A stretch of DNA of 56,292 bases from Elusimicrobiota bacterium (GTDB taxonomy: Bacteria > Elusimicrobiota > Elusimicrobia > Elusimicrobiales > UBA9959). Below are positions 1-56,292 of this stretch, piece after piece. Position numbers and translations under genes: made by a program. The notes beneath the pieces are model-generated. The model searched no databases. It had not been told where the DNA came from and saw only the letters and a list, made by a program, of their open reading frames with translations. Within the stretch, counting starts at the first letter, position 1; each line of letters starts with the position of its first letter. The stretch is from positions 1 through 56,292 of the forward strand of contig WOVA01000006.1 of the NCBI GenBank assembly GCA_009773155.1. Direction: 5' to 3'.

Positions 1-28
1 CGCTGGGCCCTCCGCCCGCTTCGCGGGG

Positions 29-91
29 AATCCTGCAGAATAATTCTGTTCCCTTATTTTCCCAATGAAAACTATGCTGAACTGCAGGATT
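29..91. repeat. 10-bp inverted repeat near the window edge
   Basis: AATCCTGCAG (29-38) and CTGCAGGATT (82-91) are exact reverse complements around a 43-base AT-rich spacer. The right arm ends five bases before the recR stop codon, so on the minus strand the structure lies just downstream of the dnaX-recR unit. It has no T-tract after the stem, so I do not call it an intrinsic terminator. The first 28 bases show nothing I recognise. Confidence 0.4.
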
Positions 92-95
92 CAGG

Positions 96-689
96 TTAAA
101 TCTTCGTGCGGCCCTTGAGGGCGTGGCCGAGGGTGACCTCGTCCATGTAGTCCAGGTCGCCGCCGAGCGGCACGCCGTAGGCGATGCGGGTTATCCTGGG
201 GACCAGTTCTTTGGCCAGGCCGCTGATATACATGGCCGTAGCCTCGCCCTCGGTATCGGGGTCCATGGCCAGGATAAGCTCTCTCACTCCGCCCTTGGAC
301 GACTCCAGCCGCTCGAGCAGTTCCTTCAGCCGGATGGACCCGGCGCCGAGGCCTTCCATGGGCGAGATGGCGCCGTGGAGGACATGGTAAAGTCCTTTGA
401 ACGCGCCGGATTTCTCTATCGCGGCGGCGTCCTGCGGCTGCTGCACTACGCATATCACCGAAGCGTCCCTGTTGGGATCGGAGCAGACCGGGCAGACCGG
501 AGTATCGGAATAATCGCAGCAGACGCCGCATTGCGAGACGGAGGTCTTGAGCGCCTTCACCGCCTGCATAAATTCCTCCGTCTCCGGCTCGCTGGAACGC
601 AGCAGGTACATGGCGAAGCGTTCGGCCTGCTTGGGGCCGACGCCGGGAAAGCGGCGGAACGCCGCTATCACCCTGTCGAGGGATTTCAT
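96..689 (-). CDS. recR: Recombination mediator protein RecR
   Basis: RecR acts with RecF/RecO to load RecA on gapped DNA. The 197-residue product has the family length and order: a helix-hairpin-helix region (FPGVGPKQAERFAMYLL, about 14-30), a four-cysteine zinc finger with Cys54, Cys57, Cys66 and Cys69, and a Toprim domain from about residue 76, including AMDPDTEGEAT. The reading frame continues upstream to 791, but the start at 689 (MKSLDRV) is chosen because it gives the conserved N terminus and overlaps the dnaX stop by ATGA. That overlap indicates translational coupling in the common dnaX-recR arrangement. Identification is secure. Confidence 0.97.
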   Translation of the reverse strand: MKSLDRVIAAFRRFPGVGPKQAERFAMYLLRSSEPETEEFMQAVKALKTSVSQCGVCCDYSDTPVCPVCSDPNRDASVICVVQQPQDAAAIEKSGAFKGLYHVLHGAISPMEGLGAGSIRLKELLERLESSKGGVRELILAMDPDTEGEATAMYISGLAKELVPRITRIAYGVPLGGDLDYMDEVTLGHALKGRTKI

Positions 690-2473
690 TTGAGTTTTTT
701 GATGCTGGTTATCTTGCCGTGGAAGACTTTCGCAAGTTTTTTTATCTCGGGGTCCGACTCCACGGCGTCGCCGGGTTCCAGGTCTACCCACTGGGTCCCG
801 GAAGGCGGGCGCGCCGCCGCTGCGGCCGCGGCTTCCGCGGGAGGCTCGTCCTGACCGGCCTCCTCGTTGGAAAGTTCCTCGACGTGCGGGGGCGGAGCCG
901 CGGCCTTCTCCGTCTTTATTACTACTTTGGAGCCGCAGATGGACTCGAGCCTGGCCTCCAGGTCCGCCTTGTTGCGGTCGACATTGTCCAGGTTGTACTT
1001 ATTGTCGGAAGAAACTTTCCAGAGCCCGTCGGAGCCGAAGGTCACGCGGACGGAAAGCATTATATTGTAGAGCAGCGGTTTGTTCCGCGAAAGCTGTCCC
1101 AGCAGCGTCTTCCAGGCCGCGGCGTGATCGGCCGCGCAGGAAGGGGACGGTACGGGGACACCATGCCGCATGGTGTCCCCCGCTGATGCGGCGGGGCGCG
1201 GGGCCTGGGGCTGAACGGCGGCGGGAGCCGGGGAGAACGGCCGGATCAGGGCGGCATTGTCCGCAGTCGGTGCCGGGAGCACTGCGACCGGTCGGGCTAT
1301 TTCAGGGCTTTTTTTTTCACCGGGGACACCATTCCGCATGGTGTCCCCCGTATACTCCGCCCCCTCCACTGCCTCGAGTCTGCGCACCAGGTTCTCGAGG
1401 TCCAGCGGGGCTTCTATGAGGGTAAAAAGAGCTATCTCGGCGGCTACGGCCTGCATATCGGAGAAGCGTATCTCCTCGAGCACAGGGTTGAGCTTGCGCG
1501 AGAGCTTGGCCAGCGCCGCGGGCGCGGCGCCGGAAGCCGCGAGGTCCTTTGCGGCCGGTGAGGCGGAAGGAGCGAAGCCCTGGGCGGCGAAGAAGGCCTC
1601 GGAGAAAAGATTGCGCAGGTCGCGCAGGGCCACCAGCGGGTCATAGCCCTCGCCGTTGAGCTTCTCGAAAGAGGCGTGCAGGGCGGCGGCGTCGCGGTTG
1701 AGCACAGCCCTGGCCACGGAGACCACCAGGTCCTCGCGGGCGTGGCCCAGCAGCTCGCTGACCGAGGACGCCGTCACGGCTCCGCCGGAGAAAGAGGCGC
1801 CGCGGTCGAGCATGGTAAGCGCGTCGCGCATGGCGCCGCCAGAGGCCCGGGCGATAAGGCGCAGCGCCTCGGGCTCGGTCTTGAGCTTCTCTTTGGACGC
1901 GACATGGGTAAGGCGCTTTATGATCTCGTCCTCGGGTATGGGCCGGAAGCGGAAGCCCTGGCAGCGCGAGACTATCGTAACGGGCACCTTGGACTGCTCG
2001 GTGGTCGCCATGATGAACACGACATGCGCCGGCGGCTCCTCGACGGTCTTGAGCAGCGCGTTGAAGGCGCTGTTCGAGAGCATGTGCACCTCGTCGAGGA
2101 TATAGATTTTGTACTTATCGCGCGAAGGAGCGAAGCCGACGTTCTCTATGATGACCTCGCGCACTTTGTCCACCTGCGTATGCGAGGCCGCGTCTATCTC
2201 CAGCACGTCGAGCGACTTGCTCTCCGCTATCTCCGTGCAGGAGGAGCACTTATTGCAGGGTTTGCCGTCGTCAGTGAGAGCCCGGCAGTTAAGGGTCTTG
2301 GCCAGGATCCTGGCTATCGTCGTCTTGCCGCAGCCGCGGGGGCCGAAGAGCAGGTAGGCGTGGGCGATGCGGCCCAGTTTGACGGCGTTCTCTATGGTGG
2401 TCTTGACCGAGGCCTGGCCGAGGACTTCGTCGAGGTCCTTGGGGCGGTATTTGACGGCGAGGTTCTGGTACAT
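686..2473 (-). CDS. dnaX: DNA polymerase III subunit gamma/tau (DnaX)
   Basis: DnaX is the clamp-loader ATPase of the replisome. The 595-residue protein shows Walker A GPRGCGKT at 44-51, a zinc module with Cys63, Cys73, Cys76 and Cys79, the DEVH box at 127-130 and the SRC sensor at 169-171, followed by domain III. The region after about residue 370 is poorly conserved Pro/Ala-rich linker plus a tau-like C-terminal part. That linker carries three repeat insertions in frame: family A at residues 376-384 (GDTMRNGVP) and 432-440 (GDTMRHGVP), and family B at about 393-411. None interrupts the frame. The start MYQNLAVKYRP is the family N terminus, with a GGAG sequence upstream. Overlaps recR by 4 nt. 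Confidence 0.97.
   Translation of the reverse strand: MYQNLAVKYRPKDLDEVLGQASVKTTIENAVKLGRIAHAYLLFGPRGCGKTTIARILAKTLNCRALTDDGKPCNKCSSCTEIAESKSLDVLEIDAASHTQVDKVREVIIENVGFAPSRDKYKIYILDEVHMLSNSAFNALLKTVEEPPAHVVFIMATTEQSKVPVTIVSRCQGFRFRPIPEDEIIKRLTHVASKEKLKTEPEALRLIARASGGAMRDALTMLDRGASFSGGAVTASSVSELLGHAREDLVVSVARAVLNRDAAALHASFEKLNGEGYDPLVALRDLRNLFSEAFFAAQGFAPSASPAAKDLAASGAAPAALAKLSRKLNPVLEEIRFSDMQAVAAEIALFTLIEAPLDLENLVRRLEAVEGAEYTGDTMRNGVPGEKKSPEIARPVAVLPAPTADNAALIRPFSPAPAAVQPQAPRPAASAGDTMRHGVPVPSPSCAADHAAAWKTLLGQLSRNKPLLYNIMLSVRVTFGSDGLWKVSSDNKYNLDNVDRNKADLEARLESICGSKVVIKTEKAAAPPPHVEELSNEEAGQDEPPAEAAAAAAARPPSGTQWVDLEPGDAVESDPEIKKLAKVFHGKITSIKKLK
1154..1180. repeat. Family A palindrome, copy 1 (inside dnaX)
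   Basis: Perfect 12-bp arms GGGGACACCATG and CATGGTGTCCCC surround a 3-base loop (CCG on the plus strand). At 27 bp it is exactly nine codons. On the dnaX sense strand it reads GDTMRHGVP at residues 432-440. The repeat has no stop codon in any of the six frames. Confidence 0.95.
1242..1296. repeat. Family B repeat, copy 1 (inside dnaX)
   Basis: About 55 bp running from CGGATCAGGGCGGCATT to the region of ACTGCGACCGG on the plus strand. It contains a small hairpin (GCGG / CCGC) followed by an imperfect inverted repeat (GCAGTCGGTGC / GCACTGCGACC). On the dnaX sense strand it encodes APTADNAALIRP. It recurs at 35664, 46324 and 47852. Exact ends are uncertain by a few bases. Confidence 0.9.
1322..1348. 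repeat. Family A palindrome, copy 2 (inside dnaX)
   Basis: Same 27-bp element as copy 1, with one arm mismatch (ACCATT instead of ACCATG in the left arm). It reads GDTMRNGVP at dnaX residues 376-384, in exactly the frame used by copy 1. Confidence 0.93.
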
Positions 2474-2499
2474 CGGGCGACTCCGGGGGGAAGAATGTG

Positions 2500-2525
2500 C
2501 CCGGGAGCGGAGATCCGCCCCCGGG
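2500..2525 (-). terminator. Strong GC hairpin between the barrel gene and dnaX
   Basis: The stem is CCCGGG, a 1-base bulge, GCGGA, a 2-base loop, TCCGC, a 1-base bulge, CCCGGG. It lies 13 bases past the stop of the upstream minus-strand gene and before the dnaX start. Only a weak, C-interrupted T stretch follows on the minus strand, so it may slow or process the transcript rather than terminate it. Confidence 0.4.
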
Positions 2526-2538
2526 CCGCTACTGCGGC

Positions 2539-3420
2539 TTAGAACTTTATGCCGGCGGAGAGCGAAAGGTAATTGTCCTTGTCGCTGCCGTCGTCGTAAA
2601 CCTGGTACATCACATTGGCGCCGACCAGGTTCAGGTCCAGGTAGGCCCCGACCCCGTAGGCGGCGGTGTCCTTAAAGTTGTTCTTGTACTTTGTAGTCGT
2701 ATAGGACAGGAAAGGCGTCACCATCGGGTAGCCGGGCAGGTCGAGGCGGAAGTTGACGCTGGCTTTGGGCAGGGCCAGGGTGTCGTGGGAGAGCGCGCGG
2801 GCCTGTCCGTTTATGGAGCCGATTATGGGCGTGCTGTCGTCGTCGCCGTACTTGTAGCCGGTCCAGGAGGCCCCGAGGCGGGCCATTAGGATCTTGGCGC
2901 CCGCGAAAACGGAATACTCGGTCTGCGCCGTCTTGGTCTCCGTGTTCAGCGCTTCGGTCTTGTGCCGAGTGTGCTTCAGCCCGGCGCCTACGTCGACCCG
3001 GGTGATGCCCTGGCCGCCGCCCGAGGCTGCCTTGGCGTTGGGGCCCGCGAGGCGGCCGCCGCCGGTAGCCGAGGGGGTCAGCGAGAAAGTTATGTCACCG
3101 CCTAAGGACATATTCGAATATTCGCTGGTCGCCGAACTATTCGTCCCGGGGGTCATACCCGCCTCGCCGGCGACAGTGTAGAAATCTTTCTCGAAGCCCA
3201 CGCGGGCCGAGTAATGATTCAGCGGCTTATACAGGTTGTCTGTGTTCTGGCGCATCAGCGCGCCCCTGACCCACATATCGCCGGACCCGATGGTCAGGTT
3301 GATGTCCGTCTTCTTGTAGCCGCCGGGGCCGGTGGTCTGGCCCACGCCGCCGTCGAACCAGGCCGAGGCGGACGCGACCGATATGAACACGGTCAGCAAA
3401 GTCGCTAAAGTCTTTTTCAT
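2539..3420 (-). CDS. Predicted outer-membrane beta-barrel protein, unknown function
   Basis: A 293-residue protein with a clear Sec signal peptide (Lys-Lys, hydrophobic core, cleavage after ...ASASA near residue 20, before WFDGG). The rest alternates polar and apolar residues in short amphipathic strands with Gly- and Asn-rich turns. It ends in AGIKF, and a C-terminal Phe is the usual recognition signal of BAM-assembled outer-membrane barrels. I recognise no specific family; a porin-like or MtrB/YfaZ-like barrel is possible. AGGGG before the ATG serves as ribosome site. It lies between the deoxyhypusine-synthase-like gene and dnaX on the same strand, separated from each by a GC hairpin, so it may be an independent or attenuated unit. 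Confidence 0.7.
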   Translation of the reverse strand: MKKTLATLLTVFISVASASAWFDGGVGQTTGPGGYKKTDINLTIGSGDMWVRGALMRQNTDNLYKPLNHYSARVGFEKDFYTVAGEAGMTPGTNSSATSEYSNMSLGGDITFSLTPSATGGGRLAGPNAKAASGGGQGITRVDVGAGLKHTRHKTEALNTETKTAQTEYSVFAGAKILMARLGASWTGYKYGDDDSTPIIGSINGQARALSHDTLALPKASVNFRLDLPGYPMVTPFLSYTTTKYKNNFKDTAAYGVGAYLDLNLVGANVMYQVYDDGSDKDNYLSLSAGIKF

Positions 3421-3447
3421 TTTGTTTCCCCTTATCGTTGAATCAGC

Positions 3448-3469
3448 CCGGCCCCCTCCCGGGGGCCGG
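3448..3469 (-). terminator. GC hairpin downstream of the deoxyhypusine-synthase-like gene
   Basis: Nine-base perfect arms CCGGCCCCC and GGGGGCCGG flank a 4-base loop in the 63-base gap between two minus-strand genes. No T-tract follows, so termination is possible but not typical; mRNA end protection is an alternative. Confidence 0.4.
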
Positions 3470-3483
3470 AGCCGTACTGCCGC

Positions 3484-4530
3484 TTAAGCTTTGACCAGCT
3501 GCTTGTTGAGGAAGTCCGAGTAGCAGCGGGCCTTGCGGTTCTTCCAGGCGCCCTTGTGGTAGCCGTAGCCGGTTATTATCGGCATGGCTATGGTCGCCTC
3601 GGCGTAGACCATCTGCTCGAACGTGGTCTCCACCTTGCCCCAGGAGGAGGCTTCCTTGAGCGTGGAGCCGGACAGCGCGCCGTCGCGCGCGTCGGCCACG
3701 GTCACCTGCACGGCGTACTTGTGCATAGGGGCCTCTTCGCCCAGTATGTCGGCCGCGACCACCGTGTCCTGCGTGAAGTTCTTGGGCACGCCGCCGCCGA
3801 TCATGTAGATGCCGGTCTCGCCCGCTTCTATCTTTACCTTGGTCAGTTCCAGGAAGTCCTTGGCCGAATCCATCGACATATGGTTGCCGGGATTCTTCCA
3901 CTGATGCTCCACCATGCCGAAGCCGGCGGAGCAGTCGGAGAAGGCGGGCACGAAGATCGGCACGCGCTTCTCATAGGCGGCCAGCACCACGCTCTCCTTG
4001 TTCTTGCCGTGCTTTGAGAGGTAGCGGCCCATCTCTTCGATGAACTCGCGCGAGGAATAGGGGCGCGGCTCCAGGGAGTCGGCGATCTTGCGGGTCGTGT
4101 CGTCGCAGACGCGCAGTTCGTCCTCGTCGATGAACGTGTCGTAGATGCGGTCGATATGCAGGTCGCGCAGGTTATTGTCGTCTATCCCGTACGGAGTGCC
4201 CTTGTAATGTTTGAAGCCCAGGCCCTCGAAGAAGTCCTGGTCCACTATGATGGCGCCGGTGGAGACGATGGCGTCCACCATGTTGTTCTTTACCATGTCA
4301 TAGACCACTTTCTTGAGGCCGGCGGAGAACAGCGAGCCGGCGAGGCAGAGTATGACGGACGAGTTCTTGTCCTCGAGCATCATCTGGTAAATATCGGCTG
4401 CGCGGGCCAGGTCGCGGGCCGAGAAGGCCATCTCGCGCATGGCGTCCACCAGCGGGACGACATTGTGCTTCTTGATATCGATGTGCTGCACGGTCTCTTT
4501 GAGATAATCGGACTTCTTGAGCTTGGGCAT
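3484..4530 (-). CDS. Deoxyhypusine synthase family protein
   Basis: A 348-residue homologue of deoxyhypusine synthase, an NAD-dependent enzyme that moves the aminobutyl group of spermidine. Family marks visible are the N-terminal VPLVDAMREMAFSARDLARA, SVILCLAGSLFSAGLKK, AIVSTGAIIVDQDF, the IYMIGGGVPKNF nucleotide-site region and EASSWGKV, whose Lys matches the catalytic lysine of the eukaryotic enzyme. Bacteria lack eIF5A, so bacterial members are thought to act on free polyamines (homospermidine-type chemistry) or an unknown protein; which applies here cannot be read from sequence. The frame is open to 4623, but MPKLKKSDY at 4530 follows AGGAG and starts at the family N terminus. A -10-like TATAAT lies about 55 bases upstream. 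Confidence 0.88.
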   Translation of the reverse strand: MPKLKKSDYLKETVQHIDIKKHNVVPLVDAMREMAFSARDLARAADIYQMMLEDKNSSVILCLAGSLFSAGLKKVVYDMVKNNMVDAIVSTGAIIVDQDFFEGLGFKHYKGTPYGIDDNNLRDLHIDRIYDTFIDEDELRVCDDTTRKIADSLEPRPYSSREFIEEMGRYLSKHGKNKESVVLAAYEKRVPIFVPAFSDCSAGFGMVEHQWKNPGNHMSMDSAKDFLELTKVKIEAGETGIYMIGGGVPKNFTQDTVVAADILGEEAPMHKYAVQVTVADARDGALSGSTLKEASSWGKVETTFEQMVYAEATIAMPIITGYGYHKGAWKNRKARCYSDFLNKQLVKA

Positions 4531-4585
4531 TTTAAGGGGTTCTCCTGGTGTGTCTTTCGGTAGGGCTTTTGCGGCCCACAGGCAT

Positions 4586-4616
4586 ATTATATGAATTTGC
4601 TGGGCGGGACTGTAAA
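4586..4616 (-). promoter_or_regulatory. Possible promoter of the deoxyhypusine-synthase-like gene
   Basis: On the minus strand TTTACA is followed after 19 bases by TATAAT, inside CAAATTCATATAATATG. The same extended -10 block recurs with two changes at 5443-5459, upstream of the MNT gene. The -35 fit and the long spacer are weak. Confidence 0.4.
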
Positions 4617-4619
4617 AGA

Positions 4620-5027
4620 TCACAGAAACTTGTTCAACCGTGGAACAAAAAACTTAATTATTTTCTCCATCGCGTTGATGGCGGAAATCGCGTCCTTTAC
4701 CGAAGCAGCCGCGCCGGGATATCTTATTTCCACGGCATATTGACTAAGTCTTCGTAAACAGGGAAGAAGCCGCCTCATGTTTAAGTTACAATTCCTGCGG
4801 ATTGCAAGTTCCGCGCTAAGAAGATCGTGTGTTCTTGGAACGGGTTGTCCGGAAACAGCCAGCATCGCTTTCATGTATTTTTCCGCACACTGCTGGGCGT
4901 GAAAACAAGCTATCTCCGCCTGATCTTCGCCATGCCTGGCGTCTTGCAAAGCCCTCAATGCCGCCATCTGGTCGGCTTTAGCCTTTCTTATCCATTCTAT
5001 GGCAAAATCAGGACTCATAGAGAACAA
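4620..5027 (-). CDS. HEPN domain protein (toxin-like half of a HEPN/MNT pair)
   Basis: A 135-residue, mainly helical protein of the HEPN family (PF05168 type). It shows CFHAQQCAEKYMKA at 41-54, PRTHDLL at 64-70 and RYPG at 102-105, all hallmarks of this branch. HEPN partners of minimal nucleotidyltransferases often act as RNases that the MNT neutralises by modification. The classical R-x4-6-H nuclease motif is not obvious here; the only nearby Arg-His combination is RTHD, so nuclease activity is uncertain. The gene overlaps the upstream MNT gene by up to 20 nt (11 nt if the second Met is used), the usual MNT-then-HEPN order. It sits just upstream of the deoxyhypusine-synthase-like gene. Confidence 0.82.
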   Translation of the reverse strand: MFSMSPDFAIEWIRKAKADQMAALRALQDARHGEDQAEIACFHAQQCAEKYMKAMLAVSGQPVPRTHDLLSAELAIRRNCNLNMRRLLPCLRRLSQYAVEIRYPGAAASVKDAISAINAMEKIIKFFVPRLNKFL

Positions 5028-5322
5028 GACCTTTATTGATTATGTCCATAAAGAAAGTGTCCTTAAGGTTTACGCGCTGCGCTATTTCCTTTTGATTGCG
5101 GATAAGGATATCCAGCGGGTAAAGATGGTCGCCTACGGCTTTATCAACCAAATCGTATCTTCTGGTTTTCTCCCGCGGCTTATCCAGCACGACAAGAATA
5201 TCTATATCGCTGTCGGGGCCAGGCTTGCCGTGTGCATAAGAGCCGAATAAAATAATTTTCTCCGGTCTGGCTTTCGCGGCTATCCGGCCTGCCAGATATT
5301 TTATCCAGACGGAAGCCGGCAT
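5008..5322 (-). CDS. Minimal nucleotidyltransferase (MNT antitoxin-like)
   Basis: A 104-residue nucleotidyltransferase of the MNT type. The signature GSYAHGKPGPDSDID (27-41) carries the G-S motif and the first two metal-binding aspartates (39 and 41); the third acidic residue is likely Asp71 in PLDILI. MNTs of this size usually pair with HEPN proteins, as here, and modify or inhibit them. The frame is open to 5520, but the upstream part overlaps the P1 terminator and has no family similarity, so the start at 5322 (MPASVWIKYLAGRI) is preferred. No strong ribosome site is visible. Confidence 0.82.
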   Translation of the reverse strand: MPASVWIKYLAGRIAAKARPEKIILFGSYAHGKPGPDSDIDILVVLDKPREKTRRYDLVDKAVGDHLYPLDILIRNQKEIAQRVNLKDTFFMDIINKGLVLYES

Positions 5323-5367
5323 ATGCCGGTGGTTATGTGAGCGATTGTCTGATTGTTTGGTTGTTTT

Positions 5368-5412
5368 CACTATTAGTCCCCGTCCCAACACCTGCCTGCC
5401 CCGATAATAGTG
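5368..5412. promoter_or_regulatory. Inverted repeat in the leader of the MNT-HEPN unit
   Basis: CACTATTA (5368-5375) and TAATAGTG (5405-5412) are exact reverse complements 29 bases apart, between the MNT promoter-like site and its start codon. GTCCCC blocks lie inside and beside it, resembling the ends of the palindromic repeats elsewhere in the window. It could be an autoregulatory operator or the remnant of a mobile palindrome. Confidence 0.35.
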
Positions 5413-5445
5413 TGCTGTCCCCATTAAGCATTTGGCCGTACCCAC

Positions 5446-5475
5446 ATTATACGAATTTGAGATGCCGGCCCACAA
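5446..5475 (-). promoter_or_regulatory. Candidate promoter of the MNT-HEPN unit
   Basis: On the minus strand TTGTGG is followed after 18 bases by a perfect TATAAT, just downstream of the P1 terminator and about 125 bases before the MNT start codon. Confidence 0.4.
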
Positions 5476-5479
5476 AAGC

Positions 5480-5508
5480 AAAAAACCCCGCCCCTTGCGG
5501 GGGCGGGG
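5480..5508 (-). terminator. Rho-independent terminator after P1
   Basis: Nine-base perfect arms CCCCGCCCC and GGGGCGGGG with a 5-base loop are followed on the minus strand by six T. It begins 18 bases after the P1 stop codon and ends the six-gene P region. Confidence 0.88.
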
Positions 5509-5526
5509 CCCAACCGCCATCCGTAG

Positions 5527-8500
5527 TTATTTGCCGTCCGCCAGGCTACCGCAGATGCCGCCGCTGTAGGCGGTGCGCCGCCACTCGCCGTAAGGAACTA
5601 TCTGCCCCACGGCCGAAGTCATGGTTATGCCGGCGGAAACACCGGATCGCTGAACTCCCAGGTTGAAGCCGGTGGATTCGGTGTACATAGCAGGCTTGTC
5701 CACCTTGAGCGAGGTAGATGTCACGCGCCACTTGTCGGCGGAGTTCCTCTCGCATAGCAACTCGAAGTCCACGTTGTAGTTGCTCTGGGCGCTACCGCGG
5801 TAGCCCTTGTGGCTGGCGCCGTCGTTGGTCCTGGCGGCCACCATCCGCACTATATCCCCGCCGGAAGCGGTGTTGCCGGCCGAATTATAGCCCAGCTTGT
5901 AGGTGGCCGTGAAGAACTTCTTTTTGCAGTCCGCCTTGGCGCTGGACAGGGTATGGAAGTTTACAAGGGAGAGGGCGCCTTCGAAGAAACCGCCTATCTC
6001 GTTCTCGCAGATCTCATTCCTTCTGGCGGTTGACAGATTCTGGCCGCGGTACTTGCTGTATATCCTATCGTTCGCCCGGCCTATCACGCCCGAGCCGGAG
6101 TATATGCCGGCGAACGTGGAAGGACTGATGGGCGTCCAAGTCTGGATGAGATAGAAAGAACTGACGGTGCCGCAACCTTCCCTGTTCTCCCAGCAGTTGG
6201 CGGACTCCGGCGGCTTGACTACCGGCGGCTTGGGCGGTTTCGGCGGCTTAGGCGGCTTGGGCGTCTCGGGCGGCTTGGGCGCCTGCTCCGGCGGCTTGGG
6301 CGCCTGCTCCGGCGGCTTGGGCGCCTGCTCCGGCGGCTTGGGCGCCTGCTCCGGCGGCTTGGGTGCCTGCTCCGGCGGCTTGGCGGGCGCGGGTACGTGG
6401 GGCTTGAGCTGATCTTCCCACCCCTTTATCTTACTGGTGACATCGACCGCGATTCCGTCCAGCACCGGGGCGCCCTTCATGTTGTCTATGTCCCACGGCA
6501 GCTCCAGATGCGCGCGCATACCGACGGAGATTATCTCCTGGGGCAGTTCGCGCTCGGCATTGGCCGCGGGATCGTAACCGGGGACATTGATCTTATGCCT
6601 GGGGCTGATCTCGCGCCAAAGCGCGCTCTCCACTTCCTTGGTGCGCTTATCGTCAATTTCTCTGGAGTTCCAGAACTTCCCGGTATCCATACCGCGGAAG
6701 GATACCATGTCTTCAGTATAAGCCTGGGCCGCCTGGCCCTCCCGGGCTCCGGGCGACATCCGGAAGTCTTTCGGGAAGTCAACTAAGTTGGTCAGGGTCA
6801 TTCCGGGGGCCGGTGCAGGGGCCGGGGGCGGGTCCGCGCGGGGAGTGAAGTTTGTCTCCTTGCCCGTCAGTTCCTTGAATATCCCAACAATCTTACGCTC
6901 ATCACCGGGAGTCAGGCTACTGCTGAGCCAGCCGACCTTATCGATAAACTCCTTGAGCTCCCCTCCCTTGCCGTCCTCGCCCACCAGCTTCGCGCCCCTG
7001 TTATAGGCTTCCACGGAGACGCCATTGATGGCGACGGACTTTTGTTCCACCTTGCCGATCTGGGCGGTGTAGAGCTTGGCCGCCGCATCGTGATATTTGA
7101 CGCGCATGTCGGCGGAAGAAACCGCGGATCTGGCCTGAGCGACCTCAATCCTCAACGACTTGATGATCTCGGTCAACTTCAGGTCCTCTATTATGCCGGC
7201 CTGGCCGTCGGCAGTCTGGCCGGGCTTATTGGCCCCGGCGAGGCCATCGAGCGTCTTGGTGAATCCATCCAACTGTTCGTTTGCCTTAGCGACCTGTGTC
7301 TTGGCTGTCGCGATGTTTTTCTGGTAGGCGCCCAACGGCTCCCGCAAGGCGGCGGCTTTGTTGATGCAGGGCTGAGCGTGCCTGATGTAGTAGCTCTTGG
7401 AGGCGGCCATCATACCGGCCGCCACCTTGACGGTGTTCTTGAGCAGGTCCTTCGCACTCTCCGCGGCCTGGCCGTTTATAACTCCATCGGCCATATCCTT
7501 GAGAGCGGGGTCGAGTTCGTTCTTCAGGAATTGCACGGTGTCCGGCTGCAGGTTGGTGGACGGGATGGGAGAATTGACGCCCGGCGTAGCGCCGCTCGGG
7601 GTGGAGCCGGTGCCGCCGGTGCCGCTGCCGAAGAATCCCGTCGGCAGTGCACCGCAGGGGCATGCCCTGTTGGCATTCCAGGATTTATGGACCTCCGGAT
7701 CGCTGGAGGGGGGGTAATCGGTCGTCCTGTTATCTTCACGGCAGTGTTTCTTATCCGGGTCCACCATCCGCCAGCATATATACGCAATCGGGGCGCTGCC
7801 TCTCTGGCCCGTCAGATCGTTGGTAAGGGACTCCGCGAATTTGGTCAGGCTGGTGCCCACGCCGGAAAGGACGGCCTCTATGAGTTTCTTGGGGATCTCG
7901 TACTTCTTGTACATCTCCCACTCGAGCGCCTTCTCCGCGCGCTTGCGGTTGAGCATCTCCGCCAGGGATTCCTTGGGAGAATGCGATTTCTGGTCGCGGG
8001 CGCTGCTATTGGAGGGGGACTTGGTCTTGTCGCCGTCCTTGCCGCCGCCCATGCCGCCGTCGCCGGCGCCCGCGTTGACGGAAGCGGCCGCGGCCTGGTC
8101 GAGGCCCTTGACGGCGCTGCCGGTGGTGAAGTTGTCGGCCGCGGCGCCGGCCTGCGCGCGCAGCTTCTCAAAAGCCCCGCGCGAAGCGCTGTTGGGGGTC
8201 ATAGCCACGCCTTTGTAGCCGGCCGCGGCTATGGGGCCGACCATGGAGCGGGAAGCGGCCTTTGAGGAGGCTTTCTTCGCGTCTTCACTTATCTTACCTC
8301 CGCCCGGGCCGCCGGAAGTCCTGCTGCCCTCGCCGCCGCCGAAGAAGGAGCTCATGCCACGCAGGCCGGACTGCATCTTGGGAATGACGGTAGGCGCGCC
8401 GCCCGATTTTACGGCCGCGGAGAAGGCCTCGCGCCCGGCGTCGCGCACGGTATCGCGCAGACTGCTGCCGGGCGGCGCGGAAGGCATCGGCGGGGGCGCC

Positions 8501-8910
8501 GGCTTGGCCGCTCCCAGTATCAGCGAGAGCGGGTCGCGGGCGCTGAGCGGCACTATCACCTCGCCGCTGCCGTCGGGCGAACCCTGGCTGAGCCCGTGGA
8601 TCCCTGGCTCGTAGATGGAGGAACCGTCGCCAATCCCGCGGGAGCCGAAGCCCGCGGTGAGCGTATTGTCCATCGGGGGGCGCGACATCATGTATTCGGC
8701 GACTGGCGCCATGATCAGCGCGCTCAGGCCCAGGACGACCAGGCCGAGGTCGCGGCGGGAAAGGCCCTTTATCCTCTCCATGATGCCGCCGGCGGCCTTC
8801 GAGAAAGCGGGGGCTTTGCCGAAGGTGCTGGATTTGCGGAACGAGGGACCCTGACGGCCCAGCACGGGGGGTACCGTGTTGCGTTCCTCTTTATCATTAT
8901 TAAAGCTCAT
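5527..8910 (-). CDS. P1: very large membrane-anchored Gly/Ser/Pro-rich protein, unknown family
   Basis: A 1127-residue protein, the last of six related genes. It has a basic N-terminal stub, one membrane segment (about 54-71, LGLVVLGLSALIMAPVAE) and a long presumably periplasmic part: a low-complexity Gly/Ser/Ala region with VIPKMQ (175-180), a helical section rich in Ala, Lys and Gln (roughly 500-640), a Pro-rich hinge of five KPPEQAP repeats followed by PKPP repeats (about 843-897), and a C-terminal Cys-containing domain (CWENREGC ... GGICGSLADGK). The IPKM motif and layout recur in P4 and P5. The start at 8910 follows GGAGG by a few bases; the frame is open to 8952. I recognise no known domain. 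A strong terminator follows. Confidence 0.8.
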   Translation of the reverse strand: MSFNNDKEERNTVPPVLGRQGPSFRKSSTFGKAPAFSKAAGGIMERIKGLSRRDLGLVVLGLSALIMAPVAEYMMSRPPMDNTLTAGFGSRGIGDGSSIYEPGIHGLSQGSPDGSGEVIVPLSARDPLSLILGAAKPAPPPMPSAPPGSSLRDTVRDAGREAFSAAVKSGGAPTVIPKMQSGLRGMSSFFGGGEGSRTSGGPGGGKISEDAKKASSKAASRSMVGPIAAAGYKGVAMTPNSASRGAFEKLRAQAGAAADNFTTGSAVKGLDQAAAASVNAGAGDGGMGGGKDGDKTKSPSNSSARDQKSHSPKESLAEMLNRKRAEKALEWEMYKKYEIPKKLIEAVLSGVGTSLTKFAESLTNDLTGQRGSAPIAYICWRMVDPDKKHCREDNRTTDYPPSSDPEVHKSWNANRACPCGALPTGFFGSGTGGTGSTPSGATPGVNSPIPSTNLQPDTVQFLKNELDPALKDMADGVINGQAAESAKDLLKNTVKVAAGMMAASKSYYIRHAQPCINKAAALREPLGAYQKNIATAKTQVAKANEQLDGFTKTLDGLAGANKPGQTADGQAGIIEDLKLTEIIKSLRIEVAQARSAVSSADMRVKYHDAAAKLYTAQIGKVEQKSVAINGVSVEAYNRGAKLVGEDGKGGELKEFIDKVGWLSSSLTPGDERKIVGIFKELTGKETNFTPRADPPPAPAPAPGMTLTNLVDFPKDFRMSPGAREGQAAQAYTEDMVSFRGMDTGKFWNSREIDDKRTKEVESALWREISPRHKINVPGYDPAANAERELPQEIISVGMRAHLELPWDIDNMKGAPVLDGIAVDVTSKIKGWEDQLKPHVPAPAKPPEQAPKPPEQAPKPPEQAPKPPEQAPKPPEQAPKPPETPKPPKPPKPPKPPVVKPPESANCWENREGCGTVSSFYLIQTWTPISPSTFAGIYSGSGVIGRANDRIYSKYRGQNLSTARRNEICENEIGGFFEGALSLVNFHTLSSAKADCKKKFFTATYKLGYNSAGNTASGGDIVRMVAARTNDGASHKGYRGSAQSNYNVDFELLCERNSADKWRVTSTSLKVDKPAMYTESTGFNLGVQRSGVSAGITMTSAVGQIVPYGEWRRTAYSGGICGSLADGK
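6272..6383. repeat. 21-bp tandem repeat encoding KPPEQAP units
   Basis: About five near-identical copies of a 21-bp unit (CCTGCTCCGGCGGCTTGGGCG on the plus strand, its exact phase arbitrary) lie head to tail in P1, each encoding seven residues. Shorter PKPP-coding repeats continue to about 6222. Copy number is likely variable between strains through slippage, always in frame. Confidence 0.85.
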
Positions 8911-9000
8911 ATATCCTCCGAAAGGGCGCCTTTTGCCGAATATGAAAAACACTTCGCAGGGTATGCATGACCTTCTGGATCAGCCGCCACTGCTCGCCAT

Positions 9001-9029
9001 ACTCTACCTAATAAAGGCCGTTTCTCCAA
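9001..9029 (-). promoter_or_regulatory. Possible internal promoter for P1
   Basis: On the minus strand TTGGAG is followed after 17 bases by TAGAGT, about 90 bases before the P1 start. Each box matches the consensus at four of six positions, so it is a weak candidate. Confidence 0.3.
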
Positions 9030-9101
9030 GTGTCATTCGTCCTATACGCGCCTGGGCCCTATGGCCCTGGCAGAATCAAAAACCCGGCCGCCTGCGGTAC
9101 T

Positions 9102-9126
9102 GGGACACCATGCCGCATGGTGTCCC
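9102..9126. repeat. Family A palindrome, copy 3 (between P2 and P1)
   Basis: GGGACACCATG and CATGGTGTCCC around CCG. The outermost G/C pair of the 27-bp form is lost, leaving 25 bp. It is intergenic. Confidence 0.93.
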
Positions 9127-9268
9127 TCCCTGAGGCCGCGTAGGGAGCGCATCCCGCCGCCAGTGGCGGACGGGTCCGCAGCGCTCTCGCCGCCAGCCTC
9201 CAGCAAGGGCCGGGCCGAGACCAACTTCACATTACCGAGACTCACAAAAAATCCCACAGCGGGCCGCA

Positions 9269-10849
9269 CTACTTCTCTCCGCCATCCGAACCGGCGCCCG
9301 CGACCGTCTTCAGGGCGCTGGCTATGGCCTGCTGGGCCAGGGTGGCGCCGAGATAGAAAACGGCAAGCATACCGGCGAGTATACCCAGGAGCATACCGAA
9401 AATACCCGGCACGAGCTGGGAGATAAGCAAGGAAGCGCCGGCCACTATCAGGGCTATGCCTATCGGGCCCAGCAGGAACGCTCCCACGATTATAAGGAGT
9501 ATGGCGAGGATGATGCCTATCCAGCACTTCAACTTGCTGCATTTCTTGATCTTCGCCTTGTTGTGGTTGTTGCAGTTCACGGGCGTGTCCACGGTCTGGC
9601 AGGCGGCGGAAATAAGCGAGTTGCGGGCGTTGTTGTCCATGCACAGCGCTTTTATCTGCTCGATCTTGCCGTTCCACCTGTTCACGGCGCCGTGGTTGCA
9701 GCATTTGGGAGGCTTGCCCATGCTCTTGGCTATCTTGTCCATCTTGTCCGAGTTCTCCGATATGTGCGTGGTCTGCTCGCTCGCCACCCTGGAACACTCC
9801 TTGGCCAGGTCTGTGAGTTCGGCGGCCCCCTGCATAATATCGGAGGTCCAGGAATTATCCGGGACCGGCGGCGGCGTGGCGTCCGTCTGTATCTCCTGCA
9901 GCCCCACCGCGTTGCCGTCATAGGTGGCGCCCACGTGGGAGGCCTGGTACTCGGAAGAGGCCGTCGGGTTTTTGTAGGCCGCGCCGGTCATGGTGAAGGT
10001 TTCCGCCAGGCGGAACATGGCGCCCTGTTTATTGATCCGGGAACCGGGATCTCCTCCGCCCTGCCTGTACCCGGCGTTGCGCCAGGAAAAACCTGAGACC
10101 CGGCCCATACGCTTGCCGGTAACGGGCTTGGGATTGCCGGCTACCGGCACCCTGCTGGCGGCCTGGTTCATGGCGCCGCCGTACATGCCGTCCGCGGCGC
10201 CCCCTATCCCGGGGCCTTTACCCAGGATGGTGCGGTTCATGAACGGCGAGCCGGAGCCGAGGGCGCCGCCAAAGGAGCCCGCCCCGCCGCCGCTCATGTA
10301 GCCGAAACCCGAACCGTCGCCCGGGCCTCCGGCGCCGGCCAGGTAATCCTCGAAATCGACCGCGTCCGCGCCCGCGCCGCGCGCCTTCTCCTCGTCGCTG
10401 ACCGCGCCGGCCACCTCGCCCGGCTTCCTCTTGCCGGCCTTGCCCGGCTCGCCCGCGCGGTAATAGTCCTCTCCGCCGCGCAGCATGGCCAGCGAAGAAC
10501 CCGCGCCGGCGCCGGTCATAGTGCCGGACATGCCGCGCAGGAAACTGTTCCAGACCGAGTCCTGGTCGCTATCGTGCATCGCGCGATTTATAGCAGCCCT
10601 AAGGATATCGTTAGAATAAGAAGAATCAAGGGCGGTGATGACGCTGTGCAGGCCCGTCGCCCGTAGGATATAACTGACGGGCGCGAACTGGACTAGGCGG
10701 TAGAGCATATCCTGCGAAACGACGAAAGGAGCCGAGGCGCCCAGCACCATGACCAGGAGTACCACGTACCTGGCCCTGCCCCTGAAGAGCAGGAGCAGGG
10801 CGGCCAGCAGAGATTTCCGTTTGTGCTTCTCCATGAATTTGCTGCCCAT
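9269..10849 (-). CDS. P2: membrane protein with Gly-rich middle and Cys-rich, multi-pass C terminus, unknown family
   Basis: A 526-residue protein with a basic N terminus, a first membrane segment at about 28-45 (YVVLLVMVLGASAPFVV), a long Gly/Ser/Ala-rich extracytoplasmic region (about 105-270), a Cys-rich stretch near 360-445 (CSRV, KCCNH, ALC, AACQ, VNCNN, KKCSKLKCW) and two or three hydrophobic segments near the C terminus (from IGIILAILLIIVGAFLLG on). The N-terminal layout matches P1 and P3-P6, whereas the Cys cluster is unique to P2. AGGGG precedes the ATG at 10849. A family A palindrome lies on either side of the gene. No known family recognised; the C-terminal helices loosely resemble TrbC/VirB2-type hydrophobic hairpins, but I see no diagnostic motif. 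Confidence 0.78.
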   Translation of the reverse strand: MGSKFMEKHKRKSLLAALLLLFRGRARYVVLLVMVLGASAPFVVSQDMLYRLVQFAPVSYILRATGLHSVITALDSSYSNDILRAAINRAMHDSDQDSVWNSFLRGMSGTMTGAGAGSSLAMLRGGEDYYRAGEPGKAGKRKPGEVAGAVSDEEKARGAGADAVDFEDYLAGAGGPGDGSGFGYMSGGGAGSFGGALGSGSPFMNRTILGKGPGIGGAADGMYGGAMNQAASRVPVAGNPKPVTGKRMGRVSGFSWRNAGYRQGGGDPGSRINKQGAMFRLAETFTMTGAAYKNPTASSEYQASHVGATYDGNAVGLQEIQTDATPPPVPDNSWTSDIMQGAAELTDLAKECSRVASEQTTHISENSDKMDKIAKSMGKPPKCCNHGAVNRWNGKIEQIKALCMDNNARNSLISAACQTVDTPVNCNNHNKAKIKKCSKLKCWIGIILAILLIIVGAFLLGPIGIALIVAGASLLISQLVPGIFGMLLGILAGMLAVFYLGATLAQQAIASALKTVAGAGSDGGEK

Positions 10850-10868
10850 AAAAATATCCCCTTAAACA

Positions 10869-10895
10869 GGGGACACCATGCGGCATGGTGTCCCC
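10869..10895. repeat. Family A palindrome, copy 4 (between P3 and P2)
   Basis: Perfect 27-bp copy with loop CGG, filling nearly all of the 59-base gap between the P3 stop and the P2 start and ending about 20 bases before the P2 start codon. A transcript across it could form a 12-bp hairpin beside the P2 ribosome site. Confidence 0.95.
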
Positions 10896-10908
10896 CACTC
10901 TCCGTCCG

Positions 10909-12354
10909 TCAGAACCCGTTCATCATCGAACCCAGGAGGCTGACGATGCCAGCTATGGCAGACACCCACAACTGCGCAGTGTTGTTAGAGGCCTTGCCGG
11001 CAAACGCTAATACCGCAGCCGCTATCGCGCAACCGCCCCCTATCACATATATCGTCCCCATAAGCGTCTGGCCGTGTGTGCTCATTATCTGGATGCCGTT
11101 CAACACCGCCATAACGCCAAGTAGCAGGGCGACACCAGCCAGAATATACCCGATAACTTTCAGGTAGAAAGTGGCGGGCGTGTTACCTATGGAAATAAGA
11201 TAACTGGCTATCGCCGACAGGACAATCGACAGCATTATATACATCATCGCCTGGGAAGCCAGGTCGGCCCAGGGGCTTATGTCGTCGGCACCGGGATCCG
11301 TGTAATTATATTCGCCGGGGGTGTCGTAATCGCCGCTGCCGCTGCCGGAGTTTGTGTTGTCCATCGAAGGAGACGTCACTATGCCCGCGCCGCCATCGCC
11401 GACTCCGAGGCCGGAGCCGCCGGACACGTCGCCTTCGCCGGTAGCGCCTTCCCAGGCCTTGTCCTGCGTCGAACGCATACTGTCGATGTTGGTGGCGCCG
11501 TAGCTCTTCTGCACGTCGCGCACGGCATTGGCTTGGTCGAACGATCCCTTGGCCTTCTTAGCCGCGGAAGAGGATTTGTCTCCGCGCTTGACCGAGACAC
11601 GGGAAGCCATCGCGGTGATTTTGCCTTTCTTGGGGCTCTGCATCGGCGCGAATTTACCCGCGCCCATATCGGTAAAGCCGACCTTGGGTCCGAAAGCGCC
11701 CTGCCCGGTCTTCATCCCGCCCATCATCATCTTGCCCGAACCGCCGCCGGGGAGCGAGGTGGAAAGCCCCGTGGCGCTGGCGCCCTGCAGCCTGCCCAGC
11801 ACGGCCTGTGGGTCGCTCATGTTGCTATTGTCGGAGGCCTGCTCCGCGTCGGGTGCCGCTTCCTCTTCCGCGGCCGCTTCCGCGGCCCCGGCGGCCTTGG
11901 CTTTGGCGGCCTCGCCGTCGAAGTCTATCGCCCCCTTGTTCCTGTCGGCGAACATATCCAGCGAGGAGCCCGGCGCGGCCTGGCGCCGGAGTATCGCCGG
12001 CACGTATTCGGCCGACTGGGACTTGTCGGAACTGAAGGAGGAGCTCTGCGAGCCTACCCCGCCCTGGTTGCTCACGTAGAGCCCGGCGCCCAGGCCGACG
12101 GCCACTATGGCCGCCACGCCGAGCACCTTGGTGGTGAGCAGCCCGCCGGCCGCGCCGAACTTGGCGGCGCCGCCGAACTTAGCGGCGCCCAGCGCGCGCC
12201 CGGCATTAGCCCCTACGCCCGCCGCCGGCCCGGCGCCGGCGGAACCCATGGAACCGCGCGAGCCTATGCCCAGGCGGCCCTGGAGCCAGGGGAGGAAAGC
12301 CTTCCTCTCCTTCTTCTCCTTGAAGCCGAGCTCCGGCAGATCCTTGTCTTCCAT
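10909..12354 (-). CDS. P3: membrane-anchored Gly/Ala-rich protein with four C-terminal membrane segments, unknown family
   Basis: A 481-residue protein: charged N-terminal stub, Ala/Gly stretch, first membrane segment about 72-93, extracytoplasmic low-complexity region with SSLDMF (to residue 135) and a Gly/Met-rich part, then about four membrane segments from residue 375 to the end. The C-terminal block LNGxxxMxxxGQTxMG (from residue 418) recurs in P4 (from residue 402), and LDMF recurs in P4 at 117-120. These shared motifs make P3 and P4 diverged paralogues. GGGGAGGA precedes the ATG. No known domain recognised. Confidence 0.8.
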   Translation of the reverse strand: MEDKDLPELGFKEKKERKAFLPWLQGRLGIGSRGSMGSAGAGPAAGVGANAGRALGAAKFGGAAKFGAAGGLLTTKVLGVAAIVAVGLGAGLYVSNQGGVGSQSSSFSSDKSQSAEYVPAILRRQAAPGSSLDMFADRNKGAIDFDGEAAKAKAAGAAEAAAEEEAAPDAEQASDNSNMSDPQAVLGRLQGASATGLSTSLPGGGSGKMMMGGMKTGQGAFGPKVGFTDMGAGKFAPMQSPKKGKITAMASRVSVKRGDKSSSAAKKAKGSFDQANAVRDVQKSYGATNIDSMRSTQDKAWEGATGEGDVSGGSGLGVGDGGAGIVTSPSMDNTNSGSGSGDYDTPGEYNYTDPGADDISPWADLASQAMMYIMLSIVLSAIASYLISIGNTPATFYLKVIGYILAGVALLLGVMAVLNGIQIMSTHGQTLMGTIYVIGGGCAIAAAVLAFAGKASNNTAQLWVSAIAGIVSLLGSMMNGF

Positions 12355-12383
12355 AAATTCCTCCCCTTACTTATAACTCCGAA

Positions 12384-13892
12384 TCAAATCCCTTTCATTA
12401 TGGAACCTATATCGAAAGCGCTGCTGAGCCCGCCGGCGTCCTTGAAGAAGCCGCTGGTGGATTCACCCATGATGGGCTTCTGGTTGTACACCTGCTTACC
12501 GTCCTCCATCACATTCTTACCGTCGACAACCTTGGGACTGTCGAGATCATCGACCGAAGCCTCTCCCATCGAGCCCATGGCGTCCAGTATCACCTGTATG
12601 GCTTTCATGGCCATCATCACGCCGAGCATGGCATACATGCCGCCCATCCATGTCTGACCGAACTCGTTCATCAGCGTGAGGCCATTGAGGATAAGTTTTA
12701 CGGCGAACACAAGGGCAACGACTGCCGCGGCTATCGCCAGCGCCGCCACTATCAGCTTGGGCCAGGCGGTCAGTTTTTTGGCGATCCCCGCCAGGACCAT
12801 GCCTATCACCAGCGCGATGCCGCCGGCGAGGATATTATCCATCGCCTCGTCGAGCGTCTCCTGCCAGGGATCCACCACCTCAGGGTCCGGCACCTTGGGA
12901 GGTTCGCTCTCGTTCATGTTAAGGTTGGGGTCGTTGGCCTTGAGCGAATCGCCCTTCGAAACACCGGCCCCTCCCAACCCGGCCCCGGTCTCGGCGGCGC
13001 CCACGTCGCCGCTGCCGGTGGTCTCGCCCGCGAAAGCCTCGGTGGCCCCGGTATGGGCCCCGGCGTCGGAGGCGGAGTAAGCGGCCTTGGCGCCCATCTT
13101 GCCGGCGTACTTGGCCTGGCCGAAAGCGCCTTTTTTGTTGAAGTTGGGAACGGTATACTTGGGCGAGTTCGACAGTCTGGCGGCCGCGCCCTTGCGCATA
13201 TCCGAAGCCTGCCCCGCGGGGGCGCGGTAGACGGGCGAGAACTGCTGACCTATGCCGCCCGAAAGCCCGCCGGAGGTCTGCATCTTGGGCATGGACGTGC
13301 CGCTGCCGGCACCGCCCTTGGAGCCGAAGCCCAGGGAAGCCGCTAGTTTGCCTTTACCGGAACCGGAGCCGGAGCCTGCCCCTGACTGCCCCGCGCCGGA
13401 TCCCGCTTCGGGAGCGGAAACATCGGCCGAGGCGCTGGCGCCCGCGCCCGCTTCGGAGCCCTCTCCGCCTTCGGCCGCCGCATCCCCGCCGCCTTCACCG
13501 AAACCTATGCCGTCCTTCCTGGCCTGCTCCTTGAACATATCCAGGGTCGAAGGCTCCACGGAAGCGGCGCTGTTGACGCGCTGGCGCTCCATGTTGGCGC
13601 TGGCCGCCTGCTCTTCCTGGTAAGCGTTCTGGAAGAGGGAAGGGGAATAGACGGGCCTGGAAGTCGGGCCCATGAAGTTGTAGACCACGCCCACGCCGGC
13701 AGCTATCGTGGCGCCGCCGAGGACCACCCCGAGGAGGCCCGCCTTGCTGGCGAAAAGCCCTCCGGCGCCGCCCGCTCCTGCGGCGCCGCCCAGGCCGGAG
13801 GCCGCGCCCGAAGCGCCGCCCCCCCCGCCGAAAAGGCGCGCTACCGCGGCCAGAAGGCCTTCTTTCTTCCTCTCTTCGTTATTGGCGTTCAT
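12384..13892 (-). CDS. P4: membrane-anchored Gly/Ser-rich protein, paralogue of P3 and P5
   Basis: A 502-residue protein: basic stub, Gly/Ala stretch, membrane segment about 48-70, extracytoplasmic Gly/Ser/Ala-rich region with LDMF (117-120) and MPKM (201-204), the block NDPNLN...PPKVPDPEVVDPW, then three hydrophobic segments with the LNG...GQT...MG motif (from 402) and a polar tail of about 60 residues. The NDPxLN/PExVVD block also occurs in P5, while the membrane motif links it to P3, so P4 bridges the set. GGAGG precedes the ATG; gaps of 29 and 40 bases to its neighbours suggest one transcript. No known family recognised. Confidence 0.8.
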   Translation of the reverse strand: MNANNEERKKEGLLAAVARLFGGGGGASGAASGLGGAAGAGGAGGLFASKAGLLGVVLGGATIAAGVGVVYNFMGPTSRPVYSPSLFQNAYQEEQAASANMERQRVNSAASVEPSTLDMFKEQARKDGIGFGEGGGDAAAEGGEGSEAGAGASASADVSAPEAGSGAGQSGAGSGSGSGKGKLAASLGFGSKGGAGSGTSMPKMQTSGGLSGGIGQQFSPVYRAPAGQASDMRKGAAARLSNSPKYTVPNFNKKGAFGQAKYAGKMGAKAAYSASDAGAHTGATEAFAGETTGSGDVGAAETGAGLGGAGVSKGDSLKANDPNLNMNESEPPKVPDPEVVDPWQETLDEAMDNILAGGIALVIGMVLAGIAKKLTAWPKLIVAALAIAAAVVALVFAVKLILNGLTLMNEFGQTWMGGMYAMLGVMMAMKAIQVILDAMGSMGEASVDDLDSPKVVDGKNVMEDGKQVYNQKPIMGESTSGFFKDAGGLSSAFDIGSIMKGI

Positions 13893-13932
13893 AAATCCTC
13901 CGCTTCCCTGTTTTTAAACAAAACGATTCGCC

Positions 13933-14901
13933 TTACAGTTTAATCTTCCCGTCCGGCCCGCCCGTCCCGGAGGCGCCCTTGAACAAGGCGCCGAACATCG
14001 GCCCCAGAACCTGCGAGATTATCATCTGGATTATCATCTGTTTGTACATCTCGTCGTTATCGACGACCTTGGGCTCGGGAATTTCCGGCGGCTTGAATTT
14101 TTTGCTGTTAAGGCTGGGGTCGTTCTTCTTGAGGTCCGAATCCACCTGGCCCAGTTCAAGGCCGGCCACCGCGGACTGCTCCTCTATCTCGGTGGTAAGG
14201 TCGGGGTTAGACGAAGCGGCCGATCTCACGAACGCGCTGGAGGACCCGCCGCGCGACTGGTCCACTTTCATACCGGCCGAAGAAAGACTTTTTTTCTCCA
14301 CGGAAGACAGCGCGGCCAGAAGGCCCGAAGGCTTATCCTTCCCTATCGACTTCTTGGCGTCCTGCAGCGGGGACGGCGCCAGTTCGGCGGCCGCGTTGCC
14401 GGCGCCGAAGAATTTCTTGTGGGAGCTTCCCGCCGTCATCGAGTTCCCGCCGCTCCCCGAAAGAGAGCCCGGAGCGCTCATCTTGGGGATGGAGGAACGC
14501 CCCGCGCCGGCCGAAGGCGCGCTGACCCCGGCCGAAGCCGAGGCGGAAGCGGAAACGGAGACCGCGTCATCGGCCGGGCCGGCCCCGGCCTCGCCGTCCG
14601 AAAGCTCTCCTATGCCGGAACTGTACAGCGACGAATCGGCCAGGTCCCCCGCTGTGGCGGGATTGTCGGACATCATGCCGCTGAGGGCGTAGCCGGGGGC
14701 GGAACCCTCGGCCGGTATCTCCAGCGAATTGAGGTCCACGGCCTTGGATTTGAAAGGGTTGCCGGAAGGCACGGAGGTGTCGAACGAGGACTGTTGCATG
14801 AGAGGCAGGGAGAGCCAGGCGAAGACTATCACCACCGCTATTACGCCCCCCACCGCGTACTGGGTATTCTTTGATTTCTTCCCCGAATTTATTTTCATCA
14901 T
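13933..14901 (-). CDS. P5: single-pass Ser/Gly-rich membrane protein, paralogue of P4
   Basis: A 322-residue protein with one N-terminal membrane segment (about 15-35, YAVGGVIAVVIVFAWLSLPL), a Ser/Ala/Gly-rich extracytoplasmic region with IPKM (138-141), the block NDPSLN...PPEIPEPKVVD seen in P4, and a short hydrophobic C-terminal stretch (MIIQMIISQVLGPMFGALF). It lacks the multi-pass domain of P3/P4. The start is one of two adjacent ATGs (14901 or 14898) behind GGGG; the frame is open to 14955. A near-consensus promoter lies about 95 bases upstream, so P5 probably heads the P5-P1 transcript. Confidence 0.78.
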   Translation of the reverse strand: MMKINSGKKSKNTQYAVGGVIAVVIVFAWLSLPLMQQSSFDTSVPSGNPFKSKAVDLNSLEIPAEGSAPGYALSGMMSDNPATAGDLADSSLYSSGIGELSDGEAGAGPADDAVSVSASASASAGVSAPSAGAGRSSIPKMSAPGSLSGSGGNSMTAGSSHKKFFGAGNAAAELAPSPLQDAKKSIGKDKPSGLLAALSSVEKKSLSSAGMKVDQSRGGSSSAFVRSAASSNPDLTTEIEEQSAVAGLELGQVDSDLKKNDPSLNSKKFKPPEIPEPKVVDNDEMYKQMIIQMIISQVLGPMFGALFKGASGTGGPDGKIKL

Positions 14902-14993
14902 AACGCCCCGCTTTTCCCCGTATGGCCTAAAAAAACACTCACTTTCCCTTGACACACCTTCCGCGATGTTCAGGGTAAAGTTTATTCCTCTAT

Positions 14994-15022
14994 GTTATAG
15001 CAGGCGTTCGTTGACTTGTCAA
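14994..15022 (-). promoter_or_regulatory. Sigma-70-type promoter ahead of P5
   Basis: On the minus strand a perfect TTGACA is followed by a 17-base spacer and TATAAC, in the 149-base gap between P6 and P5. It is the best promoter match seen in the window and likely drives P5-P4-P3-P2-P1. Confidence 0.75.
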
Positions 15023-15050
15023 GACCCACAAAGGGCCCTCAAAGGAGCGA

Positions 15051-16190
15051 TTAGAAACAGGAGGACTCGTATCCCCCGCCCTCGAGCTGATAAACCGCGC
15101 AGTCGTTCTTTATATCTGAGGTGCCGTGTTCTCCACGGAAAGTGATGTGGTAATAATCCTGACCCGGCCTCACTCCGTCGGGGCAGCCGGAGGAGCACTT
15201 CTTGGACGTGTAGTCGTACTCCTTGTCGATATCCAGCTCGTCCTTGAGGATAAGGTTGTCTTTTATGTACTGTTCCACGTCGGGGGGAAGCGGCTTCGAA
15301 GAATTACCCGAATCCCCGCCTGCGCCGCCTCCGCCGAGGAGGGCCTGGGTTATCTGGTCCGTCATGCTCTTCTTCAGGGCGTCCTTTGCCTTATCGGCCG
15401 CCGTCTCCGCCTCTTTTACCGCCTTGGGCTTGCCCACGTCCGGGACTGACAGCGTGGTAGGATCCCCTATCTTCAGACTGCCGACCTCCCCGGTCTCGAT
15501 ATGGTCCAGCGAGGTGGCGGCCTGGTTATAGGAGGACATCTGCCCGCCGCCTCCGGCGCCCGTGTGCTTCATGCCGAAGCCCTGGTCCCACTTGGACTTC
15601 GCGGCAAGCGCGGAACCGGTATTTGTGGCCGCGGCAAGATGGCCGCGCGAGGCCATAAGGGCGTTCATGGTCTTGCCGCCCTTGGCCGCGGAACTTCCGG
15701 AGCCGGAGCCGGGCACGCCGGCGAGCTTAAGGCCGTCCGAATCGCCGGAACCTGAAAAAGAAGAGAACGATTTGCTGCCGCCGCCGCCCAGGGCCCCCGC
15801 GCCCGACAGCGAAGCCCCCAGCCTGGAAGAGGACCCGCTTCCGCCGCCGTAAGAGCTTCGCTTGGAACCCGGCGCGGCGGAGGCCGCGGCCGGGGCGCCG
15901 GCCGCCGCTCCCGCCGCCAGCCCGCCGGAATTAAGCGCCTCTTCTATCTTAAGAGCTTTTTCGTCCCTGGCCTTGCCTTCGGGCGTCTCATTGTCCACGA
16001 AGCCGAAATATTTAAGTATCGGAAGCGTGGCGCGGCCGGCGATGCCGGAACCGAAGCTGCGGAACTTGACGTCCTGCATATCCTGCAGGCCGTTCCAGAT
16101 AAGGAAACCAAAAACACCTCCCCCCATTAAAAGGAAGGTGACGACCATGACTATAAGGGATTTTTTTCCCCTGTCGGCATTATCGGCCAT
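15051..16190 (-). CDS. P6: single-pass Gly/Ser-rich protein with Cys-rich C-terminal domain, unknown family
   Basis: A 379-residue protein, first of the six in transcription order. It has a basic stub, one membrane segment (about 11-33, SLIVMVVTFLLMGGGVFGFL), an Ala/Gly/Ser-rich extracytoplasmic linker with a SLSGAGALGGG block resembling those in P4/P5, SLKIGDPTTLSVPD (compare the NDP blocks of P4/P5), and a compact C-terminal domain with four Cys (KKCSSGC, NDCAVY, SSCF) that could form two disulfides. The frame opens at a TTG at 16223, but ATG 16190 (MADNADRGKK) gives the compact N terminus seen in its relatives. A strong promoter separates it from P5. No known family recognised. Confidence 0.78.
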   Translation of the reverse strand: MADNADRGKKSLIVMVVTFLLMGGGVFGFLIWNGLQDMQDVKFRSFGSGIAGRATLPILKYFGFVDNETPEGKARDEKALKIEEALNSGGLAAGAAAGAPAAASAAPGSKRSSYGGGSGSSSRLGASLSGAGALGGGGSKSFSSFSGSGDSDGLKLAGVPGSGSGSSAAKGGKTMNALMASRGHLAAATNTGSALAAKSKWDQGFGMKHTGAGGGGQMSSYNQAATSLDHIETGEVGSLKIGDPTTLSVPDVGKPKAVKEAETAADKAKDALKKSMTDQITQALLGGGGAGGDSGNSSKPLPPDVEQYIKDNLILKDELDIDKEYDYTSKKCSSGCPDGVRPGQDYYHITFRGEHGTSDIKNDCAVYQLEGGGYESSCF

Positions 16191-16260
16191 ATAATGTCCC
16201 CAAACAAAACACTCCTTCCACAACAGCCCTTACGGTGCGCGGAAAGCTCCTTCAAACAGT

Positions 16261-17460
16261 CTAGCAGAGGGCCGCGCTTTTTTCAAGGCCCAGCGAGGCG
16301 TGCTTTTTGGCTATCTCGCCGGCCAGTTCGTCCACTTTGACCAGGTCCGCTTCCAGCGGCAGGCCCTTCACAAGTACCGGCGGCAGGACCTCTGCCTTGA
16401 AAGCCCCCAGCGCAGAAGCCAGCGATTCGACCAACTTCCCGCCCCAGCCGAAGGAACCGAGCACCCCTATCCACCTGGCCTTAGGGCGCAGGGCGTTGAC
16501 CAGGTAAGCGGCGTAGACGGCTTTGGGATGGGCGCCGGCCAGCACCATCGGGGTCCCCACCACTATAGTGGCCGCGTCCACCAGCGCCATGGCGAGCCTG
16601 CCCGTATCCACATCTTCGAGATTGAGCTTCTCCACGTGCACGCCCAGTTCCTGCAGCCGGCTATGGAGGCGGTTGACAAGGACGAGGGTGCTGCCGTGCA
16701 TGGAAACATAGGCCAGGACCACCTTGTTCTTCGGCGCGGAAATGGCCCAGTCGGAATAGTATTCCCTGACTTTGCCGGGCATCTGGCCCTTGTGCACCGG
16801 GCCGTGGCTGGGACAGATGAAGCCGGCCGGCAGGTCGGCGATCTTCCCGAGATTGGCCTTTATCTGCTGTCGGAAAGGCATCATGATCTCGGCGTAGTAC
16901 CGCTTCATGGGCTCGTAGACGTCCTCCGGGTCGGAGAAGGGGTTGGGCGTGGCCAGATGGGAGCCGAAGAAGTCGCAGGTGAACAGCACGCCGTCGGACT
17001 CGAGCCAGGTGCACATGGTCTCGGGCCAGTGCACCCAGGGGGTGTAGATGAACCTGAGCTTCTTCCCGCCGAGGTCCAGCTCCTCGCCGTCCTTCACCTC
17101 GATGAACTTCTCCGCCGGGACATGGAGGTGCGACATCAGGAATTCTTTGCACCTGGGGTTGGTCACCACCATGGCGGCCGGGTACTTCTCCAGCAGCGTG
17201 ACTATGCCGCCGCTGTGGTCCTGCTCGGCGTGCTGGGCTATTATATAGTCTATTTTCTTTTCCTCTTTGAGGTAGTCGAGCAGGACGCCTATCTTTTCGG
17301 GATCGGCCGCGTCTATTACCGCGACCTTATCATTCCCCCTCACCAGGTAGGAATTATAGCTGGTCCCCTGCGGGAGCGGGATAAGCGCGTCGAAAAACTT
17401 GCGGTTAAAATGATTGACGCAGATAAATTCCACGCTTTCGGTCAGTTTCACGGGTTTCAT
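16261..17460 (-). CDS. fprA: A-type flavodiiron protein (oxygen or NO reductase)
   Basis: A 399-residue flavodiiron protein: an N-terminal metallo-beta-lactamase-like diiron domain and a C-terminal flavodoxin domain. Such enzymes reduce O2 to water or NO to N2O in the cytoplasm of anaerobes. Probable iron ligands are His77, Glu79 and Asp81 (HAEQDHSGG), His144 (PWVHWPET), Asp163 (CDFFGSH) and His219 (CPSHGPV), so the full set is present. The flavodoxin part starts near residue 245 (VVLAYVSMHGST) with the later GSFGWGG loop. No rubredoxin domain is fused, so the electron donor is encoded elsewhere. It follows the ThiS/MoaD-like gene by 9 bases. Confidence 0.95.
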   Translation of the reverse strand: MKPVKLTESVEFICVNHFNRKFFDALIPLPQGTSYNSYLVRGNDKVAVIDAADPEKIGVLLDYLKEEKKIDYIIAQHAEQDHSGGIVTLLEKYPAAMVVTNPRCKEFLMSHLHVPAEKFIEVKDGEELDLGGKKLRFIYTPWVHWPETMCTWLESDGVLFTCDFFGSHLATPNPFSDPEDVYEPMKRYYAEIMMPFRQQIKANLGKIADLPAGFICPSHGPVHKGQMPGKVREYYSDWAISAPKNKVVLAYVSMHGSTLVLVNRLHSRLQELGVHVEKLNLEDVDTGRLAMALVDAATIVVGTPMVLAGAHPKAVYAAYLVNALRPKARWIGVLGSFGWGGKLVESLASALGAFKAEVLPPVLVKGLPLEADLVKVDELAGEIAKKHASLGLEKSAALC

Positions 17461-17469
17461 GTTGTCTCC

Positions 17470-17748
17470 TTATCCTCCCGATACCGGCGGGAAGATATGC
17501 AGAATGTCTCCGTCGGAAATCTTCACGGCGCGGGCGGCGGCGTTGTCGAGCATTTCGGAATTAAGGGTCAGCACGAAATGGCCGCGCACTTTCCCCGCTT
17601 CGTCGAGCAGTATTTTCCTTATCTCCGGCTCCTTAACCGCGCAGAGCGCCTCTATCAGCTCGCCCACGGTGGAGCCTTCCAGCTCCCGGCGGGCGAAGCC
17701 CAGCCTGGAGCGGAGCGTCGTATATACGCTTACAGCGGCCTTCGGCAT
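17470..17748 (-). CDS. ThiS/MoaD-like sulfur-carrier protein
   Basis: A 92-residue ubiquitin-fold protein ending in the exposed PPVSGG; the terminal Gly-Gly is the adenylation and thiocarboxylation site of sulfur carriers such as MoaD and ThiS. The beta-grasp pattern is visible (VSVYTTLRSR ... GDILHIFPPVSGG). The start at 17748 avoids overlap with the MurC-type gene; an upstream ATG at 17769 would overlap its stop. No E1-type partner (MoeB/ThiF) or MoaE is in the window, so pathway assignment (molybdopterin, thiamine, tungsten cofactor or other sulfur delivery) is open. Confidence 0.82.
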   Translation of the reverse strand: MPKAAVSVYTTLRSRLGFARRELEGSTVGELIEALCAVKEPEIRKILLDEAGKVRGHFVLTLNSEMLDNAAARAVKISDGDILHIFPPVSGG

Positions 17749-17755
17749 AACTCTT

Positions 17756-19138
17756 CTATATTTTACCATTTGCCCCGGGGGCGCCGGATAGCGCCGCCAG
17801 TATATTCCGCGCCAGCTCAGGCAGACCGGGGTCCCGGGCCCCCATCACTATGACGATGTCGCCGGGGCGCGCGGCGGCGGCCACTTCCGCCGCTACCCGT
17901 CCCCGGTCCGGCAGATGCCGGGCTTTCAGCCCCGCGGCCGCGGCGTCGGCGGCCAGGTCGGCGGACGAGATATCCTTCGCGACGGTGCCGCCGGCGTAAT
18001 AGATATCCGGGAAGAAAACCTCATCCCCGGGGGAGAGAGCCGCGGCGAGGACGCCGGCGAGTTCCCGGCGCATCAGCCGCGCCGGGGTGAAACCGTGAGG
18101 CTGGAAAAGGGCGAGGACGCGCCCACCCTCCCTCAGCCTCAGCGCTGAAAGAACGGCCGCTATCTTGGCCGGGTTATGGGCGAAATCGTCTATCACGGTC
18201 ACGCCTCCGGCGCGGCCTATGACATTGAACCGGCGCGCGACTCCCTTGAACCCGGAGAGCGCCGCGGCGCAGGTCTCCAGGCCCACGCCCAGCCTGGCGC
18301 AGGCCGCCGCCGCGGCCACGGCATTGTCGATACTGTAATCGCCGGGCGCCGGGACGGAGAACTCCACGCCGCCGAGCTTAAATCGGGACTCGAAAAGGCC
18401 GGGGCGCGGGTCGGAGAAGCGGGGCTCCCGGGCGGAACGCCCGAAAGATCCGGCGGCGGGCTTTATCGCCGAAGCTTCGGGGTCGTCGGCGCAGGATATC
18501 ATTTCGCCGCAATTGGCGGCGAAAGCGGAGAATATCCCGCGCAGTTCGGGGACTTCCTTATGGTCGCGGGTTATGTTCAGAAGGACGCCGAGCGCGGGCT
18601 GGTAGCGCGCTACGGTGCCGTCGGATTCGTCGGCCTCGACCACCAGCGGCCCGCCCCCCCCGGAGAAGGCGTTGCCCAGCAGGCCTTTCGCCTTCAGCGA
18701 CAGAAGTGCCCCGCCCGTTATTATCGACGGCTTCAGCCCGGCGAAATCCAGTATCTCGAAGATCATGGCCGCGACGGTGGATTTGCCGCTGGTGCCCGCT
18801 ACCGCGACGGCGCGCGAGGAATTGACATGCTCCGCCAGCAGTTCCGAGCGGTGAATTACCGGTACGCCCAGTTCCGCCGCGCGGGCCAGGTCCGGGTTGG
18901 AGTTTTCCACGGCGGTGGAGGCGACCACTTTCGCCGGGCCAGCCTCCACGCCGGAGCCGTCCTGCGGGAATATCCTTATGCCGATATTTTCCAGAGCGGC
19001 GCGGGTCTCTGCGTTGCGGCCGGCGTCGAAATCCCTGTCGGAACCGGTGGCCGGCAGCCCGGACAGCGCCCGCATCTGGGCCAGCGCGCTCATACCGAAA
19101 CCGCCTATGCCCGTAAAATGAAAAACAATCTTCTCCAT
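17756..19138 (-). CDS. MurC-type Mur ligase (UDP-N-acetylmuramate-amino acid or peptide ligase)
   Basis: A 460-residue Mur ligase. It has the N-terminal Rossmann-like motif FHFTGIGGFGMSALAQ, the ATP loop AGTSGKSTVAA, EADESDGT, the ITRDHKE central block and the C-terminal IDDFAHNP motif, which together place it in the MurC/Mpl group rather than MurD-F. The reaction would be ATP-dependent attachment of L-Ala (MurC) or a recycled peptide (Mpl) to UDP-MurNAc in the cytoplasm. The isolated location, away from a division-wall cluster, makes an Mpl-like or secondary MurC role possible. The ATG at 19138 is preferred; a TTG at 19147 is in frame. A perfect palindrome begins 24 bases upstream. Confidence 0.87.
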   Translation of the reverse strand: MEKIVFHFTGIGGFGMSALAQMRALSGLPATGSDRDFDAGRNAETRAALENIGIRIFPQDGSGVEAGPAKVVASTAVENSNPDLARAAELGVPVIHRSELLAEHVNSSRAVAVAGTSGKSTVAAMIFEILDFAGLKPSIITGGALLSLKAKGLLGNAFSGGGGPLVVEADESDGTVARYQPALGVLLNITRDHKEVPELRGIFSAFAANCGEMISCADDPEASAIKPAAGSFGRSAREPRFSDPRPGLFESRFKLGGVEFSVPAPGDYSIDNAVAAAAACARLGVGLETCAAALSGFKGVARRFNVIGRAGGVTVIDDFAHNPAKIAAVLSALRLREGGRVLALFQPHGFTPARLMRRELAGVLAAALSPGDEVFFPDIYYAGGTVAKDISSADLAADAAAAGLKARHLPDRGRVAAEVAAAARPGDIVIVMGARDPGLPELARNILAALSGAPGANGKI

Positions 19139-19161
19139 GTCAGTCAATTAAACAATATTCC

Positions 19162-19197
19162 GGGGACGTTGTTTAGTCGGAACTAAACAACGTCCCC
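19162..19197. repeat. Family C palindrome between divergent genes
   Basis: Sixteen-base perfect arms GGGGACGTTGTTTAGT and ACTAAACAACGTCCCC flank CGGA. It lies between two divergently transcribed genes, upstream of both, so it cannot be a terminator of either. Its outer GGGGAC/GTCCCC ends match those of family A. Confidence 0.92.
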
Positions 19198-19274
19198 TTG
19201 TTTTTGTAATATATATCCTGCGACCGCTCGATAGCCGCCTTCATCAGGGACAGGAAAGGTTAAAGGAGAAAAAC

Positions 19275-19658
19275 ATGAAAAGCGTGATAGTGACCGACAA
19301 AGCGCCGGCGGCCATAGGCCCCTACTCGCAGGCCATAGAGACCGACACTCTTATTTTCATCTCCGGACAGCTTCCCGTGGACCCAAAAACCGGCCAGATG
19401 GCGCCGCCCGAAGTGAAGGCCCAGACCGAGGCCGTCCTCAGGAACATACTGGGGATCATGGCCGCCAGGGGCCTGCCGCTGGATAACATCATCAAAACGA
19501 CGGTTTACATGACCGACCTGGGCCAGTTCCAGGCGATGAACGAGGTATACGCGAAATATTTTCATAAGCATCCCCCCGCCAGGGCGACGGTGGAAGTGAA
19601 GGCCCTGCCCAAGGGCGCGCTGGTGGAGATAGAGGCGATAGCGGAGAAGCAGCTATAA
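19275..19658 (+). CDS. ridA: RidA family reactive imine deaminase
   Basis: A 127-residue YjgF/YER057c/UK114 protein. RidA hydrolyses reactive 2-aminoacrylate-type enamines and imines released by PLP enzymes. Visible family marks are the N-terminal PAAIGPYSQAI, the FISGQLPVDP strand, and the C-terminal PPARATVEVKALPKGALVEI with the Arg that binds the substrate carboxylate. Length is typical. AAAGGAGAAAAAC gives a strong ribosome site. It is followed 20 bases later by malQ and may be co-transcribed. Confidence 0.95.
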   Translation: MKSVIVTDKAPAAIGPYSQAIETDTLIFISGQLPVDPKTGQMAPPEVKAQTEAVLRNILGIMAARGLPLDNIIKTTVYMTDLGQFQAMNEVYAKYFHKHPPARATVEVKALPKGALVEIEAIAEKQL

Positions 19659-19678
19659 GGAGCCCGGGACCGGCGCAC

Positions 19679-21232
19679 ATGCACAAGATACTCAAACGCA
19701 AGCACGTAGGCGTACTGCTACCCATCTTCTCCATGCGCTCCGAGCGCGACTGGGGCATAGGCGACATCACCTCCATGCACGGCTGGCTGGAGATACTCAA
19801 GGCCGCCGAGCTGGACATACTGCAGATACTGCCGATCAACGAGATGCCGCCGGGCGTCAACTGTCCCTACACGGCGCTGAGCGCCTTCGCCATAGACCCG
19901 GTCTACATCGACCCGGAGGCAGTCGAGGAGCTCAAGGAGGCCCCCGAGGCGCTGGAATTCCTGGCCTCCAAAGAGTTCAGGGACCGCCTGCACCATGTCC
20001 GGTCCGCGAAGACCATACTCTACGACGATATACGCGGGCTCAAGCACGAGGCTCTCTGGAAGATCTACGCCGCCTTCGACCGCAACCACGTAAAGAAAGG
20101 CACGAAAGAGGGCCGCGACTTCGCCGGGTTCTGCGGGAAGAACGCCTATTGGCTGGAGGACTACGCCCTGTTCCGGCGGCTCAAGGACGTCAATCGCTGG
20201 ATCTCGTGGACGCACTGGGACCAGGCCCTGTCCGAGCGGCGGCCCGAGGCGCTCGAAAAAGCGCGCGCGGAGAACGCCCTCGAGATAAATTATTTCAAGT
20301 ACCTCCAATGGCTGATCTTCCGCCAATGGGCGCCCATGCGCTGGCGCGCCGGCGAGCTGGGCATAAAACTTTTCGGCGACCTGCCCTTCATGGTCAACCA
20401 GGAGGCGGCCGACGTCTGGTCGCGCCAGGACGAGTTCGACATCACCAACTCGATAGGCGCGCCGCCCGACGCCTTCACGCCCGAAGGCCAGAAATGGGGC
20501 CTGCCGGCCTACCGCTGGGAGGAGATCGGGAAGAATAATTTCGAGTGGTGGCGCCTCAAGCTCAAAAGCTCGGAGGACCTCTACGACATCTACCGCATAG
20601 ACCATATGGTCGGCTTCTTCCGCACCTGGATAGTGCCCGAGGACAAGAAGCTCAAGCCGCATTTCGACGTGGAGGGAGAGGAGAACCAGGAGGCCAGGGG
20701 CCACCGCTTCCTCAAAGCGCTGGTCGCCGCGTCCCCGATGCTGCCCATAGGCGAGGACCTCGGCCTCATCCCCCCCTTCGTCCGCAAGGTGCTCGCAGAG
20801 CAGGGCGTGCCCGGCTACAAGGTCATGCGCTGGGAGACCAAAGAAGACGGCGCCTATATCGACCCCGCCGATTATCCCGCGGTCTCGCTGGCCACCACCT
20901 CCACCCATGACACCGAGACGCTGGCCGAGTGGTGGGCGAGCGTCGCCTACGCCGAGAAGAAGAAATTCTGGGAAATGATAGCAGGAGAGGGCCGGCCGCC
21001 GGCCTTCGCCAAAGCGCTGGACAGGATAACCGAGAAGGCCATCGCCTCCGGTTCGCGCGTGGTGCTGCTGACCTATCCCGATATATTCGGGACGAAAGAC
21101 CGGATAAACACCCCTAATACGCTGGGGCCGCATAACTGGGCCTTCCGCGTGCCGGTGCCGCTGGAAAAATTCGTTTACAAGCACGGCGCCATGCTTGAAA
21201 AGCTTGCTCGCTGGATAAGGGAGGCCCGGTGA
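19679..21232 (+). CDS. malQ: 4-alpha-glucanotransferase (amylomaltase)
   Basis: A 517-residue GH77 enzyme that transfers alpha-1,4-glucan segments between maltooligosaccharides, used in glycogen or starch turnover. The catalytic signatures are present: RIDH with the nucleophile Asp308, GEDLG with the acid/base Glu359, and THDTET with the third acid Asp411. DLPFMVNQEAADVWS and the KWGLPAYRWE loop are also typical. It has the compact length of the Thermus/plant DPE1 type, without N-terminal starch-binding domains. Its stop overlaps the next gene's GTG start by 4 nt. Confidence 0.95.
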   Translation: MHKILKRKHVGVLLPIFSMRSERDWGIGDITSMHGWLEILKAAELDILQILPINEMPPGVNCPYTALSAFAIDPVYIDPEAVEELKEAPEALEFLASKEFRDRLHHVRSAKTILYDDIRGLKHEALWKIYAAFDRNHVKKGTKEGRDFAGFCGKNAYWLEDYALFRRLKDVNRWISWTHWDQALSERRPEALEKARAENALEINYFKYLQWLIFRQWAPMRWRAGELGIKLFGDLPFMVNQEAADVWSRQDEFDITNSIGAPPDAFTPEGQKWGLPAYRWEEIGKNNFEWWRLKLKSSEDLYDIYRIDHMVGFFRTWIVPEDKKLKPHFDVEGEENQEARGHRFLKALVAASPMLPIGEDLGLIPPFVRKVLAEQGVPGYKVMRWETKEDGAYIDPADYPAVSLATTSTHDTETLAEWWASVAYAEKKKFWEMIAGEGRPPAFAKALDRITEKAIASGSRVVLLTYPDIFGTKDRINTPNTLGPHNWAFRVPVPLEKFVYKHGAMLEKLARWIREAR

Positions 21233-22038
21233 AAAAAACGCTGCTCACGCTGCTGGCCGCGCCGCTGCTGGCCGGCTGCTCGCTCAACCGGACGGCCGCC
21301 CGCGTGACCGGTGGCGTAATAGACGAGGGCATATCGTCGGTCTTCGCCCAGTCCGACCCGCAATACGCCCGCGAGGCCCTGCCCGGCAATCTCCAGCTCA
21401 TGGAGATACTCATAGCCAATGACCCGGGAAATAAAGGGCTGCTGGTCAACGCGGCGCAGGGTTTTTGCGGCTACGCTTTCATGTTCCTGGAGGACGGCGC
21501 GCCGGAGCGGGCCTCCGGCTTCTACCTCAAGGGGCAGGCCTACGCGGAGCGGGCCCTGGGCGGGCGCGGCCCGGCCGAAGCGCGCAAGAAAGACGTGCCG
21601 GCCCTGTTCTGGCACACCTTCTGCAAAGCCTCCTACGTTAACATCAACCGCGACAAGCCCGAGGCCATCGCCGAGATACCGTCGATAGAGCCCGCGGCGC
21701 TGCGGCTGCTGGAGCTGGAGCCTTCGTACTATTACAACGGCGCGCAGAGCGTCATGGGCGCCTATTATTCCATACGCCCGCGCATGCTGGGCGGCGACCC
21801 GGACAAGGCCCGGGCTTATTTCGCCGCCGCGGCCTCGGGCGCCGGCGCGGATTTCCTGCTCAACCGCTACATGGCCGCGCGCATGTACGCGCCGGCCGCG
21901 CTCGACGAGGAATTCTTCACCGCGACGCTGGAGGCTGTGCTGGCCGCCGAGCTCAGGGACGACGACGCACGGCTCGCCAACGAGGTCGCAAAAATAAAGG
22001 CCAAAACCCTGCTGGAGGAAAAAGATGAACTTTTCTAG
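21229..22038 (+). CDS. TRAP-associated TatT-family lipoprotein
   Basis: A 269-residue lipoprotein. The signal peptide ends in LLAGC (lipobox, Cys about 17). The mature part is entirely helical with TPR-like spacing (MLGGDPDKARAYFAAAASGAG) and resembles the TatT (TP0956-like) component, which forms a complex with the TRAP binding protein in Treponema and related bacteria. The next gene encodes that binding protein and overlaps it by 14 nt, supporting the assignment. A GTG start overlaps the malQ stop (GTGA). It is expected to sit in the periplasm, lipid-anchored. Confidence 0.82.
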   Translation: MKKTLLTLLAAPLLAGCSLNRTAARVTGGVIDEGISSVFAQSDPQYAREALPGNLQLMEILIANDPGNKGLLVNAAQGFCGYAFMFLEDGAPERASGFYLKGQAYAERALGGRGPAEARKKDVPALFWHTFCKASYVNINRDKPEAIAEIPSIEPAALRLLELEPSYYYNGAQSVMGAYYSIRPRMLGGDPDKARAYFAAAASGAGADFLLNRYMAARMYAPAALDEEFFTATLEAVLAAELRDDDARLANEVAKIKAKTLLEEKDELF

Positions 22039-23038
22039 AACGCTGCTGCCCCTGCTGATCGCCCTCGCGGCCGCCCTGCCCGCCTCCGCCAAACCGCTTA
22101 CTATCAAGTTCGCCACGCTGGCCCCCGAGGGTTCGGCCTGGATGAAGGTAATGCAGAACTTCGCGGCCGAGGTAAAAGAGAAGACCGCGGGCCGCGTCAA
22201 GTTCCGTATGTATCCCGGCGGGGTGCAGGGCGACGAGAAGGACGTGGTGCGCAAGATACGCATCGGCCAGCTGCAGGCCGGCGGCTTCACCGGCGTGGGC
22301 ATAGGCGAGATCGCCCCGGCCGCGCGCGTGCTGGACACGCCGTTCCTCTTTAAAAGCGCCGCCGAGATAGACCATGTCTACGGCGCGCTGGACGCCGAGT
22401 TCAGGAAGATGTTCGACGTGGCCGGCTATGTCCTGCTGGGCTGGGCGGAGGTCGGCGACGTTTTAATACTTTCCAATTCGCCGGTAAAGACGCCGGAGGA
22501 CCTGAAAGCGGTAAAAATGTGGATCTGGGAGGGCGACCCGATAGCCGAAGCCTCGTTCGCCGCCCTCGGCGTAAAGCCCATCCCGCTCTCCATCACCGAC
22601 GTGATGACCTCGCTGCAGACCGGCATGATCGACGGCCTTTACGGCTCCCCGCTGGCCGTGCTGGCCCTGCAGTGGCATACGCGCATGAAGTACGCCCTCT
22701 CGCTGCCCATGGCAAACGCCTCCGGCGCAGTGCTCCTGTCCAAGAAAGCCTTCGGCTCGCTGTCGAAGGAGGACCAGGACGCGCTGCTGGCGGCCGGAGA
22801 CAGGCATTTCCGGGAGCTCACCAGGATAAGCAGGGCCGACAACGCCAAGTCCATAGACCTGCTGAAAAAGTCCGGTATCTCTTTCACCTCCCCCGCCGGC
22901 GGAGAAGCGGCGGCCGAATTCAGGAAAAGCGGCAACAGCGCGCGCGCGGCGCTGACCGGCAAACTTTACCCGGAGAAACTCCTCGAGAGGATAGAGAAAG
23001 TCCTCGCGGACTTCAGGTCGCAGAAGAAAAAGAAATGA
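22025..23038 (+). CDS. dctP: TRAP transporter substrate-binding protein (DctP/TatP type)
   Basis: A 337-residue periplasmic binding protein. It has a signal peptide (cleavage after ALPASA, about residue 22), then TIKFATLAPEGSAWMKVMQ, RVKFRMYPGGVQGDE and the SLQTGMIDGLYGSPL region, typical of DctP-family proteins. The substrate is not predictable; the family binds organic acids and other small anions. GGAGG precedes the ATG inside the TatT gene. The matching membrane subunits lie 4 kb downstream, separated by three other genes. The stop overlaps the radical SAM gene by ATGA. Confidence 0.92.
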   Translation: MNFSRTLLPLLIALAAALPASAKPLTIKFATLAPEGSAWMKVMQNFAAEVKEKTAGRVKFRMYPGGVQGDEKDVVRKIRIGQLQAGGFTGVGIGEIAPAARVLDTPFLFKSAAEIDHVYGALDAEFRKMFDVAGYVLLGWAEVGDVLILSNSPVKTPEDLKAVKMWIWEGDPIAEASFAALGVKPIPLSITDVMTSLQTGMIDGLYGSPLAVLALQWHTRMKYALSLPMANASGAVLLSKKAFGSLSKEDQDALLAAGDRHFRELTRISRADNAKSIDLLKKSGISFTSPAGGEAAAEFRKSGNSARAALTGKLYPEKLLERIEKVLADFRSQKKKK

Positions 23039-24384
23039 CAGGCGAGGCTGAAAAAGAGGGCCGCTTCGACCTGCTACTGGTGGACGACGAGGAGCCGCCG
23101 GGGGAACCCGACGGTTCCTGCCTGGTATACCGGGCCGCCCGCTGGCTATGCGAATCCCCCAAACTGGCGGTACCGCTCCTGTCCGCCTACTCGAAAGCCG
23201 CCGGGCATTCGGTCCGGACCATCTGTTTCCCGCTGTTGCCGTGGAGGGAGGACGAGTTCAGAAGACTCCTTTCGGCAGCGCCCAAGGTGGTGGCCGTAAC
23301 CACCGTGGCCATTTTCTCCCCCCGGTACCTGGCGCGTCTCACCGGCATGGTCAGAAAACTAAGCCCCGCTTCCCTTATAGTCCTGGGCGGGCACGGCGCG
23401 CAGGATTCGCGGGAAGTGCGGGCGCTGGGCGATGTTTATATCTCCAACCACGGCGAGCAAGCCCTCGCTGAGCTGGTCTCCCGCGTAAAGGCCGGTCTCC
23501 CGCCAGGTAAATTCCCCGGCGCCATCTCCCGGGACGGCCGCGTCGTGATAGAGGGGAGCTACCGCTACGAGAGTTTCCCGAAAGTGCTTTTCCCCGACTG
23601 GAGCGCCGCTTCCACGGCGGCGTGGCGCTATCCGCTGGAGGCCTCCCGCGGCTGTAAGTTCAACTGCGCTTACTGCGGCTTCCCGGCCAGGGCCGGGCAA
23701 ACCTACAGGGAGGTCGCCGGGATAATAGGCGAAATGACTGCCGTCTTCCGGGAACAGGGGATACGCCGCTTTGAATTTATGGACTCCTCGCTCACCGCGG
23801 ACACGGAGTTCATGTCCAGGCTCTGCGCCGCCCTCCGCTCGACCGGGATACGCTTCAACTGGAAATGCTTCGCAAGACCCGACGCTTTTGACCGCGCCCC
23901 CGGGCTCGCGGACGAAATGGCCGCGGCGGGCTGCACCAGGATATTCATGGGCATCGAATCCGTGCACGACCCTATCTTATCCCTTATGCGCCGCGGCATG
24001 GACAGGGCCTGCATCGAAAGAGGACTGGACAGGGTTTTCAAGGCGGGGATACAGGTCCACGGTAATTTCATAATGGGCTTCCCCGGCGAGACGCCCGCGA
24101 CTATTAAGGAAACGGCGCGGTTCGTGGCCGCCCGCCATTTCAAAAGCGCCTATATGTGCGTTTTCATGATGTCCGAGGCGATGCGCGCCATGGCTGCGGC
24201 CGAGCCCGAAAGATATTTCCACCTGGCGGGGACTCCGGTCAGGGGCTGGAGGCACGACGGTATGGACTTCGCCGAGGCCGCCAGGCTGACCCGAAGGGCA
24301 GTCTGGAAGATAAACCTGTCCCGGCTCTGGTTCGTCGCCTTCTCCCCGCCCTCTAATGTCCCGGATCCGGTAAGTAGCCGTTAA
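23035..24384 (+). CDS. B12-binding-type radical SAM protein
   Basis: A 449-residue radical SAM enzyme with the cluster motif at Cys207, Cys211 and Cys214 (SRGCKFNCAYCGF). The N-terminal 170 residues have the layout of a cobalamin-binding domain (VVAVTTVAIFSP, LIVLGGHGAQ, VYISNHGEQAL), but I do not see the canonical DxHxxG motif. The C-terminal part follows the usual barrel (FMDSSLTADTEF, IFMGIESVHDP, HGNFIMGFPGET). The start at 23035 overlaps the dctP stop by ATGA, so it is translationally coupled to the TRAP genes. Function unknown; related proteins modify lipids, hopanoids or sugars. It converges with the next gene, overlapping by 4 nt. Confidence 0.85.
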   Translation: MTGEAEKEGRFDLLLVDDEEPPGEPDGSCLVYRAARWLCESPKLAVPLLSAYSKAAGHSVRTICFPLLPWREDEFRRLLSAAPKVVAVTTVAIFSPRYLARLTGMVRKLSPASLIVLGGHGAQDSREVRALGDVYISNHGEQALAELVSRVKAGLPPGKFPGAISRDGRVVIEGSYRYESFPKVLFPDWSAASTAAWRYPLEASRGCKFNCAYCGFPARAGQTYREVAGIIGEMTAVFREQGIRRFEFMDSSLTADTEFMSRLCAALRSTGIRFNWKCFARPDAFDRAPGLADEMAAAGCTRIFMGIESVHDPILSLMRRGMDRACIERGLDRVFKAGIQVHGNFIMGFPGETPATIKETARFVAARHFKSAYMCVFMMSEAMRAMAAAEPERYFHLAGTPVRGWRHDGMDFAEAARLTRRAVWKINLSRLWFVAFSPPSNVPDPVSSR

Positions 24385-25259
24385 AAACCTCTTGCGGCCG
24401 CTCCGGCGGCGTCCTGGGGCACGCCCATCACTTTCCAGCCGTACTTGCGAATCAGCACGGCCTGCCCTTTCATTATCCTGAAAAAACTCCTGAAAGGGAA
24501 AAGCCGTCCGGTCTGCGAGCCGGCGTTAGGCGCGGCGAACTGGACGCCGGTCCTCAGCCCGCCGTGGTAGACGAAGGCGTCGGGTACGGCTAACAGTTCC
24601 CATCCCGCGCGGCGGGCGCGTATCGCGTAATCCATTTCCTCCATATAACCGAAACCGAAATCCTCGTCGAAAGAGCCGATCTCTTCGTATACCGCCCGGC
24701 GGATAAGCAGGCAGAAACCCAGCAGCCAGCCGGCCGCAGCCGGCGCGGCCGGCGACGAGGAAAGTGCGCGGCCGAACTCGTCGAACCTGGCCAGTTCCTC
24801 CGGCGAAAAAGAGCGCAGCGGCGGCGGCCCGCGCCGGCACTGCTGTAGCGCGGAACTGAAACCGCCGTTGCTGACCGGTCCCGCCATGCCGGCGCTGGGG
24901 CGGCCGGCCAGGGTTGCGCGCAGCCGTTCCAGTGCTCCAGTAGTGAGGCGGGTATCGCTGTTGCAGAGAAGAAGCAACCCGCCGGCGGCCGCCGCCAGGC
25001 CGGCATTGACCGACTTCACATAGCCTAGATTGGAAGCATTCCTTATATATACGGTCTCGGCCCAGGACGAGGTCCTGCGGACCAGGGCTTCCGTCTCCGA
25101 TCCCAGCGGCGAGGCGTCGTCCACCACCACCAGCTGCAGGCCGGGATCGGCGCACCGGCGCAGACCGTCGAGACAAAGTTTTTCGAACATCTCCAAAAGG
25201 TACCGGTCGGCGGTGTAGACCGGGACGATGACACTAAGTTTTTCTTTCTCCATTTCCAT
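24381..25259 (-). CDS. Family 2 glycosyltransferase (rhamnosyltransferase-like)
   Basis: A 292-residue GT-A glycosyltransferase. It shows VVVDDAS (44-50), LLCNSDTRL (DxD-like, about 98-105) and the late GSFDEDFGFGYMEEMDYAIRA region with the acidic residues that coordinate the acceptor. It probably adds a sugar to a surface glycan in the cytoplasm. The start at 25259 lies 2 bases after the stop of the upstream radical SAM-methyltransferase gene, so the two form an operon. The C terminus is short, without an obvious membrane anchor. Confidence 0.88.
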   Translation of the reverse strand: MEMEKEKLSVIVPVYTADRYLLEMFEKLCLDGLRRCADPGLQLVVVDDASPLGSETEALVRRTSSWAETVYIRNASNLGYVKSVNAGLAAAAGGLLLLCNSDTRLTTGALERLRATLAGRPSAGMAGPVSNGGFSSALQQCRRGPPPLRSFSPEELARFDEFGRALSSSPAAPAAAGWLLGFCLLIRRAVYEEIGSFDEDFGFGYMEEMDYAIRARRAGWELLAVPDAFVYHGGLRTGVQFAAPNAGSQTGRLFPFRSFFRIMKGQAVLIRKYGWKVMGVPQDAAGAAARGF

Positions 25260-25260
25260 T

Positions 25261-27018
25261 TCAGCCCGGCACGCGCAGCGCACCTATGCCGTAGCTGACC
25301 TGTGAAGGGTCGGCCACGAACTCGCGCCTCTCTCCGGGCAGCGGCTCCTTTTTCCAGAATTCGGCCACGCCTACGCCGAACTTTTCAAGCCCGGGGCGGA
25401 TATCGTGAAAAGCGACGACCCCGCCGGGCTTCACGAAGCGGGCGTAGGTGTCGTAATCGCGCTTGACGGCCTCGTAGGAATGGTCGCCGTCTATAAAAAG
25501 CAGGTCCAGTTTCCTGCCGTCCAGCGCCGCGGAGAACAGTTCCGCGGAGGCCGGGTCGCCTGAATCGCCGTCGATAAGTTCCAGTCGCTGCCGCGGGCCC
25601 CGCATCGCCCATAGGAGGGGCTTCAGCCAGGCGCCCCGGTTGAGGGCCGGCACCGCCCCGCTGAAGGCGCCGCCGGGCAAGTCCAGGCTTATGATCAGCG
25701 CGTCCGGGGCAGCCGCCCGGCAGAGCAGGGCCAGCGTGCCGCCCCTGGCGCGGCCGATCTCGGCCACCGCGCCGGGCGGCCGCCCGGCCGCGGCCCATTC
25801 AAGGAAAGGGATTATCTCCGAGCGGTGCTGCATGGCCCCGACGAACAGCGAGCCGTCGCCCAGGACGAAGTCCGCCGCGTCCTCCACACCGCCGGAGCAG
25901 GACAGCGCGCGCAGCAGATGCAGGCAGCGGGAATAGTTGAAGCGCAGCCAGGCGGCCGCGAACAGTGGAAACAGCAGGGCCGCGGCGGCGGCGCAACCGG
26001 CGCAGAAAGCCGCCACGCCGGGCGCGAGGACCATGGCGCACCCGGCCAGTTTCATGAGCGTCGAAAAGAAGGCGGCCCGCCTCCGGAAACCGGCTCCGGC
26101 GGCTCCCCGGCGTTTTTCCATCACCGCGGCCTGGTCGCCGAAGGCCGGGGGCAGGCGCGCAGCCCCGCCCCGCGGCGGTTTGACGGAGGCGCCCAAGGGG
26201 GACATACACCTTCGGCATATCTCAAAGACGAGTTCCCCTTTCATAACGGCTTCCCTGGCAGAGGCGAAGGATGGATCTTCCCATATTTCGTAGAAGTCCC
26301 TTTCTCCGACGTTCCCGAAGGTATAGGAGCCCGTGCAGTCATTGTTGCAGAGCAGGACATTGCCCAGGCAGTCGATGGCCGCGTATTCTATGTCGCAGCA
26401 ATGCGCGAAAGGCGCGCGGCTTACGTCCGCCAGCCCGCCCTTGTTATTAAGCAGTCCAATGTCGCCGCAAGCTCCGCCATACTGGCTGTAATAGTCCACG
26501 ATGTGCACGCAATAGAGTTCCGGGTAGTCACGGCGGAGGCCCTCCAGCGTCCGTCGCAGCCCCGCCGGCACCTCAGCCGAATGCAGGGAAAGGGACATGA
26601 CGTCCATGCCGGCCCGCCTGAGCGAGAGGAACCGCTCCGCGGTGAGGAGGTCGCCGTTCGTGAAGATGAGGCGCTTCGCGCGCGGCAAGGCGGCCCTGGC
26701 TTCCGTCAGCCACCCTTCCAGTCTGTCGTCGCAGAGCGGCTCGCCGTAAAGCCCGAAGAAAAGGTCTCCCGCGAAGTCCCGGCGCGACAGGGACATTGTC
26801 ACGCGGCGGAAAACGGCGGGGTCCATCCTGAGCGGAGGTATCGACATTCGCGAATGGGGCGGGCAGTAAGGGCAGCGCCTGGTGCATTCCGTGGAAGTCT
26901 CCAGCGCCACCGCGCGTATGCGCAGCGGGTCCAGCAGGAAAGGAAACAGCCCCCTGAATCGGTCCCTGGCGCGCAGGCACAAGTGATTGAACTTCATTTC
27001 CAATTTTGATTTTTTCAA
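25261..27018 (-). CDS. Radical SAM/SPASM protein fused to a class I methyltransferase
   Basis: A 585-residue fusion. Residues 1 to about 290 are a radical SAM domain (Cys45, Cys49, Cys52 in ECTRRCPYCPP) with SPASM-type cysteines (HCCDIEYAAIDC, LLCNNDC, ICRRC). Residues about 325-365 are strongly hydrophobic (one or two membrane segments). From about 385 to the end is a class I SAM methyltransferase like those next to polysaccharide genes (AEIGRARGGTLALL, LDLLFIDGDHSYEAVKRDYD, GGVVAFHDI). I know both halves separately but not this joined form with a membrane linker. A TTG start behind AGGA is used; ATG at 26997 is the alternative. It is followed by a glycosyltransferase, suggesting glycan or lipid modification. 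Confidence 0.82.
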   Translation of the reverse strand: MKKSKLEMKFNHLCLRARDRFRGLFPFLLDPLRIRAVALETSTECTRRCPYCPPHSRMSIPPLRMDPAVFRRVTMSLSRRDFAGDLFFGLYGEPLCDDRLEGWLTEARAALPRAKRLIFTNGDLLTAERFLSLRRAGMDVMSLSLHSAEVPAGLRRTLEGLRRDYPELYCVHIVDYYSQYGGACGDIGLLNNKGGLADVSRAPFAHCCDIEYAAIDCLGNVLLCNNDCTGSYTFGNVGERDFYEIWEDPSFASAREAVMKGELVFEICRRCMSPLGASVKPPRGGAARLPPAFGDQAAVMEKRRGAAGAGFRRRAAFFSTLMKLAGCAMVLAPGVAAFCAGCAAAAALLFPLFAAAWLRFNYSRCLHLLRALSCSGGVEDAADFVLGDGSLFVGAMQHRSEIIPFLEWAAAGRPPGAVAEIGRARGGTLALLCRAAAPDALIISLDLPGGAFSGAVPALNRGAWLKPLLWAMRGPRQRLELIDGDSGDPASAELFSAALDGRKLDLLFIDGDHSYEAVKRDYDTYARFVKPGGVVAFHDIRPGLEKFGVGVAEFWKKEPLPGERREFVADPSQVSYGIGALRVPG

Positions 27019-27133
27019 GGCGTCCTGCCTGGTTTAATCCGGGATATTTTGTCACTTCTGCTGATAAATTCTAACATCTTCCGGTATTTCTTCCTAATTC
27101 TCCATCAGCGTCGGGGGGATAATTCCGGGGGGG

Positions 27134-27163
27134 TTGCGGCCCGCCAGGGTCATTTAGGATAAT
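27134..27163 (+). promoter_or_regulatory. Possible promoter giving a leaderless dctQ transcript
   Basis: TTGCGG, an 18-base spacer and GATAAT end only 6 bases before the dctQ ATG, and no Shine-Dalgarno sequence is present between them. Confidence 0.35.
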
Positions 27164-27169
27164 TGACTT

Positions 27170-27673
27170 ATGCACTTCCTCTTCCGCTTCGAGGAATGGA
27201 TAGTGAAGGGCGAGAAGGCCCTCATCGTTCTGTTCATCTCGCTGATGATATCGCTGTCCTTCCTGCAGGTGCTGCTGCGGGTGTTCTTCCACTCCGGCAT
27301 AGTCTGGCTCGATCCGATGCTGCGCCATATGGTCCTCTGGTCGGGCCTGCTCGGCACCGCCCTGGCGTCGCGCTATTCGCGGCAGTTCGCCCTGGAGGCG
27401 CTGGTCAGGTTCGCGCCCGAAAAGGTCCACCGCCCGCTGGCTATCTTCGCCGGGGCTTTCACCGTGGCGGTCTCCGGGCTCCTGTTCTGGGCCGCCTATA
27501 AGTTCGTGAAGGACGATTTCGCCTCCGCCTCCACGTCGTTCTATATCGGCCATTTCGCGGTCGGGAGCGGCTGGGCCCACATGATAATCCCGGCCGTATT
27601 CCTCCTGATCATCTTCCACACCGTCATGAACGTGTTCCGGGTCGTGGACCCCGGAGAGGAATTCAGGTTCTGA
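27170..27673 (+). CDS. dctQ: TRAP transporter small permease subunit (DctQ)
   Basis: A 167-residue protein with four predicted membrane helices (about 20-42, 48-65, 85-106 and 130-150), matching the DctQ family in length and layout; VLLRVFFHSGIVWLDPMLRHMVLW is the conserved first-to-second helix region, given here as VLLRVFFHSGI then WLDPMLRHMVLW. It pairs with DctM to form the secondary, ion-driven transport unit fed by the binding protein at 22025. Its stop overlaps the dctM ATG by one base (TGATG), so the two are coupled. Confidence 0.92.
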   Translation: MHFLFRFEEWIVKGEKALIVLFISLMISLSFLQVLLRVFFHSGIVWLDPMLRHMVLWSGLLGTALASRYSRQFALEALVRFAPEKVHRPLAIFAGAFTVAVSGLLFWAAYKFVKDDFASASTSFYIGHFAVGSGWAHMIIPAVFLLIIFHTVMNVFRVVDPGEEFRF

Positions 27674-28932
27674 TGGGGATACTCATAGCCCTGGGCATAC
27701 TGCTGCTCGCCTTCCTGGGCGCGCCGGTCTTCACGCTCCTCGGAGGAGGGGCTATATACCTTTTCGGCGCGGAGGGCATAGACTCCTCCGCTGTCATCGT
27801 GGAGATGCTCAGGCTCGCCTCGCTGCCCGCTCTCATCGCCATACCGCTTTTCACTTTCGCGGGCTATGTGCTGGCCGAAAGCGGCGCCCCGCGGCGGCTC
27901 CTGGCCCTGGCGGAAGCGCTGTTCGGCTTCCTGCCCGGCGGCCTGGCCATAGTGGCGCTCTTCGCCACGGCCGTCTTCACCGCCTTCACGGGCGCCTCCG
28001 GAGTCACGATCATAGCGCTGGGCGGCCTCCTCTACCCGATGCTGAAAAAGCAGGGCTACCCCGAGAAGTTCACGCTGGGCCTGCTGACCACCACCGGCAG
28101 CCTGGGCCTGCTCTTCCCTCCCAGCCTCGCGATAATACTTTACGCGATAGTAGGCAAGCTCAACCTGGACCTGCTGTTCAAAGCGGCCCTGCCGCCGGGC
28201 CTGTTCCTCCTGCTGGTGCTCTCGGTGTACGCCTGGCTGGTCGCGCGCCGCGCCGGCGTGCAGAGGCTCGCCTTCGAGCCGGGAAAGATACTCAGCGCCG
28301 CGCGCGCCGCGGCCTGGGAGATACCGCTGCCCTTCGTGATAATCGGCGGCATCTACCAGGGCCTCTTCACGGCCGGCGAGGCGGCCTCGATCATGTCCTT
28401 CTACGTCGTCATCGTGGAGGTCTTCGTATACAAGGACCTCTGCATGAAGCGCGACATCGCCAAGATAGCGGTAAAGAGCATGATCCTGGTCGGCTCCATT
28501 TTTATCGTGCTCGGCACGGCGCTGGGCCTGACCAACTACCTCATCGACGCGCAGATCCCCGACGCCATCTTCGCGTGGATGAACTCTTTCGTCCAGAGCA
28601 AGTTCCTTTTCCTCATCCTCCTCAACATTTTCCTCCTGATCATAAACATGATCGAGATCTTCTCGGCGATAATCATCGTCGTGCCCATCATAGTGCCGGT
28701 GGCGCTGCAGTACGGGGTGGACCCGATACACCTCGGGGTCATCTTCATCCTGAATCTCGAGATAGGATATATGCTCCCTCCGCTGGGGCTTAACCTCTTC
28801 CTCTCCAGCTCGCGCTTCAACCGCAAGCTGCCCGAGCTCTACGGGGCGGTAGTGCCCTTCCTGCTGCTGCTGCTGGCCGTGCTGGCGCTGGTGACATATT
28901 TCCCGGGGCTGAGCATGATGGGGATAAAATAA
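27673..28932 (+). CDS. dctM: TRAP transporter large permease subunit (DctM)
   Basis: A 419-residue integral membrane protein with about 12 hydrophobic segments, the family length. Recognisable blocks are ALIAIPLFTFAGYVLAESG, FTGASGVTIIALGGLLYP, GSLGLLFPPSLAIILYAIVG and, near the end, EIGYMLPPLGLNLFLSS. It is the ion-coupled transport channel in the inner membrane. It follows dctQ directly; the CDF exporter starts 3 bases after its stop, so all three may be one transcript. Confidence 0.95.
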   Translation: MGILIALGILLLAFLGAPVFTLLGGGAIYLFGAEGIDSSAVIVEMLRLASLPALIAIPLFTFAGYVLAESGAPRRLLALAEALFGFLPGGLAIVALFATAVFTAFTGASGVTIIALGGLLYPMLKKQGYPEKFTLGLLTTTGSLGLLFPPSLAIILYAIVGKLNLDLLFKAALPPGLFLLLVLSVYAWLVARRAGVQRLAFEPGKILSAARAAAWEIPLPFVIIGGIYQGLFTAGEAASIMSFYVVIVEVFVYKDLCMKRDIAKIAVKSMILVGSIFIVLGTALGLTNYLIDAQIPDAIFAWMNSFVQSKFLFLILLNIFLLIINMIEIFSAIIIVVPIIVPVALQYGVDPIHLGVIFILNLEIGYMLPPLGLNLFLSSSRFNRKLPELYGAVVPFLLLLLAVLALVTYFPGLSMMGIK

Positions 28933-28935
28933 GAC

Positions 28936-29895
28936 ATGGGGCATCACCACGACCACGGCGGCCATTCCTGCGGCCACGATCACGGGCATGACCACGGCCG
29001 CGCGGGCCACTCCCATCAGCACGGCGCAGGCGCCCACCGCAAAGCCATAGCCTGGGCTTTTTTCATAACCTCCGGTTTCATGGTCCTGGAAGCCGTCGGG
29101 GGACTGTTGACGGGCAGCATGGCGCTGCTCAGCGACGCCATGCACATGCTGACCGACGCCGCCGCGCTGGGCATGAGCTTCATCGCCTCCCGTCTGGCCT
29201 CGCTTAAACCCGATTCAAAACGCACCTACGGCTACCGCCGGGCCGAGGTCGTGGCCGCGCTGGCCAACGCCACGCTGCTCTGGCTGCTCTGCGGCTTCAT
29301 GCTGCGCGAGGTCTGGGAACGCTTCCACAACCCCGTGCCGGTGCTCTCCGTCCCCATGCTGGCGATAGCTTTCGCCGGCCTGCTGGCCAACCTGGCCTGC
29401 GCCTGGATACTGCACCGCCACAGAGGAGAGAACATCAATATACGCGGCGCCTTCCTGCACGTGCTCAGCGACCTGGCGGGCTCGGTCGCCGCCATCGTCG
29501 CCGGCGCCGTCATCTATTTCACGGGCTGGTACACGGCGGACACGCTAGTCTCGCTGCTCATCATCGCGCTCATACTTTTCAGCTCCACGCGCCTGCTCCT
29601 GGAGGCGTTCCACATCCTCATGGAGGGCGCTCCGCGCGGACTATCGGTGAAGGCCGTGGAGAAGGCGCTCCTGGACATAGACGGCGTCAGCGGCGTGCAC
29701 GAGCTGCACGCCTGGAGCCTCTCGTCCGGCTTCAACGCCCTCACCGCGCACCTGATAGTAAGGGATCCGGCCAGGCAGCAGCCCGCGCTTAAAGAGGCCT
29801 CCTGCCTGGCGGCGGAAAAATTCGGCATAAGGCATTCGGTGTTCCAGGTGGAGAGCGAAATGCGCAAGGGATCGTCCTGCGACACCTGCTGCTGA
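28936..29895 (+). CDS. Cation diffusion facilitator (Zn/Co/Cd-type exporter)
   Basis: A 319-residue CDF transporter that exports divalent metal in exchange for protons. It has a His-rich N terminus (MGHHHDHGGHSCGHDHGHDH), six membrane helices, the site motif DAMHMLTDAAAL in helix II and the matching second site HVLSDLAGSVAAIVAG in helix V, and a C-terminal cytoplasmic domain (GVSGVHELHAWSLSSG). It ends in SSCDTCC, an unusual Cys-rich tail that may bind metal. The zinc-type HD/HD site suggests Zn, but Co, Cd or Fe cannot be excluded. Confidence 0.93.
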   Translation: MGHHHDHGGHSCGHDHGHDHGRAGHSHQHGAGAHRKAIAWAFFITSGFMVLEAVGGLLTGSMALLSDAMHMLTDAAALGMSFIASRLASLKPDSKRTYGYRRAEVVAALANATLLWLLCGFMLREVWERFHNPVPVLSVPMLAIAFAGLLANLACAWILHRHRGENINIRGAFLHVLSDLAGSVAAIVAGAVIYFTGWYTADTLVSLLIIALILFSSTRLLLEAFHILMEGAPRGLSVKAVEKALLDIDGVSGVHELHAWSLSSGFNALTAHLIVRDPARQQPALKEASCLAAEKFGIRHSVFQVESEMRKGSSCDTCC

Positions 29896-29902
29896 GGTAT
29901 TC

Positions 29903-31084
29903 ATGAAAATAAAATTCAGCCGGAATTTCAGGCAGTTTAAACCTTTCCTGTTCGAGGAACTGTATCGCCAGGCCGCGGCCGAAAGGGCCAAGGGCAGGGA
30001 TATAATCAGCCTCGCCGTCGGAGACCCCGACATCCCGACCGACCGGGGCATAGTGGCCAGGGCCGCCGCCGAGATAAAGAAGGCGGCTAATCACCGCTAC
30101 CCCAACACCAAGGGCAATGCGACGCTGCGCGAGGCCGTCGCCGCCTGGCATAAGCGCCGCCACGGCCTCTCCTTCCATCCTTCCGACGAGGTCTCGATAC
30201 TGATCGGCTCCAAGGAGGGCATCGCCCATCTGCCGCTGGCGGTGATGGACCCGGGCGACCTCTGCCTCATACCGGACCCCACCTACCCGACCTACCGCAC
30301 CGGCGTGATCCTGGCCGGCGGCCGGGTACACGACGTGCCGCTGGAGGAGAAGAACGGGTTCCTGCCGGACCTCGGGAAGATACCGCGCCTGGTCGCTGAA
30401 AAAGCCAAGCTTTTCTTCCTCAACTACCCCAACAACCCGACGGGAGCCGGGGCTTCACTGGATTTTTACAAGGAACTGGTGCGCTGGGCCAGAAAGAATT
30501 CGGTGATCATAGCCCAGGACGCGGCCTACTGCGACCTGTATTTCGGCGAGCCGGCCCCCAGCATACTGCAGGCGCCCGGCGCGCGAGACGTCGCCGTGGA
30601 GTTCTACTCGGTCTCCAAGACCTACTGCATGGCGGGCTGGCGCATAGGTTGGGTCGTCGGGAACGGCCAGCTGGTGCGGGCGCTGAACTCCCTCAAGGAG
30701 AACATAGACTCGGGGCCGTTCAACGCCATACAGAACGCGGCGGCCTGGGGCCTGGACAATCACGAACGCATAACGCCCCCGGTGCGCGCGAAGTTCGCGG
30801 CCAGGGCGGACAAATTCTGCTCGGGGCTGGAGGAGGCGGGCTGGAGGCTGCGGCGTCCCGGCGGCAGCTGCTTCGTCTGGGCCAGGCCGCCGGCGGACAT
30901 GAAGTCGATAGATTCCGTATGCCTTATGCTGGAGGAGGCCGCTGTGCTGGCCGCGCCGGGCTCCGGCTTCGGCCGCTGCGGAGAGGGGTATGTACGCTTC
31001 TCGCTGACTGAGCCGGACTCCCGCCTATACGAGGCGCTGCGCCGCATAAAGGCGCTGGACTGGGGCCGCGCGGCGCGAGGCTGA
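29903..31084 (+). CDS. Class I/II PLP aminotransferase (LL-DAP or aspartate aminotransferase-like)
   Basis: A 393-residue fold-type I aminotransferase. The PLP lysine is Lys239 in YSVSKTYCMAGWRIGWVVGN; FLNYPNNPTGA holds the cofactor-site Asn, and the C-terminal YVRFSLTEP holds the carboxylate-binding Arg. The N-terminal RAKGRDIISLAVGDPDIPTD and VSILIGSKEGIAHL resemble LL-diaminopimelate aminotransferase-like proteins and alanine/aspartate aminotransferases; the exact substrate cannot be fixed. GAGG precedes the ATG. It ends a plus-strand run and converges with a sugar nucleotidyltransferase. Confidence 0.88.
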   Translation: MKIKFSRNFRQFKPFLFEELYRQAAAERAKGRDIISLAVGDPDIPTDRGIVARAAAEIKKAANHRYPNTKGNATLREAVAAWHKRRHGLSFHPSDEVSILIGSKEGIAHLPLAVMDPGDLCLIPDPTYPTYRTGVILAGGRVHDVPLEEKNGFLPDLGKIPRLVAEKAKLFFLNYPNNPTGAGASLDFYKELVRWARKNSVIIAQDAAYCDLYFGEPAPSILQAPGARDVAVEFYSVSKTYCMAGWRIGWVVGNGQLVRALNSLKENIDSGPFNAIQNAAAWGLDNHERITPPVRAKFAARADKFCSGLEEAGWRLRRPGGSCFVWARPPADMKSIDSVCLMLEEAAVLAAPGSGFGRCGEGYVRFSLTEPDSRLYEALRRIKALDWGRAARG

Positions 31085-31140
31085 AAGCCCGCGGTCAGGC
31101 CTGCCGGTCGCCGGTCTCGGAACAACGAGCCCCCGGCTCA

Positions 31141-32172
31141 TCAGGTGCCGGGCGCTATGTCGCCGGTCCCGAAGATCACTTCCGAATTCTCCCCCACGTT
31201 GAGCTTGTAGCGGCGGCCCAGGACCACCGCGCTCGGGCCTATCAGCGAGCCGGCCAGGTTGATGTCCGAGACCTGGGCCTCCTCGTTTATTATCGAGTCC
31301 GAGATTATCGACCGCTCTATCCGGCAGCCGGGCCCGACGGAGACGTGCGGGCCGATTATGGAATCGCGCACCTCCGCGCCGGGGGCGATATAGACCGGCG
31401 GCACTATCAGGGTGCCGGACGCCTTGGGGACACTGTGCCGCATGGTGCCCCCGGCCCCGCGGCCGAGTATAAAACGGTTGGTCTCCAGCAGCGTCTCGGG
31501 CTTGCCGCAGTCGTACCAGCCCTCTATCTTTACCGGCTTTATCCGGTGCCCTCTCCTGACCATCATGGCCATGGCGTCGGTGAACTGTATCTCGCCCCTG
31601 GTGGTGGTCCCGGAATCAACCAGGCGCTGCAGGCTGCCGTAGAGCTGCGAGGAATTGCGGAAGGAATAGATGCCGACGATGGCCAGGTTGGTGCGCGGCT
31701 TCTCCGGCTTCTCGACCATGGCCGAGATATAGCCATTCTTCACCTCGACGACGCCGAAGCGGCGCGGATCGGGCACTTCCTTGACCGCGATGCAGTCCTC
31801 GCGGCCGCCCAGGAACTTCGACAGGTCGGCCGAGAGGATGGTGTCGCCCAGCATCACCAGCATCGGCCCCGTCACCCTGCTGCGCGTCATCCAGATCGCG
31901 TGGCCCAGGCCCTTGGGCTCGGGCTGCTCCACATAGTCCACGTCCAGGCCCGGGTAGGCGGAGGAAACATAGGTCTTTATCTTGTCGCCCAGGTAGCCCG
32001 TGACCATGCAGATCTTCTTTATGCCGGCGGCGGCCAGATCGTCGAGGATATGCCCGATTATGGGTTTATTGCCCACGGTGAGGAGTACCTTGGGATAAGT
32101 ATAAGTGTGAGGGCGCAGCCTGGTGCCGGCGCCGGCTACGGGAACCACGGCGGTAAAATCGCTTTTCTTCAT
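31141..32172 (-). CDS. Sugar-1-phosphate nucleotidyltransferase with left-handed beta-helix tail
   Basis: A 343-residue enzyme of the glucose-1-phosphate thymidylyl/uridylyltransferase group. The N-terminal Rossmann domain has VVPVAGAGTRLRPHTYTYPK, the nucleotide loop and the Lys that contacts phosphate; VMLGDTIL is the metal site. From about residue 252 a hexapeptide-repeat beta-helix follows (GTLIVPPVYIAPGAEVRDS, then IIGPHVSVGPGC). A degenerate family A palindrome encodes GGTMRHSVP at residues 241-249, exactly in the linker between the two domains. The product is a nucleotide sugar for surface glycans. AGGGGAGG precedes the start. Confidence 0.88.
   Translation of the reverse strand: MKKSDFTAVVPVAGAGTRLRPHTYTYPKVLLTVGNKPIIGHILDDLAAAGIKKICMVTGYLGDKIKTYVSSAYPGLDVDYVEQPEPKGLGHAIWMTRSRVTGPMLVMLGDTILSADLSKFLGGREDCIAVKEVPDPRRFGVVEVKNGYISAMVEKPEKPRTNLAIVGIYSFRNSSQLYGSLQRLVDSGTTTRGEIQFTDAMAMMVRRGHRIKPVKIEGWYDCGKPETLLETNRFILGRGAGGTMRHSVPKASGTLIVPPVYIAPGAEVRDSIIGPHVSVGPGCRIERSIISDSIINEEAQVSDINLAGSLIGPSAVVLGRRYKLNVGENSEVIFGTGDIAPGT
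31426..31452. repeat. Family A palindrome, copy 5 (degenerate, inside the nucleotidyltransferase gene)
   Basis: GGGGACACTGTG, CCG, CATGGTGCCCCC: three differences from the consensus. It keeps the 27-base length and the frame used in the other genes, reading GGTMRHSVP. Its decay suggests an older insertion. Confidence 0.85.
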
Positions 32173-32183
32173 AACAACCTCCC

Positions 32184-33386
32184 CTATTCTTCGGTTATCT
32201 GGCGGTAGACTTCAGGAAAACCGGGGGCCTCCTTGACGGCCCGCCCGGCGTACATCCTTGAATCCCAGAAATTATCGCGCGCGAGCACGGTCCGGTAATC
32301 CTTCAGCGAGTCCTCGCGCCTCCCCATCAGATCAAAAGCCTGCCCGCGCCTGAGATAACAATAGGTGACCCAGCCCTTGGCGGGGTAAGCGGTGTTCTCT
32401 ATCCCCTGCGTGAACCAGGCGGCGGCTTCCGCGGGCTTGTTGAGCGCCAGCTTGGCGTCGCCGGCCGAGAGATAGACCAGCGAGAGCTGCTGGGACAGCC
32501 AGGGATGCTTAGTCCCGATATGGGCGGTAAGGAACTTCATGCATTCGTCGAAAGCCCGGTCCCATTCCCGGGAGTGTATGAGGGTCAGGATCTCGCCCAG
32601 CCAGAAGAAGGCGTTCTCCGGGTCGCTCTCGCGCAGCAGCCGGGATTCCGCCATCGCGGCCTTGAGGTCCTTCTCGTGGCGGGTCAATATGTCTATCAGG
32701 AATATCCTGGCCTCGGTCGGGAAGAACCTGCCCTTCTCCATGGCCAGCCTTACCTGCTCTATGCCGCGCTCCCTGTCGCCCCGCACGAATATCAGCGCCG
32801 CCACGCCCAGCGCGCCGGGCAGCGTATCGGCGTAATAGTCGAAGATGCCCAGGCCGAGGTAGGCGTCGTAGAGAGCGGGGTTCAGCTCGACGCATTTCCT
32901 GAGCAGTTTCCTGCCCCTATTGCCGCTGACATAGGACCGCCACCAGCTGCGCTGCAGGGCGAACCAGCGGCCTTTGAGGCCGTGCGCGCTGCCCAGGAAG
33001 AACAGGGCATGGTCCCTGCGGTCCCCGGACTTCAGCATCAGTTCCGAAACCTTGACGGTCTCGTCGGCGTGCCGGAGGAAGAGCGCCTCGTAATCGGTCG
33101 AGCTCGACTGTACGTCGAAATTCTGGGCCGCGCGCCACCAGTAGAGCGCCGTCATGGCGAAATACCCGGCCGGGTGGGAACTGGAAACGTCTATGACGCC
33201 GCGGAAGATCTCCTCGGCCGCGTCGAACTCCAGCCTGTACATCAGCGCTATCCCCTCGTCGTAAGCCGCGTCCAGCTCAGGCCCCAGCGTGAACGGTTCC
33301 GGGCCATTGCCGTTGCCGGGCTCGGCCGCGCCCGATGTGACCGGAGCCAGGAAAGCCAAAAAGAGGAATATCGAGGGAAGTCTCAT
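32184..33386 (-). CDS. Exported TPR-repeat protein, unknown function
   Basis: A 400-residue protein with a signal peptide (cleavage near TSGAAEPG, about residue 20) and then helical repeats throughout; ALYDAYLGLGIFDYYADTLPGA and the late KDYRTVLARDN with CYLRRGQAFDLMGRREDSL are typical TPR units (each shown here only in part). Such proteins occur as periplasmic or outer-membrane scaffolds. No enzymatic motif seen. It lies 11 bases upstream of the sugar nucleotidyltransferase gene on the same strand. Confidence 0.75.
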   Translation of the reverse strand: MRLPSIFLFLAFLAPVTSGAAEPGNGNGPEPFTLGPELDAAYDEGIALMYRLEFDAAEEIFRGVIDVSSSHPAGYFAMTALYWWRAAQNFDVQSSSTDYEALFLRHADETVKVSELMLKSGDRRDHALFFLGSAHGLKGRWFALQRSWWRSYVSGNRGRKLLRKCVELNPALYDAYLGLGIFDYYADTLPGALGVAALIFVRGDRERGIEQVRLAMEKGRFFPTEARIFLIDILTRHEKDLKAAMAESRLLRESDPENAFFWLGEILTLIHSREWDRAFDECMKFLTAHIGTKHPWLSQQLSLVYLSAGDAKLALNKPAEAAAWFTQGIENTAYPAKGWVTYCYLRRGQAFDLMGRREDSLKDYRTVLARDNFWDSRMYAGRAVKEAPGFPEVYRQITEE

Positions 33387-33414
33387 TGCTTCAGCCTATC
33401 TTACCAAAATCACG

Positions 33415-33696
33415 CTACACCAGCGCGGCGGCCCCCAGCAGCGCCAGCACGACGAAGGCGGAGAGGGCGAAGAGATACTGGCGGGCGCGCGCGTAGCCGT
33501 AGAAGAGCGCCGCCACTCTGGCGGCCGGAGTGACCAGAAGGATCAGTACGCCCGTGCGCGAGAACGTCTCGCCTGCCGGGGCGCCGCGCCAGGCGGCTCC
33601 GAGCAGGAAACAGAGCGCGCTGAGCAGCACGCCCGCCTGCAGGACGCGCTGTATCAGTTTTGAAAGGTCCTTCTCGGAGTAAGTCTCTTTCACCAT
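33415..33696 (-). CDS. Small membrane protein of the DUF1634 type
   Basis: A 93-residue protein with three hydrophobic segments (about 18-34, 46-62 and 72-92) and the layout of DUF1634 proteins, which are commonly encoded next to TauE/SafE permeases. Here it overlaps the TauE/SafE gene by 7 nt, which supports the assignment. It may be an accessory subunit of that permease; function otherwise unknown. Confidence 0.8.
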   Translation of the reverse strand: MVKETYSEKDLSKLIQRVLQAGVLLSALCFLLGAAWRGAPAGETFSRTGVLILLVTPAARVAALFYGYARARQYLFALSAFVVLALLGAAALV

Positions 33697-34538
33697 ATCA
33701 GCATCTTCACCGCTATTATCAGCAGCGCGGCCGAGAAAACCATCTGCAGCCTCTCGGACCTGGCCTTATAGAGGAGGCTCATGCCGGCGAAAGAGCCGAT
33801 CAGAACTCCTGCCACTATGACGCCGCAGATGTCCGCGGGGATATGCCCCTTGCGGTAATAGACGAAGGCGCTGGCCGCCGCGGAGACGCCTATCATGAAA
33901 TTGCTTGTGGCGGCCGCGGCCTTCATCGGCACGCCGCAGAGCATGGTCATTACGGGGACCTGCACCACGCCGCCGCCCAGCCCCAGCAGGCCGCTGAGGC
34001 CCCCGCCGAAAAAGGAAAGGAATGACGCCGGCAGGACGTTCTTAACGGAATAACTTCTGCGGCCGTTCATCGAGTGGTCGAAGAACTCCGAGTCGAATGA
34101 AGAGGGATGAGAGGGGACACCATGCCGCATGGTGTCCCCGGGAGCGGCGCGCAGAGCCGCCCTCCCCCTGAAAAACATGGAGAAAGATATCGGCAGGAGC
34201 GCCAGGGCGAAGGCCGTCTGCAGAACACCGGCGGGCAGCCGGCTGGCGATGAGCGCCGAGAACAGGGAACCCAGCGCCATCGTGGTCTCGAAGACTATGC
34301 CGAGGCGGAGGTTGGTAAGGCCGCGCTCCACGTTGACCGAAGCGACCGCGCTGGAAGCGGCGGCGATGGCGACAAGGGAGGCCCCGATGGCCTGGTGAAT
34401 GGGCAGGCCGAAAGCCAGCGTAAGCAGCGGCACGGTGAAGACGCCGCCGCCTATGCCCAGCGCGGAACCGAGCACCCCGACGAAAACGCCGAAACCGCCG
34501 AGCAGCAGCGAGCCCTGCAGGGAATGCGGGTCCATCAT
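33690..34538 (-). CDS. TauE/SafE family permease
   Basis: A 282-residue membrane protein with about eight helices and the duplicated TauE/SafE motif: GSALGIGGGVFTVPLL in the first half and GLLGLGGGVVQVPVMT in the second. The family exports sulfite, sulfoacetate and similar anions. A family A palindrome encodes GDTMRHGVP at residues 134-142, in the loop between the two halves. The start at 34538 overlaps the patatin stop (ATGATG over TGA); the frame extends to 34607 without support. It is coupled downstream to the DUF1634 gene. Confidence 0.9.
   Translation of the reverse strand: MMDPHSLQGSLLLGGFGVFVGVLGSALGIGGGVFTVPLLTLAFGLPIHQAIGASLVAIAAASSAVASVNVERGLTNLRLGIVFETTMALGSLFSALIASRLPAGVLQTAFALALLPISFSMFFRGRAALRAAPGDTMRHGVPSHPSSFDSEFFDHSMNGRRSYSVKNVLPASFLSFFGGGLSGLLGLGGGVVQVPVMTMLCGVPMKAAAATSNFMIGVSAAASAFVYYRKGHIPADICGVIVAGVLIGSFAGMSLLYKARSERLQMVFSAALLIIAVKMLIW
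34113..34139. repeat. Family A palindrome, copy 6 (inside the TauE/SafE gene)
   Basis: Perfect 27-bp copy, loop CCG on the plus strand, in frame as GDTMRHGVP on the gene's sense strand, between the two symmetrical membrane halves of the permease. Confidence 0.95.
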
Positions 34539-35467
34539 CCCCGCGACTCCAGCCCGGCGATGAAGTCCATGGCCGCCTTCTCGCCCACCTCGAAAGCCCG
34601 GCGGCACTTGGCCCCCTGAAGCTCGAGTATGCCCATGCCCAGGTCCTCCTGCGGTTTGAGCAGGTGGACCTCGGGGCTGGAGCGTATGAGCACCCTGGAC
34701 TCATAGATCTTCTGCGAATGCACCGCCAGCATCCGTCTGGCCTTGTTCTCAAAGAAACTCATCCAGCCGGTCCCTTTGAAATTGATCTCCTCCTCGCGGG
34801 AATTGCTCAGCATGATAACGGTCCGGCAGCCCTCGAGGACGTTGAGATTTATCGTCGCGAGGCCTATCACTCCGCCGTCGACCAGGTGACGTTTCTTCCC
34901 CTCGTCGAACCAGGTGACCGGCGGGAACACCGACGGAATGGCGCAGCTCGAGATCAGGGCGTCGTTGAACGCAATCTTCGAGCCCCCTGCCTTGCCGTCG
35001 AACCTGAATATCTGCGGCAGCCGGCGCTCCACACAGTGGCTTATAACGTAGAAGACGGTCTTGCGCGCGAAAGGCAGGTCCCTGCCCCCCAGCCAGGAAC
35101 CCACCAGCGCGTAAAGCGGCTCCGCCGAGAAGAGGCTGAACTTGGCCAGCTGGTCCTGCATCCGCTGGCCGGCGCGGGCCAGGGGGCCGCCGGCGGACAT
35201 ACCCGAATGGAGGTCCAGCGGCATCCGCCGGTAGGAGGGCCGGGGCTTGAGTATCATCTCGGGCCGCATACCGGCCCAGATATCCTCCAGCTCGTCGGTG
35301 CGGCCGAAGCAGTACGCGGCGCCGTTGAGAACCCCGACGCTGAACCCGGCCACCGCGTCGGCCTCCAGCCCGGCCTCGGCCAGGCGCGAGAGGGCTCCTG
35401 ATTGCCAGGAACCAAGCGCACCGCCGCCGCAGAGAAAAAGGCCCACCGGCCTTTTAAGTTTCAGCAT
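34535..35467 (-). CDS. Patatin-like phospholipase
   Basis: A 310-residue patatin/RssA-type acyl hydrolase. The oxyanion-hole loop CGGGALG (13-19), the nucleophile elbow GFSVG with Ser43, and the dyad Asp in HLVDGG are all present. ALISSCAIPSVFPPV is also typical of the family. It probably acts on phospholipids or other acyl esters in the cytoplasm or at the membrane. Its stop overlaps the TauE/SafE start. It is transcribed divergently from the antiporter operon. Confidence 0.92.
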   Translation of the reverse strand: MLKLKRPVGLFLCGGGALGSWQSGALSRLAEAGLEADAVAGFSVGVLNGAAYCFGRTDELEDIWAGMRPEMILKPRPSYRRMPLDLHSGMSAGGPLARAGQRMQDQLAKFSLFSAEPLYALVGSWLGGRDLPFARKTVFYVISHCVERRLPQIFRFDGKAGGSKIAFNDALISSCAIPSVFPPVTWFDEGKKRHLVDGGVIGLATINLNVLEGCRTVIMLSNSREEEINFKGTGWMSFFENKARRMLAVHSQKIYESRVLIRSSPEVHLLKPQEDLGMGILELQGAKCRRAFEVGEKAAMDFIAGLESRG

Positions 35468-35490
35468 TGCTTTTTACACCCGCCGATAAA

Positions 35491-35519
35491 TTGAATAGAA
35501 TATCTGTCCGGAGACTAAT
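35491..35519 (+). promoter_or_regulatory. Weak promoter candidate for the antiporter operon
   Basis: TTGAAT, a 17-base spacer and ACTAAT lie in the 71-base divergent gap; the small inverted repeat ATTGT/ACAAT (35518-35530) follows. The -10 match is poor. Confidence 0.28.
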
Positions 35520-35538
35520 TGTAGCACAATTGACGAAA

Positions 35539-36057
35539 ATGAACTTTATCTACACCGCCGCCGCCATGTTCCTCTTCTGGCTCGCCCTTTCGGGCCAGTT
35601 CACGGGCCTGCTGCTGGCTTCCGGGGCCGCCGCCGCCGTCTTCGTCGCCGCCCTCGCGCGCGGCGGATCAGGGCGGCATTCGCCGCAGTCGGTGCCGGAA
35701 GCACTGCGACCGGCCGGACCCGCGCTGCCCGGGCCCACGTTCCTGCTGCGCCTGGCGGCCTACCTGCCCTGGCTCTGCTGGCAGATAGTCCTCTCCAGCC
35801 TGGACGTGGCCTACCGGGTCCTGCACCCGGCTCGGCCTATCGATCCCCGCGTCATAAAGATAAAGAACCCCTGCCGCACGCCGCTGGGCACGGCCCTGCT
35901 GGCCAATTCCATAACCCTCACGCCCGGCACCGTCACGCTGGAGGTCGGCCCCGCCGAACTGGTGGTGCACTCGCTCTCCGCTGAGTCGGCCGCCTCGCTG
36001 CAGGCGGGCGGGATGCAGCGCCGGGTGCTCCGCGTCGAAGGGGACTCCCGTGTTTGA
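35539..36057 (+). CDS. mnhE: Na+/H+ antiporter subunit E (MnhE/MrpE; MbhA-like)
   Basis: A 172-residue subunit of an Mrp-type antiporter. It shows two N-terminal membrane segments (7-23 and 24-40), a third region (FLLRLAAYLPWLCWQIVLSSLDVAYRVL, quoted in parts as LPWLCWQIV and LDVAYRVL) and the conserved cytoplasmic part with NSITLTPGTVTLEV. A family B repeat encodes about residues 42-60 (GRHSPQSVPEALRPAG), a loop after the second helix; removing it would give the usual length near 155. The start at 35539 (MNFIYTAAAM) is the family start; the frame extends to 35467. First gene of a ten-gene operon. Confidence 0.88.
   Translation: MNFIYTAAAMFLFWLALSGQFTGLLLASGAAAAVFVAALARGGSGRHSPQSVPEALRPAGPALPGPTFLLRLAAYLPWLCWQIVLSSLDVAYRVLHPARPIDPRVIKIKNPCRTPLGTALLANSITLTPGTVTLEVGPAELVVHSLSAESAASLQAGGMQRRVLRVEGDSRV
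35664..35718. repeat. Family B repeat, copy 2 (inside mnhE)
   Basis: About 55 bp, in the orientation reading GRHSPQSVPEALRPAG, opposite to the orientation used in dnaX and glcF. It contains the GCGGC-ATTC-GCCGC hairpin. Confidence 0.92.
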
Positions 36058-36307
36058 AGCCGCCGCCCTCGCCGTACTGCTGGCCGCGGCCATGGCGCTG
36101 AGCCGCGCGCTGACCGGCCCCAGTATATACGACCGGATACTGGCCGTAAACGTGATGGGGACCAAGACCGTGACGCTGCTGGCCCTGATAGGGTTCATAT
36201 ACGAAAGGCCCCATTTCCTGGACATAGCGATAACCTACGCCCTGATAAATTTCATCGCCACCATAGCCTTCCTGCGGTACAGGGAGCGCGGGGACCTGCG
36301 CATATGA
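36050..36307 (+). CDS. mnhF: Na+/H+ antiporter subunit F (MnhF; MbhB-like)
   Basis: An 85-residue protein with three membrane helices, the family length. The conserved ALTGPSIYDRILAVNVMGTK and the later LDIAITYALINFIATIAFLR segment (quoted in parts) match MrpF. It is part of the membrane antiporter complex. It overlaps mnhE by 8 nt and mnhG by 4 nt. Confidence 0.92.
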   Translation: MFEAAALAVLLAAAMALSRALTGPSIYDRILAVNVMGTKTVTLLALIGFIYERPHFLDIAITYALINFIATIAFLRYRERGDLRI

Positions 36308-36630
36308 CGGAACCCGGCCTCCTGAGGACCGCCGCGGCGGCGCTGCTGCTGGCGCTGGGCTGCCTGGCGATGATATCGGCTTCCGTTGGCATCCTGCGCT
36401 TCCCCGACTTCTATTCGCGCATACACCCGGCCGGCAAATCCGACACACTCGGGATAGCTTTCGTCCTGGCCGGGCTCATGGTATGGGAAGGCTTCACCCT
36501 TGTCAGCCTTAAACTGCTGATCATACTCGTCTTCATGCTGATAGCCTCCCCGACCGCCACCCACGCTCTGGCCAAGGCCGCTTTCCTCGACGGCCTCAAG
36601 CCCTGGAAAAGAGGCGGCGATGGCGCTTAA
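36304..36630 (+). CDS. mnhG: Na+/H+ antiporter subunit G (MnhG; MbhC-like)
   Basis: A 108-residue protein with three helices and the MrpG signature LRFPDFYSRIHPAGKSDTLG. It overlaps its neighbours by 4 and 11 nt, consistent with coupled translation of the complex. Confidence 0.93.
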   Translation: MTEPGLLRTAAAALLLALGCLAMISASVGILRFPDFYSRIHPAGKSDTLGIAFVLAGLMVWEGFTLVSLKLLIILVFMLIASPTATHALAKAAFLDGLKPWKRGGDGA

Positions 36631-37168
36631 GTTCGTATTCCTTTTCATTCTGGTGGTCTGCGCGGCAGCCGCCGTACGGGCGCGCGATCTGCTCTCCTCC
36701 GTCATACTTCTCTGCGCCTACAGCCTCGTCATGACGCTGACCTGGACGCAGCTCAACGCCGTCGACGTGGCGCTGACCGAGGCCGCCGTCGGCGCCGGCA
36801 TAGTCACCGTACTGCTGATAGCCGCGCTGGGCCGGACCGTCAGCCTCGAGGAGGCACCCGCGCCGGCCGCCGGAGGCGCGGCGGCCGCTCTGCGCCGCGC
36901 GCTGCCGCTGCTGACCGTGCTCTGCACCGGGGCCGTGCTGGTCTACGGCACCCTGGACATGCCGGGCTATGGAGACCCCTCCGCGCCGGCCAACACTCAC
37001 GTCGCGGCGCGTTACATCGCGGGCTCCGTTCCCGAGACGGGGATAGTCAACTTCGTCACCGCCATACTGGCCTCCTACCGCGGCTACGACACTTTCGGCG
37101 AGACCACGGTGATCTTCGCCGCCGCCGTCTGCGGCATGCTGATATTGGGAAAGGGGCGCAGGAAATGA
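36620..37168 (+). CDS. MrpA C-terminal-like subunit (MbhD + MbhE domains in one protein)
   Basis: A 182-residue membrane protein. The first 75 residues match the DUF4040/MbhD unit (LLCAYSLVMTLTWTQLNAVD, then ALTEAAVGAGIVTVLLIAAL), and the rest matches MbhE, the C-terminal part of MrpA (TGIVNFVTAILASYRGYDT, then FGETTVIF). In Mrp these are fused to the large MrpA pump; in archaeal Mbh they are two genes. Here they are joined but separated from any pump subunit. Position between mnhG and mnhB is as in Mbh clusters. Confidence 0.87.
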   Translation: MALKFVFLFILVVCAAAAVRARDLLSSVILLCAYSLVMTLTWTQLNAVDVALTEAAVGAGIVTVLLIAALGRTVSLEEAPAPAAGGAAAALRRALPLLTVLCTGAVLVYGTLDMPGYGDPSAPANTHVAARYIAGSVPETGIVNFVTAILASYRGYDTFGETTVIFAAAVCGMLILGKGRRK

Positions 37169-37599
37169 AAGCCAGGCGCGCGGACAACCCCGTTACGGAG
37201 ACGGTCAGCGCACTGCTGATACCCTTCATGCAGATATACGCCCTCTACCTCATCGCCCACGGCGACCTGGGGCCAGGCGGCGGCTTCCAGGGCGGAGCCG
37301 TCTTCGCCGCCAGCCTGGTACTGCGGGCGATCGTCTTCGGTCTTGACGCGGACGAAGAACGGCGCTACGAGCGCCTGGCCGGCGCGTGCGCCTCCGCCGG
37401 CGTACTGCTCTACGGCGGTATAGGACTGCTCTGCATGCTGCGCGGCGGCGCTTTCCTCGACTACAAGGCGCTGCCTTTCGCCGATCCCAAGACCGCCTAT
37501 CACCTGGGCGTTTACGGCATCGAGCTGGGCGTCGGGCTGGCCGTGGCCGGCGCGCTGCTGCTGCTTTTCATGAAGACCGCAGGGAGCCGCGATGATTGA
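37165..37599 (+). CDS. mnhB: Na+/H+ antiporter subunit B (MnhB; MbhF-like)
   Basis: A 144-residue protein with four helices and the MrpB signature YLIAHGDLGPGGGFQGGAVF. It overlaps the preceding gene by 4 nt and mnhC by 8 nt. Confidence 0.93.
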   Translation: MKARRADNPVTETVSALLIPFMQIYALYLIAHGDLGPGGGFQGGAVFAASLVLRAIVFGLDADEERRYERLAGACASAGVLLYGGIGLLCMLRGGAFLDYKALPFADPKTAYHLGVYGIELGVGLAVAGALLLLFMKTAGSRDD

Positions 37600-37954
37600 G
37601 TTCATAGCGGGAAAGTACAATTACTGGATCTATATCATCTTGATGATGATAGGCTTCTACGCTATCATCGCCAAGGGCAACCTGATAAAGAAGATCGTCG
37701 GGATAAACATCTTCCAGACCGCGGTATTCCTGTTCTACATCTCCATCTCCAAGGTAAAAGGCGGCACCGCCCCCATCCACTGGGACAAGGCGGTCATCTA
37801 CGATAATCCCCTGCCGCATGTGCTGATACTGACCGCCATAGTCGTCTCGGTCAGCGTGACCGCGGTGGCGCTCGCGCTCATCATCAGGATACACAAGGAA
37901 TACGGCAGCATCGAGGAAGACAGGATACTCAGGAGCAGGAGGGAGAAACTGTGA
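37592..37954 (+). CDS. mnhC: Na+/H+ antiporter subunit C (MnhC; NuoK-like)
   Basis: A 120-residue NuoK/MrpC homologue with three helices. The conserved region from YAIIAKGNLIKKIVGINIFQ to the end of helix II and PLPHVLILTAIVVSVSVTAV in helix III match the family. It overlaps mnhD by 4 nt. Confidence 0.93.
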   Translation: MIEFIAGKYNYWIYIILMMIGFYAIIAKGNLIKKIVGINIFQTAVFLFYISISKVKGGTAPIHWDKAVIYDNPLPHVLILTAIVVSVSVTAVALALIIRIHKEYGSIEEDRILRSRREKL

Positions 37955-39471
37955 CGGAACCCGTCCTCTCCCTGACGCAGCACATCCCCGCCCTGCTCGT
38001 GCTGGTGCCGCTGCTGGCTTCGGCGATCATCCCTTTCTCCCCCGCCCGCCTGAGGCGCGCCGGCGGGACCGTGGCTCTCCTGGCCAACGCCGCGGCCCTG
38101 GCGCTGGCTTCCGCCCTGGCGGTGGAGACTTTCCGCCTGGGCCGCGTGACCTACAATTTCGGCGGCTGGGCGCCGCCCTGGGGCATAGAGTACGCGGTGG
38201 ACCCGCTGGCGGCGATAATGCTGCTGCTGGTGGCCTTCGTGTCCTTCGCTGCCGCCGTCTATTCGCGCGCGGCCGCCGGCGCCGAGATAGCGCATGAAAA
38301 GCTGCCCTACTACCACTCCGCCGGCCTGCTTCTGGTCTCCGGCCTCTCCGGTATGATCATAACCGGCGATGTCTTCAATCTTTATGTCTTCCTGGAAATA
38401 GCCTCGCTGGCGGGCTACGCGCTGATCGCGGCCGGCCGGCGGCGCGACGCCCTCGTCGCGAGTTTCAATTACCTGATACTGGGCACCATAGCGGCCACGT
38501 TCATCCTGCTGGGCATAGGCTATCTCTACATGGCCTCCGGCACGCTCAACATAGCCGACCTGCGCGAGCGGCTGCCCCATATCTATCACACCAAAACGGT
38601 CCTCACCGCCTTCGCCTTCCTGATGGTCGGCTTCAGCATAAAGACCGCCCTGTTCCCGCTCCACATCTGGCTGCCCGACGCCTACACCTACGCGCCGTCG
38701 CCGGCGAGCGCGCTGCTGGCCGCCGCCGGGACCAAGGTCGGCGTCTACGCGATGCTGCGCGTGACCTACACCGTCTTCCGGCCCGAGTTCAACGCCTCCG
38801 TGGTCCCGATGAAGACGATACTCCTGGTCCTCTCCTCGGCGGCCATCATCTACGGCGCCGTCATGGCCATAGCCCAGAAGGATATCAAGAGGATGCTGGC
38901 CTGGTCCAGCGTCAGCCAGATCGGCTACATCGTACTGGGCGCGGCCATAGCCTCCCAGTACTCCCTGACCGGCAGCCTGCTGCACATGATAAACCACGCG
39001 CTGATGAAGGCGGCGCTGTTCATGTGCGCCGGCCTGATGCTGATCTCGACCGGCGCGGAAAAGATCTCCGACCTGCGCGGCGCCGCCGCCAGGATGCCGC
39101 TGACGATGGCGGCTTTCACCGCGGCGGCCGTTTCGATGACCGGCATACCGCCCACTCTGGGTTTCATGAGCAAATGGCATATCGCGCTCGGCGCGGTGGA
39201 GGCCGGCCTCTGGGCGGTAGTCCCGGTGGTGCTGGCGGGCTCGCTGCTGACGGGCATATACTTCTGGAAAGTGATAGAACCGGCCTACTTCGCCGCCCCG
39301 CCGGAGGGCCATATCCCATCCGGGCGAGGACAAGCGCCGGACACTCCCGCCCCTTTCTGGGCGGCCGCGCCGGCTGCGGCGCTGGCCGGGCTGGGCGTGC
39401 TGCTGGGCCTGGCGGCCTGGACGCCGGCGGCCGGCGCGGCGCGCGCCGCCGGGGAGCTGCTGCTCAAATGA
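37951..39471 (+). CDS. mnhD: Na+/H+ antiporter subunit D (MnhD), first pump subunit
   Basis: A 506-residue antiporter-like protein with about 14 helices, homologous to NuoM/NuoN/MrpD. It has the proton-channel region KTALFPLHIWLPDAYTYAPS, the MAIAQKDIKRMLAWSSVSQI segment and the helix with MINHALMKAALFMCAG. It ends in a Pro/Ala-rich tail. It overlaps the next pump gene by 4 nt. Confidence 0.93.
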   Translation: MTEPVLSLTQHIPALLVLVPLLASAIIPFSPARLRRAGGTVALLANAAALALASALAVETFRLGRVTYNFGGWAPPWGIEYAVDPLAAIMLLLVAFVSFAAAVYSRAAAGAEIAHEKLPYYHSAGLLLVSGLSGMIITGDVFNLYVFLEIASLAGYALIAAGRRRDALVASFNYLILGTIAATFILLGIGYLYMASGTLNIADLRERLPHIYHTKTVLTAFAFLMVGFSIKTALFPLHIWLPDAYTYAPSPASALLAAAGTKVGVYAMLRVTYTVFRPEFNASVVPMKTILLVLSSAAIIYGAVMAIAQKDIKRMLAWSSVSQIGYIVLGAAIASQYSLTGSLLHMINHALMKAALFMCAGLMLISTGAEKISDLRGAAARMPLTMAAFTAAAVSMTGIPPTLGFMSKWHIALGAVEAGLWAVVPVVLAGSLLTGIYFWKVIEPAYFAAPPEGHIPSGRGQAPDTPAPFWAAAPAAALAGLGVLLGLAAWTPAAGAARAAGELLLK

Positions 39472-40958
39472 GCGAACTGCTCTCCTTTAAACCGCTTTAC
39501 GCCGTCCTGGCCTCGCTGGCCGCGGGACTGCTGGTCTCCGTCTCCGGCCGTCGGCCGCGGCTTCGGGAATCCTTCACTCTGGCCGGCGCGGCCGCCAAGT
39601 TCGGGATAATCATATCCATGCTGCCCGCCGTCCTGGCCGGGCACTCTTTCTCCACGCCGGGGCTGGAGGTGTTCCCGGGCATGGAACTGCGGCTGAAGGC
39701 CGACGCGCTGGGGATGGTATTCGCGGCCATGTCCTCATTCCTATGGATACTGGTCTCGGTCTATTCAGTTGGCTATCTCCAGAAGACGGGCGAAGAGCGC
39801 CGGACGCGCTTCTTCGCCTTCTTCGCCTTCACACTCTCGGCCGCGGCCGGACTGGCCTTTTCGGCAAATCTGTTCACGGCCTTCGTCTTCTACGAGCTCA
39901 TAACGCTGGCGACATATCCGCTGGTGGCGCATAAGCAGACGAAAGAAGCCATGGAGAGCGGCAGGATATACCTGGCCTACCTGCTCGGCACCTCGCTTAC
40001 CTTCATGCTGGCGGCCATACTCATCACCTATAACGCCGCCGGCACGCTGGACTTCGTCCCGGGCGGGATATTCGGCGAACTGGCGGCGGGGAACAAGGTC
40101 CTTCTGGGGACTGTTTTCTTCCTCTTCATCGCCGGCACGGCCAAGGCGGCGATCATGCCGCTGCATTCCTGGCTGCCGGCGGCGATGGTGGCGCCCGCGC
40201 CGGTCAGCGCGCTGCTGCACGCCGTCGCCGTGGTCAAGGCCGGAGTTTTCCTGGTGCTGAAAGTGACGCTGCACGTCTTCGGCGCGGAGACGCTGCGGGA
40301 GCTCGGCTTCGGCGGCCCGCTGGCCTGGATAGCGTCCTTCACGATAATCGCCGCCTCGGTCATGGCGCTGACGCAGGACAATCTCAAGCTCAGGCTGGCT
40401 TATTCCACGGTCAGCCAGCTTTCGTACGTCGTGCTGGGCGCGGCGCTACTCTCCCCCTCGGCGCTCAAAGGCGCCGTGGCGCAGCTGGCGGCGCACGGTT
40501 TCGCCAAGATCACGCTGTTCCTGGCGGCCGGCGCCATCTACGCGCTGGAGCGCCGGACGAAAGTCAGCGAGCTCGACGGCATAGGGCGGCGCATGCCGCT
40601 GACCATGACGGCTTTCTCGCTCTGCGCGCTCTCGATGATTGGAGCGCCGCCGCTGGCCGGCTTCATAAGCAAATGGCATATAGGCCTGGGCGCGGTCGAG
40701 GCCGGCAGGCCGGTCTTCCTGGCCGTCATCGGCGCCAGCGCGCTGCTCAATGCCGCCTATTTCCTGCCCATAATCTACCGCGCTTTCTGGGGACGGCCCG
40801 GAGCGGACCACGGCGCGGGCCACGGCGCGGCCACCGAAAGCGGCGCGGCGGCGATGATGATGGTAGTGCCGCTGGTCATAACGGCCGCCGTCACGCTGGC
40901 CCTTTTCTTCTTCCCCGGGCCGCTGCTGAAACTGGCGGAACTGGCGGCGGGAGGCTGA
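39468..40958 (+). CDS. Second MnhD/NuoM-type pump subunit
   Basis: A 496-residue antiporter-like protein. It has the channel motif KAAIMPLHSWLPAAMVAPAP followed by VSALLHAVAVVKAGVFLVLK, ALTQDNLKLRLAYSTVSQLS, and LAAHGFAKITLFLAAGAIY. The sequence is closer to Mbh/formate-hydrogenlyase-type pumps than to the first MnhD (judged by motif, not by alignment). The start at 39468 overlaps the previous stop; the frame opens earlier without support. Three bases separate it from the small membrane gene. Confidence 0.9.
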   Translation: MSELLSFKPLYAVLASLAAGLLVSVSGRRPRLRESFTLAGAAAKFGIIISMLPAVLAGHSFSTPGLEVFPGMELRLKADALGMVFAAMSSFLWILVSVYSVGYLQKTGEERRTRFFAFFAFTLSAAAGLAFSANLFTAFVFYELITLATYPLVAHKQTKEAMESGRIYLAYLLGTSLTFMLAAILITYNAAGTLDFVPGGIFGELAAGNKVLLGTVFFLFIAGTAKAAIMPLHSWLPAAMVAPAPVSALLHAVAVVKAGVFLVLKVTLHVFGAETLRELGFGGPLAWIASFTIIAASVMALTQDNLKLRLAYSTVSQLSYVVLGAALLSPSALKGAVAQLAAHGFAKITLFLAAGAIYALERRTKVSELDGIGRRMPLTMTAFSLCALSMIGAPPLAGFISKWHIGLGAVEAGRPVFLAVIGASALLNAAYFLPIIYRAFWGRPGADHGAGHGAATESGAAAMMMVVPLVITAAVTLALFFFPGPLLKLAELAAGG

Positions 40959-40961
40959 AGC

Positions 40962-41177
40962 ATGAACCTACGCGCCGCGCTGCGGGTCTCGCTGCTTTTT
41001 GTGATCCTGGCCGAGGTCGCCGTGGTCCATTTCCTGCACCTGGGCCATCCCTATTTCTGGTTCGAGAATATTCCGGGCTTTTCGTCGCTCTACGGCTTCC
41101 TCTCCTGCGTCGTCATAATTTTCGTCTCCTGGCTGGGCAAACTCTTCATCTCCCGGCGCGAGGACTACTATGACTGA
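40962..41177 (+). CDS. Small two-helix membrane protein in the antiporter operon
   Basis: A 71-residue protein with two membrane helices (about 6-26 and 42-61) and a charged tail ISRREDYYD. It sits between two pump genes, 3 bases after one and overlapping the other by 8 nt, so it is very likely a complex subunit or assembly factor. I do not recognise the family. Confidence 0.8.
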   Translation: MNLRAALRVSLLFVILAEVAVVHFLHLGHPYFWFENIPGFSSLYGFLSCVVIIFVSWLGKLFISRREDYYD

Positions 41178-42987
41178 GTTGTTCCACCCGGCCCTGCTGC
41201 CGCTCGCCGCGGCGGTATTCCTGCCCGCGCTGCCCGACGGCGGACGGAAATTCCTGACGGTGGCGGTCCCGCTGGCGGCGCTGGCGCTCTGCGCGGCCGG
41301 CCCGCACGGCGCGCGTGGCGGCTTTGAATTCTTCGGCCATGAGCTGTCGCCCTGGCGCAACGACGGGCTCAGCGCGCTTTTCGCCTGCGTCTTCTCGCTG
41401 ATAGGCGCCATAGGCGCCGTCTACGCGCTGCACGAGGACCGGGCGGCGGAGCAGTCGGCCGGGCTCGCCTACCTGGGCGGCGCGCTCGGCGTGACGCTGG
41501 CCGGCGACCTGCTGACTCTTTTCGTCTTCTGGGAGCTGATGGCCCTGGCGGCCGCGGCGATAGTCTTCATCGGCGGCAGGCCCGGCTCCGCCGGCGCCGG
41601 CATGCGTTATCTCATGATGCACCTCTTCGGCGGCGTGCTGCTGCTCTCGGGCATACTGCTGCGCGCCGCCGAGACCGGCTCGCTGGCCTTCGGCCCCATG
41701 ACGGCCGACCTGGGCTCGCCGGCCGCCTGGCTGATCCTGGCGGGGTTCCTGCTCAACGCCGCCGCACCGCCGCTGGGCGCCTGGCTGCCCGACGCCTACC
41801 CGCGCGCCTCCGTCACCGGCGCCATATTGCTGACGGCCTACACGACCAAATCCGCCGTCTACGCGCTGATACGCGGCTTTCCCGGCGCGGAGCCGCTGAT
41901 CTGGCTCGGCGCCGTCATGACCATCTACGGCGTCGTATACGCGATGCTGGAGAACGACGCGCGGCGCCTGCTCTCCTATCACATCATCAGCCAGGTGGGC
42001 TACATGGTCTGCGGCGCCGGCATAGGGACCCAGTTGGCGCTAAACGGCGCCGCCGCCCTCGCCGTGGGCAATATCCTCTACAAGGGTCTGCTGTTCATGG
42101 CGGCCGGCGCCGTGCTGCACGTCACCGGGAAAAGCCGTCTCAGCGAGCTTTCGTCCGGGGAAGGGTCCGAAGGTCCGCTCTGGCGGAAAATGCCGGCCAC
42201 GGCCGCGCTGTATCTTGCCGGCGCCGCGGCCATCTCGTCCTTCCCGCTGTTCAGCGGCTTCGTCAGCAAGGCCATGACCGTCTCGGCCGCCGGCGAGACC
42301 GGCGCGGCTCTCCCCTACCTCCTGCTGACGCTGGCCGCGGCCGGCACTTTCCTGAGCGTGGGGCTCAAACTGCCCTACAATATGTTCTTCCGCGACTCCA
42401 CCGCCGCGCCGAAAGCGAAGGAACCTCCGCCCAATATGCTCGCCGCCATGGCGCTGGCCGCCGCGCTCTGCCTGCTGCCGGGGCTGTTCCCCGGCCTCCT
42501 CTACTCCGTCCTCCCATTCCCGACGGGATATCAGCCCTATACGGCGGCGCATGTCGTCGCGGCGCTGGGAACGCTGGGCTTCACCGCGCTGGGCTTTATT
42601 ATGTTCCTGCCGCGGCTGGTCCCGGCCCCGTCGCTCAGCCTGGACACGGACTGGTTCTACCGCCGCGGCGCGGCCTCCTTTATGCGCTTTCTCCACGGTC
42701 CGCTCTCACGCGGCGCGGAAGCCGCGCGCCGGTTCTTTTTCGGCCGCCTGCCGGCGGGCCTGGCCCGCGCCTCGGAGAACCCGAGGGCTTTCCTGGGCAT
42801 AGCCGCGCTTTCGGCGAGGCTCTACTTCAGCACTCCCGGAGCGGAGGCCGCCTTGCGGGAGCGGTTGGAGACCGCGCTGAAGTCCTATCCCGGCGAAGCC
42901 TGCTCCTACCGCCCCGTTGGCAGCACCGTCCTGTGGGTCATTCTGTTCCTGGCCGGCTACCTCGCCCTGTACTACATCGCCAATTAG
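41170..42987 (+). CDS. Third antiporter-like pump subunit (NuoL/MrpA-D type)
   Basis: A 605-residue antiporter-like protein. The channel region reads APPLGAWLPDAYPRASVTGA, where the Lys-His pair usually found before WLPDA is replaced (PPLGAWLPDA), and a later Lys lies in LLTAYTTKSAVYALIR. MLENDARRLLSYHIISQVGY is typical. It carries a long C-terminal extension with a final helix (VLWVILFLAGYLALYYIAN). Last gene of the antiporter operon. The altered motif might mean changed proton coupling. Confidence 0.88.
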   Translation: MTELFHPALLPLAAAVFLPALPDGGRKFLTVAVPLAALALCAAGPHGARGGFEFFGHELSPWRNDGLSALFACVFSLIGAIGAVYALHEDRAAEQSAGLAYLGGALGVTLAGDLLTLFVFWELMALAAAAIVFIGGRPGSAGAGMRYLMMHLFGGVLLLSGILLRAAETGSLAFGPMTADLGSPAAWLILAGFLLNAAAPPLGAWLPDAYPRASVTGAILLTAYTTKSAVYALIRGFPGAEPLIWLGAVMTIYGVVYAMLENDARRLLSYHIISQVGYMVCGAGIGTQLALNGAAALAVGNILYKGLLFMAAGAVLHVTGKSRLSELSSGEGSEGPLWRKMPATAALYLAGAAAISSFPLFSGFVSKAMTVSAAGETGAALPYLLLTLAAAGTFLSVGLKLPYNMFFRDSTAAPKAKEPPPNMLAAMALAAALCLLPGLFPGLLYSVLPFPTGYQPYTAAHVVAALGTLGFTALGFIMFLPRLVPAPSLSLDTDWFYRRGAASFMRFLHGPLSRGAEAARRFFFGRLPAGLARASENPRAFLGIAALSARLYFSTPGAEAALRERLETALKSYPGEACSYRPVGSTVLWVILFLAGYLALYYIAN

Positions 42988-43014
42988 GGGCGCAATAAAT
43001 ACTAAAATAGAAGC

Positions 43015-43041
43015 GCCGCTATGCGGCTTATCGGAGGCCGC
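43015..43041 (+). promoter_or_regulatory. Competing stems over the tryptophanase ribosome site
   Basis: GCCGC (43015), GCGGC (43023) and GCCGC (43037) can form either of two exclusive hairpins. The second uses the last G of the GGAGG ribosome site (43033-43037). This could modulate translation; no leader peptide with Trp codons is seen. Confidence 0.3.
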
Positions 43042-43043
43042 TT

Positions 43044-44426
43044 ATGGAATGGAACTGGAAGACCATCATCGAACCTTTCAAGATCAAGACCGTGGAGCCG
43101 CTGGGCTTCACCACCCGCGAAGAGCGCGTCAGGCTGCTCGAGCAGGCCCACTACAACCTCTTCAACATAAGGGCCGAGAAGGTCCTCATCGACATGCTGA
43201 CCGACAGCGGCACCGGCGCCATGAGCGCGGACCAGTGGGCCGGCATCATGCGCGGCGACGAATCCTACGCCGGCGCGCGCAGCTACTACAACTTCGAGGA
43301 GCAGGTGCGCGAGCTTACCGGCCTCAAGGAGATAATCCCGGTGCACCAGGGCCGCGCCGCCGAGAAGATACTCTTCTCGGTGATAGGAGGCAAGGGCAAA
43401 TACATCATCTCCAATTCCCATTTCGACACCACCCGCGCCAACGTGGAATACTCCGGCGCGCAGGCCATGGACTTCCCCGCCAGGGGAGCCCTCGACTTCG
43501 ACAAGGCCGCGCCGTTCAAGGGCAACGCCGACGTCGCGGCCATGGAGCGCTTCGTAAAGGAGAAGGGCGCGGAGAACATCCCCCTCTGCGTGATGACGGT
43601 CACAAATAATTCTCTGGGCGGCCAGCCGGTCTCGATGGCCAACCTGAAAAAAGTGCAGGAGCTCTGCCGCCGCCACGCCATCCCGCTGTTCCTGGACTGC
43701 GCCCGCTTCGCCGAGAACGCCTACTTCATAAAGCTCCGCGAGAAGGGCTACAACCAGCGCCCGGTCAAGGAGATAGCCGGGGAGATGTTCGAACTGGCCG
43801 ACGGCTGCTGGATGAGTTCCAAGAAGGACGCGCTGGTCAATATAGGCGGCTTCCTGGCGATGAACAATACCGAGTGGTCGCAGAAATGCCGCCAGATGCT
43901 CATCCTGACGGAAGGGTTCAGCACCTACGGCGGCCTCGCGGGCCGCGACCTGGAAGCGCTGGCCATCGGCCTGCGCGAGGTGCTCGACGAGAACTACCTG
44001 CAGTACCGCATCCGCTCCTCCGCCTACCTGGGCGAGTGGCTTATAAAGAAGGGCGTGCCGATAGTGAACCCGCCCGGCGGCCACGGCGTCTACATAAACG
44101 CCAGGAAGTTCCTGACCCACATAAAGCCGCAGAACTTCCCCGCCCAGGCGCTGGTCTGCGCCCTCTACCTGGAGGGCGGCATACGGGGAGTCGAGATAGG
44201 CACGCTGATGTTCGGCCGCAGGGACGCCAGGGGCAATTTCATCGCGGCGCCCATGGAACTGGTGCGGCTGGCCATGCCGCGCCGGGTCTACACGCAGAGC
44301 CACATAGATTATGTGATAGAGGTCTGCGGCGCGCTGGCGAAGAACAAGAAAAAGATACGCGGACTCGAGGCCGTCGAGGTCTCGACGATACTCCCGCATT
44401 TCACGGCCAGGCTGCGCCCGCTGTAA
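43044..44426 (+). CDS. tnaA: Tryptophanase (beta-eliminating lyase)
   Basis: A 460-residue PLP enzyme of the tryptophanase/tyrosine phenol-lyase family, which splits tryptophan to indole, pyruvate and ammonia. PLP-lysine region SSKKDALVNIGG (Lys260/261), SYAGARSYYNFEE, IPVHQGRAAEKILFS and FLDCARFAENAYFIK are clear. Tyrosine phenol-lyase cannot be excluded from motifs alone. GGAGG lies 7 bases before the ATG. It overlaps glcD by one base, so the released pyruvate may be handled with the D-lactate/glycolate dehydrogenase that follows. Confidence 0.92.
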   Translation: MEWNWKTIIEPFKIKTVEPLGFTTREERVRLLEQAHYNLFNIRAEKVLIDMLTDSGTGAMSADQWAGIMRGDESYAGARSYYNFEEQVRELTGLKEIIPVHQGRAAEKILFSVIGGKGKYIISNSHFDTTRANVEYSGAQAMDFPARGALDFDKAAPFKGNADVAAMERFVKEKGAENIPLCVMTVTNNSLGGQPVSMANLKKVQELCRRHAIPLFLDCARFAENAYFIKLREKGYNQRPVKEIAGEMFELADGCWMSSKKDALVNIGGFLAMNNTEWSQKCRQMLILTEGFSTYGGLAGRDLEALAIGLREVLDENYLQYRIRSSAYLGEWLIKKGVPIVNPPGGHGVYINARKFLTHIKPQNFPAQALVCALYLEGGIRGVEIGTLMFGRRDARGNFIAAPMELVRLAMPRRVYTQSHIDYVIEVCGALAKNKKKIRGLEAVEVSTILPHFTARLRPL

Positions 44427-46501
44427 TGTTCAGAAAAGACCGCCTCGGCGGCACGCTGGAAGGACTGAAACGGATAGCCGGGGAAGACAATGTCTTCACC
44501 GGCGAGGCCGACATACTCGCCTATTCCTACGACGCCGGATCGGCCCGGGCCAGGCCCGACGCCGTGGTGCGGGTGGACGCCGCGGATAAAGTCGCGCCGC
44601 TGGTGAAACTGCTCTACGGCGCGGGCGTGCCTTTCCTGCCCCGCCTGGCCGGCACCAATCTTTCCGGAGGCACCATCCCGCTTAAGGGCGGCGTGATACT
44701 GAACCTCTCCTCCCTGAATAAAATACGCTCGATAGACACGGCGGCGGGCGTCGCCGTCGTGGAGCCCGGCGTGGTCAACCTCAAACTCCAGGAAGAACTG
44801 GCGAAGGCCGGCTTCTTCTACCCGCCGGATCCCGCCAGCCAGAAAGTGTGCACGATAGGCGGCAATATCGGCGAGAACGCCGGCGGGCCGCTCTGCCTGA
44901 AGTACGGCGTCACCGCCGACAATGTCCTGGGCCTGACCGTGGTCACGCCGCAGGGCGAGACGCTGGAGATATCCACGGATGATCCGGGACCCGACCTGCC
45001 CGGACTCTTCACCGGCTCCGAGGGGACCCTCGGGATAGCTATATACGCCCGGCTGAGGATACTCCCCCTGCCGAAGAACATAATAACCGCGGTCTGCTCC
45101 TTCGCCTCCGTGGACGACGCCATGAAAGCCGTGGCGGCCACTATCGCCTCGGGCATAGTGCCGCGCGCGCTGGAGGCGATGGACCGGGTCTCGCTGGACG
45201 CCGCCGGCGGCGGCGGGCTGGAACTTTCGGACAGGACCGGGGCAGTGCTCATAATCGAGCTCGACGGCAATTCCCGGCGCGACCTCGAGAAGGAGATGGC
45301 GGAAATAAGGGCTTTCGCCGCGGCGGCAGGATCGCTTGATTTCCGTGAAACGGCTGACAACGCCGAGCGCGAGGTTCTCTGGGCCGCCCGCAAGGGCGCC
45401 TACCCGGCGCTGGCCAGGCTGGCGCCGAACGTGATGGTGGAGGACGGGGCCGTGCCGCGGCCGAAACTGCCGCGGGCCGCCGCCGAGGTGAGGAGGATAC
45501 TCTCCGACTATAAACTGACGGCGGGGCTCCTCTTCCACGCCGGCGACGGCAACCTCCATCCCAACGTAATTTACGACGAGCGGGACATAGAGGAGACGCG
45601 GCGCGTGCGCAAGGCGGGCCACGAGATACTGCGCGCCTGCATAGACCTGGGCGGCACCATCTCCGGCGAGCACGGCGTGGGAGTAGAGAAGCGCCTGGCG
45701 ATGAACTGGCTCTACGACCGGGCCGAGCTGGAACTTTTTTCGCGCGTAAAAGAAGCCCTGGACCCTAAAGACCTCGCCAATCCGGACAAGATAATACCCG
45801 TCTCCGACCGCCACGCCCGCAGGAAGGACGCGGCCCCGGCCGCCCGCTCCGCCGCGGCTTCGGCGCTCATAACCGAGCTGAAGTACCGCGCGGCCCACGG
45901 GATAAAGTCCCGCGTCAAGGGACTGGGGACCCGCCTCGCCTCCCCCGGGGGAGAAGCGGCGGGGCGGGACCTCGACGTGTCCGGGCTGAAGTCCGTCGTC
46001 GAGATCTACGGCGACAACCTGACCGCGACCTTCGAGGCCGGCATACCGCTGCGCACGCTGCGCTCGGAACTCAAGGCCGTCGGCCTGGAAGTCCCCATGC
46101 CCAAGCTCGACGGGACGCTCGGAGGGCTCATAGCGACGAAGGCCTGGGCCGGAATACGCGACCTGCTGCTGGGGCTGGAACTGGCCCTGCCGGACGGCAC
46201 CGTCTGCCGCCTCGGCGGAAAGTCGGTCAAGAACGTGGCGGGCTACGACCTGACCCGGCTGCTCTGCGGCTCGCTGGGAGCTTACGGAGTCATACTTTCG
46301 GCGACCATACGGCTCTGCCCCGCCGGAACAGGGCGGCATTCGCCGCAGTCGGTGCCGGGTGCTCTGCGCCCGGCCGGCAAGTCCCCCCGCTTCCCGCACG
46401 CGGAAAGCCGCGCCACCGGATTCGTTCCGTCGGACATCCACCGGCGGCTCAAGAAAGCTTTCGACCCGGAGAACCTGCTGAACCCCTGGATATACGGCTG
46501 A
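44426..46501 (+). CDS. glcD: FAD-linked oxidase: GlcD fused to a shortened GlcE-like domain
   Basis: A 691-residue protein. Residues 1 to about 465 are a complete D-lactate/glycolate dehydrogenase GlcD (FLPRLAGTNLSGGTIPL FAD loop, given in part; CTIGGNIGENAGGP; LFHAGDGNLHPN; GGTISGEHGVGVEKR). Residues about 480-632 are a second FAD-binding domain like GlcE (TLGGLIATKAWAGIRDLLLG, GKSVKNVAGYDLTRLLCGS). After it, where GlcE normally has its cap domain, a family B repeat encodes residues 633-651, followed by only about 40 residues ending FDPENLLNPWIYG. So the cap appears deleted at the repeat. It oxidises a 2-hydroxy acid and passes electrons to GlcF. The start at 44426 overlaps the tnaA stop. 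Confidence 0.88.
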   Translation: MFRKDRLGGTLEGLKRIAGEDNVFTGEADILAYSYDAGSARARPDAVVRVDAADKVAPLVKLLYGAGVPFLPRLAGTNLSGGTIPLKGGVILNLSSLNKIRSIDTAAGVAVVEPGVVNLKLQEELAKAGFFYPPDPASQKVCTIGGNIGENAGGPLCLKYGVTADNVLGLTVVTPQGETLEISTDDPGPDLPGLFTGSEGTLGIAIYARLRILPLPKNIITAVCSFASVDDAMKAVAATIASGIVPRALEAMDRVSLDAAGGGGLELSDRTGAVLIIELDGNSRRDLEKEMAEIRAFAAAAGSLDFRETADNAEREVLWAARKGAYPALARLAPNVMVEDGAVPRPKLPRAAAEVRRILSDYKLTAGLLFHAGDGNLHPNVIYDERDIEETRRVRKAGHEILRACIDLGGTISGEHGVGVEKRLAMNWLYDRAELELFSRVKEALDPKDLANPDKIIPVSDRHARRKDAAPAARSAAASALITELKYRAAHGIKSRVKGLGTRLASPGGEAAGRDLDVSGLKSVVEIYGDNLTATFEAGIPLRTLRSELKAVGLEVPMPKLDGTLGGLIATKAWAGIRDLLLGLELALPDGTVCRLGGKSVKNVAGYDLTRLLCGSLGAYGVILSATIRLCPAGTGRHSPQSVPGALRPAGKSPRFPHAESRATGFVPSDIHRRLKKAFDPENLLNPWIYG
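46324..46378. repeat. Family B repeat, copy 3 (inside glcD)
   Basis: About 55 bp, reading GTGRHSPQSVPGALRPAG, the same orientation as in mnhE. It lies at the boundary where the GlcE-like domain loses similarity. Confidence 0.92.
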
Positions 46502-46502
46502 T

Positions 46503-47921
46503 ATGAGCAAATACGAAGTCAACGAGATGTACGACGCCCACGCGGAGGGCGAGCTTCACCTCCCGTCCCTGCTCACGCACCTGGGAGAGAGGTCGCTCTA
46601 TGACGCCGTCAGCCAGTGCAGCCGCTGCGGTTACTGCGAGACCGTCTGCCCCACCTACATGCTGACCGGGCGGGAACCCATCTCGGCCCGCGGCCGCAAC
46701 CAGCTGGTCCGCATGACGATGGAGGGCAAGGCGCGGGGCGCCGCCTCCGAGTCGCTCGACACCTGCCTGCTCTGCGGCGCCTGCTCCGAGGCCTGTTTCG
46801 CGAAAGTCCCCACGGCCGACATCGTACTGGAGGGCCGCCGCGCGGCGCTGGGTCCCGCCCCGCGCCTCATCCCCGTCCTCCTCTCCCGGCTCATGCTGGA
46901 CAGGCCGGGCCTCTTCGGCTTCCTTCTCAAACTCGGCGCGCTGGCGCGCCGCACCGGCCTGCCCCGCCTTGCGGGAAAGCTGGGATTTTTCCGTATGCTG
47001 GGACTGGGGCCGCTCGAGAAAGCCGAACTGGAAGCCCCGTCCATGCCTCTGACCTTCCTGTCGGAGAAGCTCGCCGCCGACCCGGAACTGTCGGCCGGGA
47101 CCGACGATGAACCGAGAGCCTGGGCCTATTTCGCCCCCTGCGGCCCCAACTACCTCTTCACCGGCGTCGGCGAAGCCACCGTGGCCCTCCTGAAGCGCTT
47201 CCTCGGCCGGGGCGTCTTCTTCCATAACTCCTGCTGCGGCCTGCTGGCCTACAATTACGGCGACATACGCCACGCGCGGGACTTCGCCCGCCGCAACATA
47301 GAGAAGTACGAGGCGCTCAGGGAGCGCCTCGGCGGCGTGAAGATAGTGGGAGACTGCTCCTCCTGCACGGCCTTCATGAAGACCTACGAACAGCTCTTCA
47401 CGGCCGAACCGGAATGGCGGCCGAGGGCCGCCGCCTTCGCCGCCGCCGTACGGGACGCAATAGAAGCCATACCCCCCTCCGCCATGACTCACGCCCCCAA
47501 AGAGACGCTGGCCGAAGCCGGGAGGATAACCTATCACGATTCCTGCCGCGCCTGCCACGGACAGGGCATAAGAACGGAACCCCGGGAAGCACTCAAGACC
47601 CTGGCCGGCAAGCGTTTTACCGAGCTCCCGGAGAGCGACTGGTGCTGCGGCGGGGCGGGCGCTTATTCTTTCACCCAGCCGGAGATGTCGGATAAAATAC
47701 TCAGGCGCAAGACCGCCAATATCGCCTCGGTCAGGGCCGATACCGTGGCCGTCGGAGCCACCTCCTGCCTGCTGCAGATAAACGCCGGCCTGAAGCGCGA
47801 CTACCCTTCCGCCAGGGCCGTCCATTACACCCAGCTCGTGGAAAAACTCACCCGGCCCGTCGCAGAGCTCCGTGCACCGACAGCGGGCAATGCCGCCCTG
47901 ATCCGGCCCCCTGCCAAGTAA
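46503..47921 (+). CDS. glcF: GlcF-type iron-sulfur oxidoreductase subunit
   Basis: A 472-residue protein with two 4Fe-4S motifs near the N terminus (CSRCGYCETVCP, CLLCGACSEACF) and two CCG domains (NSCCGLLAYN with CSSC; CCGGAGAYSF with TSC), the GlcF/LutA-type layout. It accepts electrons from the GlcD flavin. A family B repeat encodes most of the last 22 residues (APTAGNAALIRP), so the native C terminus and stop have been replaced or extended by the repeat. It starts 1 base after the glcD stop. Confidence 0.9.
   Translation: MSKYEVNEMYDAHAEGELHLPSLLTHLGERSLYDAVSQCSRCGYCETVCPTYMLTGREPISARGRNQLVRMTMEGKARGAASESLDTCLLCGACSEACFAKVPTADIVLEGRRAALGPAPRLIPVLLSRLMLDRPGLFGFLLKLGALARRTGLPRLAGKLGFFRMLGLGPLEKAELEAPSMPLTFLSEKLAADPELSAGTDDEPRAWAYFAPCGPNYLFTGVGEATVALLKRFLGRGVFFHNSCCGLLAYNYGDIRHARDFARRNIEKYEALRERLGGVKIVGDCSSCTAFMKTYEQLFTAEPEWRPRAAAFAAAVRDAIEAIPPSAMTHAPKETLAEAGRITYHDSCRACHGQGIRTEPREALKTLAGKRFTELPESDWCCGGAGAYSFTQPEMSDKILRRKTANIASVRADTVAVGATSCLLQINAGLKRDYPSARAVHYTQLVEKLTRPVAELRAPTAGNAALIRPPAK
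47852..47906. repeat. Family B repeat, copy 4 (end of glcF)
   Basis: Reverse-orientation copy reading APTAGNAALIRP, the same peptide as in dnaX (APTADNAALIRP). It forms the glcF C terminus. Confidence 0.9.
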
Positions 47922-47934
47922 CTCCCCCTAATGC

Positions 47935-47940
47935 TACAAT
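47935..47940 (+). promoter_or_regulatory. -10 element just before the HD-GYP start codon
   Basis: TACAAT ends 6 bases before the ATG, with no Shine-Dalgarno sequence between; transcription would start at or next to the start codon. No good -35 box is seen. Confidence 0.35.
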
Positions 47941-47946
47941 ATACCT

Positions 47947-49110
47947 ATGACGCGGGCTGAAGACCTTGAAAAACGGCTCGAGCTGCTGGTCAAGTTCGGC
48001 GGCAGCATCTCCACCGAGACCCACATCCATAAGCTGATCGAGCTCATCGCCGACCAGGTGAAGACCATATTGGCCTGCGACCGCTGCACGGTGTTCGTCA
48101 TAGACCGCCACACCAACGAGCTCTGGTCGCAGGTCGCGCAGGGCATCAACCAGCACACGGAGATACGCATCCCCTACGGCCGCGGCATAGCCGGCCACGT
48201 GGCCGCCACCGGCCAGGTGATGAACATCACCGACGCCTACGGCGACCAGCACTTCAACCAGGACACCGACCGGCTGACCGGCTACAGGACCGACACGATA
48301 CTGGCCGTCCCCCTGCGCAACATAAACGGGCGCATTATAGGAGTCTTCGAGGTCATCAACAAGCTGACCGCGGCCTTCACCAAGGACGACGAGGGCATAC
48401 TGCAGCTGCTGGGCTCCATCGCCTCCTCGGCCATCGAGAACGCGCAGCTTTACGAGAGCCTCTCCAAGTCCCAGCTCGAGACCATCTACCGCCTGGCCGT
48501 AACCGCGGAATACCGCGACCAGCAGGACACGGCCATACACCTGCGCCACATAAGCGAATACTCCGCCCTGCTGGCCGAGAGCGTCGGCCTGCCGCAGAAG
48601 GAGATAGAGAACATCCGCTACGCCAGCCCCCTGCACGACATCGGCAAGGTGGGCATAGCCGACGCGATACTCCTCAAGCCCGGCAAGCTGACCGCCGACG
48701 AGTTTACGGAGATGAAGAAGCACACCCTCTACGGCGCCAAGATACTCTGCAACGCCGAGAGCACGCTCCTGCAGATAGCCTGCAAGATAGCCGGCTCGCA
48801 CCACGAGAAGTACGACGGCACCGGCTACCCGGCCAGGCTGCGCGGCGAGCAGATCCCGATCTACGCGCGCATAGTCTCCGTGGTGGACGTCTTCGACGCC
48901 CTCTGCATGCCGCGCGTCTACAAGCCCAAGTGGGAGCCCGAGCGGGCCCTGGAGTACATAAGGGGCGAGAGCGGCAAGGCCTTCGACCCCATGGTGGTGG
49001 ACGCCTTCGAGCGCGTCTACGACCAGGTGCTCAAGATTTATTCAATTTCCGACGCCAAGACCACCGTCATCCCGGGCATCACCCGGGAGATAAACCGCCA
49101 CACCTACTAG
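47947..49110 (+). CDS. GAF - HD-GYP domain protein (probable c-di-GMP phosphodiesterase)
   Basis: A 387-residue cytoplasmic protein. Residues about 20-165 form a GAF sensor domain (CDRCTVFVIDRHTNELWSQV, VPLRNINGRIIGVFEVINK). Residues about 180-365 form an HD-GYP domain with the HD at 230-231 (LHDIGKVG) and HHEKYDGTGYP from 285, so the catalytic set looks intact. It probably degrades cyclic di-GMP in response to a ligand bound by GAF. No receiver or membrane domain. A strong terminator follows, so it is probably its own transcript. Confidence 0.93.
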   Translation: MTRAEDLEKRLELLVKFGGSISTETHIHKLIELIADQVKTILACDRCTVFVIDRHTNELWSQVAQGINQHTEIRIPYGRGIAGHVAATGQVMNITDAYGDQHFNQDTDRLTGYRTDTILAVPLRNINGRIIGVFEVINKLTAAFTKDDEGILQLLGSIASSAIENAQLYESLSKSQLETIYRLAVTAEYRDQQDTAIHLRHISEYSALLAESVGLPQKEIENIRYASPLHDIGKVGIADAILLKPGKLTADEFTEMKKHTLYGAKILCNAESTLLQIACKIAGSHHEKYDGTGYPARLRGEQIPIYARIVSVVDVFDALCMPRVYKPKWEPERALEYIRGESGKAFDPMVVDAFERVYDQVLKIYSISDAKTTVIPGITREINRHTY

Positions 49111-49132
49111 CCCCGGCCCCCGTCCGCGCTCC

Positions 49133-49168
49133 AGCCCCGCCGTCACCCCGGCGGGGCTGAAACTTTTT
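49133..49168 (+). terminator. Rho-independent terminator after the HD-GYP gene
   Basis: Ten-base perfect arms AGCCCCGCCG and CGGCGGGGCT (49133-49158) with a 6-base loop, followed by a short T-run (CTTTTT). Confidence 0.88.
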
Positions 49169-49238
49169 AAGGGAGAGCGCATCTAAATTTAAAGGGGCCG
49201 CGAAGGCCCCGGTACATCATATCGGTCTGGAGGACGCG

Positions 49239-49631
49239 ATGAACGACATGGAGATCACTTTTCCCGGCGGGAAGAAGGTGGCAGCCAACTGGCACGGTTT
49301 CGAGATAATGACGGACCAGCCGGCCTCGGCCGGGGGAGAGGGTGCGGCGCCTTCGCCTTTCGACCTGTTCCTGGCCTCGCTGGGGACCTGCGCGGGAATA
49401 TTCGTATTGGGCTTCCTCCAGTCCAGGGGACTGTCGACGGAAGGGCTGAAAATAATACAGTCGATGGACTGGGACCCGGCCGCGCATTTGATGAAGAAAA
49501 TTTCTTTCCGGGTGGTCCTGCCCAAGGATTTTCCGGAAAAATACAAGGGTGCGGTGATAAAAGCGGCGGAGCAATGCCTGGTAAAGCGCACACTGCACTC
49601 CCCGCCCGAGTTCGAGATAAAGGCGGAATAG
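49239..49631 (+). CDS. OsmC/Ohr family protein
   Basis: A 130-residue OsmC-like protein, a thiol-dependent peroxidase fold. The two family cysteines are present: Cys51 (LASLGTCAGI) and Cys113 (AEQCLVKRTL). The short length and SPFDLFLASLGTCAG motif fit the YhfA-like branch rather than Ohr. GGAGG is 5 bases before the ATG. It has its own region between a terminator and a convergent lipoprotein gene. Confidence 0.9.
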   Translation: MNDMEITFPGGKKVAANWHGFEIMTDQPASAGGEGAAPSPFDLFLASLGTCAGIFVLGFLQSRGLSTEGLKIIQSMDWDPAAHLMKKISFRVVLPKDFPEKYKGAVIKAAEQCLVKRTLHSPPEFEIKAE

Positions 49632-49662
49632 CGAACCGACAACAGCCGCATCTCCCGCAGGG

Positions 49663-50583
49663 TCAATCCGCCCCTTGCAGGCTTAACCATTCCCCTTTCT
49701 CAAAATAGAGCACCGAAGATGCTTTTTCCACGAACGCGACATTGATGCCGTCATGCGTTATGTCAGGAGGTTCAGGGCCGCCGTACCGCTCGTGACGCTC
49801 GAGGATATACTCCCCGCCTACCGCGCTGATCTCGCGCGAATAGCCGATGCCCGCGCCGGTGCCCTGCAGATAGCTTTTATCCGGGCCCGCGGGGAACGCA
49901 AAGACCTCTTCTCCTGACCCGCCCCAAAAGACGATGAGGGAGGATTTCAGTCCCGTGGAGCAGAGCACGGCCCAGTCTTTTTGACCTTTCCGGGCGAACT
50001 CCCCTTGAATGACATTGTGGGGCCGGGTGCTTATGAAAGTCTGCGGCACCGTGCATTGCCGCCTTTTCAGTTCCTTTTTCACCCAGTTGGGAAGTTCAGG
50101 GAAAGCTTCCGGCGGCAGGCGTCTGATCGCGGCGTCAGCGGCATCCCACTCATCAGGGACCGGAACATAGGGGATTACGGAATAAATAGCAGCTTGAACG
50201 GCCGCGGGATCACTCGAAGATGAGGCTAGGCGCATAATCGCGGACACGCGCAGCCCGGCGGTATCCGGGATGGTTATCTCTTTCCGCAAGGTGGATATCC
50301 CGCCGCCGCTCCCCGCGATATTATGGCCGCGTCCGGGCCCGACGGGCTCGCCCTCGGCGGTTTCCACGATCAGTTCTATCTCCCCCCGCGCTCTGCCCAG
50401 GGAATATTCCACTACCGCCGATATTTCGACCTTTTCCCCGGCGGCCAGTTCACTGCCGGACTTCGGATTCACGGACAATATCTCGACACCGGCGGGGTTA
50501 TCCGCCCCGGACGAACATCCGGCAAGCCATAATGCCGCCGGCAACAGCATCGCCAGAAGCCGATGTTTATCACTCGTTACCAT
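49663..50583 (-). CDS. Predicted lipoprotein, unknown function
   Basis: A 306-residue protein with a lipoprotein signal (LWLAGC, Cys23). The mature N-terminal part looks like an Ig-type beta-sandwich (VEILSVNPKSGSELAAG...EISAVVEYSL, in part), and the C-terminal part has a beta-rich domain (HNVIQGEFARKGQKDWAVLC, SSLIVFW) of a kind I have seen in other exported bacterial proteins without a name. No ribosome site precedes either possible start (Met1, or Met12 at 50550), because a 148-bp MITE-like element ends 4 bases upstream. Its insertion may have replaced the native leader. Confidence 0.72.
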   Translation of the reverse strand: MVTSDKHRLLAMLLPAALWLAGCSSGADNPAGVEILSVNPKSGSELAAGEKVEISAVVEYSLGRARGEIELIVETAEGEPVGPGRGHNIAGSGGGISTLRKEITIPDTAGLRVSAIMRLASSSSDPAAVQAAIYSVIPYVPVPDEWDAADAAIRRLPPEAFPELPNWVKKELKRRQCTVPQTFISTRPHNVIQGEFARKGQKDWAVLCSTGLKSSLIVFWGGSGEEVFAFPAGPDKSYLQGTGAGIGYSREISAVGGEYILERHERYGGPEPPDITHDGINVAFVEKASSVLYFEKGEWLSLQGAD

Positions 50584-50587
50584 GGTA

Positions 50588-50735
50588 TTATTGACCTACG
50601 CGTAAGTAATAGAAATGCTGGCCGGGCCGATTTTGGAGCGAGACAAGGAACGAGGAGCGCGCATAGCGGGGGCTATGTAAGCGACTCTCAAATCCAAGCC
50701 TCCAGAAATTCTATTACTTACGCGTAGGTCAATAA
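50588..50735. mobile_element. 148-bp MITE-like element with 27-bp perfect terminal inverted repeats
   Basis: The left arm 50588-50614 begins TTATTGACCTACGCGTAAGT and the right arm 50709-50735 is its exact reverse complement over all 27 bases. The 94-base interior is itself partly self-complementary, with a central CATAGC / GCTATG stem, so the whole element can fold into one long hairpin. It encodes no protein. The arms contain the palindrome TACGCGTA. It abuts the lipoprotein start. The remaining bases to 50855 show nothing I can name. Confidence 0.82.
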
Positions 50736-50855
50736 GGGTTATCGGGAACAGCATACTTAATTCATCCGGGAACAGGAGGCGTGAATATGGCATCAGGAGC
50801 CGCCACAGGCCGATATGATAAGGCCGTTGCCTCTACTGCAAAAGTTACAGCAGCG

Positions 50856-51896
50856 TCAGACCTTTATCTTGGCGATGGCCAGGCTGACCAGGATGAATTC
50901 CCCCCCGACGACGAAATAGATCAGCGCGCCCCACTCCATCGGCACCTGAGTGACCAGGAAAGCGGCCACGGCCAGTCCGGCGGCGGTCAGCGCGGAGATG
51001 GACACCACCCGCCGCCGGGAGAAGCCCAGCGCCTCCAGCCTGAGCGCGTAATGGTCCTTGCTGCCTATGAACGGGGAGTGCCCCCGCCTGAGCCTCATGA
51101 CCGAGACGAAGATGGTGTCGTAGATGGGCAGCGCCAGTATGAAAAGCGGGGCATATACGCCCAGCGGGTTCAGGGTGGTGTAGCTGGTGCCCATCGCTAT
51201 TACGGCCAGGATATAGCCGCAGAACAGGCTGCCCGAATCACCCATGAAGATCTTGAGGCGCCTGGAGAAATTGTACGGCAGAAAGCCCAGCGCCGCCCCG
51301 CACAGGGCGGCCGAGGCGAAATTGACGTAGATGGATTCGGACGGCAGGGCGATGAGCAGGAAGCCCGCCGCGGCCAGGGCCGCCTGACTGGCGGAGAGTC
51401 CGTCCATTATGTCGATGATGTTGAAAGCGTTGGAGACGCCGACGATCCAGAGCACGCTGAGCGCGGCCGCCAGGTAGGACGGCTGCAGGAAGTCGATCTT
51501 TATGCCGTAGAAAACGGTGAAGCCGGCCACGGCGAACTGCACCGCGAACTTGGTCTTCACTCCCAGGCCGTGCGGCTTGCGCAGGTCGTCGATCAGGCCC
51601 AGCAGCAGCATCACCGCGCCGCCGGTCAGCAGGACGCGCAGGTCGCGCAGCGTGCCGGTGGGAAAATCCGTCAGGAAACGTATGGCGATGAGGGAGGCCG
51701 CGAAGGCCGCGGCCACGGCGACGCCGCCGAGCAGCGGGGTAGCGACCTTATGCGTTTTCACATGGGTGGTAGGAGCGTCCAAGTGGCCGAACCTGACGGC
51801 CAGCGCGCGCAGGGCCGGCGTAAGCGCCAGGGAAAGCAGGAGCGCGCCCGCGAAACAGGCCAGGTAGAGGCCGAAATTATATATCAGTACGTCCAT
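50856..51896 (-). CDS. MraY/WecA family polyprenyl-phosphate sugar-phosphate transferase
   Basis: A 346-residue polytopic enzyme (about 11 helices) that links a sugar-1-phosphate to undecaprenyl phosphate. It shows LLLGLIDDLRKP, NAFNIIDIMDGLSASQ with the catalytic acids, IFMGDSGSLFCG and the late GSKDHYALRLE loop, typical of WecA/TagO rather than MraY. It would start O-antigen, teichoic-acid-like or other surface glycan synthesis and is the first committed step for the glycan genes around it. Confidence 0.92.
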   Translation of the reverse strand: MDVLIYNFGLYLACFAGALLLSLALTPALRALAVRFGHLDAPTTHVKTHKVATPLLGGVAVAAAFAASLIAIRFLTDFPTGTLRDLRVLLTGGAVMLLLGLIDDLRKPHGLGVKTKFAVQFAVAGFTVFYGIKIDFLQPSYLAAALSVLWIVGVSNAFNIIDIMDGLSASQAALAAAGFLLIALPSESIYVNFASAALCGAALGFLPYNFSRRLKIFMGDSGSLFCGYILAVIAMGTSYTTLNPLGVYAPLFILALPIYDTIFVSVMRLRRGHSPFIGSKDHYALRLEALGFSRRRVVSISALTAAGLAVAAFLVTQVPMEWGALIYFVVGGEFILVSLAIAKIKV

Positions 51897-51920
51897 GACG
51901 GTTGTGGATCCAGTCCGGGC

Positions 51921-52637
51921 CTATCTCCCGAAATCTCCCCGGCGCAGCGCGAGGCGCAGGCCCAGTATTTTCAGCACTCCCTTCACGGCGTCCCGGAAAT
52001 TTATTTTTTTGCCGTCCTCCCTGGAACGGGGAGAATAGGCTATAGGGACTTCCATAAAACGCAGACCCAGAAAGGCGGTCTTGCAGGCGAGTTCCGCCTC
52101 TATCTCGAAACCGGTCGAAGAGAGCGCGAAGCGGCGCAGCTCCGCGGTGCGGAAGGCCTTATAGCAGGTGTAAGAGTCGGTCATCCTTACGCCGAAAAGC
52201 GCCGAAACCAGCAGGGAAAGGAACTTGTTGCCCGCCAGGTAAAGCTGGCTGTAGGTCTTCGCCCGGCCGGACAGCATCCTGGAGCCGAAAACGGCGTCGG
52301 CGCGGCCCTCGGCTATGGGGAGCACCACCTCCGGTATCTGCAGCGGGTCGTATTCCAGGTCCGCGTCCTGGACTATGACCGCCTCGCCCGCCGCGGCGCC
52401 GAAGGCGGTTATCAGGGCCCCGCCCTTGCCGCGATTGCGCTCGTGCTTTATGAGCCTCAGCTCATAGGGGAAGCGCTTCGCCGCTATGGCCTCGTCCAGC
52501 CATTCCCTGGAACCGTCGGACGAACCGTCGTCCACCACCACGACCTCTTTGTCGAGAGGGAGGGCCTTGAGTCTTTCCAGGACCGCGGGCAGCGTCCGCA
52601 TCTCGTTATAGGCGGGTATGACAATGGAAACTTTCAT
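51921..52637 (-). CDS. Family 2 glycosyltransferase (DPM1/polyprenyl-phosphate type)
   Basis: A 238-residue GT-A enzyme with SIVIPAYNE at the N terminus, VVVVDDGSSDGS, IVQDADLEYDP and TDSYTCYKAF, the pattern of dolichol/undecaprenyl-phosphate mannosyl- or glucosyltransferases without membrane tail. The start at 52637 is the family start; the frame extends to 53105 only as a shadow of the opposite gene. A TATAAT box lies 9 bases upstream with no ribosome site, suggesting a leaderless message. It is a paralogue of the gene at 53856. Confidence 0.9.
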   Translation of the reverse strand: MKVSIVIPAYNEMRTLPAVLERLKALPLDKEVVVVDDGSSDGSREWLDEAIAAKRFPYELRLIKHERNRGKGGALITAFGAAAGEAVIVQDADLEYDPLQIPEVVLPIAEGRADAVFGSRMLSGRAKTYSQLYLAGNKFLSLLVSALFGVRMTDSYTCYKAFRTAELRRFALSSTGFEIEAELACKTAFLGLRFMEVPIAYSPRSREDGKKINFRDAVKGVLKILGLRLALRRGDFGR

Positions 52638-52646
52638 TGCGTCACA

Positions 52647-52652
52647 ATTATA
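52647..52652 (-). promoter_or_regulatory. Perfect -10 box beside the glycosyltransferase start
   Basis: TATAAT on the minus strand ends 9 bases before the ATG at 52637. The -35 region is not convincing. Confidence 0.4.
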
Positions 52653-52687
52653 CAATAAAGGGCCTTTTTTTATAGAATTGACGTATC

Positions 52688-52704
52688 GGCGGCAGGAAGC
52701 CGCC
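52688..52704 (+). repeat. Short hairpin before the DegT aminotransferase ribosome site
   Basis: GGCGGC, AGGAA, GCCGCC: a 6-bp stem ending a few bases before CGGAGG. It may be a fragment of a palindromic repeat or a leader hairpin. Confidence 0.4.
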
Positions 52705-52722
52705 CTACGGAGGCTAAAACCG

Positions 52723-53859
52723 ATGAAAGTTCCCATGGTAGACATGCTGGCCGGGTACCCCCCCATAAAGGACGAGATAGAGAACGCGGTTAAGACCGTG
52801 TTCAACAAGGCTAATTTCATACTCGGCGAGGAAGTAGCGAAATTTGAAAAGGAATTCGCCGCCCATAACGGCACTAAATACGCCGTGGGCGTGGCCAACG
52901 GCACCGACGCGATACGCATGGCGCTCATCGCCAGCGGCGTGAAAAAGGGCGACGAGGTTATAACCTCCCCCTTCACCTTTATCGCCACCTCCGAGACCAT
53001 CAGCCAGGCGGGCGCGGTGCCGGTCTTCGCCGACATCGACCCCGTCACCTTCAATCTCGACCCGAAGTCGGTGGAAAAGAAGATCACGCCGAAGACCCGC
53101 GCCATAATGCCGGTCCACCTCTACGGCCTGCCCTGCGACATGGACGCGCTCATGGCCATAGCGAAGAAGCACAACCTTCTCGTCATCGAGGACACCGCCC
53201 AGGCCTTCACGGCGAAATACAAGCCGGCCGGGGGCGACTGGAAATACTGCGGCTCGATGGGCCACTGCGGCACCTACAGCTTCTTCCCGGCCAAGAACCT
53301 CGGCGCCTTCGGCGACGGCGGCGCGGTGACGACCAGCGACGACAAGATCTACGAGACGCTCAAGCAGCTGCGCAACCACGGCAGCAAGGTCCGCTACCAC
53401 CACGAGATGGAGGGTTTCAACAGCCGCCTCGACACCGTGCAGGCCGCCATCCTCTCCATACGGCTGAAGCACGTGGAGAAGTGGACGGAGATGCGCAACC
53501 AGGTCGCGGCCAGGTACGCCAAGGCGCTGGAGAGCGTCTGTGTGACCCCGGCTGTGCCGGCCAACTGCCGCCACTCGTTCAACTACTACACGCTGCGCTT
53601 CGACTCCAAGGCCAAGCGCGACAACGCGCAGAAGCACCTGACCGAACAGGGCATCGCCAACCAGATCTACTACCCGATAGCCCTGCACCTGCAGGACGCG
53701 TACGCGCACCTGGGCGGCAAGCGGGGCGACCTGCCCGTCTGCGACGCGGTCATGGACACCGTCTTCTCGCTGCCGATGTACCCGGAGCTCAGCGACGAGC
53801 AGATAAAGACGGTGACGGACGCGGTCAGGGGATCGGTGCAGGAGACGGTAAAAAAATGA
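52723..53859 (+). CDS. DegT/DnrJ/EryC1 family sugar aminotransferase
   Basis: A 378-residue PLP aminotransferase that aminates nucleotide-linked keto-sugars. The PLP lysine is Lys191 in YSFFPAKNLGAFGDGGAV; VANGTDAIRMAL, DIDPVTFNLDP and IEDTAQAF are standard. The start at 52723 has GGAGG 9 bases upstream; the frame is open from 52618. It overlaps the next glycosyltransferase by ATGA and begins a plus-strand operon that runs past the window end. Confidence 0.94.
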   Translation: MKVPMVDMLAGYPPIKDEIENAVKTVFNKANFILGEEVAKFEKEFAAHNGTKYAVGVANGTDAIRMALIASGVKKGDEVITSPFTFIATSETISQAGAVPVFADIDPVTFNLDPKSVEKKITPKTRAIMPVHLYGLPCDMDALMAIAKKHNLLVIEDTAQAFTAKYKPAGGDWKYCGSMGHCGTYSFFPAKNLGAFGDGGAVTTSDDKIYETLKQLRNHGSKVRYHHEMEGFNSRLDTVQAAILSIRLKHVEKWTEMRNQVAARYAKALESVCVTPAVPANCRHSFNYYTLRFDSKAKRDNAQKHLTEQGIANQIYYPIALHLQDAYAHLGGKRGDLPVCDAVMDTVFSLPMYPELSDEQIKTVTDAVRGSVQETVKK

Positions 53860-54572
53860 CCGCGGCGCGGCCGCTGCAGAAGCTCTCGGTCATACTCCCC
53901 TGCTATAACGAGAAGAGCACGGTCCTTCAGGTGATAGACAAAGTGGCGGCCCTGCGGCTGCCGGTGAAGAAGGAACTGCTCATAGTCTGCGACGGCTCCA
54001 CCGATGGGACCAAAGAACTGCTGCGTGAGCGCTTCCCGGAAGGGTCTCCGGGAATAACGGTCATCTACCACCGGAAGAACCTGGGCAAGGGCGCGGCCGT
54101 GCGCACGGCCGCCGCCCGCGCCACCGGGGATTACCTGATAGTGCAGGACGCGGACCTCGAACTCGACCCCGAAGATTACGCGCCCCTGCTGGCCCCGGTG
54201 CTGGAGGGCCGCGCGGAGGTGGTTTTCGGCTCCCGGGCGCTCAAAGGGTTCGGTAAGCTGCGGCCGCTCTCCCTGCTGGCCAACCGCATCGTCACCACCC
54301 TTACGAATCTGCTTTACGGTTCAAAACTGACCGACCAGGCCTGCGGCTACAAACTTCTGCCGCTCGAACTTTTCAGGAAGCTCGACATCGAGTCCAGCGG
54401 CTTCGAGTTCTGCGCGGAAATCGCGGCCAAGATACTCAAGACCGGCAGATATCCCATAACCGAGGTTGACGTGAACTACCACCCCAGGTCCTACGAGCAG
54501 GGAAAGAAAATAAAGTGGCTGGACGGCTTCGTGGTGGTCTGGACGCTGCTCAAACAAAGATTTCTCCCATGA
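53856..54572 (+). CDS. Family 2 glycosyltransferase (DPM1-like)
   Basis: A 238-residue GT-A enzyme: LSVILPCYNEKST, IVCDGSTDGT, IVQDADLELDPEDY and DQACGYKLLP. It is the same size as, and clearly similar to, the minus-strand gene at 51921, so the two are local paralogues of the polyprenyl-phosphate glycosyltransferase type. Overlaps of 4 nt on both sides mark tight coupling in the operon. Confidence 0.92.
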   Translation: MTAARPLQKLSVILPCYNEKSTVLQVIDKVAALRLPVKKELLIVCDGSTDGTKELLRERFPEGSPGITVIYHRKNLGKGAAVRTAAARATGDYLIVQDADLELDPEDYAPLLAPVLEGRAEVVFGSRALKGFGKLRPLSLLANRIVTTLTNLLYGSKLTDQACGYKLLPLELFRKLDIESSGFEFCAEIAAKILKTGRYPITEVDVNYHPRSYEQGKKIKWLDGFVVVWTLLKQRFLP

Positions 54573-55171
54573 TGCAGGAGATCCGGGACTTTCTTGGCTT
54601 CCCCCTGCGCGCCTTCCTGTTGACGGAAAAATGGCAGAGGAAGCTGGGCCTCACCACGCTGGCGGACGAAAGGCTGCGCGCCGTGACGTCCCGGATCGAA
54701 GGCCGGGTCCTGGACATCGGCTGCGGGGCCAACCGCCTCATCCGCGCCTGGAGGGCCGCGGGCCGCGAGGGAATAGGCGTGGATATTTTCAACTTTGACG
54801 GCGTCGACCGGGTAGTGGACACGGCCGCGCTGCCTTTCAGGGACGGAGAGTTCGACACGGTGGTGATGATGGCCAGCCTCAACCACATCCCGGCCGGATC
54901 GCGGCCAAAGGTCCTGGCGGAGGCCCGCCGCGTACTTAAGCCCGGGGGAAAGCTGGTGGCCACCATGATAGACCCCGTGGTGGGCTGGTTCTGCCACAAA
55001 CTCACCTGGTGGGACTATGATCAAAACGAACGCGGCATGGCTGAGGGCGAAGCCTACGGCCTTACCCGCAAAGACGTCCTGGCCGCCGCGGCCGGCGCGG
55101 GCTTCGCTCCGGAAAGCGTCACCGGGTTCGTGTACGGGCTGAACAAACTCTTTGTTTTCAGAAAAAAATGA
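54569..55171 (+). CDS. Class I SAM-dependent methyltransferase
   Basis: A 200-residue methyltransferase of the Methyltransf_11 type: VLDIGCGANRLIRAW is motif I, VVDTAALPFRDGEFDTVVMM is motif II, and ARRVLKPGGKLVAT is the post-II region. The target is unknown; context suggests a lipid-linked sugar or lipid. The start at 54569 (MMQEIRD) overlaps the preceding stop. Confidence 0.9.
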   Translation: MMQEIRDFLGFPLRAFLLTEKWQRKLGLTTLADERLRAVTSRIEGRVLDIGCGANRLIRAWRAAGREGIGVDIFNFDGVDRVVDTAALPFRDGEFDTVVMMASLNHIPAGSRPKVLAEARRVLKPGGKLVATMIDPVVGWFCHKLTWWDYDQNERGMAEGEAYGLTRKDVLAAAAGAGFAPESVTGFVYGLNKLFVFRKK

Positions 55172-56292
55172 AGATCCTGCTGATACAGCCGGCCGCCCGG
55201 AACATGGTGGCGAGCATAGTTCCCGAATACGTGGTAGAGGGCGCCGGCCACTACCCTCCCCTGGGGCTGCTCTATATCGCGGCCTCGCTGAAAAAGAACG
55301 CCTCCGCCGCCGTGGAGATACTGGACGCCTCGCTGGACGACCTGACCGATGACGACATTAAGCGCGAGGTACTGACGCGCAGGCCGGACGTGGTGGGCAT
55401 AACCGCCACGACTTTTACATTAGTGGACGCCGTGAACGCCGCCAGGGCCGTTAAAGAAGCCGACCCCGGCGCCCATGTCTGCATCGGAGGACCGCACACC
55501 AGCGTCTACCCGGACGAGACCATAGCGCTGCCCTGCGTGGACTCCATAGTGCTCGGGGAAGGCGAAGAATCCTTCGCCGAACTGGTGCGCAGGCTGGAGG
55601 CCGGACGCGGTCTTGAAGGCGTTGAAGGCGTCTTCTTCAAGACCGGCGGCGCGGTGAAGAAAAACCCTCTCCGCGGCTTTATACAGGACCTGGACGCGGT
55701 GCCGTTCCCGGCCAGGGAACTGCTGGAATACCGCCGCTACCGCTCCGTCATAGGGGCCGGGGAACTTTTCACCACGCTGATAAGCAGCCGCGGCTGCCCT
55801 TTCAACTGCCTTTACTGCTACCAGGCTTTCGGACGCCGCTACCGCGCCCGCTCGGCCGCCGGCATCATAGCCGAGATCAGGGAATGCCTTGCCCTGGGCA
55901 TAAAGGAATTCTGGTTCTTCGACGACAATTTCACCGCGGACAGGAGGCGCACGCATGAATTCTGCGACGCTCTCCTGGACGGGAAGCTCGGCGTCTCCTG
56001 GGATATGCGCACTCGCGTGGACCTGCTGGACGACGAACTCCTCGGCCGTTTGAAAGCCGCCGGCTGCAGGCGCGTTTTCATAGGCATAGAATCCGGAGTG
56101 AAAAAGACCCTGCTTACATTGCGCAAGCGCATAGACCTCGGCCGAGCCAGGACCACGCTGGCGCTGGTAAAGAAGCACGGCTTTGAGACCTACCTGGACT
56201 TTATGATAGGCTCCCCCGGGGAAACGCGGGAAGAGATATTGCGCACCATAGATTTCGCCATTGAACTGGACCCCGATTACGTCCAGTTCGCG
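55168..56292 (+). CDS. B12-binding radical SAM protein (partial, runs off the window)
   Basis: The first 375 codons are open to the window edge. The N-terminal part is a cobalamin-binding-type domain (MKILLIQPAARNM, VVGITATTFTLVDAV, VCIGGPHTSVYPDETI, IVLGEGEESFAELV), followed by a radical SAM domain with Cys210, Cys214 and Cys217 (SRGCPFNCLYCYQAF), FFDDNFTADRRR and RVFIGIESGVKKT. The layout fits the hopanoid/lipid-modifying or BchE-like group. The start at 55168 overlaps the methyltransferase stop by ATGA. Related in architecture to the gene at 23035. Confidence 0.9.
   Translation, partial: MKILLIQPAARNMVASIVPEYVVEGAGHYPPLGLLYIAASLKKNASAAVEILDASLDDLTDDDIKREVLTRRPDVVGITATTFTLVDAVNAARAVKEADPGAHVCIGGPHTSVYPDETIALPCVDSIVLGEGEESFAELVRRLEAGRGLEGVEGVFFKTGGAVKKNPLRGFIQDLDAVPFPARELLEYRRYRSVIGAGELFTTLISSRGCPFNCLYCYQAFGRRYRARSAAGIIAEIRECLALGIKEFWFFDDNFTADRRRTHEFCDALLDGKLGVSWDMRTRVDLLDDELLGRLKAAGCRRVFIGIESGVKKTLLTLRKRIDLGRARTTLALVKKHGFETYLDFMIGSPGETREEILRTIDFAIELDPDYVQFA

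Follow-up and report, generated by a model that had tools for sequence, protein, structure and literature searches.

Palindromic repeats in the dnaX linker of an Elusimicrobiota bacterium belong to two genome-wide families of probable mobile elements

The dnaX gene of an Elusimicrobiota bacterium carries two copies of one palindromic repeat (family A, here A1 and A2) and one copy of a second repeat (family B) within its linker. These inserts are real, lineage-specific, and in frame. They are one instance of a genome-wide pattern, of a kind that is already known but new to this phylum. We consider it very probable that A and B are mobile hairpins that sit mostly in genes, in frame, where they would be read as amino acids, and that the dnaX linker took up three of them successively. 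The gene lies in a stretch of 56,292 nt, the whole of which is called the window below. The features of dnaX are as follows.

686-2473, minus strand: dnaX, the host gene, 595 amino acids (ORF; Pfam DNA_pol3_delta2, DNAX_ATPase_lid, and DNA_pol3_gamma3)
1322-1348, minus strand: family A copy A2, residues 376-384, a palindrome with one mismatch (pattern scan, alignment)
1309-1317, minus strand: A9 run, predicted gamma/tau slippage site (sequence, comparison with other dnaX genes)
1302-1304, minus strand: TGA in the -1 frame just past the A9 run (sequence)
1239-1296, plus strand: family B copy, antisense to dnaX; its 51-bp unit, 1244-1294, corresponds to residues 394-410
1154-1180, minus strand: copy A1 of family A, residues 432-440, in the longer form with asymmetric flanks; shared with the relative G003 (pattern scan, relatives)

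All three inserts (A2, B, and A1) are in frame and free of stops. The preliminary description had placed two A copies and one B copy at DnaX residues 376-440, and our coordinates and residues match. It had also held that the essential ATPase core is spared, and indeed the AAA+ core and domain III (residues 233-354 by Pfam) are untouched, with the inserts lying beyond them at 376-440. DnaX did not prove to be a special case, as copies occur in 112 gene models of our sample. Of these, 93 have one copy and 14 have two; dnaX is one of 4 with three, and a single model has five, every one of those five belonging to family A. Some of the 112 models are cut at locus ends.

The history of the inserts was followed in two close relatives that are syntenic with the window (G001 and G002) and in a further relative compared at dnaX (G003). 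The comparison supports the earlier reading of the inserts as insertions from two separate repeat families. In G001 and G002, A1, B, and A2 are all absent from dnaX; in G003, A1 is present with the same flank, and B and A2 are absent. Because G003 has A1 without B and A2, A1 came first. Judged from these comparisons, A1 is the older insert, whereas this genome alone has B and A2. The linker would thus have taken the three in turn, A1 and then B and A2 in this lineage, and they would persist because the linker tolerates them. The G003 gene also lacks ~42 nt beside the B site, so that the dnaX B copy has no clean empty site. Likewise, A2 is no simple insertion, since in the alignment to relatives ~21 nt are replaced by 27. 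In G003 the contig breaks off within A1 of dnaX (L041:2678-2704), and repeats of this sort may break assemblies.

The possibility of a nearby frameshift site yielding gamma had been raised, and a likely one lies between A2 and B. The sense strand between the two reads GAAAAAAAAAGCCCTGA; A2 ends 4 nt upstream of the A9 run, and B begins 14 nt downstream. A run of eight or more A residues, with a stop in each of the other two frames no more than 20 nt away, occurs in 27 of 30 dnaX genes, including that of this genome; the gene of L046, whose ORF was missed by the motif, was left out of the 30 and nonetheless has an A10 run. The A9 run is likely the gamma/tau slippage site by these features of its sequence. 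In Thermus thermophilus dnaX, gamma is made by slippage on an A9 run, as described in the available portion of the source (PMC1088944), and the likeness extends to the nine As and the nearby stops in other frames. Unlike the T. thermophilus site, the one here is predicted from sequence, and mobile repeats flank it in this genome. If slippage occurs as in T. thermophilus, A2 would be present in both gamma and tau, and B and A1 in tau only. DnaX would then offer a built-in comparison, with one insert before and two after the predicted gamma/tau switch.

The inserts could instead be functional and kept by selection, either as a longer or stiffer gamma/tau tether or as hairpins that tune A9 slippage. 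The close bracketing of the A9 run favors such a role, as does the surrounding RNA, a 131-nt stretch that folds with a z of -2.30 and forms a hairpin to either side of the run. However, the A run and its stops are kept in insert-free relatives, A and B occur in many unrelated proteins as well, and the linker is of ordinary length: 101 amino acids here versus 99 in G001, which has no inserts, and 77 in G002, within a range of 62-126 across the 26 dnaX genes measured. We regard a function for the inserts as very unlikely and reject tether lengthening as their purpose; the earlier proposal that the repeats lengthen the clamp-loader tether is accordingly weak. The inserts are probably near-neutral for DnaX and probably translated.

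Family A is abundant throughout the genome (2.76 Mb, 93 contigs). When 3 mismatches are allowed, its pattern is matched 12 times in the window over both strands, at 6 places, versus a mean of 0.00 in 100 shuffles. Genome-wide, the strict 27-mer has 39 matches per strand, a 25-mer with up to 2 mismatches has 130 per strand (~130 places), and 63 exact 25-mer cores are present. Our sample comprises 92 distinct copies (up to 3 substitutions) in retrieved stretches, of the ~130 places. The 27-mer alone folds with a z of -5.26. A longer asymmetric form, with GTAC (up to 1 mismatch) on one side and CGCTGATGC (up to 3) on the other, is seen in 48 of the 92, and a few copies, judged by eye, are in tandem with a 30-nt unit. 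Apart from A1 and A2, the copies in the window, to which no strand is assigned, are the following.

9101-9127: intergenic, ~+28 nt relative to G001 and G002
10869-10895: intergenic
31426-31452: degenerate copy in gene 31141-32172
34113-34139: in a TauE/SafE-family gene, 33690-34538

At A sites inside genes, the net change relative to relatives is a multiple of three in 35 of 41 comparisons. These changes span -18 to +72, so A is not a fixed-length insertion. One copy (L086) is common to G001, in diverged form. The wide spread, together with A2 and the copy at 34113 (each swapping ~21 nt for a net +6), would suit an origin in place, by repeat-templated replacement such as gene conversion between palindromes, instead of by insertion. 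Several A sites, however, show a net gain of 18-33 nt where the surrounding sequence is well conserved, and the same asymmetric flanks recur in 48 of 92 copies, as expected of a defined longer element. We therefore think replacement unlikely and favor insertion, though a less precise one than that of B.

Family B has 88 places in this genome (up to 3 mismatches), of which four are in the window, and the retrieved stretches yielded 88 distinct copies. The unit is 51 nt in 62 copies, 102 in 9, 99 in 4, and 156 in 1 (12 are without a size), and all these sizes are multiples of three. A CG dinucleotide precedes the unit in 86 of the 88 copies. Five copies have the next copy at exactly 51 nt. Within the long forms lies another repeat, C, which occurs at 17 places genome-wide; one C copy lies in the window at 31118-31147 (minus strand), and elsewhere C is nested in long B copies. 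Also in the window, between genes, is an inverted repeat (50588-50735) with two 51-nt arms that are 80% complementary and 46 nt apart.

The terminal hairpin of B covaries. Pairs 31-45 and 32-44 (counted from 0) rank top by mutual information over 61 distinct rows. In 40 of the 62 copies sized at 51 nt, 98.8% of the stem cells are paired, and double-sided changes number 20 cells versus 3.8 in shuffles (a control weakened by the rows being related copies) and at most 1 in slid structures. One B copy folded as DNA forms a three-way junction (z -2.35), and the coding strand of the dnaX B copy folds no better than shuffles (z -0.27). Among distinct B units, 29 of 55 are open in all six frames, versus 10% of random 51-mers and 17% of GC-matched 51-mers of the window; the stops that do occur are nearly all in one reverse frame.

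Empty sites for B are precise. Alignments read by eye reveal an exact 51-nt gap in G001 and/or G002 at 10 of 12 alignable genic sites, the exceptions being the dnaX copy and a copy nested in A; whole-span differences at B sites may depart from 51 through indels elsewhere. At two intergenic B sites, no clean gap was found. Three B copies sit exactly within an A palindrome, so that A serves as an independent empty site for B. Besides the dnaX copy, the window has the following three B units, and at each of them both G001 and G002 show a gap of exactly 51 nt.

35666-35716, plus strand: in an MNHE (Na+/H+ antiporter subunit) gene
46326-46376, plus strand: in an FAD-linked oxidase gene
47853-47903, minus strand: in gene 46503-47921, close to its C-terminal end

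Both families are nearly absent outside the genus, each occurring in 5 of 61 genomes. Family A (up to 1 mismatch, forward matches in this genome) has 98 matches here, 4 in G001, 7 in G002, 10 in G003, and 1 in G031; family B (looser pattern, up to 1 mismatch) has 83 here, 3 in G001, 9 in G002, 2 in G003, and 20 in G007, which belongs to another genus. In the contigs of 84,980 species, a set from which the source genome may be absent, the exact B core matched 5 stretches, all from Elusimicrobia/Elusimicrobiales. G007 has three B units in tandem at 51-nt spacing. The matching stretch (L203:2714-3997, minus strand), from another Elusimicrobia MAG, shows the three tandem units to be in frame within a single ORF.

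Most copies reside in genes, as called with a codon model trained on 225 ORFs. Inside genes are 68 of the 92 A copies (7 partial, 17 intergenic) and 70 of the 88 B copies (5 partial, 13 intergenic). Coding sequence makes up 0.93 of the 127 host loci, and relative to this fraction A and B are depleted from genes (p 1.3e-8 and 3.1e-5), which weighs against the reading that we favor. Genic A copies are in phase 0 in 55 of 68 cases, phase 2 in 10, and phase 1 in 3, and genic B copies are in phase 1 in 48 of 70, in calls that favor open frames and could miss gene-breaking copies. The content of A, P, G, and S residues near the sites is 0.466 for family A and 0.407 for family B, versus 0.342 and 0.346 elsewhere in those proteins. 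Since sites are enriched in such stretches, linkers do collect A and B.

A Pfam scan of 40 of the 112 host proteins gave 36 with a family match, and by comparison of positions a copy lies inside the best-matched stretch in 11 of these. The 11 are MNHE, CTP_transf_3 (presumably a KdsB-type protein), glycosyltransferase 2, metallophosphatase, Polysacc_synt, amine oxidase, the HflX GTPase, LpxC, TauE, the TRAM domain of what we take to be a MiaB-like protein, and Prismane. Copies lie between domains in UvrC (two in tandem), CysS, and Memo/AMMECR1, among others. The host with five A copies is a 711-amino acid protein without a Pfam match (L131:3-2135, minus strand), and its copies are mostly in A/P-rich stretches. 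A tandem 21-bp repeat encoding PPEQAPK units is found at 6205-6404, within a 1141-amino acid ORF (5527-8952).

Antisense B copies avoid the frame in which they would bear a stop (2 of 33). The codon phase of the CG target was considered as the cause of the frame bias of B and fits same-strand copies only (p 0.24); the bias of antisense copies is unexplained by CG codon position (p 1.5e-8, or 1.2e-4 when stops are allowed for). The avoidance of stops bears on whether B might be bypassed by ribosomes or spliced out, leaving the proteins unaltered. A bypassed gap might be short, GC-rich, and folded, and B is all of these, with its three-way junction. Yet every sized copy (51, 99, 102, or 156 nt) is a multiple of three, antisense copies shun the stop-bearing frame, and for the 18 B copies outside gene models, taking B out brought back no spanning gene that scored clearly better (L014 was ambiguous). 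We reject ribosomal bypassing on these lengths, this avoidance, and the removal test, and find removal or skipping of the inserts hardly credible.

We thus return to A and B as small, non-autonomous mobile hairpin elements that would have spread through the genome, with most surviving copies in genes, in frame and stop-free, and apparently read as extra amino acids. B would move as an exact 51-nt unit, entering after CG and recognized as a folded single strand; A would be a palindrome of REP-like character that inserts less precisely. That an enzyme of the HUH/Y1 type or another kind moves them as folded single-stranded DNA is a tentative proposal, to which we give a little less than an even chance. 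In the genome, no transposase gene was found with A or B at its ends. The genome has three Y1 genes, which carry other palindromes, and none was seen flanked by A in the 93-contig assembly. Two of them adjoin palindromes that also start with GGGGACA (L006 1420-2150 and L008 1945-1995), which may hint at related repeat systems. Y1 genes occur in 33 of 61 genomes; because many of these are without A or B, the presence of Y1 is by itself uninformative, and a Y1 transposase as the carrier of A or B was set aside.

Other sources were rejected as well. The long B form matched none of 50,697 phage and 72,556 plasmid records (E 0.01), viral contigs scanned for exact A and B sequences gave no match, and the repeats match no RNA family in Rfam. 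A broader possibility, which we find rather less likely than not, is that B with its nested C is a gene-dwelling mobile element, exact in its 3n length, nearly stop-free in five of six frames, frame-preserving, prone to tandem arrangement and nesting, and recognized as a folded strand by a novel enzyme, and that it edits the Elusimicrobiota proteome 17 residues at a time.

Most descriptions of protein-coding palindromes so far concern Rickettsia, Wolbachia, and scattered REP families, and the literature matches listed include no report of such elements in Elusimicrobiota. The present genome, which comes from a distant phylum and combines two abundant families with clean empty sites in close relatives and with hosts of the LpxC, KdsB, HflX, CysS, and DnaX types, is a natural data set that bears on the tolerance of core proteins to insertion and on how such elements move.

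The closest known kinds are the Rickettsia palindromic elements (RPEs) and the intragenic REPs. RPEs are protein-coding palindromes attributed to Ogata et al. 2000 and 2002 in the excerpts available (PMC10969869, PMC3767692, PMC2996958), which describe in-frame insertion in Rickettsia genes (PMC10969869, PMC3767692) and cite such palindromes also for Wolbachia and Methanocaldococcus (PMC2996958). Like RPEs as portrayed there, A and B are dispersed in-frame palindromes in unrelated genes (replication, repair, and tRNA-related enzymes), with several families per genome. As in RPEs, hairpins present in many copies lie within unrelated genes without breaking their frame (of the A copies 68 of 92 are genic, of the B copies 70 of 88) and orthologues lack the insert (the exact gap at 10 of 12 B sites, with A less clean). 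Unlike RPEs, given in the same excerpts as ~100-150 bp, A is 27 bp and B is 51 bp, with only the long B forms reaching 99-156 nt; the phylum differs, B has an exact fixed net length, and the likeness drawn here is one of description.

REPs offer the second comparison. Intragenic GTAG-/CGTC-tagged REPs occur several per gene and are proposed to lie in flexible linkers or loops, according to the available part of PMC3733652. A and B resemble them as short palindromes that are at times several per gene (PMC3733652), and A, at 27 bp and ~130 places, is a multicopy palindrome within the 20-50 nt expected of a REP. Unlike the intragenic REPs described there, A has no GTAG at its foot (0 of 92 copies) and a GTAC flank in about half; its copies are mostly genic, and those outside genes (17 intergenic, 7 partial) are the minority, whereas REPs are mostly extragenic. 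REP transposases cut folded single strands, as stated in the accessible text of PMC8266576, and A and B are hairpins of the kind recognized as folded single-stranded DNA in the REP/TnpA-REP (RAYT) system, in a genome that has Y1 genes. Unlike that system, as far as these excerpts portray it, this genome yielded no Y1 gene with A or B at its borders, and B is longer, with two hairpins and a covarying stem. What is new here is a known kind of element in a new phylum, with an unusual precision in the case of B.

What the first reader, a model, noticed from the sequence alone, without database searches (positions are those of the whole stretch)
5527..16190. Six-gene cluster of unrecognised, low-complexity membrane-anchored proteins: candidate new envelope system
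Six consecutive minus-strand genes (P6 to P1) cover over 10 kb and match no family I know. Each has a basic cytoplasmic stub, one N-terminal membrane segment and a long Gly/Ser/Ala-rich extracytoplasmic region. P2, P3 and P4 add multi-pass C-terminal domains, while P1, P2 and P6 have Cys-bearing extracytoplasmic parts. Shared motifs (IPKM or MPKM, LDMF, NDPxLN) suggest one apparatus built by duplication. The anchored scaffolds, three multi-pass proteins and one giant protein with a Pro-rich hinge would suit a cell-envelope-spanning or secretion-like machine. The function is inference.
Basis: partly seen in the sequence, partly recalled or inferred. Interest (0 to 1): 0.87.

Follow-up and report, generated by a model that had tools for sequence, protein, structure and literature searches.

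The report
Envelope module linked to Tad pilus
Six neighbouring genes of unknown type in an uncultivated Elusimicrobiales bacterium prove to be a real module of membrane-anchored proteins conserved in its family; in related families the same genes sit directly beside genes of a Tad (type IVc) pilus, so they are most likely a lineage-specific envelope part of that pilus machine, with its own promoter and a new RNA leader.

Summary
Six minus-strand genes (5527-16190) encode N-terminally anchored, Gly/Ser/Ala-rich proteins, three with hydrophobic C-terminal domains; no Pfam or NCBIfam model matches above its cut-off. Their order is constant across the window's family, with dN/dS below 1. The giant protein is found in 23 of 25 family genomes searched. 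Divergent P2/P1 orthologs occur in further families of the phylum.

In seven f2/f14/f15 genomes read upstream, P5-P4-P3-P2-P1 lies directly downstream of TadE/TadG-like genes. In three of these the adjoining DNA carries the Tad ATPase, two T2SSF platforms and a TPR gene. The window's own genome has a complete Tad cluster on another contig, with a P6/P5 paralog next to its TadE-like gene. I conclude this is a lineage-specific accessory module of the Elusimicrobiota Tad pilus rather than a free-standing new system. Linkage is shown; the physical role is inferred.

P3-P6 form a duplication chain; P1 and P2 are not demonstrably part of it. P1 has a conserved stalk, hypervariable body and exchangeable C-terminal domains. 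P5-P1 has a family-conserved promoter and a covarying RNA hairpin unknown to Rfam.

The parts
15051..16190 (-). P6: stub + one TM + Gly/Ser-rich region shared with P5 + short Cys-bearing C-terminal domain
   Evidence: ORF; TM and Cys; 13 orthologs; profile match to P5 E 2e-8
14992..15022 (-). Promoter-like element TTGACA-N17-TATAAC with an inverted repeat (TTGAC-AA-GTCAA) over the -35, in front of P5
   Evidence: Near-invariant before P5 in most family genomes read; exact match unique in window; in the whole genome the other five matches have 1-3 mismatches
14933..14984 (-). Covarying RNA hairpin in the P5 leader
   Evidence: 10 of 18 pairs with changes on both sides, 92% of cells paired versus 30-55% in slid controls; no Rfam match; single copy in own genome
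13933..14901 (-). P5: stub + TM + Ser/Ala-rich region, amphipathic C-terminus
   Evidence: profile match to P4 E 6e-10
12384..13892 (-). P4: stub + TM + Gly/Ala-rich region + hydrophobic multi-pass C-terminal domain
10909..12354 (-). P3: paralog of P4, same architecture
   Evidence: P3-P4 profile E 4e-43
9269..10849 (-). P2: stub + TM + low-complexity region + conserved Cys-bearing helical region (332-432, pLDDT mostly above 90) + hydrophobic C-terminus
   Evidence: found in 84 of 341 phylum genomes
5527..8910 (-). P1: stub + TM + conserved stalk (57-310) + variable helical body (465-850) + Pro-rich hinge + exchangeable C-terminal domain
5483..5511 (-). Intrinsic-terminator-like hairpin just after P1 (likely operon end)
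   Evidence: 12-pair stem followed by a T run

Best explanation
The genes encode a lineage-specific, inner-membrane-anchored envelope module that works with the Elusimicrobiota Tad (type IVc) pilus machine. Proposed mechanism: P2-P6 sit in the inner membrane by N-terminal helices and, through long flexible Gly/Ser-rich regions with short conserved helices, form a periplasmic scaffold near the pilus basal body; P1 is anchored in it and exposes a rapidly diversifying helical body with an exchangeable C-terminal domain that contacts the outside or passing cargo. P5-P1 is expressed from a dedicated promoter through an RNA hairpin that may gate expression. Shown: the genes, their conservation, adjacency to TadE/TadG-like genes and Tad core genes in other families, a P6/P5 paralog in the window genome's own Tad cluster, P1's conserved/variable partition, the leader's covariation. 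Inferred: physical association with the pilus, the scaffold role, surface exposure of P1, regulation by the hairpin.
For: Seven of seven f2/f14/f15 genomes with upstream DNA read (G112, G184, G186, G190, G192, G200, G203) have TadE- and TadG-like genes upstream of P5/P4 on the same strand. G112, G192 and G200 also have the Tad ATPase, two T2SSF platform genes and a TPR gene in the same run; representatives confirmed by Pfam. The window genome's Tad cluster (contig C85) has a MinD-T2SSE fusion, T2SSF x2, Secretin, RcpC/CpaB, TadE and a class III signal pilin, and directly after its TadE-like gene a paralog of P6 (E 5e-11) and P5 (E 2e-6). P2 co-occurs with the Tad ATPase in 80 of 84 genomes versus 196 of 257 without P2 (Fisher p 4e-5; not corrected for phylogeny). 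Domain exchange at the P1 C-terminus, including two types within genus g12, fits a variable outer part.
Against: No P protein resembles a known Tad component by sequence and none has a prepilin-type E+5 motif, so gene context carries the argument. In the window's own family the operon is unlinked from the Tad cluster. Most f2 genomes have Tad without a detectable P2, so the pilus can do without the module or the module has diverged beyond detection. The structure models are only partly confident and gave no convincing PDB match.
Confidence: 0.6

Rival explanations
1. P1-P6 form a tip or minor-pilin-like complex of the Tad pilus itself, with P1 as the large variable tip protein, analogous to the KilLMN / TadEFG tips of Myxococcus.
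For: Adjacent to TadE/TadG-like genes; large protein with conserved N-terminal part and exchangeable C-terminal domain, the pattern described for KilN/TadG tips (PMC12075869).
Against: No prepilin G/A-x4-E motif in any of the 95 sequences scanned, while the genome's Flp, TadE and TadE-like proteins have it; separate TadE/TadG-like genes already exist; P2-P4 have multi-pass C-termini, unlike pilins.
Confidence: 0.2
2. A separate secretion- or adhesion-type envelope machine that only shares a chromosomal neighbourhood (and perhaps the assembly ATPase) with the Tad pilus.
For: In the window's family it is an independent operon with its own promoter and RNA leader; many genomes have Tad without P2; large proteins of no known family, most with signal-peptide-like starts, follow P1 in some f14/f15 genomes.
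Against: Adjacency to TadE/TadG-like genes recurs in three families; a P6/P5 paralog lies inside the Tad cluster of the window's genome; the operon has no recognisable ATPase of its own.
Confidence: 0.15
3. Ordinary low-complexity surface or wall-associated proteins without a common machine.
For: Gly/Ser/Ala-rich composition; dN/dS higher than in the neighbouring FprA gene.
Against: Constant order and co-conservation across genera, invariant residues in P1 and P2, conserved regulatory leader.
Confidence: 0.05

Closest known systems
Tad / Flp (type IVc) pilus system
   Same: Gene neighbourhood in other families: TadZ-TadA fusion, TadB/TadC, TPR protein, secretin, RcpC/CpaB, TadE, Flp-type pilin. 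Tad systems in Elusimicrobia were already reported (PMC6668835).
   Different: P1-P6 are not recognisable homologs of any Tad component and lack prepilin motifs; in the window's family they form a separate operon.
Myxococcus Kil system (Tad-like pilus with exchangeable tips, PMC12075869)
   Same: A Tad engine combined with large proteins whose C-terminal domains vary.
   Different: Kil tips are prepilin-like minor pilins; P1-P6 are TM-anchored with longer stubs, Gly/Ser-rich linkers and multi-pass C-termini. No evidence of predation here.
Type IV secretion (VirB10/VirB6-like) by architecture only
   Same: Single N-terminal TM plus Pro-rich stretch (P1); multi-pass proteins (P2-P4).
   Different: No profile match to T4SS families; resemblance from memory, not a test of membership.

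Membership tests
Tad / type IVc pilus system (whole system in this genome) | Tad-type ATPase with TadB/TadC, secretin, RcpC and Flp-type pilin present | tested here: met
   Contig C85: T2SSE + MinD, T2SSF x2, Secretin, RcpC, TadE, class III signal pilin
Tad / type IVc pilus system (P1-P6 as genetic partners) | Genes located in or beside tad loci | tested here: met
   7 of 7 f2/f14/f15 genomes with upstream DNA read; not linked in family f1
Tad / type IVc pilus system (P1-P6 as components) | Physical association with the pilus or its basal body | not testable with these tools
   Needs biochemistry or imaging
Tad pseudopilins / minor pilins (TadE/F/G) | Prepilin motif (G/A at -1, E at +5 before the hydrophobic helix) | tested here: not met
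   0 of 95 P1-P6 sequences; Flp, TadE and TadE-like controls positive, TadG-like control negative
Tad pseudopilins / minor pilins (TadE/F/G) | Match to TadE or related Pfam/NCBIfam models | tested here: not met
Kil-type pilus tip complex | Large tip protein with variable C-terminal module | tested here: inconclusive
   P1 N-part 58% mean identity, body and C-term 16-19%, two C-terminal domain types; location at a tip not testable
Type IV secretion system | Homologs of VirB core proteins among P1-P6 | tested here: not met
   No match above cut-off
Known RNA family (leader of P5) | Match to an Rfam model | tested here: not met
   Nothing at gathering threshold; best chance-level hit E 4.6

The most novel reading that the evidence does not exclude
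A new class of envelope-spanning machine confined to Elusimicrobiota in which a Tad ATPase/platform drives a non-pilin scaffold (P2-P6) that presents a hypervariable, domain-swapping giant protein (P1) to other cells, under control of a new cis-regulatory RNA.
Probability: 0.2. Interest if true: 0.85.

Novelty: new variant of a known kind. Interest (0 to 1): 0.6.

Why it matters
Tad pili are usually described by a short standard parts list. This module suggests that a large group of mostly uncultivated bacteria couples the standard Tad engine to a dedicated set of anchored proteins that no family database covers, one with a hypervariable body and exchangeable end domain. It gives a defined gene set to test, a likely surface-variable protein, and a new candidate regulatory RNA.

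Tried and rejected
Pfam and NCBIfam scans of the six proteins and Pfam scans of P1-P4 orthologs: only sub-threshold or single-member chance hits (EspA, DUFs, coiled-coil families). PDB sequence search: P2 nothing, P1 only generic coiled coils. Fold search of the P2 and P1 models: no convincing match; trypanosome haptoglobin-haemoglobin receptor hits to P1 have TM-scores near 0.1-0.2 and reflect long helices. Prepilin hypothesis: motif absent. Homology of all six proteins: rejected for P1, not convincing for P2. A regulon shared with the Tad cluster through promoter or hairpin: not supported. Homologs outside Elusimicrobiota: scan of one genome per species found 44 loci, all from Elusimicrobiota or unnamed bacterium MAGs, but that scan sees only fairly close relatives; a wider P2 profile was too weakly conserved for it. 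No paper found in the held library describes these proteins.

Full report
Observation. Six minus-strand genes lie at 5527-16190. No Pfam or NCBIfam model matches any of them above its cut-off. Nonsynonymous divergence is well below synonymous divergence in two congeners (dN/dS about 0.14-0.55), though faster than in the neighbouring FprA gene.

Conservation. P3 was found in 19 and P1 in 23 of 41 relatives, all in the window's family f1 (P1 in 23 of 25 f1 genomes). The order P6-P5-P4-P3-P2-P1 is kept, between murC/FprA-type genes and dhs-omp-dnaX-recR, in f1 genomes with intact contigs; P6 was not detected in three of them. A P2 profile finds 84 of 341 genomes of the phylum, including members of families f2, f9, f13, f14 and f15. 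In the distant loci where DNA downstream of P2 was read, a P1 homolog or a large protein with a P1-like start follows in nearly all. The clear exception is L055, from a 1,643,562-base genome that I take to be Elusimicrobium minutum from its size (my knowledge, not a tool label); there P2 stands alone beside a TPR gene. A scan of one genome per species returned 44 loci, all titled Elusimicrobia/Elusimicrobiota or unnamed bacterium MAGs.

The link to a Tad pilus. Reading upstream of the operon in other families shows TadE- and TadG-like genes before P5/P4 on the same strand in seven of seven genomes. In G112 (f2), G192 and G200 (f15) the adjoining DNA continues into the Tad core; Pfam confirmed the representatives tested: a T2SSE ATPase (3e-62), T2SSF platform proteins (E 3e-15 to 3e-16), a TPR protein, and a sub-threshold TadE. 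The window's genome has the same Tad cluster on contig C85: a MinD-T2SSE fusion, two T2SSF proteins, a secretin, RcpC/CpaB, TadE and a pilin with class III signal. Directly after its TadE-like gene lies a 354-residue protein that matches the P6 profile (E 5e-11) and the P5 profile (2e-6). The Tad ATPase occurs in 276 of 341 genomes, and 80 of the 84 P2-bearing genomes have it (Fisher p 4e-5, uncorrected for phylogeny). Tad systems in Elusimicrobia were reported before (PMC6668835); I found no description of the P genes.

Anatomy. P3 and P4 are clear paralogs, P5 and P6 join them in a chain, P1 and P2 do not convincingly. P1 residues 57-310 average 58% pairwise identity in the family, residues 471-860 18%, and the C-terminal 210 residues 19%; the ends fall into at least two domain families with no detectable similarity to each other, and genus g12 has both. 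AlphaFold gives a confident helical body at about 465-850 and a mixed alpha/beta C-terminal domain of moderate confidence; the stalk is low-confidence. P2 has a confident helical region at 332-432 with conserved cysteines. Neither model has a convincing PDB match. No P protein has the E+5 prepilin motif.

Regulation. Before P5, the sequence TTGACAAGTCAA-N7-CTGCTATAACAT (TTGACA-N17-TATAAC) is nearly invariant across the family. Downstream a hairpin shows changes on both sides at 10 of 18 pairs, and 92% of cells pair against 30-55% in slid controls. A covariance model finds it once in the window's genome, in this leader, and in most f1 genomes searched, but in none of the f2 genomes searched. 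It has no Rfam match. Some genus g4 genomes carry a second copy before P2. Whether it acts as attenuator, protein-binding site or riboswitch is unknown.

Interpretation. The best reading is an Elusimicrobiota-specific envelope module that works with the Tad pilus: an anchored scaffold (P2-P6) plus a variable presenting protein (P1). Gene context is the main support; direct physical association is untested. The pattern of P1 recalls the exchangeable tips of the Kil pilus (PMC12075869), but membership in the tip/minor-pilin class fails the prepilin test.

Noticed in passing
window 1155, 1323, 9102, 10870, 31427, 34114 (start positions): A 25-bp palindrome GGGACACCATGCNGCATGGTGTCCC, 114 copies genome-wide against 0 for the reversed control. 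Some copies lie in frame inside genes (twice in the dnaX ORF 686-2473, once in the TadD-like gene L105:12715-14067), as with Rickettsia palindromic elements.
   Followed up: partly
window 4620-5520 (-): HEPN plus nucleotidyltransferase (MNT) gene pair, a typical toxin-antitoxin arrangement, between P1 and the deoxyhypusine synthase-like gene; in relatives P1 and that gene are close neighbours.
   Followed up: partly
window 14933-14984 (-): Covarying RNA hairpin leader of P5, apparently a new cis-regulatory RNA of this bacterial family.
   Followed up: yes
L064:14125-19998, L071:2-6646, L066:13308-17815: Large proteins, most with signal-peptide-like starts and no convincing Pfam match, follow P1 in some f14/f15 genomes; possible substrates or surface partners.
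   Followed up: partly
L106:4867-8010, L109:9324-12680, L110:7786-11214: A conserved 1050-1140-residue protein with a signal-peptide-like start next to the Tad pilin genes in several families.
   Followed up: no
L030:4573-6144: A second P3-like gene in genome G016, away from the operon.
   Followed up: no
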